Positions 1 through 22,026 of a DNA stretch of 22,026 bases are shown in pieces; the first letter of the stretch is position 1; each line of letters starts with the position of its first letter. This DNA is from a virus. The notes under the pieces are model-generated. The model was given only the letters and a program-made list of their open reading frames with translations. It did no database searches and was not told the origin of the DNA. Where the stretch lies: IMG/VR virus record IMGVR_UViG_3300037230_000020, positions 1 to 22,026 of that record; one strand, given 5' to 3'. A program made the translations under genes and the position numbers.

Positions 1-77
1 GAGATGGGCGTACCATGGTTGTCAATTCAACCGGGCACTGATCCTGTAAGAGTGGAAATAGTTCACGAGGAATTGAT
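1..77. other. Left edge, non-coding
   Basis: No gene is recognisable in these bases. The last ones hold the ribosome-binding site (GAGGAAT) of the gene starting at 78. What lies to the left of the window cannot be judged. Confidence 0.5.
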
Positions 78-446
78 ATGAACAGACATGATTATTCGGA
101 ACTGGTATGGGAAACAGGGAAGGAGGAAATGGTGGGTATCCTCCGGAAAAGAGCTTCTGAAGAGAGAACGATTTCCTATGGCGAGCTGTCCTCCAAATTG
201 AGATCAATCCAAATTGGGTATCACGATCCCGCGATGGGCCAAATGCTCGGACAAATCTCTGAAGAGGAGGATAGGTGTGGGCGTGGAATGCTGTCAGTCA
301 TTGTCGTCCATAAAGATGGCGATCAAAAACCCGGACCTGGGTTCTACGAATGTGCTGTCGAAATCGGACGGGACATCACAGACCGAGACCGCATGTGGAT
401 CGACGAGTTGAATCGTGTCTTTGCTGAATCGGTCAAGACAAACTAG
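78..446 (+). CDS. Conserved-looking small protein of unknown function
   Basis: This is a 122-residue soluble, acidic protein with no signal peptide or membrane segment. The ATG at 78 follows a good ribosome-binding site (GAGGAAT) at a normal distance. The middle holds ISYGELSSKL, then MGQMLGQISEEEDRCGRGML, then VVHKDGDQKPGPGFYECA. From memory this pattern (a serine-tyrosine-glycine segment, a glycine-rich LGQIS helix, then SVIVVHKDG and PGPGFY) recurs in a widespread bacterial family without an assigned role, often among accessory genes. The HKDG and PGPGFY stretches look like conserved functional loops, but no catalytic activity can be assigned. It is the first of three short plus-strand genes at the left end. 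Function is unknown; that it is a real gene is fairly sure. Confidence 0.8.
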   Translation: MNRHDYSELVWETGKEEMVGILRKRASEERTISYGELSSKLRSIQIGYHDPAMGQMLGQISEEEDRCGRGMLSVIVVHKDGDQKPGPGFYECAVEIGRDITDRDRMWIDELNRVFAESVKTN

Positions 447-511
447 GACGCCACCTTTTGATCAGTGGCCTGTGGACAACTTTCGCCTATTATTCGCCTA
501 CAATGGCCTGC

Positions 512-751
512 ATGGCGAACCCAACCGACCGGCACCGGGTGTACATGGTCTTTCAGGACCGCTACGGCTGGCACTGTCAGTTCCTAGAAGCCGATTTGAA
601 GACGCCATTGCCCCGCAAGCTCACGTTCGCTTCACCTGACAAGATCATTGAACTGGTAGAGCGGTGGTGGCTTCAAGGATCAGGAGAGCCGACTGATGCT
701 GGAACAGGGGATCTCAATGGGCCGGGGTGGAGTGTTCCTGAGCCTGACTGA
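512..751 (+). CDS. Small hypothetical protein
   Basis: This protein of about 79 residues begins MANPTDRHRVYMVFQDRYGW if the ATG at 512 is used. ATG 503 and TTG 458 are in-frame alternatives, and none has a clear ribosome-binding site, so the start is uncertain. The body reads like a compact alpha/beta fold: a strand with VYMVFQDRYGWHCQFLE, a linker with LPRKLTF, then the helix KIIELVERWW, then a glycine/proline-rich tail (GDLNGPGWSVPEPD). The downstream-facing composition looks coding, and the other frames here look like shadows. The family is not recognised. It lies 65 bases after the previous gene on the same strand and may share its transcript. Confidence 0.6.
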   Translation: MANPTDRHRVYMVFQDRYGWHCQFLEADLKTPLPRKLTFASPDKIIELVERWWLQGSGEPTDAGTGDLNGPGWSVPEPD

Positions 752-840
752 TGAGCAGTACGCGCGCTTACAAGCACCGACGAGAACTGCGACCTAATAT
801 GTAGGCTGCGAAAGAGTACCCTATTCGTCGGAGGAAATCT

Positions 841-1356
841 ATGACTGATCCTGTAGCCAGTTGGTCAACGCTTGCACTCGCGATCTTCTCCCTAGCCGCC
901 GTCGGAGTTGCATATTGGGGAATCAAGAAGCAGACAGAAAGCTTCGCCACATCAGTTTCGGCAGACATCTGCCTGAAGCTGATTGATCGCTTCGATAGTC
1001 CCGCAATGCTAGCCACAAGGAGCCTAGCCGCGAAGGCCTTGCTCGATAAGTCGCATCCAGATCAGGCTGACGATCTGTTCGATTTCTTCGAGCTCGTTGG
1101 CCTATACGTTCGGCGAAACATGCTGGACACAGAAGTGGCGCATTCGATGTTCTTCCACTGGACCAACCTTTATTGGCACGCCAGTAAGGAATACATAAAG
1201 AAGGAGCAGGAACGTTCTGCTGATATCTACCGCGACTTTGAAGACTTGTACGGTAGACTGCTGGCAATTGAGATGATGAATGCTCCGAAGTCCCGCGATA
1301 TCAATCCAACCGAAGCTGACGTTGCAGCGTTTCTGAACCAGGAAGTCGTCCAGTAG
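841..1356 (+). CDS. Membrane-anchored helical protein, DUF4760-like
   Basis: This 171-residue protein starts at an ATG preceded by a near-perfect ribosome-binding site (CGGAGGAAATCT). Residues 8-28 (WSTLALAIFSLAAVGVAYWG) form one membrane segment, followed by basic IKKQ, so the remainder probably faces the cytoplasm. The rest is helical: LIDRFDSPAM, a DLFDFFELVGLYVRRNMLD stretch, then FFHWTNLYWHASKEYI and an acidic, helical C-terminus. The FFELVG.YVRR.....E......F...W pattern is what I associate with DUF4760-type and related single-pass proteins, common in prophage and accessory regions, with no known biochemical role. Its 3' end faces the methyltransferase fragment on the other strand (19 bases between stops). 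The gene is real; the family call is moderate. Confidence 0.8.
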   Translation: MTDPVASWSTLALAIFSLAAVGVAYWGIKKQTESFATSVSADICLKLIDRFDSPAMLATRSLAAKALLDKSHPDQADDLFDFFELVGLYVRRNMLDTEVAHSMFFHWTNLYWHASKEYIKKEQERSADIYRDFEDLYGRLLAIEMMNAPKSRDINPTEADVAAFLNQEVVQ

Positions 1357-1375
1357 CGCGGGAATGGTCCGATGT

Positions 1376-1645
1376 TTATTCTGGCCAGTATCGCCTGAAG
1401 ATGCGGAAGAACGACCACCAGATTGAGTGCGGCTCACGCTCATGCCGAGTCGCGTCGAGCTCGGCCAGGTGAAGCTTTGCTTCACGGTCTTCCTTGCGAA
1501 GCCTTCTTTGGTTCAACTCCCATTCGACAGTTCCGGGTTGCCTGTCGATTTCGACCACGGCTGCATGGTCAAAGCCAGCTTGTTCAAAGCCGAGGGCTTG
1601 ACCACCTGCACCAGCGCACAATTCCAAAACGGTCGGCTTTTTCAT
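1376..1645 (-). pseudogene. Truncated DNA cytosine-5 methyltransferase (5' fragment)
   Basis: The start ATG at 1645 has a GGAG ribosome-binding site. Residues 6-25 (VLELCAGAGGQALGFEQAGF) are motif I, the S-adenosylmethionine-binding loop of C5 DNA methyltransferases, and VVEID at about 30-34 is the motif II region. Identity then stops: residues 35-89 are a charged helix (EWELNQRRLRKEDREAKLHL) ending in an aromatic/basic tail (IWWSFFRIFRRYWPE). The catalytic PC motif (IV), the ENV motif (VI), motif VIII and the target-recognition domain are missing; family members run to roughly 300-400 residues. It therefore cannot methylate DNA. It lies 37 bases after the small gene at 1683-1961 on the same strand, so both were probably one operon. 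Loss of the 3' part seems tied to the junction with the 841-1356 gene. The 89-residue frame is open and might still be made as a chimera. Confidence 0.75.
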
Positions 1646-1682
1646 GTCTGCACTCCATTTTCTATCGAGCTGACCCGCAGTG

Positions 1683-1961
1683 CTAGCCCTCATTTTCGCC
1701 CCAGCCGTCGGCTACGGCCTCAGCAACCAGATTCTGCATTAACTTGACGGACGGAATCCGAGCTTGCCCGCGCGCGGCCTGCAATGATCCGTCTGGGCGG
1801 CGCCAAATGAACCGGTAGCCTGACTGCAATGCTCCATTGTCATAGATGTACCGGCACCACTGAAAGCAGAGCTTCCAGCCCTCGCTCATGTCGGTAGAGA
1901 CTTCCTCCAAGACCTGAATCCGGGCGTTCTTAGCGGTCTCTTCTTTGGGTTGATCAACCAT
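1683..1961 (-). CDS. Small protein with IWRRPDG motif, function unknown
   Basis: This is a 92-residue protein. The ATG at 1961 is chosen because AGGAG sits six bases upstream; longer starts at 1982 or 2048 lie in or ahead of the promoter. The N-terminus is polar (DQPKEETAKNARIQVLEEV). The core has two tryptophans and aromatics (GWKLCFQWCRYIYDNG) followed by GYRFIWRRPDGSLQAARGQA and a helix ending AVADGWG. I recall similar small proteins as unnamed hypotheticals in acidobacterial genomes; the arginine-rich core could bind nucleic acid, but that is inference. It is the first gene of a minus-strand pair with the methyltransferase fragment and is headed by a strong promoter with an operator-like dyad, so it is likely tightly regulated. 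Confidence 0.75.
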   Translation of the reverse strand: MVDQPKEETAKNARIQVLEEVSTDMSEGWKLCFQWCRYIYDNGALQSGYRFIWRRPDGSLQAARGQARIPSVKLMQNLVAEAVADGWGENEG

Positions 1962-1980
1962 GGCTGCTCCTAATGCGACC

Positions 1981-2010
1981 ATAATACTCTCATCAGGCTG
2001 ATCATTGCAA
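1981..2010 (-). promoter_or_regulatory. Sigma-70-type promoter for the gene at 1683-1961
   Basis: On the minus strand there is TTGCAA at 2010-2005 (four of six with TTGACA) and TATTAT at 1986-1981 (five of six with TATAAT), 18 bases apart. The expected start site leaves a short leader of about 10-15 bases before the AGGAG ribosome-binding site. The -35 box overlaps the dyad at 2006-2042. Confidence 0.6.
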
Positions 2011-2042
2011 TACGTCTGATCGGTCAGATCAGATGCATTGCA
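2006..2042. promoter_or_regulatory. Operator-like inverted repeat over the -35 box
   Basis: The left arm TGCAATACGTCTGATC (2006-2021) and right arm GATCAGATGCATTGCA (2027-2042) are complementary at 14 of 16 positions around the spacer GGTCA. A further copy of the CTGATC core lies at 1998-2003 inside the promoter spacer, within the near-palindrome ATCAGGCTGAT (1992-2002). The arrangement is that of a dimeric repressor or activator site controlling the minus-strand pair. No obvious regulator gene is in the window, although the 92-residue product itself is a candidate. Confidence 0.5.
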
Positions 2043-2224
2043 CGTCAAACGGAACTCATTATTCTCCTCTTGTTCCCTTCTACATTCATCATGGACCCGT
2101 CAGCGGGAATTTAGAACTGTGACCAAATGTTAATACTGGCGGCGAAACGCGGGCCATTACGCATCGAGAAGTTGCGTCTGAGATCACGACCGGGAACAAA
2201 ATTGAACGAGGGCTGAACACCGTA

Positions 2225-2236
2225 GTTGTGCACAAC
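2225..2236. promoter_or_regulatory. Perfect 12-bp palindrome upstream of the HEPN gene
   Basis: GTTGTGCACAAC is a perfect inverted repeat. It ends six bases before a plausible -35 box (TTGGGC, 2243-2248), a position where an operator would be expected. A single short palindrome can arise by chance. Confidence 0.3.
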
Positions 2237-2242
2237 GGCACA

Positions 2243-2270
2243 TTGGGCAACACACCTAATGCTCTAATAT
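2243..2270 (+). promoter_or_regulatory. Candidate promoter for the HEPN/nuclease genes
   Basis: TTGGGC (2243-2248) and TAATAT (2265-2270) are separated by 16 bases, and the expected transcription start is just ahead of the ribosome-binding site and ATG at 2290. The -35 match is modest. The rest of the 2049-2289 spacer shows nothing else clear. Confidence 0.35.
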
Positions 2271-2289
2271 CTTTCTGGGGATTAAGACC

Positions 2290-3240
2290 ATGGGTTTCAA
2301 TGACCACGACCACAGCGTAACGATTCCGCTTCCGCCCGAGGCTGGCGACATTGAAAGCGACAGTTTCGATCCCAACGATGAATGGATCAAGAATGCGACC
2401 GAAGAACAACAGATTGAGGCGATGCGTCGTTGGTTTTACGCCAGGTATGAGGACCCGGCTAATTCAATGCCCTATGACGGCCGAGAGGGTGGCTTCCAGT
2501 TCATCTGGGGCGGCCCATACGACCCCGATGAGGTGATCCAGGAACGCTTTAGCGCCGTGGTCCCATTCGATGTGATGAGAAGCCTGATTGAGGATTTGTG
2601 GCAAGAATGTGGAGACCAATGGGCTCCGGTTGACGTTGAAGATTTCGATTATGACGAGGAATTTGTATCACGTGTTGACGATCGAGACGAACCACTTCGA
2701 TACCTAAAGGCCAGACTCAACCAAATCGACGCTGTCCTCGGCAGCGATGCGAACGCGCGAGAACCCGATCTCGTGCTGCAAATGGCTCACGGTTCCATGA
2801 TTGCTTCCCTGGAGGCATTTCTTGCGGACACCATGACCTATTGGTTGAAGGCTGACAAGAAGGTCCTTCGCGACTTCGTTAGCCGAAACAAGGATTTCAA
2901 GAAGAGGTCACTCACGCTGGATCAGGTGTTCGAACGCCTTGACCAGCTTGAATCTGAAATGGGAGTCTACCTCCAAGATCAAATGTGGCACCGTCTCGAT
3001 AAGATAAAGCCAATGTTGGTAGCGTCCCTTGGAATCGCTGTCCCGGAAATAGGCGATCTTATGAAGGCGGTTTTGGTTCGTCACGACATCGTCCATCGTG
3101 CGGGGCGCACGAGGGATGGACTATTGGTTTTAGTCACCCAGGGCGACGTTAAGCAACTGCGAGAGCTGGTACTTGGGTTTGCAACGGCTCTTGTCGAGGA
3201 CATCGATAAGAGGTTTCCACGACCCACCGAGGAGTTCTAG
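2290..3240 (+). CDS. HEPN-domain protein, candidate RNase/defence protein
   Basis: This is a 316-residue acidic soluble protein starting at the ATG at 2290 (GGGGAT upstream). Residues about 46-90 hold RRWFYARYEDPANSMPYD, then GGFQFIWGGPYDPDEVIQ, an aromatic/glycine-rich N-terminal domain that I have seen ahead of HEPN-type domains. The C-terminal half (about 150-305) is a helical bundle. Near its end lies RHDIVH at 264-269, fitting the R-x4-6-H signature of HEPN domains, whose members include metal-independent RNases in toxins, abortive-infection and CRISPR effectors. The family call rests on this motif plus the helical layout, not on a search. The gene is followed by a hairpin and then an Mrr-like nuclease on the same strand, which supports a role in defence. 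Whether it cleaves RNA is not shown. Confidence 0.7.
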   Translation: MGFNDHDHSVTIPLPPEAGDIESDSFDPNDEWIKNATEEQQIEAMRRWFYARYEDPANSMPYDGREGGFQFIWGGPYDPDEVIQERFSAVVPFDVMRSLIEDLWQECGDQWAPVDVEDFDYDEEFVSRVDDRDEPLRYLKARLNQIDAVLGSDANAREPDLVLQMAHGSMIASLEAFLADTMTYWLKADKKVLRDFVSRNKDFKKRSLTLDQVFERLDQLESEMGVYLQDQMWHRLDKIKPMLVASLGIAVPEIGDLMKAVLVRHDIVHRAGRTRDGLLVLVTQGDVKQLRELVLGFATALVEDIDKRFPRPTEEF

Positions 3241-3298
3241 ATAATGCTGACAGCAAACTTGCGGTGGTTCAAGATCGCAGAATGATGCAAGCGCAGAA

Positions 3299-3322
3299 AA
3301 GGCCCAGATCGCTCTGGGCCTT
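3299..3322 (-). terminator. Hairpin with U-tract on the minus strand
   Basis: A perfect 10-bp stem, AAGGCCCAGA/TCTGGGCCTT, has the four-base loop TCGC. On the minus strand it is followed by TTTTCTGCGC, a typical terminator tail; on the plus strand no U-run follows beyond the stem. It sits between the HEPN gene and the nuclease gene. No minus-strand gene lies immediately upstream of it in that orientation, so it may be bidirectional or may block leftward read-through. Confidence 0.6.
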
Positions 3323-3389
3323 CGCTGTCTGTGGGCTTTCCTTCTGGGATACACGGCAATCTTTCAACCTGCCGTCGTATCCTATTTCT

Positions 3390-4304
3390 GTGACCAACAC
3401 GGGCTCCGTTACGGTGAGCAGTAAGGGCTACGAGCTTCTCGTACGCGAAATCTACCAGCAAATGCTCGACCAGGACCAAGCGGTGAACGTAGTCGTGCAA
3501 CACAACGTTCAAATGCAGGGTCGTGCCACAAGTCATCAAATTGATGTCTACTGGGAGTTTTACCTCGGCGGAGTTACCCACAAAGTAGCTGTTCAAGCGA
3601 AAAGGTGGAAAAGCCCAATTCGCAAGGGAGATGTCCTCACATTCAAGGGCGTCCTTGAAGATCTTCCCGGGACCATAGGAATTATGGTTTCGTCGTCACC
3701 TTATCAGAAGGGCGCAGTTGAGGTAGCGGCAGCCGCCGGGATCACGATTTGCAATCTACAAGAAAACCTCGCTCCATCTTTCTTTTCTATCCCCGGCACA
3801 ACGGTCACCATCGCGATCAAAGGATTCCTGCAGGCACCGAACGGCAGTCATCTTGGCATGGTTGCCGACGTCTATCAAAACATTCCCACAGTTTCCGATC
3901 TGGCGCTAAAGGCTGATAGCGAATGGCACCAGGCGAATGATCCATTGCCTGAGTCAATGATTCCTGGGGCAACGACATTGATCAATATCCCTAACCCGGC
4001 TCAGTTTTACGATCAGGACGGAAAGGAGCTGATTACCCTAACGAGAATCTTAGGGGGATTTTACGAAGAAATGCATCGAGAGGGTCAGATGAGCGCCCGG
4101 AAGACTCACAGGTTCGAAAACCCCACATTCTTAAAACTGCTCAACCCTCCAATGACAATTAAAGAGGAGAGCATATCAGCTACCATCGAGCTTACTCCCA
4201 AGACAACAGAGGTAGTGCTCAAGGCGACGAACGTTGCTGTATTTATCCTTAAGAATCTCCTCACCGGAGCAGAACATCACGTTGTTACCAGAAACCCTAG
4301 CTAA
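3390..4304 (+). CDS. Mrr-type restriction endonuclease-like protein
   Basis: With the GTG at 3390 the protein has 304 residues; GTG 3414 is an alternative. An ATG at 3264 is in frame but would translate straight through the hairpin at 3299-3322 into an unlikely peptide, so it is rejected. Residues about 10-125 match the Mrr catalytic fold: KGYELLVREIY with the helix glutamate at E15, then SHQIDVYWEF with the metal-binding aspartate at D52, then VQAKRW with the Q-x-K pair at 69-71, then FKGVLEDL and a GIMVSSSPYQKGAVEVA strand-helix. Enzymes of this family cut DNA, often modified DNA (type IV restriction). The C-terminal 180 residues are beta-rich and may give target specificity, but are not recognised. 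It follows the HEPN gene and overlaps the 33-residue gene at TAATG. Confidence 0.8.
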   Translation: MTNTGSVTVSSKGYELLVREIYQQMLDQDQAVNVVVQHNVQMQGRATSHQIDVYWEFYLGGVTHKVAVQAKRWKSPIRKGDVLTFKGVLEDLPGTIGIMVSSSPYQKGAVEVAAAAGITICNLQENLAPSFFSIPGTTVTIAIKGFLQAPNGSHLGMVADVYQNIPTVSDLALKADSEWHQANDPLPESMIPGATTLINIPNPAQFYDQDGKELITLTRILGGFYEEMHREGQMSARKTHRFENPTFLKLLNPPMTIKEESISATIELTPKTTEVVLKATNVAVFILKNLLTGAEHHVVTRNPS

Positions 4305-4405
4305 TGAACGAGCGCAGAGTCTGGGCGCCGGACGCTCGCTGGGTAACCATCCTCTTTCGTGATGGCAAGCTGATCAAAGAATGGCGTGTGACTCTGGTCA
4401 AATAG
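4304..4405 (+). CDS. 33-residue micro-protein coupled to the nuclease gene
   Basis: The ATG shares its A with the stop codon of the nuclease gene (TAATG), the usual arrangement for translational coupling. No separate ribosome-binding site is visible. The product begins MNERRVWAPDARWVTILFRD and ends KEWRVTLVK: basic, with alternating hydrophobic residues, so it could form a small beta-sheet. The frame closes at TAG just before the hairpin at 4427-4446. The family is not recognised. The coupling and the protein-like composition argue for a real gene; its small size keeps confidence moderate. It may be a partner or inhibitor of the nuclease (inference). Confidence 0.5.
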   Translation: MNERRVWAPDARWVTILFRDGKLIKEWRVTLVK

Positions 4406-4426
4406 ATCACCAGGCGCGCAGAAAAA

Positions 4427-4446
4427 CCCACCGAGAAATCGGTGGG
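4427..4446 (-). terminator. Hairpin with GAAA loop, U-tract on the minus strand
   Basis: A perfect 8-bp stem, CCCACCGA/TCGGTGGG, is closed by GAAA on the plus strand. On the minus strand it is followed by TTTTTCTGCGC, making a textbook terminator in that direction. On the plus strand its 3' arm (GGTGGG) merges with GGGAG, the only ribosome-binding-like sequence ahead of the gene at 4461, so in sense transcripts it could also hide that site. Confidence 0.65.
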
Positions 4447-4460
4447 AGTATACTCCGCTG

Positions 4461-5036
4461 ATGCTGCCTAGCGTCACTGTCGAACTCGTAAAAGCAGAAT
4501 GCGATGCGTTTGACCGGGAGAACGAACTGATCGAGGAGGCACTGAAGCAACTCCGAGCCCAGTTCCCCCTCAACACCGATGCCTCCCACGTACTCTTGAA
4601 GATTGTGGTTCTGAACCAGCTCTACAACACGCGGATAAACAGCGTGGACATGGAGCCTCTCGCCACGTACATAGCCGGGCTTGGCATCGACCCCCTTCTG
4701 GACCAGGGATCGTTCGTAGCCGTTGATCGCATCACAATCTGCCCTCCACTGCGGAGGTATCTCTCGTTTGCCTCCAAGTTCTGTAGCTGGCACAACCCCA
4801 CGGCCTATTCCATCTATGACGGCAATGCCAGAGCATGTCTTTGGGCCTACCAGCAGCGAGATAAGTTCGGAAAGTTCCAACAACAGGACCTTCTGGTCTA
4901 TGCGAAGTTCTGCGCAGCAGTGGTCAGCTTTAGCAGTCACTATGGGCTGGACAGTTTTAACCTCAAGCAACTGGACAAGTTCCTATTTCGCGCGGGAGGC
5001 CGGATTCTCCAGACAGGGAAAAGCCCCAGCCGATAA
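4461..5036 (+). CDS. Conserved-looking helical protein of unknown function
   Basis: This 191-residue soluble protein is mostly helical. The start ATG at 4461 has only a distant GGGAG upstream, lying in the arm of the preceding hairpin. Recognisable blocks are ASHVLLKIVVLNQLYNTRIN (about 41-60), LSFASKFCSWHNPTAYSIYD (about 101-120), RACLWAYQQRD, and a C-terminal GLDSFNLKQLDKFLF. I know the combination of VVLNQLY.TRI, SFASK.CSWHNP..Y.IYD and LDKFL as a family of unnamed bacterial proteins; it reminds me of helix-hairpin-helix DNA-binding or base-excision folds, but I cannot confirm this. It follows the nuclease and micro-protein on the same strand and may be part of the same cassette. Its TAA stop lies in the loop of the next hairpin. 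Confidence 0.75.
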   Translation: MLPSVTVELVKAECDAFDRENELIEEALKQLRAQFPLNTDASHVLLKIVVLNQLYNTRINSVDMEPLATYIAGLGIDPLLDQGSFVAVDRITICPPLRRYLSFASKFCSWHNPTAYSIYDGNARACLWAYQQRDKFGKFQQQDLLVYAKFCAAVVSFSSHYGLDSFNLKQLDKFLFRAGGRILQTGKSPSR

Positions 5037-5044
5037 GGCTGGGG
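5024..5044 (-). terminator. Hairpin at the 3' end of the 4461-5036 gene
   Basis: An 8-bp perfect stem, CCCCAGCC/GGCTGGGG, surrounds the loop GATAA, which contains the stop codon of the gene. On the minus strand it is followed by CTTTTCC; on the plus strand no U-run follows. It is the third hairpin in this block with its U-tract on the minus strand. Confidence 0.5.
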
Positions 5045-5144
5045 GATCAGTTCGTCCACGACGAGTTGCGCCCGTCGAAAGTCGAGTAGTCTCTGGATGC
5101 CGTGTAGTCTACAATTCCAACATCCTCGTTCAGGAGCCATTCAC

Positions 5145-5558
5145 ATGAAGCGTATCGCTCTTCTTGCGGTCGTCATCGGCTTTGGAATGTCTACTCACCC
5201 GGCAATTGCTCAACAGACTCCTACTCAGGAACCGACCGGAGCCCAACTACTTGATGAGTGCCAAGTAGTCGCGAAGGGAGGCCCCAACGCCCCCGAGGAT
5301 GCTGCCGAGTTGGCGAAAGGTATGCACTGTTTTGGGTACCTGAGTGGTGTGGCAGACACCTATGTGTTCTGGAAATATACGAACAATACCCAAAAAGCGA
5401 AGGTGTATATCCCCGCCTGTATCCCCGAAGAAGCGACCACCTTCGAACTTGCAAGGGTCGTCGTGAAGTATTTGAACGACCACCCGAATCAACTGCACAA
5501 TAGCTACAGGCTCTTGGTCATGCTTGCGCTTGAGGACGCCTATCCGTGCAAACATTAG
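5145..5558 (+). CDS. Exported Rap1a/Tai-family protein
   Basis: This 137-residue protein starts at an ATG with AGGAG nine bases upstream. Residues 1-22 (MKRIALLAVVIGFGMSTHPA then IAQ) are a Sec signal peptide with a likely cut after AIA. The mature part has the family layout: LLDECQV, then MHCFGYLSGVADTY, then YIPACIP, then VVVKYLNDHPNQLH and a last helix ending AYPCKH. Four cysteines in the mature part fit two disulfides in the periplasm. Named members (Rap1a, Tai4) neutralise type VI secretion amidase effectors; most relatives are uncharacterised, and no effector or secretion gene is visible here, so an immunity role is only a possibility. It opens a run of five exported or membrane proteins on the plus strand. 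Confidence 0.85.
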   Translation: MKRIALLAVVIGFGMSTHPAIAQQTPTQEPTGAQLLDECQVVAKGGPNAPEDAAELAKGMHCFGYLSGVADTYVFWKYTNNTQKAKVYIPACIPEEATTFELARVVVKYLNDHPNQLHNSYRLLVMLALEDAYPCKH

Positions 5559-5576
5559 CGGAACGTGAGGCAGCAC

Positions 5577-6137
5577 ATGCATTCGATTTGTTGGTTTTGG
5601 ACGACCGGCATTCACAATCCGGAATGGGTACAAGCCGTTGCAGCGGTAGCGGTCGTGGTGCTCACGTTTGTTACGCTCGTCGTACTTTGTATTTATGCGT
5701 ACGATACTCACACTCTGGCAAGGGCAAGCGTCGAGCAGATAGATTTAGTCAAGCAGGACAATGCCTTTCGCGCTATGCGGAGTTTTCACATCGCATACGA
5801 TTGCATCTTTAAGGTTCAGGGTGACCTGACCGCCCTTGCACAATCCTTTTTGGATGGCACCATAGGGACTAAGCCGCAAGCGCCAATCTATCCAGACAAC
5901 TGGCCTGATGTTGCATCCGCGCTCAATCAACGCATCCCGAGTACAATTCCGCCGACAATTTCACTCGGGATAAAGCTAAGGAAAGTTGATTTCGCGTTTA
6001 GAGAATACGAAAGCGCGTCGAACACTGATGACAAACAAGCGCGAGAAATCAGCGTTCACAAGGCAACTAAGGATGCGGGGGAAGAATGCAAGAGACTATC
6101 TGACGAACTGCCAAAATCTGTCACGCCAAAGGACTGA
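5577..6137 (+). CDS. Single-pass membrane protein, function unknown
   Basis: The ATG at 5577 is preferred because GAGG lies six bases ahead of it; the GTG at 5565 would add four residues. The product has 186 residues. One long membrane segment (QAVAAVAVVVLTFVTLVVLC, about residues 19-38) is followed by YAYDTHTLARASVEQIDLVK, a helix of the kind seen after the membrane anchor in many small prophage and accessory proteins. The soluble part is helical with PTISLGIKLRKVDFAFREYE and a polar C-terminus. It lies 18 bases after the Rap1a-like gene and seven bases before the next start, so it is part of the same operon. No catalytic motif is seen. Confidence 0.75.
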   Translation: MHSICWFWTTGIHNPEWVQAVAAVAVVVLTFVTLVVLCIYAYDTHTLARASVEQIDLVKQDNAFRAMRSFHIAYDCIFKVQGDLTALAQSFLDGTIGTKPQAPIYPDNWPDVASALNQRIPSTIPPTISLGIKLRKVDFAFREYESASNTDDKQAREISVHKATKDAGEECKRLSDELPKSVTPKD

Positions 6138-6144
6138 GGACACC

Positions 6145-6579
6145 GTGAAGAGTATTTCGTTTGGAACAATCTGTCTGCTCCTATTCGCCATAGGAAACGT
6201 CGCACATTCCCAAACCCCGGAACGGAAGCCGCTCGATGTCTACCTCACGTCCGACTGTTCGGATACGGTGGGAGGTATTGCTACCTCTGCCTTCCGGGAG
6301 AGGCTTCGCGCATCGGTCGGCTATTCGCTTGCGACGGGTCCGACCAAAGGGCATTCCGGTTGGGAGGTAATCCTGACGTGTGCTGCGATTCCGAGGCATG
6401 AGTCCAGCGGCTCCGCAGTGTCGTATGTCTTCGATGTGATTCTCCCTGATGGAGCGCGTTACTTCATTCAGCCGGGAGTCGGTGTAGTAGGTGTGGATGG
6501 GGTGAACGGGTGGGTGCAGAACCTGTTCTCCCAGTTCGACAACTGGGTAAGCCTCACTCAGAAAGGAATGAGCAACTGA
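6145..6579 (+). CDS. Exported protein of unknown function
   Basis: The GTG at 6145 is chosen: GAGGA stands five bases upstream and the peptide then starts with a signal sequence (MKSISFGTICLLLFAIGNVA, then HSQ). The longer in-frame ATG at 5986 would overlap the previous gene by 150 bases and bury the signal peptide. The product has 144 residues. After the likely cut near HSQT the mature part reads LDVYLTSDCSDTVGGIATSA, a helix with RERLRASVGYSL, then WEVILTCAAI and a strand-rich VSYVFDVILPDGARYFIQPG, ending in a helix with QNLFSQFDNWV. Two cysteines could form a disulfide. The family is not recognised; location is probably periplasmic. Confidence 0.75.
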   Translation: MKSISFGTICLLLFAIGNVAHSQTPERKPLDVYLTSDCSDTVGGIATSAFRERLRASVGYSLATGPTKGHSGWEVILTCAAIPRHESSGSAVSYVFDVILPDGARYFIQPGVGVVGVDGVNGWVQNLFSQFDNWVSLTQKGMSN

Positions 6580-6581
6580 AC

Positions 6582-7403
6582 ATGCTTTCAAAGACCCTCG
6601 TCATAATTGCCGCAGGAATCATGTTCACTCTGCAAACCCAGACTGCGGCCGTAGCGAAAAGGGCGGTCGTAAGTACCGCTCCCACGGCAAAGCCGAGCGA
6701 AGACGCACCTAACAAACGCGGAACTGAGACCCTTCCTCTCGTAGTGCATCCGGATACCCGCCCTCGCAGCAAAGACGAAATGGATTGGGTCGCGGAAAAG
6801 GAACGCACGGAAGCGTCTGAGAAGCATGTCGAGCTTGTCCTAACCGGAGTAGTTGCAGCAACCGGATTGCTGCAAATTGCTGTTCTCGGCCTTCAATGGT
6901 GGCTCATACGCCGACAGGATAGTCATACAGTCAATTCAGAACGTGCGTGGTTTTGGTGCAAAGCCGATATAACGTGGACGCCACTGGATAATGGCAAGCT
7001 TCAAGCGGAGGTCGGGTTTACCTATCTAAACAGCGGAAAGACCCCCGGTTTTATCAATGAGATAGGTTTTGCAATGGATGTACTTCCCAAGGGGATAAGC
7101 CTTCCAGATGTCCCCGAGGACTACTCCGGCAAAGACTATGAGAAATGGGGCGGAAGAGGATTGCTTGTGGTTCCCAACAATACCGTCAGCAGACTAGGTG
7201 GACTCGAAGCTGAAGGTTGGGTGTTCAAACAAATCGCATCCGGTGAGCAGGAGGTATGGGTTCATGGGTTTGTCAGGTATCGAGACAGCTTCGTAAACGA
7301 CCAAAGAGAGAGCCGATATTGCTTCAAATGGAATCCGCAACGAGGTGGTGGCGAATCATCTTTCTCCATTCAAGGCCCCGAAACCTACATTCGCGCAACC
7401 TAA
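6582..7403 (+). CDS. Membrane protein with C-terminal beta domain
   Basis: The ATG at 6582 lies two bases after the previous stop, pointing to coupled translation; a longer start at 6510 would overlap that gene. The product has 273 residues. Residues 1-25 (MLSKTLVIIAAGIMFTLQTQ) are a signal peptide or first membrane segment. A polar linker follows, then a second membrane segment at about 82-106 (VELVLTGVVAATGLLQIAVL, ending WWLIRR). The rest reads as a beta-rich domain with ERAWFWCKADI, TYLNSGKTPGFINEIGF, GEQEVWVHGFVRYRD and RESRYCFKW. The layout of helix, membrane segment, then ERAW/LxNxGKTPA-like domain is common in unnamed bacterial membrane proteins; I know no function. Confidence 0.8.
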   Translation: MLSKTLVIIAAGIMFTLQTQTAAVAKRAVVSTAPTAKPSEDAPNKRGTETLPLVVHPDTRPRSKDEMDWVAEKERTEASEKHVELVLTGVVAATGLLQIAVLGLQWWLIRRQDSHTVNSERAWFWCKADITWTPLDNGKLQAEVGFTYLNSGKTPGFINEIGFAMDVLPKGISLPDVPEDYSGKDYEKWGGRGLLVVPNNTVSRLGGLEAEGWVFKQIASGEQEVWVHGFVRYRDSFVNDQRESRYCFKWNPQRGGGESSFSIQGPETYIRAT

Positions 7404-7476
7404 GAGTGGAGTGGGGTGATTCAGAGCGGTCTCGACATCGACGGACGTGACTAAGAGGAAGTCGAATGAGGTGGGT

Positions 7477-7872
7477 ATGAGGAATCTGGTTCTCTGCGTA
7501 GTTTTAGGTGTCACAACCTTGGCCATAGAACCACAGGCCGCTGTGCAGGACCATGCTCCAACCGTGGAGCAATGTGTTGCGGATATGCGCCTTTGGAGTT
7601 CTCAAATGACTGATTACTGGATCGCCGACACTGCTCGAATGAAGTCGGGCACGCCGAACAAGAGCGAAGTAATGGGGTTGACTATCCGACAGCTTAGCGA
7701 GCGGTCTTCGGAAATGTTGGAGTGTATTTCCGTCGATCCAAGTGGGCGAGATGATTACAAGCAGGAGGCTTCTGAATACAACGCTGCCTATAATGATAGA
7801 TTTGAACGCTTCATTGTCCGTCACCACCTAATGGATCAGGTGCTTAAAGAGGATAAGGCTGGCATACGCTGA
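7477..7872 (+). CDS. Exported helical protein of unknown function
   Basis: The ATG at 7477 is preferred over the GTG at 7447 because GAGGTG sits directly upstream and the peptide then opens with a signal sequence (MRNLVLCVVLGVTTLAIEPQ, then AAVQD). The product has 131 residues. The mature part is helical, with TVEQCVADMRLWSSQMTDYW, then LTIRQLSERSSEMLEC and YNAAYNDRFERFIVRHHLMD. The two mature cysteines may pair. The family is not recognised. It is the last plus-strand gene and faces the end of the phage late operon, with a terminator between them. Confidence 0.75.
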   Translation: MRNLVLCVVLGVTTLAIEPQAAVQDHAPTVEQCVADMRLWSSQMTDYWIADTARMKSGTPNKSEVMGLTIRQLSERSSEMLECISVDPSGRDDYKQEASEYNAAYNDRFERFIVRHHLMDQVLKEDKAGIR

Positions 7873-7910
7873 TGTGACGTTTGGATTGGTACGGGTGGAA
7901 AACGAAAGCC

Positions 7911-7934
7911 TGGCACCCCGCCGAAGGGATACCA
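7911..7934 (-). terminator. Probable terminator of the phage late operon
   Basis: On the minus strand TGGTATCCC (7934-7926) and GGGGTGCCA (7919-7911) form a nine-pair stem including two G-U pairs, with the loop TTCGGC. It is followed by GGCTTTCGTTTTCC, which is U-rich although interrupted. It lies 35 bases after the stop of the last structural gene. The remaining bases of 7873-7969 show nothing else. Confidence 0.55.
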
Positions 7935-7969
7935 AGTCTGTTGTGCGGAATGATCACGCTTCTTATAAC

Positions 7970-9115
7970 TTATTCGATATACAAACTGTTGAAATACAAA
8001 TCGATGTAACCAGTTAGGGTTGAAGACCCTGAACAATTAAACTGCACCTGCACCAGGGCGAGGTTCTGTCCGGATGGCACACTCAGCGTGTAGACGGCCT
8101 GCACCAGTTGGCCGGTCTCGCTGAACATCGTCGTCCAAGTTGAGCCACCGTCGAGTGACGCCGTGATGGTTGCCAAGCATCCGGTACCGTAAGCGAGCGT
8201 AGACGCCGACACATAGAGCTTGGCCGCTGCGGTAGTGGTGAGCGCAGGCCATGAATGGTACAACGCTTGACTGGTGTACGCGCCCGGTCCCGAGCCACCC
8301 ATGTAGGTGTCGTCGCCGGGGTTCCCGTCGTAGCAGTAAGTCGGGTAAATCACCGAGGATGTGCCACTGGTGGTCGGGGCGGAAGTTGGACGATAGACGA
8401 TTCCAGCGCCTGACGGAGTGAGCAGAGAACCAATCAGGTAATAGCCGAGCTTGTTCAGGAAGTCGGCGGTGTTCTGCGTCGGAATCGGCGTGATTGCACC
8501 ACCGATAAAGCTCGGGTCGATGTAGTAGACCCAATACATCTGATTCTGGTTCAACCCGGTCAGCGTATACGGGCCTGCGGGGAGACAAGCGACTGACACA
8601 ACGAGTCCAATGCTGGCCGTGAATGGATCGACAACGATGTCAGCCAGACCGCCCGGCTCTGCATAACCGATTAGCGTTCCAGCGGTGGTAACAGGTATGC
8701 CGCTGGTCACAATAATGGCCAGGGTGATTGAGATGAGAACGTTATCGACTTCGACCCAGGTGGAGAATGTTCCGGATGGACGAAGTGAACGAATCCTGAA
8801 GTTATAGAGTTGACCCGCTATGACATTGCCCACGAACGCAGCGAACAGAGCCACATCGACGGTCCCACCAGCTAACCATGCACCTGCTCCGACCAATTGG
8901 TATTGAATCTGAATCTGCGTGACGGTGTTATCCAGCGGTGCAGTCCACTCTATTTCAGCGCGCGGGAACACATTGCCATCTGCACCAACGACAGCGGTCG
9001 CTGCCGAACTGATGACAGTCATCGACCCCGGAGGCGCTGGCGACAGTGGAATCTGTGAGGGCATCGCCGGTTGGTCTGTAATCAAAAGCTCCTCTGTCAT
9101 GTTCCACTCGTACAC
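7970..9115 (-). CDS. C-terminal part of tail tip protein, FN3-like, split off by an in-frame stop
   Basis: This is a 381-residue protein if GTG 9115 is used; ATG 9100 is the alternative. The reading frame itself is open from 9154, directly after the TAA of the upstream tail tip gene, in the same frame. The codons between (encoding ISTSITVNETDPS) already look like tail tip protein sequence, yet offer no ATG, GTG or TTG start and no good ribosome-binding site. Residues about 25-135 resemble a fibronectin type III domain: AEIEWTAPLDNTVTQIQIQY, then LYNFRIRSLRPSGTFSTWVE. The rest is glycine- and threonine-rich and beta-rich, ending in a jelly-roll-like segment (TLTGYIDLYFNSLYIE), as in receptor-binding or tip-associated proteins. 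It most likely is the C-terminal region of one tail tip protein; see the gene at 9155-11047. Confidence 0.7.
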   Translation of the reverse strand: MYEWNMTEELLITDQPAMPSQIPLSPAPPGSMTVISSAATAVVGADGNVFPRAEIEWTAPLDNTVTQIQIQYQLVGAGAWLAGGTVDVALFAAFVGNVIAGQLYNFRIRSLRPSGTFSTWVEVDNVLISITLAIIVTSGIPVTTAGTLIGYAEPGGLADIVVDPFTASIGLVVSVACLPAGPYTLTGLNQNQMYWVYYIDPSFIGGAITPIPTQNTADFLNKLGYYLIGSLLTPSGAGIVYRPTSAPTTSGTSSVIYPTYCYDGNPGDDTYMGGSGPGAYTSQALYHSWPALTTTAAAKLYVSASTLAYGTGCLATITASLDGGSTWTTMFSETGQLVQAVYTLSVPSGQNLALVQVQFNCSGSSTLTGYIDLYFNSLYIE

Positions 9116-9154
9116 GCTCGGGTCAGTTTCATTGACGGTGATGGACGTTGAGAT

Positions 9155-11047
9155 TTAAAGAGCGCCGTCATCGCCTGCGGAGTTCCGCATGGGCTGGACA
9201 ATCAACTGGGTTTTGTCTACTTCGAGGTATTTGTCGGTCCAACCAAACTGACCGAAGGTGAACTCCATCACATCGCACGGCTGCATCTGCCATGCGGCCA
9301 GACTCATAGGGAATGATCCAGAGCCTTGCTGCCTGTTGCGAAGCAGGCCAATCATGGCGACACGCTGGGCTTGTACAACCGAGATGACGCCGCGAAAGGT
9401 CAGTTCCTGCGGCAATGTGATACCACCGTCCTCCATCAGGAACTGGTTGGCTGCGAATCCGTGCAGAACGTCTTGAGCTACCTGCGGATAGTTGGTCATC
9501 GACCAACTGAGAGCCCACAAGTTATTGGTAACTCCGTAATAGAATCCATTGCGGTCGAAGTAGTTGCCGGTGAGTCCATAAGGATAGTTTGGTGCAAGAT
9601 ACGTCCCATTGACGCAGTTCACGAGGTCGCGTTGCTTGCGATAGTCCGACCAGTCCACATCGCCAACGAGAGTGCTCTCATTGAAGGAGAAGCTCGGCCC
9701 CTGCCAGTAAGCGGGGATGATGTTCCACTCACCACCGACGCGGGAGAGCTTGCCCGCTGCGCTGGTCATCATTTGAGCGAGGATGTCTCCCGGACTGGTC
9801 GCAGTATCCCAGTGCATGTGTTGCTGATAGTTGGCCTCATTGCCCTGCGAGGTCATAATCAATTCGTCGCACACGTTGGCCGCTGCGATGAGTTGAGCCT
9901 GATTCACGGAGCTATCCCCGAGACCGAATGACTGGATGGGGTCCGAGGTCAGAATGTCATTGACTTCCAGAGCCCAGTTCGAACTGAAGCTAGTCGAGCC
10001 GGTGCGCGGATCATAGAGCGGCTTGCCGTTGACGGTAATCCGAATCTCAGGCTGTGATGGAAACTGAGTTGTGTTGGCACCGACGTTGATGTACAGATAC
10101 GCGATGCCCTGTCCAATTGCGGTAGTCGGCCATGCCGGATCGTTGTAGTGAAGCTCTTGGCAGTAATCGCCGGCAACTTGGTCGCCGAATCGCGCCTCGA
10201 CATACACGAGGGATGAGCTTCCACCACCGCCGCCACCACTGAAGTTGTAATGCTGACCACCGGGACCGATGCCGTAGCCTAGACCATACCCCGGCTGTGT
10301 TGGGTCTTGCTGATCCGCAGCGGCAGCGCCACCGAACGTATATGCGCCCTGAATCTCTGCTGTCGCGTGGGTGTAGCCTGTGCCACCCGTAATCATGGTG
10401 ACAGTCCAAGCGCCTACAACAAAGTTAGTTCCATACCCACCCGCTCCGGAGTTAGTCGCCCAGGCAGAAGCTCCCGTGCCATCGCCGACGATGCGGACAC
10501 GGAAGCGAGTCGGCTTGACGTTGGTGAAACCACTGCCGCCCGTCGCTGTTATGCCGGTGATTGCTCCAGCAGAGATTGTGACCACCGTTGTCGGCGGTGT
10601 CGAGACAGCACCACATCCGATGTTCGCGGCCATGCCGTTCTGAGAGAAGTAGACGACGCGGCCATCAAGGTAAATGTTGATGTATGCGTCAAGTTCGTGG
10701 TTGGCGACGGCAACGACGAAGTTATAGATATAGTTCCCACCTGACCCACCCGCTCCGGTCGTTGACTCGTAGACGATTGCCCCACCGACTCTTTGCTGAC
10801 CCATGATGTACTGTCTTGGTTGAGCAAGGGAACGAGTCGAGATGTTCATGCCGCGATTGGAAGTAAGAGACTCGGCGATGGAGCCCGCAAGCATTCCAAT
10901 GCCAGCACCAGCCAGACCAGTCTCGATAGCACCGAGCGCACCGGACAGGAACAGACCAGCGGGGATAAGCTCGGGCGCAAGGATGGCAGTGCCGATGAGT
11001 AACGCATCCGCTGCGAGGATTGCTGCACCTGCGACGGCCTTGCTCAT
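9155..11047 (-). CDS. Phage tail tip / host specificity protein (gpJ-like)
   Basis: This 630-residue protein starts at ATG 11047, which overlaps the stop of the previous gene as ATGA; a GTG nine bases earlier is possible. Residues 1-55 are hydrophobic and glycine/alanine-rich (ILAADALLIGTAILAPELIP), usual for the N-terminus of tip proteins that close the tail lumen. The body has ARPRQ-like SLAQPRQYIMGQQRVGGAIV, a glycine-rich insertion (about 165-280), KPLYDPRTGS, and the later DVDWSDYRKQRDLVNCVNGT and LPQELTFRGV segments typical of gpJ-like and gene-transfer-agent hub proteins. It forms the tip that meets the host receptor. It ends at TAA (9157-9155); the same frame continues with related sequence, so it appears cut short. 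Confidence 0.85.
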   Translation of the reverse strand: MSKAVAGAAILAADALLIGTAILAPELIPAGLFLSGALGAIETGLAGAGIGMLAGSIAESLTSNRGMNISTRSLAQPRQYIMGQQRVGGAIVYESTTGAGGSGGNYIYNFVVAVANHELDAYINIYLDGRVVYFSQNGMAANIGCGAVSTPPTTVVTISAGAITGITATGGSGFTNVKPTRFRVRIVGDGTGASAWATNSGAGGYGTNFVVGAWTVTMITGGTGYTHATAEIQGAYTFGGAAAADQQDPTQPGYGLGYGIGPGGQHYNFSGGGGGGSSSLVYVEARFGDQVAGDYCQELHYNDPAWPTTAIGQGIAYLYINVGANTTQFPSQPEIRITVNGKPLYDPRTGSTSFSSNWALEVNDILTSDPIQSFGLGDSSVNQAQLIAAANVCDELIMTSQGNEANYQQHMHWDTATSPGDILAQMMTSAAGKLSRVGGEWNIIPAYWQGPSFSFNESTLVGDVDWSDYRKQRDLVNCVNGTYLAPNYPYGLTGNYFDRNGFYYGVTNNLWALSWSMTNYPQVAQDVLHGFAANQFLMEDGGITLPQELTFRGVISVVQAQRVAMIGLLRNRQQGSGSFPMSLAAWQMQPCDVMEFTFGQFGWTDKYLEVDKTQLIVQPMRNSAGDDGAL

Positions 11048-11511
11048 ACCCGCCACGCTCTCTTTATGCTCATGATTGGGATCTTCTTGAGACCCTTCTC
11101 ACCGGCGCAGACTATCTCCCGTCCGCTCAGGTGAACCAATCCGGCAATGACTCTGCCCGAGTCCTCAAGGACAACCAAGTCGCCCCGCTGTGCCATGAGG
11201 GGATGCATAAGCTCCGTTAGCTGATGCTTCGCAGCGCAATGGGCGGCGGCATCTTCGACTGTTCCCTTCTTGATACCAGTGACCTGTTCAATTGCGGAGA
11301 AGGCGGACTCTTGATCGGTATAGAGCCCTCTGAAGTCGCTGGCGATGTCTACGCCGGTCATTGCTTCAATTCCATTCGCCGCGAAGAGGGCGCAATCATG
11401 CGAACCCCAAGCGAATGGGAGGGACCGGGCGTTGACCAGGAACTGATGCAGGGATCGTGTAGCCCAGTGCTTCGCTCGAACGGGTCTGATTGGAGAGGCT
11501 ATGGGTTCCAT
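11044..11511 (-). CDS. DUF6950/NlpC-P60-like tail protein
   Basis: This 155-residue protein has the signature LPFAWGSHDCALFAANGIEA, with Cys40 after W-x-x-H-D, as in phage tail-associated NlpC/P60-like and DUF6950 proteins. GLYTDQESAFSAIEQ follows and then RGDLVVLEDSGRVIAGLVHL, the strand region that in active members supplies the histidine (H127 here is a candidate). Phage proteins of this kind sit just before the tail tip gene and are thought to be peptidoglycan-cutting or tip-assembly factors (lambda gpK is the known parallel). The third catalytic residue cannot be assigned, so activity is uncertain. It overlaps the previous gene by 13 bases and the next by four, showing tight coupling. 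Confidence 0.8.
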   Translation of the reverse strand: MEPIASPIRPVRAKHWATRSLHQFLVNARSLPFAWGSHDCALFAANGIEAMTGVDIASDFRGLYTDQESAFSAIEQVTGIKKGTVEDAAAHCAAKHQLTELMHPLMAQRGDLVVLEDSGRVIAGLVHLSGREIVCAGEKGLKKIPIMSIKRAWRV

Positions 11512-12056
11512 AGGAGAGCCTGGTCTGCAAGTTGCTCCACGAAGGAGCAGAAGGTATCGCCGGGGTAATACAGTTGCTGGTCAGCGTCCGTGTATCGTCG
11601 CTGATTAGCCCGTTGCAGATTGGCCAGCTTTGATTCGAGCGAGAGAGTTATCGTCAGTTCCTGAGTGCCGATACGGAACTTCGGTTGATCCACAACGCCG
11701 ACAAACAGTGGGTAAGGAACCCCGATGATATTGCCGGATGGGTCGAGCAGACCGAAAGAGATAGTGACCGGCGCACCTTGCTGTATCTCCGTCTGACAGG
11801 ATGTGAACAACAGTGGGTCGATGCCGCTCAAGCTGATGGTTGCCCCGTATGCCTGAACGTCAGTGCCTTCTACGATTGGAGAGAACTTGCCGAAGCTGCC
11901 CGTTCCTGTGTACGTGTTACCGCCGTAGACGAGATTGCCGACTCCGGTCCAGCAATAGATTGAGGCTGTCGCGAAGGTAATCTGCGCCATGAAGATCGGT
12001 CGAATGGCGTTCGACAGGAGCGGTGCCACCATGGGTGTGCTGATGTCACGCGGCAT
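11499..12056 (-). CDS. Tail hub protein, DUF2163/BR0599-like
   Basis: This 185-residue protein starts at ATG 12056, one base after the previous stop, with GGAGGT ahead of it inside the upstream gene; longer starts are rejected. The sequence has the family layout: ARPIFMAQITFATASIYCW-like strand (here IRPIFMAQITFATASIYCWT), NLVYGGNTYTGTGSFGKFSP, SLSGIDPLLF, GAPVTISFGLLDPSGNIIG, FVGVVDQPKF, and SLESKLANLQRANQRRYTDA followed by YPGDTFCSFV. The last block is very typical of DUF2163-like proteins that lie between the distal tail and NlpC genes in lambda-like and gene-transfer-agent tails, forming part of the hub under the tail tube. Confidence 0.85.
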   Translation of the reverse strand: MPRDISTPMVAPLLSNAIRPIFMAQITFATASIYCWTGVGNLVYGGNTYTGTGSFGKFSPIVEGTDVQAYGATISLSGIDPLLFTSCQTEIQQGAPVTISFGLLDPSGNIIGVPYPLFVGVVDQPKFRIGTQELTITLSLESKLANLQRANQRRYTDADQQLYYPGDTFCSFVEQLADQALLWNP

Positions 12057-12057
12057 G

Positions 12058-12711
12058 TTATCTGACCTCCACGGCGGAGATAGACACCTGAAGGAGCCGC
12101 GTAAAGTCCCCATGCCAGCTACGACTGTTCTTAGAGAGCTTGAACAGGCCGACCGTGTTGACCAGATTGATTGCGGTTGCGTTGGGCGGTGATTCTCTCA
12201 GCGATGGCCAGATTGAAATGGTCGCGTTACCCGATGAATCGGAGTTCACGTTCTCGCAGACGATGTGCAGGCGATAACCGATCTGGAGATAGTCCCCACT
12301 GAGCAACTGCCCGAACACATTGGGAGTCCAGCCGCTGGTGACGAGCAGGGTCGAACTGATCAGGTTGTATGTCCCGGTCGTGTTGCAGACTGGTGCGCCT
12401 TCAGCGGCTCCTAACGGGGTGGTTGCGAACGGATCGCCGATCTGAAACACGTTACTGATGCCGCGTAGCTCGGCCATGAACCCACGCCAAGGCGATGCTG
12501 TCCAGCGATTCATCTTTGGTAGCGTGAAGGAGAGAGACCAGCTATCAGCACCGGGCCAGGACTGCGTTTGATTGAATGCGGGCACATACGGAGACGCAAC
12601 ATTGGCTACCGTGTCTGTAAAGGTCACACTCAGGTCGCTCAGGCCCGGACAACTGGGTAGCGGGATGAGTGTGTACTCGTTCCCGCTGGGCAGCGTGATC
12701 GTAGAAGACAT
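12058..12711 (-). CDS. Distal tail-like phage protein
   Basis: This 217-residue protein starts at ATG 12711 with GGAA just upstream. It is beta-rich: VTFTDTVANVASPYVPAFNQ, then WSLSFTLPKMNRWTASPWRG, a glycine loop, then FGQLLSGDYLQIGYRLHIVC, ATISIWPSLRESPPNATAIN and LFKLSKNSRSWHGDF. The GDYLQIG.RLH...G.A.I.IWP.LR.SP pattern is one I know from phage proteins encoded right after the tape measure gene. In that position the product normally forms the distal tail ring joining the tube to the hub. It lies 47 bases after the tape measure stop and one base before the DUF2163-like start. The role is inferred from order and pattern. Confidence 0.75.
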   Translation of the reverse strand: MSSTITLPSGNEYTLIPLPSCPGLSDLSVTFTDTVANVASPYVPAFNQTQSWPGADSWSLSFTLPKMNRWTASPWRGFMAELRGISNVFQIGDPFATTPLGAAEGAPVCNTTGTYNLISSTLLVTSGWTPNVFGQLLSGDYLQIGYRLHIVCENVNSDSSGNATISIWPSLRESPPNATAINLVNTVGLFKLSKNSRSWHGDFTRLLQVSISAVEVR

Positions 12712-12758
12712 AAGGGTTCCGTTGTGGTCCGTGATGCGTCGAGTTATGAACTGGGAAC

Positions 12759-15083
12759 TTACCGACTGGGACGACGGCGGGCGTCATCCTTCTGGGCTGT
12801 ATGAACGCCAGCCAACAGATGCGGGGCGGCGGCATAGATAGCCCGCTGTGCCGCCTGATAGACCGCTGCGGGGTCAGTGGCTCCACGGGCGTCGATTCCA
12901 CCAAGGTGTATATGGGTATCCCCGCCGCCACTACCGGCCATGATGGCCGATGTATCGCGAGCATTGTTGATCTTCGAGGTCGAGCCGACCTGCATCAACT
13001 CGGGGCCTTGTTCGCCGGTCATGTAGAAGTCGCCGGGTGACAGAACGCCGCCACCGGCCATCATGCTGAGTGCTGTCAGTGCCGGAGTAATGAACCCGCC
13101 CACTGAAGACGCCGCCTTCGGCATCATGGCGTTGAACATACTCATAGGTACCTGTGGGACTGATCCACCAGAGTGAAAGAGGCTGCTTACTGCGGCCCCT
13201 GCCATCTTTACCCACATTGGGTTTGCTTCCGTGCCAAGCTTCCCAAGGCCCAGCCCCTTCATCAAACTGCCTTCAGCATCCTGAAGACCTGATCTGGCTA
13301 CACCTGTAAAGATGGCTTTACCAGCTTCTTGGAACGGGTGATCACCCGCCTGCGGCCTGGTTGTCAGAACATGAACGATGGCATTGTTCACATCACCGAG
13401 AGCACCCTCAACGGTTGACTTGAACTGTGCTCCCCAGTCTTCAGCCCGGTTGATGATGCTATTGAAGGTCTCATCCATCTGCCCGGTGAAACTCGTCTTG
13501 AACTCTTCCGCGCCATCTGTCACTTGCTGGATATGATACCTGTAGGTGACCTGACTTATCTGATTACCAACGTCCATCTGCTTGGCGGTGTTCTCATCCG
13601 AAGGAAGCTCTTTCTTGAGCTTGTCAAGCTGCTCATTCAGTGGCTTCAGTTCGGCAACGTAGGCTCTGGTGGAAGCAGCCGCAGCAGCGATTGCCGCCTG
13701 ATGAGGGTTCATCGCACCAGTAGCCTGTGATGCCTTCAGCTTTACAGCGTCGAGTTCCGCTCCGAACTTGGCATAGGCTTCGTATCCCTTCGCCAGTTCT
13801 GCTGCGATCTTGTCTCCGCCCTCATGGGGCTCCATGTTGATAGAACCACTGATGTCATCGGGAATGTTCCCTGGAAGCTTTACACTCTTTCTGATGTCCT
13901 CAAACTGCTTCGACCGCGCCTCATAATCGGCATAGAGCTTATCCTGGACGGCTTTGTACTGATCCGAACCCTTGGCGAATGCCGATAGTCTGTCAGACCA
14001 ATACTTAATCTCATCCTCGACGGACATCCCCCAATAAGCCTTCTGCTTCCTGAATGACTCCTCCATGCCCTTGAGAGCTTCTGCATTGGCAGTGTTACTG
14101 TCCCCCATCTTCTGGTTGCGGATTACCTTGCCGGAGTTGGCGATCTGCTGATTGAAGATGTCCCCAGAGTTCTCAAAGATGTCCTTACCGCCAGCAAGCA
14201 TTGCATTGTTCTTGTCCTGATTGCCATATACGTTCGCATAGGGAGTGGGATTCCCCAAGTACGACACGTTTCCGTTGATCAGTGCGCTTCTCTTGGCTAT
14301 GGCGTCGAGAGCCTCTTTGACGATGCCATCGACTTCAGCTTGGCCGACGCTCTGCGCGGATTGCGCCCCTTCGGGAGTCGTTGCGCCACGGACTGCTTCC
14401 CTTGCGGATCGCTCCGCGTTGTTCATTCTGGTTCTGTAGCCCTCTAACATCGTATGGGTGTCGTCTGTATTCCCACCTTCGCCATACTGACCGAGCAGTA
14501 TCTGCCACTTGCTCACGCTGGTGTCTGCGAACAGCTTGTCCATCAGGCCCAAGTCTGACTTCAACGAATCAGCCAGTGTGTCGGCGGTTACTCGGGCATC
14601 ATCCAGCGCGAGTGCCAGAGCATTGCTCGGCTTTTTCGCCATCTTGTCGTAGGTTTCGTCCAGCTTGGCACCGGTCAGAGTGAGGGTGTCCAGTTCCTTC
14701 TCCAGCTTGCCGTGTGACTCTTCCCATGCAGCGGCATTCTTCTTAGCGGCCTCCTCAGTCTTGTGAACAAACTCAACGATCTTTTCCCCGACCTCATAGA
14801 TGGTCTTGGCAAGAGCGAAGACTACGACCGCATCGAAAGCAGCGGTCATGGCCGTGCTCAATCCCGGTAACTTCGAGATGATGCCCTGTAACCCACGCGG
14901 GATGCCAAGGCCGAGTTCTTCCGACAGCAAGCGGACAGACTCACGGCTCTGTTGCATCTCTTCCCGCATCTGAGCAGTCATCTGCTTAGTTACAGCTTCG
15001 GCTTCGCGACATGAGGTCTTGAACTGCGCCAGTTCAAGCTCCATCGAAACCGACACGCCCGCAACTGTCTTGCCATTCGCCAT
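12759..15083 (-). CDS. Phage tail tape measure protein
   Basis: This 774-residue protein starts at ATG 15083 with AAGGA eight bases upstream. It has the tape measure layout: an N-terminal coiled region (MELELAQFKTSCREAEAVTK, then QMREEMQQSRESVRLLSEEL), a hydrophobic segment at about 70-105 (STAMTAAFDAVVVFALAKTI), a long charged helical middle to about 600, and a glycine-rich C-terminus with LFHSGGSVPQV, MMAGGGVLSPGDFYMTGEQG then PELMQVGSTSKI. The GEQGPELMQVG block is a common tape measure ending. By the usual ruler relation of about 1.5 angstrom per residue, the tail would be near 110-120 nm, typical of a siphovirus. It scaffolds tube polymerisation and is ejected ahead of DNA. Confidence 0.9.
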   Translation of the reverse strand: MANGKTVAGVSVSMELELAQFKTSCREAEAVTKQMTAQMREEMQQSRESVRLLSEELGLGIPRGLQGIISKLPGLSTAMTAAFDAVVVFALAKTIYEVGEKIVEFVHKTEEAAKKNAAAWEESHGKLEKELDTLTLTGAKLDETYDKMAKKPSNALALALDDARVTADTLADSLKSDLGLMDKLFADTSVSKWQILLGQYGEGGNTDDTHTMLEGYRTRMNNAERSAREAVRGATTPEGAQSAQSVGQAEVDGIVKEALDAIAKRSALINGNVSYLGNPTPYANVYGNQDKNNAMLAGGKDIFENSGDIFNQQIANSGKVIRNQKMGDSNTANAEALKGMEESFRKQKAYWGMSVEDEIKYWSDRLSAFAKGSDQYKAVQDKLYADYEARSKQFEDIRKSVKLPGNIPDDISGSINMEPHEGGDKIAAELAKGYEAYAKFGAELDAVKLKASQATGAMNPHQAAIAAAAASTRAYVAELKPLNEQLDKLKKELPSDENTAKQMDVGNQISQVTYRYHIQQVTDGAEEFKTSFTGQMDETFNSIINRAEDWGAQFKSTVEGALGDVNNAIVHVLTTRPQAGDHPFQEAGKAIFTGVARSGLQDAEGSLMKGLGLGKLGTEANPMWVKMAGAAVSSLFHSGGSVPQVPMSMFNAMMPKAASSVGGFITPALTALSMMAGGGVLSPGDFYMTGEQGPELMQVGSTSKINNARDTSAIMAGSGGGDTHIHLGGIDARGATDPAAVYQAAQRAIYAAAPHLLAGVHTAQKDDARRRPSR

Positions 15084-15092
15084 AAGTAGTCC

Positions 15093-16571
15093 TTAATAGT
15101 TCGCGTTTTGGTACTGGCCTTCAAGGCCGTTCATCTCAAAGTGCTTGAGGACAGCATTCTCGGTGGTGTTATAGAACACGTCATAAAGCAGAGTCGTGGA
15201 TGCTGGCAGCGTGGCTGTCATCGTGACCGTGGTCGAGTTCACTGTGCAGGTAGCTGAACTGGCGTTGATGGCGACGTTCATCACGGCGGGAGTGGTCGAC
15301 GGAGCCACGCCGATAGAAGTCACAGTCTGTGAGGTTCCATTCGCCGTCACGCATTCATAGTTGGTATCCGACGCCACGGTCGAGAACCGGATGAGAACGT
15401 ATGAGCAAGCAGGATTGTCACCGGCGATCAGCGTGTTTACCGAGCATGAGTTTCCCAGCAGTCCCATCCATTGACGCACCGTTGCGTAGTCACCAGCGGC
15501 TGCATAAGCCATGATCCAAGTCAATGTGGGTTGCTTGCTGGCTAGATAGGGTGCGCTGTATCCATACCACCCAGCGGAGGAGCCTGTGGTTGCTGCCGAG
15601 GTCGCTTCCAGTAGTAGCGGCGTGGTCGTAGTGGCTGAAGCAAGAGCCGGTGTGCCGTTGGCGGATGTCATATAGTCGCCCTGGCAAACCCATGCTGGAG
15701 TAGGAGACGCGAAAGTACCTACGACACCTATCAGGCACCGTTCAACGAAGCCATGATTGAATCCCAGATCGAAGCCGGAACCTGTTGCTCCGGTTGGGCC
15801 TGTTGCGCCAGTGGGGCCGGTAGCTCCGGTTGCCCCTGTTGATCCGGCTGGTCCCGTAGGGCCTGTGGCTCCAGTCGAGCCGTTTGTGCCGTTCGTGCCA
15901 GCGGTTCCTATGAGCCCGGTCGGGCCTGTTGGCCCGGTTGCTCCTGTAGCTCCAACAGCGCCCGTCGCGCCGGTGGGTCCAGTCAATCCAGTAGGGCCTG
16001 CCGGACCGGTCGCACCAGTGGGGCCGGTGCTTCCCGTAGCGCCGGTTGGCCCGGTTGGTCCCGCTGGACCCACGGCCAACCCAACGACCATGAGCGCAGC
16101 CTCGTTCGGCACATAGAGGTCAAGGTTGCAAGAACCGCCAGCGGAGCCTGTCGCAGCGGTACAGAATGCACCACCGCCTGTGACAGCCGGTCCAGACCCC
16201 GCTGGCTGAACGCATTGGTAGCCGATGCCGAGCAGTTGCTTGCCGTTGATGTTCGACACCACTGTGACGTTGAAACAAACGTTCTGCGGATTGGTCAGCG
16301 CAGTGTCGGCAAGCTGGAGAGAGAACGCACCATTCGTGACTTGAGCAGAAACGGCAGTGTCGATGACCTGTCCGAGTCCATTGACCCGATAGCTGATGGC
16401 AGCGCCTGAACTGTTGGTGGGAGCGAAATAGATGGTCGCGTTCGTGATGAGTGTGCCGGTTGAATCCTGAAGATGCGTGCCGCTCATTGCCACGTATCCG
16501 AGCGGAGTGGTCGCAGACGCGGGGACAGCGAACGCGAACGCAGCCAGGAGCGTGGGCAGGAGTTTCTTCAT
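15093..16571 (-). CDS. Exported collagen-like protein in the tail operon
   Basis: This 492-residue protein starts at ATG 16571 with AGGA eight bases upstream; the longer in-frame start would overlap the previous gene and hide the signal peptide. Residues 1-20 ([20 protein letters not shown]) are a clear Sec signal peptide. Residues 21-165 form a beta-rich domain ([20 protein letters not shown], then [27 protein letters not shown]) closely related to the N-terminus of the next gene upstream. Residues 168-266 are 33 unbroken Gly-X-Y triplets rich in GPT and GAT, expected to form a collagen triple helix. Residues 267-492 are a separate head with four or more cysteines and [20 protein letters not shown]. 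Collagen stalks are known in phage fibres, but a signal peptide is not; see findings. It ends two bases ahead of the tape measure ribosome-binding region. Confidence 0.85.
15774..16070 (-). repeat. Gly-X-Y coding repeat (33 triplets)
   Basis: These 297 bases encode 33 consecutive Gly-X-Y triplets without a break, mostly GPT, GAT and GPA. The DNA is a degenerate nine-base repeat (on the plus strand units such as CCGGTTGGGCCTGTTGCGCC), a substrate for slippage or unequal recombination. Confidence 0.9.
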
Positions 16572-16584
16572 ATAGGGAGTCCTA

Positions 16585-18594
16585 TTAGATAAGTGCGATC
16601 TTGTAGCACTGAACGTAGCCATCAACCGTGGTCACAACGATTTCATTCTGGCCGTCAACGATGTGCCCAATAAGAGCCGAGCCTTCACCGCCGCCCTGGA
16701 TATTGAACTGACCGTAAGGAACTCCAGTCAGAGGATTGGCAATGGTCACTGTGCCGGACATATCGACAATCACAAGCTCAACGCCACCGTTGTTGAACAC
16801 ATCACCGATCTGGATGGAACTGTTGATGGTCACGCCGTAGTAGGCTTTCCACTGCGTATGCCCGAGGTAGTCCGCGTTGACTACGAAACCCGCGTGGTCC
16901 GCGTATGTATAGGTGGAGTAGCCGCCGACCGGGGGTGAGATAGCAGCGCCATTGTCTACGCCCGCGTATGTGTCTCCATAGTTGCCGGCCGTAATCGCCA
17001 TGACCGCGCCGGTCGCTCCATTGAGAACAAAGAAGTGAGATGAGCGGCAACCGACCAATACCTGTATGGTGCCGCTGTTGTTTATATCTGCGGCGTGAAT
17101 GTAACCGTCGAGCTGGTTCGTGCCTGAGACTTGCTCGGGCATCACAGACCACTCGACCGCGCCCGTCAGGTAATTGAGGACATAGACAAAGCCGTTCACT
17201 GACTCGACTACGATGTCCAGCCAGTTGGCGGTCGGGTTGCCCGTCACGTTCATGACGAGGGGAAACGGCTCCATGTTCTCTGAGACTTCATACTTCCAGA
17301 TGATTGCGCCGGTGACCGCATTGAGCTTGAGGACTTCGCCGTCGAAGCCTGTCACATACAGGTAATAGGTGCCGGATTCATCGGAGAGCGTCCCGGCATG
17401 TTGAAAGTCGATGTCCGAGGAATAGAGCGGGGTGATGGCGTAGTGGCTGGTTGTGTTGGGGACGGTCGCCAGAGGCGCAGTCAACGTGACAGCGTGAGCA
17501 CTGACGCTGGCAACTGTTCCGGTCTCGCCCACCCCGGTACCGCTGGTGATGGTGAAGACAGCGCCGTATGTCGGGCCTTCGATGCGCGGTGAGAGAAACT
17601 CTCCCACTGCCCAGTTCTGAGTGGTGTCTGTAATCACCGTTGAGGTTGCACTGGTGACTGTGCCGGTACCTTCGCGGGTGAAAGAGTTGCTGACTTGCCA
17701 GTTGTTCGCACCGAGGTAGTTCAGACTGTGAATCTGCCCGTCGTGGGATGCGCCAAAGAAGGTCGTGTTTCCGCTGCCGTCTACGTTGCCCGCCTGAGCG
17801 CGGCCATAGTTCTGGTTACCAAACGCCTTGCGCCACATGAGCGTTCCATTGCTTGCCTGAAGTACATAGAAGTACCAGTCATATCCCTGAAAGGCTATGG
17901 CGGGAATGCCTTGGTCGGTTGTCAAGATCGGTGTCGAGTATGTCTGCCCGCCAGCGGGCATCTGATAGCTCCATTCTTGAATCACGCTGATGGAGCCGGT
18001 CGATGTGACCGGAATAGAAGACGCTGCGGGGCCTTGGGCTCCCATCGCGCCCGTTGCGCCCGTTGTTCCCTGCGGGCCTTGCGGTCCAACTGGGGATGTC
18101 AGACTCAGCGCGACCATGTTCGGCGTATAGGTATCGAAGTTGCAGGAGCCGCCAACAGAACCAGTGGCTGTTGTACACCATGCGAACGACCCGGTAACTG
18201 CGGGACCGCTGCCAGCGGGTTGAACGCAGTTATATCCGGGGCCGAGCAGATGCTTTCCAGTTACGTTGTCCGTGACGGTGACAGCGAAGCAAACGTTAGG
18301 GGCCAAGGTCAATGCCGTGTCCGCAAGCTGAATGCTAAATGCACCATTGGTAACAATGGTGCTGACCGGGGTCATAGTGGCTTGCCCGAGCCCGTTCACC
18401 TTGTAGCTAATTGGCAATCCAGAGTTATTGACCGGTGCAAAGCTGATCGTCGCAGAGGCCACCACCGTGCCCGTCGAGTCTGTGAGGTGAGACGCGCTGA
18501 CCGTGACGTACCCGAGCGGTGCCTGCGCGAGTGCCTGGATGGTGAGGCCGAGGCACACGAGTACGACCGCGCAGGCTGCACGAATAAGCTTCAT
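16585..18594 (-). CDS. Exported collagen/beta-propeller protein in the tail operon
   Basis: This 669-residue protein starts at ATG 18594 with CGGAG eight bases upstream. Residues 1-24 ([20 protein letters not shown], then ALA) are a signal peptide. Residues 25-165 are the same beta domain as in the neighbour, with matching cysteines (C102, C123, C140, C151). Residues 170-190 are seven Gly-X-Y triplets. From about 208 to the end it is a PQQ- or FG-GAP-like propeller: repeats such as [57 protein letters not shown] and [17 protein letters not shown]. Residues about 310-388 interrupt it with an insertion ([37 protein letters not shown]) of a type common in virion proteins. Function is unknown; adhesion or host-surface display is plausible. 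Confidence 0.85.
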
Positions 18595-18611
18595 GGGGAT
18601 GACTCCGGAAG

Positions 18612-18920
18612 TTAGTTGATGCTGATGGTCGGGCCGATTGCGCAGCCGCTCATCTGAAAGGCGAATCGCTCCGCAAGCTCTGTGGGGGTCTCTTCTTTGA
18701 CCTTTTGACCGAGCATGAAGTCAGAAGCGGAGAGCGGTTCCTTGGGTCTCGCCATACTGAAGTTAGCCGTGACTGAGGCGATGATGCCGCAGAGATAATT
18801 GTCTCTATCCAACTTGGCTCTATGACGATGAAGAAGTGCCGAGAACTGACGCGGCGTCAGGCACCAGAACTCAGCGTCGGATAGGGTCAGATCGTACCGT
18901 GCGGAACTCCAGAGTCCCAT
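18612..18920 (-). CDS. Second tail assembly chaperone, probably made by -1 frameshift
   Basis: The ATG at 18920 gives 102 residues, but it has no ribosome-binding site and the same frame is open back to 18974 with coding-like sequence (GPQTGPELTNAQRW) before it, overlapping the end of the first chaperone. The body matches phage tail chaperones of the gpT kind: LWSSARYDLTLSDAEFWCLT, then PRQFSALLHRHRAKLDRDNY, then ARPKEPLSASDFMLGQ. In lambda and many siphoviruses this second part is made only as an extension of the first protein by ribosomal slippage. A slip at 18959-18953 would give a fusion of about 226 residues. It precedes the two collagen genes rather than the tape measure gene, which is unusual. 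Confidence 0.75.
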   Translation of the reverse strand: MGLWSSARYDLTLSDAEFWCLTPRQFSALLHRHRAKLDRDNYLCGIIASVTANFSMARPKEPLSASDFMLGQKVKEETPTELAERFAFQMSGCAIGPTISIN

Positions 18921-18937
18921 CCATCGCTGCGCGTTTG

Positions 18938-19291
18938 TTAGCTCTGGCCCGGTTTGGGGTCCGCGTCGTCTTCTTCAGGGTCGGACTCAGCCATGCCCGC
19001 AGACCACGCTGTCAGGATCGAGCCCCATGCTTTACTGAGGTTCTTCCGATTGATGAGGGCCTTCGCTTCGGCATAAGTGACCTCGGGATGGTTCGCGTGG
19101 ATGCAGGCAAACAGCATTGACTGAACGAGGCGGATAGATGGGGAGTTGATGTCCTTGGTGCGCAGGCCGGTGAGCAAGCTGCGGTCGGTCAACTCTTCAG
19201 CAAGTGCGATGCTCTCGAAGTCGAACAGCAAAGAATACTCTTTCCCGTCAATGGTTACAGATGTAGACGGCTGGACTGGATTGTGTTTCAT
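18938..19291 (-). CDS. Tail assembly chaperone (gpG-like)
   Basis: This 117-residue protein starts at ATG 19291 with AGAGGA five bases upstream. It opens with a short beta segment typical of this family (VTIDGKEYSLLFDFESIALA) followed by helices (EELTDRSLLTGLR, RLVQSMLFACIHANHPEVTY, AEAKALINRKNL) and a helix with SILTAWSAGMAES. The C-terminus is very acidic (SDPEEDDADP) and lies at the suspected frameshift site. Proteins of this kind coat the tape measure protein during tail assembly and are absent from the finished virion. It lies 61 bases after the tube protein gene, the normal position. Confidence 0.8.
   Translation of the reverse strand: MKHNPVQPSTSVTIDGKEYSLLFDFESIALAEELTDRSLLTGLRTKDINSPSIRLVQSMLFACIHANHPEVTYAEAKALINRKNLSKAWGSILTAWSAGMAESDPEEDDADPKPGQS
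18953..18959 (-). promoter_or_regulatory. Candidate -1 frameshift site CCCCAAA
   Basis: In the frame of the first chaperone the codons are GAC CCC AAA CCG. The proline codon CCC can re-pair perfectly with CCC one base back, while AAA to CAA keeps two of three pairs. The -1 frame is closed at TGA (18977-18975) and the zero frame at TAA (18940-18938), so any shift must occur in this short interval, and CCCCAAA is the best candidate in it. It is not the classical GGGAAAG site of lambda. Confidence 0.45.
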
Positions 19292-19352
19292 TGGGTCCTC
19301 TATCGAGACAGATTGGGGAGCATTGATTGCTCAACGCGCCCCAATGGTTCAA

Positions 19353-19886
19353 TTACGATCCTGTCAGGACGGTAACGAAGCTATTCAGCTTCAAAGACAA
19401 CTTGAAGGTAATGGCCTTGCCAGCATCGATGGACATAGGCAGAGGATTCTCACTCACCCAGGCCGTGAACTCGTACACGTTCCCCGTGGTCGCTTGACCT
19501 GCAATAGGGGGAAGCTGCACTTGGAAGCTCTGAGGCAAGCCGGAAACATAAGCCGCTTGCACAGCAATGAAACCTGGATCGGCTGGATTAAGCACGCCTT
19601 CAAAGGATGCTTCCCCCGGATCGAGGGTCGTGAGTACAGACTCTTCAAGTACGGAAAGTCCCTGTAGTGGACTCGACGTATTGGTCGTCTGATCCCACTT
19701 ATACTTCTGGCTTGGCATGGTGAATGCTTTGAGGGAGAAGATTTGAAGTCCGGTCGGAGTTGACGCTGGTGCCAGCGTGTATTTAACTGGCGGTGTCGTT
19801 GGAGCGGGAGCTGGAACTGCGAGAGTAGGAACGGTCGAAGACATTACTAGGGCCGCACCTGCGCCGGTGCCTGATTTAGTCGCCAT
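19353..19886 (-). CDS. Major tail tube protein
   Basis: This 177-residue protein starts at ATG 19886, chosen for AGGTG eight bases upstream; an in-frame start at 19988 would overlap the DUF3168 gene. The N-terminal 35 residues are rich in alanine, proline and threonine. The core has the tube-protein pattern: FTMPSQKYKWDQTTN, then VLTTLDPGEASFEGVLNPAD, then FQVQLPPIAGQ, TTGNVYEFTAWVSENPLPMS and ITFKLSLKLNSFVTVL, matching lambda gpV-like proteins (DPG...G.....D, then the F.A.V......  strand and a terminal strand). It polymerises as hexamers around the tape measure protein to form the tail tube. Order between the tail terminator and chaperone genes supports the call. Confidence 0.85.
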   Translation of the reverse strand: MATKSGTGAGAALVMSSTVPTLAVPAPAPTTPPVKYTLAPASTPTGLQIFSLKAFTMPSQKYKWDQTTNTSSPLQGLSVLEESVLTTLDPGEASFEGVLNPADPGFIAVQAAYVSGLPQSFQVQLPPIAGQATTGNVYEFTAWVSENPLPMSIDAGKAITFKLSLKLNSFVTVLTGS

Positions 19887-19917
19887 GGTGTTATCACCTT
19901 TCAGGTGGGGTGAGTGT

Positions 19918-20334
19918 CTAGCCTTCGAGGTAAGTGATAAGGACAGAGACGTTGGTTGATGACAACAACGCATCGGACTGATAAACATCCGTGACGTTAT
20001 CTACTTCTGCGAACCACACTTGCGGCCCGCTTGGGAGAGTACCTATGTAGCCGCTGAACGCGCGTTTGACGGCCAGCGCCAAGTTATGAGCGGTGATGTA
20101 GCTTCCCGGCCCGAACGATGCAAGACAGCTAAACAGGATGCGGGCGTGAGCCATGCCGATAGACCCGCTGATGTCGTAGTCTGTGACATCGGAAACAACC
20201 TGATAGGCAACGCATGGAAAAAGACTCGCTTGAACCGGCGCGGGGATAGGCTGTATAGAATTGCCGCCCGCAATGATGTCCGTGACAGAGGACTGCGAGA
20301 GCAGATAGGAAACGATTCCGGAGATAAGGGACAT
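19918..20334 (-). CDS. Tail terminator/completion protein, DUF3168-like
   Basis: This 138-residue protein starts at ATG 20334 with AGGAC eight bases upstream. It begins with a helix (ISGIVSYLLSQSSVTDII) and then has FPCVAYQVVSDVTDYDIS, ARILFSCLASF, a helix with AHNLALAVKRAFSGY, and the final strands NVTDVYQSDALLSSTNVSVL. The Y.VVS......l.G..G....R...sC.A......A..la..V..aL pattern is that of DUF3168 (gp17 of SPP1, gpU-like) proteins, which cap the head-proximal end of the tail tube and set the head-tail joint. It lies nine bases after the gp10-like gene and 31 before the tube protein. Confidence 0.85.
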   Translation of the reverse strand: MSLISGIVSYLLSQSSVTDIIAGGNSIQPIPAPVQASLFPCVAYQVVSDVTDYDISGSIGMAHARILFSCLASFGPGSYITAHNLALAVKRAFSGYIGTLPSGPQVWFAEVDNVTDVYQSDALLSSTNVSVLITYLEG

Positions 20335-20343
20335 TCAATCGTC

Positions 20344-20877
20344 CTAACTGTTCCACGCTTCGAGGTCAGCAGCGCCGTAAGAGTCATCGCCACCTGATGA
20401 GGTCTCGCTGGTGAGGTCTTCCTCAAGCGAACCAGCCAGACTGGATATCATTGCGTCTACCGCAGAGCTAATCGAGCTATCGAATGCCCGCAAAATGAAA
20501 GGGTTGGCGTCGATATGGCGAGTCACGCGGCCACCTTTGCGTTTGCGGCCGCCCTCAACGTGATCGAAGCCGGCCTCAATCCAGGCGGCTACGTGCGCGG
20601 TATCCCGCGATGGGCCGACTCTTACAATCGGATCGTCCTTCGTGCCGACCGTAACTTGCACGCTGATGTCGGCCTGAAGGATTCCAGGTGGTAAGGCATC
20701 GGAGCCGGGAGTCGGCGTGTCTGTACGCACTGGACATTCAGCAGCGATTGCCTCTTGCAACACATCTCCGCCAGCTTGTAGAGCCTGACGAACCGCGCGC
20801 CTTGCTACCCGTTTGGGCATAGCTTTGAGTAGGGCTTCAAACTGCGTGGTGTCTATCTTGAGGTTCAGACCATCCAT
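20344..20877 (-). CDS. HK97 gp10-like tail completion protein
   Basis: This 177-residue protein starts at ATG 20877, one base after the preceding stop. The N-terminal helix pair is typical: QFEALLKAMPKRVARRAVRQ, then ALQAGGDVLQEAIAAECPVR. It continues with GILQADISVQVTV, then HVAAWIEAGFDHVEGG and the basic, histidine-containing loop RKRKGGRVTRHIDANPFILR, which matches the ...G...HP.RPFLRPA-type end of gp10 proteins, and a C-terminal helix and an acidic, glycine-rich tail. These proteins help attach the tail terminator at the neck. It lies between the head-tail adaptor and DUF3168 genes, as in HK97-type gene orders. Confidence 0.85.
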   Translation of the reverse strand: MDGLNLKIDTTQFEALLKAMPKRVARRAVRQALQAGGDVLQEAIAAECPVRTDTPTPGSDALPPGILQADISVQVTVGTKDDPIVRVGPSRDTAHVAAWIEAGFDHVEGGRKRKGGRVTRHIDANPFILRAFDSSISSAVDAMISSLAGSLEEDLTSETSSGGDDSYGAADLEAWNS

Positions 20878-20878
20878 G

Positions 20879-21238
20879 TTAGGAACTCACTGTGTCAACA
20901 CTTGTGCAGGCCATCACCAGAACGCGATGACGGCGCTGGATGTCGTCCACATCATTTACGAGGTAGGTCTGATCGCCATATACGATCTGGTATCCCGGCG
21001 CTAACTCGACCGCTGGATAACGGATCGTTATGCAATCGGTTGTGTCCGATGCCAAGGTGGAGTTCTGAAACGAGAACCTGAACGTCTGCGATGAGGTCGA
21101 TTCGATCTTTGCCCGTGTTGTGAGCACTGTTGTCCATGTCGCACCGATCTGACCTGATGCGTCACGAGTCGAACTGGGAGCATTGATGGTGATAGCGTGC
21201 TTGAGTTCGCCGGGTTGAATTACGCAGGGGTCTGACAT
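20879..21238 (-). CDS. Phage head-tail adaptor (head closure) protein
   Basis: This 119-residue protein starts at ATG 21238, sharing its A with the preceding stop (TAATG). It shows the small beta-barrel layout of SPP1 gp16/lambda gpFII-like closures: IQPGELKHAITINAPSSTRD, then GQIGATWTTVLTTRAKIEST, SSQTFRFSFQNSTLASDTTD, ITIRYPAVELAPGYQIVYGD and YLVNDVDDIQRRHRVLVMAC. PGEL.H.I.I......D..G......W is diagnostic for this family. It seals the connector after DNA packaging and is the surface for the tail. Confidence 0.9.
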   Translation of the reverse strand: MSDPCVIQPGELKHAITINAPSSTRDASGQIGATWTTVLTTRAKIESTSSQTFRFSFQNSTLASDTTDCITIRYPAVELAPGYQIVYGDQTYLVNDVDDIQRRHRVLVMACTSVDTVSS

Positions 21239-21912
21239 TAGCCCTCCGCATAGAAGCTGTCAAAGGTCTCACCGAGGAGAAGGGCGTCAACAGCGAATTC
21301 CAGGGCCCGTGGAGGATTCACGGAGGCTGCGTCCCGATTGTTGTACCAGAAGCTGATGAGCAACAGCATGGCCTGAATGATTGTCTGCGGGCATGTGTTG
21401 ACGGTCACGCCGTCCCCGTAGGTGCCAGCCACCCAAATGACCGTGACGTTACCGGGCATGAAGTTCTGACACCACGGCCAGTAGAGAAGCGACGTGGGGA
21501 AGATGCGCGCTGGCTCTGAATTCACATCGACCGTGTAAGTCGTAGGGTCGAGCGTTTGAAGCGTGCCGGTCTGGTCGAGATATGTAATCGACGTGACAGA
21601 CGCGCAGCCGGGGAGAGGCAACCTGATGGCAAGCTCCTCCCAGTAGCGAGAGAAGAAGGGGAACTGCCGGTGTGCGCCGACTGTGGAACTGAAGTTTGGG
21701 TATGGGAAATAGTCCATCGTGAGTTGCATCGACCGATGGAAGATCGCTCGCTGCATTTTCTTCTCACAGAACTGACGCGCTGCAACAATCAAGGCGCTGA
21801 TGAGATTGTCATCCGCAGTCATGCTCACATCGACCACGCATTGCTGCTTGGCGAGAGCGAGTAAGACGGGCTCAACGACCGGCTGCGTCAATGTGCGGTA
21901 ACTCAAGGGCAT
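21238..21912 (-). CDS. Head-tail connector protein, gp6/phiE125 gp8-like
   Basis: This 224-residue protein starts at ATG 21912 with AGGT upstream. It begins with VEPVLLALAKQQCVVDVSMT, then DDNLISALIVAARQFCEKKM, the helical head-tail connector signature (EV...LR.......D..L..LI.AA....E), followed by QRAIFHRSMQLTMDYF. The later part adds IRLPLPGCASVTSITYLDQT and the VIWVAGTYGDGVTVNTCPQT, AMLLLISFWYNNRDA and DALLLGETFDSFY segments typical of phiE125 gp8-like proteins. It forms the ring below the portal. It follows the capsid gene with only a hairpin between them and overlaps the adaptor gene by one base. Confidence 0.9.
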   Translation of the reverse strand: MPLSYRTLTQPVVEPVLLALAKQQCVVDVSMTADDNLISALIVAARQFCEKKMQRAIFHRSMQLTMDYFPYPNFSSTVGAHRQFPFFSRYWEELAIRLPLPGCASVTSITYLDQTGTLQTLDPTTYTVDVNSEPARIFPTSLLYWPWCQNFMPGNVTVIWVAGTYGDGVTVNTCPQTIIQAMLLLISFWYNNRDAASVNPPRALEFAVDALLLGETFDSFYAEG

Positions 21913-21945
21913 GATGTCTTACCTGATAGCTGGGTGAGGCTCGAC

Positions 21946-21967
21946 GGGGCTCCCTTTCGAGAGCCCC
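21946..21967 (-). other. Stem-loop between capsid and connector genes
   Basis: On the minus strand GGGGCTCTC and GGGAGCCCC pair over nine positions (one G-U) around a GAAA tetraloop. No U-run follows, so it is not a strong terminator. Behind a capsid gene, such hairpins often stabilise or attenuate the transcript, lowering downstream expression relative to capsid. Confidence 0.5.
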
Positions 21968-21976
21968 ATCTATGGG

Positions 21977-22026
21977 TTAGGCGTGTACGAGTAGACCCTT
22001 CAGGGGAGAAGTGCCACCTGGAGCGA
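21977..22026 (-). CDS. C-terminal end of probable major capsid protein (partial)
   Basis: Only the last 15 codons and the stop are inside the window. They read APGGTSPLKGLLVHA and then TAA. The residues fit the end of a head protein, and the position directly before the connector gene is where the major capsid gene lies in HK97-type gene orders. With so little sequence the call rests on gene order. Confidence 0.5.
   Translation of the reverse strand, partial: APGGTSPLKGLLVHA

Follow-up and report, generated by a model that had tools for sequence, protein, structure and literature searches.

A gpJ-like tail-tip gene interrupted by a single in-frame TAA in one metagenomic siphophage contig, probably through a recent and private nonsense change

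Tail-tip proteins of the gpJ type have been solved in phages lambda (gpJ, 8iyk/8xcg), T1 (9l9p), JBD30 (8rk3) and T5 (pb3, 7zhj). In lambda gpJ, the domains HDII, HDIII and HDIV are followed by fibronectin domains, a central fibre and the receptor-binding domain (PMC10721106). Adsorption organelles are also known to be lost in a single step, as documented by the spontaneous loss-of-function lesions of lambda stf, which were found in 19 out of 21 clones and consisted of 15 frameshifts and 4 missense changes (PMC2762979).

The stretch of DNA analysed here, called the window hereafter, is the 22,026-base IMG/VR virus record IMGVR_UViG_3300037230_000020, a soil-phage contig. Its tail genes follow the order also seen for gpJ-like tips, namely tape measure, distal tail proteins, DUF6950 and tip: a large ORF in the position of the tape measure (15083-12759; named from its size and position, its Pfam match being sub-threshold only), a distal tail gene (12711-12058), a tail protein gene (12113-11499), a DUF6950 gene (11511-11044) and the tip gene (11047-9155), which thus lies after the tape measure and distal tail proteins. 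The first half of the tip gene matches the phrog_5616 tail fiber protein (E=9e-41). When the minus strand was translated from 11047 to 6501, the tip ORF ran from ATG 11047 through 630 codons to a TAA at 9157-9155, after which 394 more codons followed in the unchanged frame up to the natural TAA at 7972-7970 (Table 1). This agrees with the original prediction, made from the letters of the DNA, of two same-frame ORFs (11047-9158 and 9154-7973) split by one TAA. Its placement of the first possible starts was likewise borne out by the ORF list and the translation, the first ATG, GTG or TTG beyond the TAA being GTG 9115 in that list, followed by ATG 9100 as the second usable one.

Table 1. Features of the interrupted tip gene (window coordinates)
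Feature	Position	Strand	Basis
gpJ-like tail-tip/baseplate-hub protein, N-terminal part, 630 codons	9158..11047	-	ORF, phrog_5616, identity to L002, L002 model
In-frame TAA breaking the tip gene; sense in relatives, mainly Ser or Ala	9155..9157	-	Translation and alignment
C-terminal part, 394 codons: remainder of the last hub strand, then a fibronectin-III-like domain and distal beta-rich domains	7973..9154	-	
Natural TAA stop of the full-length tip gene	7970..7972	-	L002 ORF stops at the matching place
First possible restart codon GTG, weak RBS	9113..9115	-	
Next ATG that could serve for a restart; RBS-like pairing moderate; no conservation, L002 having Glu here	9098..9100	-	

Searches of IMG/VR with both halves retrieved a closest relative with an intact tip, L002 (84% identity over the whole first half), and five further contigs, L003-L007 (40-52% over the second half). 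Identity to L002 is 84-87% upstream of the stop, over the N-terminal 626 residues, and about 70% downstream. In all six relatives the two halves form one open frame at the junction, and the stop fills exactly one alignment column. The relatives carry a sense codon there, usually for Ser or Ala and in a few cases for Arg, Tyr or His. The codons that follow the stop (ISTSITVNETDPSVYEWN..EELL), which had been likened to a stretch of tip proteins, are homologous to the ..V.ETDPSVYEW..EEL that lies directly past the junction in relatives. Positions 1-529 and 531-746 of the family profile adjoin in the window with one position missing, that of the stop, and because the two stretches abut in this way the continuity is not due to chance.

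With a profile built from five relatives, matches were obtained in 79 viral contigs and at two bacterial loci. The site is crossed by an unbroken ORF in 78 contigs (65 clusters at 90% identity) out of 81 distinct related ones, and the ORFs of the other three cease to match the profile before reaching it: one ends together with its contig (L072), one has a diverged C-terminal part and extends to the end of its contig (L082), and in one the frame changes or ends earlier than the site (L067). Continuity also holds for two additional loci, L099 and L103, and no stop was found in the junction column of any relative among the 81 distinct contigs. The central claim of the original prediction, one family-continuous gene broken by one in-frame stop, is thus upheld by the alignment of the relatives; homologues in which the two parts are separate genes, or a lack of continuity, either of which it had named as speaking against it, did not appear in the family alignment. 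Two DNA patterns retrieved no near-identical contig from IMG/VR, where close records may have been withheld, and no other contig of this population against which to judge the allele. Among phage GenBank records there were distant tip matches only (best 32% identity among the matches listed), and the C-terminal part had no match in these records. The nearest cellular homologues of the tip gene are in Acidobacteriota genomes, an Edaphobacter MAG and Granulicella paludicola; since both bacterial profile matches belong to this phylum, the hosts of the phage probably do as well.

The consequences of the stop for the protein were considered on an AlphaFold2 model of the intact L002 tip (58 aligned sequences, mean pLDDT 80.3), from which the fold of the C-terminal part was also taken. 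The best solved matches of this model are the tip proteins of T5, T1, lambda and JBD30, lambda 8xcg_F aligning to residues 105-648 with a Z score of 20.0 and an rmsd of 4.2, and a fibronectin-III-like domain is located at about 660-770. The stop corresponds to residue 627, within strand 623-636, which is preceded, after a short turn, by strand 599-617 and is, among the long beta-strands of the hub core, the final one, ahead of the fibronectin domain. The hub fold shared with gpJ-like tip proteins was recognized on this intact homologue and not on the truncated window product, and the window lacks a complete hub core in one polypeptide, the site being unbroken in 78 of the 81 relatives. The window gene is thus a member of the gpJ-like family whose first encoded product is truncated. 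By analogy with lambda gpJ, the last hub domain of this product would be incomplete, and all parts distal to it would be missing.

One may ask whether the gene works as two cistrons, translation stopping at the TAA and restarting at GTG 9115 or ATG 9100 to give a separate C-terminal protein. The original prediction saw no ribosome-binding site there; the anti-SD duplex energy is weak for GTG 9115 (-1.5 kcal/mol), and for ATG 9100, 54 nt past the stop, it reaches -6.0 kcal/mol, which equals that of many window genes. As accepted window genes range from +0.4 to -10, many being weak at -2 to -4, the absence of such a site is a weak argument and does not discriminate between the explanations. The tip of one relative, L034, also ends soon past this region (583 aa). 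Against a split stand the absence of the start in L002, which has Glu there, and the lack of any homologue divided at this place. Moreover, the strand ISTSITVNETDPS would be complete in neither product, as a protein restarted at either codon would, according to the model, also lack the intact hub strand. The naturally short L034 tip retains this strand, and because the window products would not, a working two-gene arrangement is argued against. Reinitiation has no positive support, and we consider a working pair of cistrons unlikely. The rare ATC start that had also been suggested found no support. A frameshift or hop around the stop was rejected, the other two frames closing within about 20 codons past the site. 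On its own contig, the L034 tip (3893-5641) ends just past the hub and is followed by an ORF that looks endolysin-like by eye.

The age of the stop was approached through substitutions. Between the window and L002 tips, dS is about 1.6-2.0 and saturated; with dS so saturated, the pairwise dN/dS values are 0.06 before the stop, 0.13 after it and 0.07 over the first 100 downstream codons. With 25 outgroups, window-specific to L002-specific replacements downstream were 21:21, 9:14 and 2:6, no different from upstream (p=0.36, 0.77 and 0.68). With the four closer outgroups, the loosest criterion gave 27:26 downstream versus 12:38 upstream (p=0.008), a difference that was gone under stricter criteria (p=0.11 and 0.66) and that stems from few window changes upstream, not from a fast rate downstream. 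The 394 downstream codons are open, without accelerated decay. Because they stay so without an excess of window-specific changes, the stop looks young; on such sequence comparisons, either it would be young or the second half would still be expressed.

Expression of the second half could be achieved by programmed or host-assisted readthrough of the TAA, yielding short tips and a minority of full-length ones. The open, apparently undecayed downstream frame would fit this, as would the UAA-A context, in which the +4U of the strongest termination signal is missing (PMC5289835). However, UAA is the least leaky of the three stops in bacteria (PMC5289835), no relative keeps a stop at this codon, and a search of the window and of the L002 contig yielded no tRNA gene and hence no suppressor tRNA. 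The RNA around the stop folds no better than shuffled controls (z=+0.5; z=+0.52 in L002), and the short form would, judging from the model, be deprived of the last hub strand. A literature search for readthrough in tail-tip genes matched no paper. The readthrough option of the original prediction is therefore left without support, the stop being unconserved and neither downstream structure nor suppressor tRNA being present, and we regard it as very improbable; were it true, this would be an unusual UAA-recoded tail-tip gene. Just as improbable is a regulated or bet-hedging tip, in which rare readthrough or restart would give few complete tips and leave most particles non-adsorbing, and for which there is no positive support.

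Reassignment of TAA to a sense codon in this phage was expected to be unlikely from the start. Code variants do exist in phages, TAG reassignment being shown in crAss-like phages (PMC9523058), and a single internal TAA in a conserved gene could be read in this manner. Nevertheless, among the 14 other minus-strand ORFs that were compared, 10 end with TAA, mostly at places that have a match in the L002 contig, so that this codon is neither unused as a terminator nor present inside several genes; no further internal TAA was seen in conserved genes, and the second lesion of L003 is a TAG. Stop usage thus refutes reassignment, to which we give practically no credence.

The original prediction also proposed a nonsense mutation in a decaying prophage. 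When all ORFs were compared with the whole L002 contig, every homologous minus-strand window gene was unbroken, with ends matching those of its counterpart, and the tip stop was the only break; plus-strand genes have few homologues. Several lesions spread across genes were thus not seen among the minus-strand genes compared, so that this proposal is supported in part, the nonsense mutation standing while decay and lysogeny would be conjectural. In four neighbouring tail genes of the same contigs, amounting to about 69,000 codons, the lesions found were a single in-frame stop, in L003, and a single frameshift, in L037. Such lesions, whether true alleles or errors, are thus present at a low rate in these metagenomic contigs. 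On the 9.7-kb L003 contig, a TAG at 2565-2567 lies in a phrog_2048-type tail protein gene and a TAA at 4170-4172 in the tip gene, and in L037 the DUF6950 homologue is divided between two frames, likely by a frameshift.

Altogether, we consider it highly probable that the tip gene of the window is an ordinary gpJ-like gene, intact except for a nonsense codon that is recent and private to this contig, and the lesions of the same kind in L003 and L037 are counted as support for this reading. Of the options initially listed, nonsense mutation and sequencing error both stand, as the contig alone does not separate them: that the TAA is a real allele is somewhat better than an even bet, and a consensus or assembly error is a less likely, though serious, possibility. 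The tip gene would thus be the ordinary single-ORF baseplate-hub/tail-tip gene of a siphophage, in which this contig alone would carry a recent in-frame TAA. Translation would stop within the last strand of the hub core, and the 630-aa product could presumably neither fold as a complete hub nor provide the fibronectin and distal, presumably receptor-facing, parts. This genome would be expected to yield infectious particles only with complementation, or if the living population does not carry the TAA. Most likely, no novel means of producing two proteins is involved here, and the case calls for caution: conspicuous as the in-frame split of this metagenomic phage gene was, an alignment with about 80 relatives showed it to be confined to a single contig.

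Other features of the window may be mentioned. Two overlapping small ORFs on the minus strand (18615-18974 and 18941-19330), between the major tail protein and tail fibre genes, match Phage_tail_T/TAC-like proteins and phrog_2115, and a programmed frameshift site of the G/GT type is possible there. Two tail-fibre-like genes (15093-16625 and 16585-18594, minus strand) are related at their N-termini, with about 55% identity; one of them contains a long collagen-like repeat, and the other has a beta-propeller-like match. A search of the window for repeats of diversity-generating elements found only collagen-type repeats and one chance-like 25-nt pair. On the plus strand, a HEPN_RES_NTD1 gene (2290-3240) adjoins an Mrr-type restriction endonuclease gene (3264-4304), a possible defence pair without convincing PADLOC match, and a Rap1a-immunity-like protein (5097-5558; Pfam E=4e-21) has a distant homologue, 30% identical, at 4068-4574 of L002's contig.

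Compared with the gpJ-like tips of lambda, T1, JBD30 and T5, the L002 homologue presents the same hub fold followed by a fibronectin-III-like domain, with low identity in the fold matches (10-21%), whereas the window gene is cut within the last hub strand. The lesion resembles those of lambda stf in that a single step truncates an adsorption organelle gene of an otherwise intact phage (PMC2762979). However, stf is dispensable and its loss selectable, whereas the hub/tip protein of the window is expected to be essential, and the stf lesions are frameshifts or missense changes instead of a nonsense codon. Within the same family, the L003 contig (IMGVR_UViG_3300050122_000001) also harbors an in-frame stop in its tip gene, but at another place and accompanied by a second stop, a TAG, in a neighbouring tail gene.
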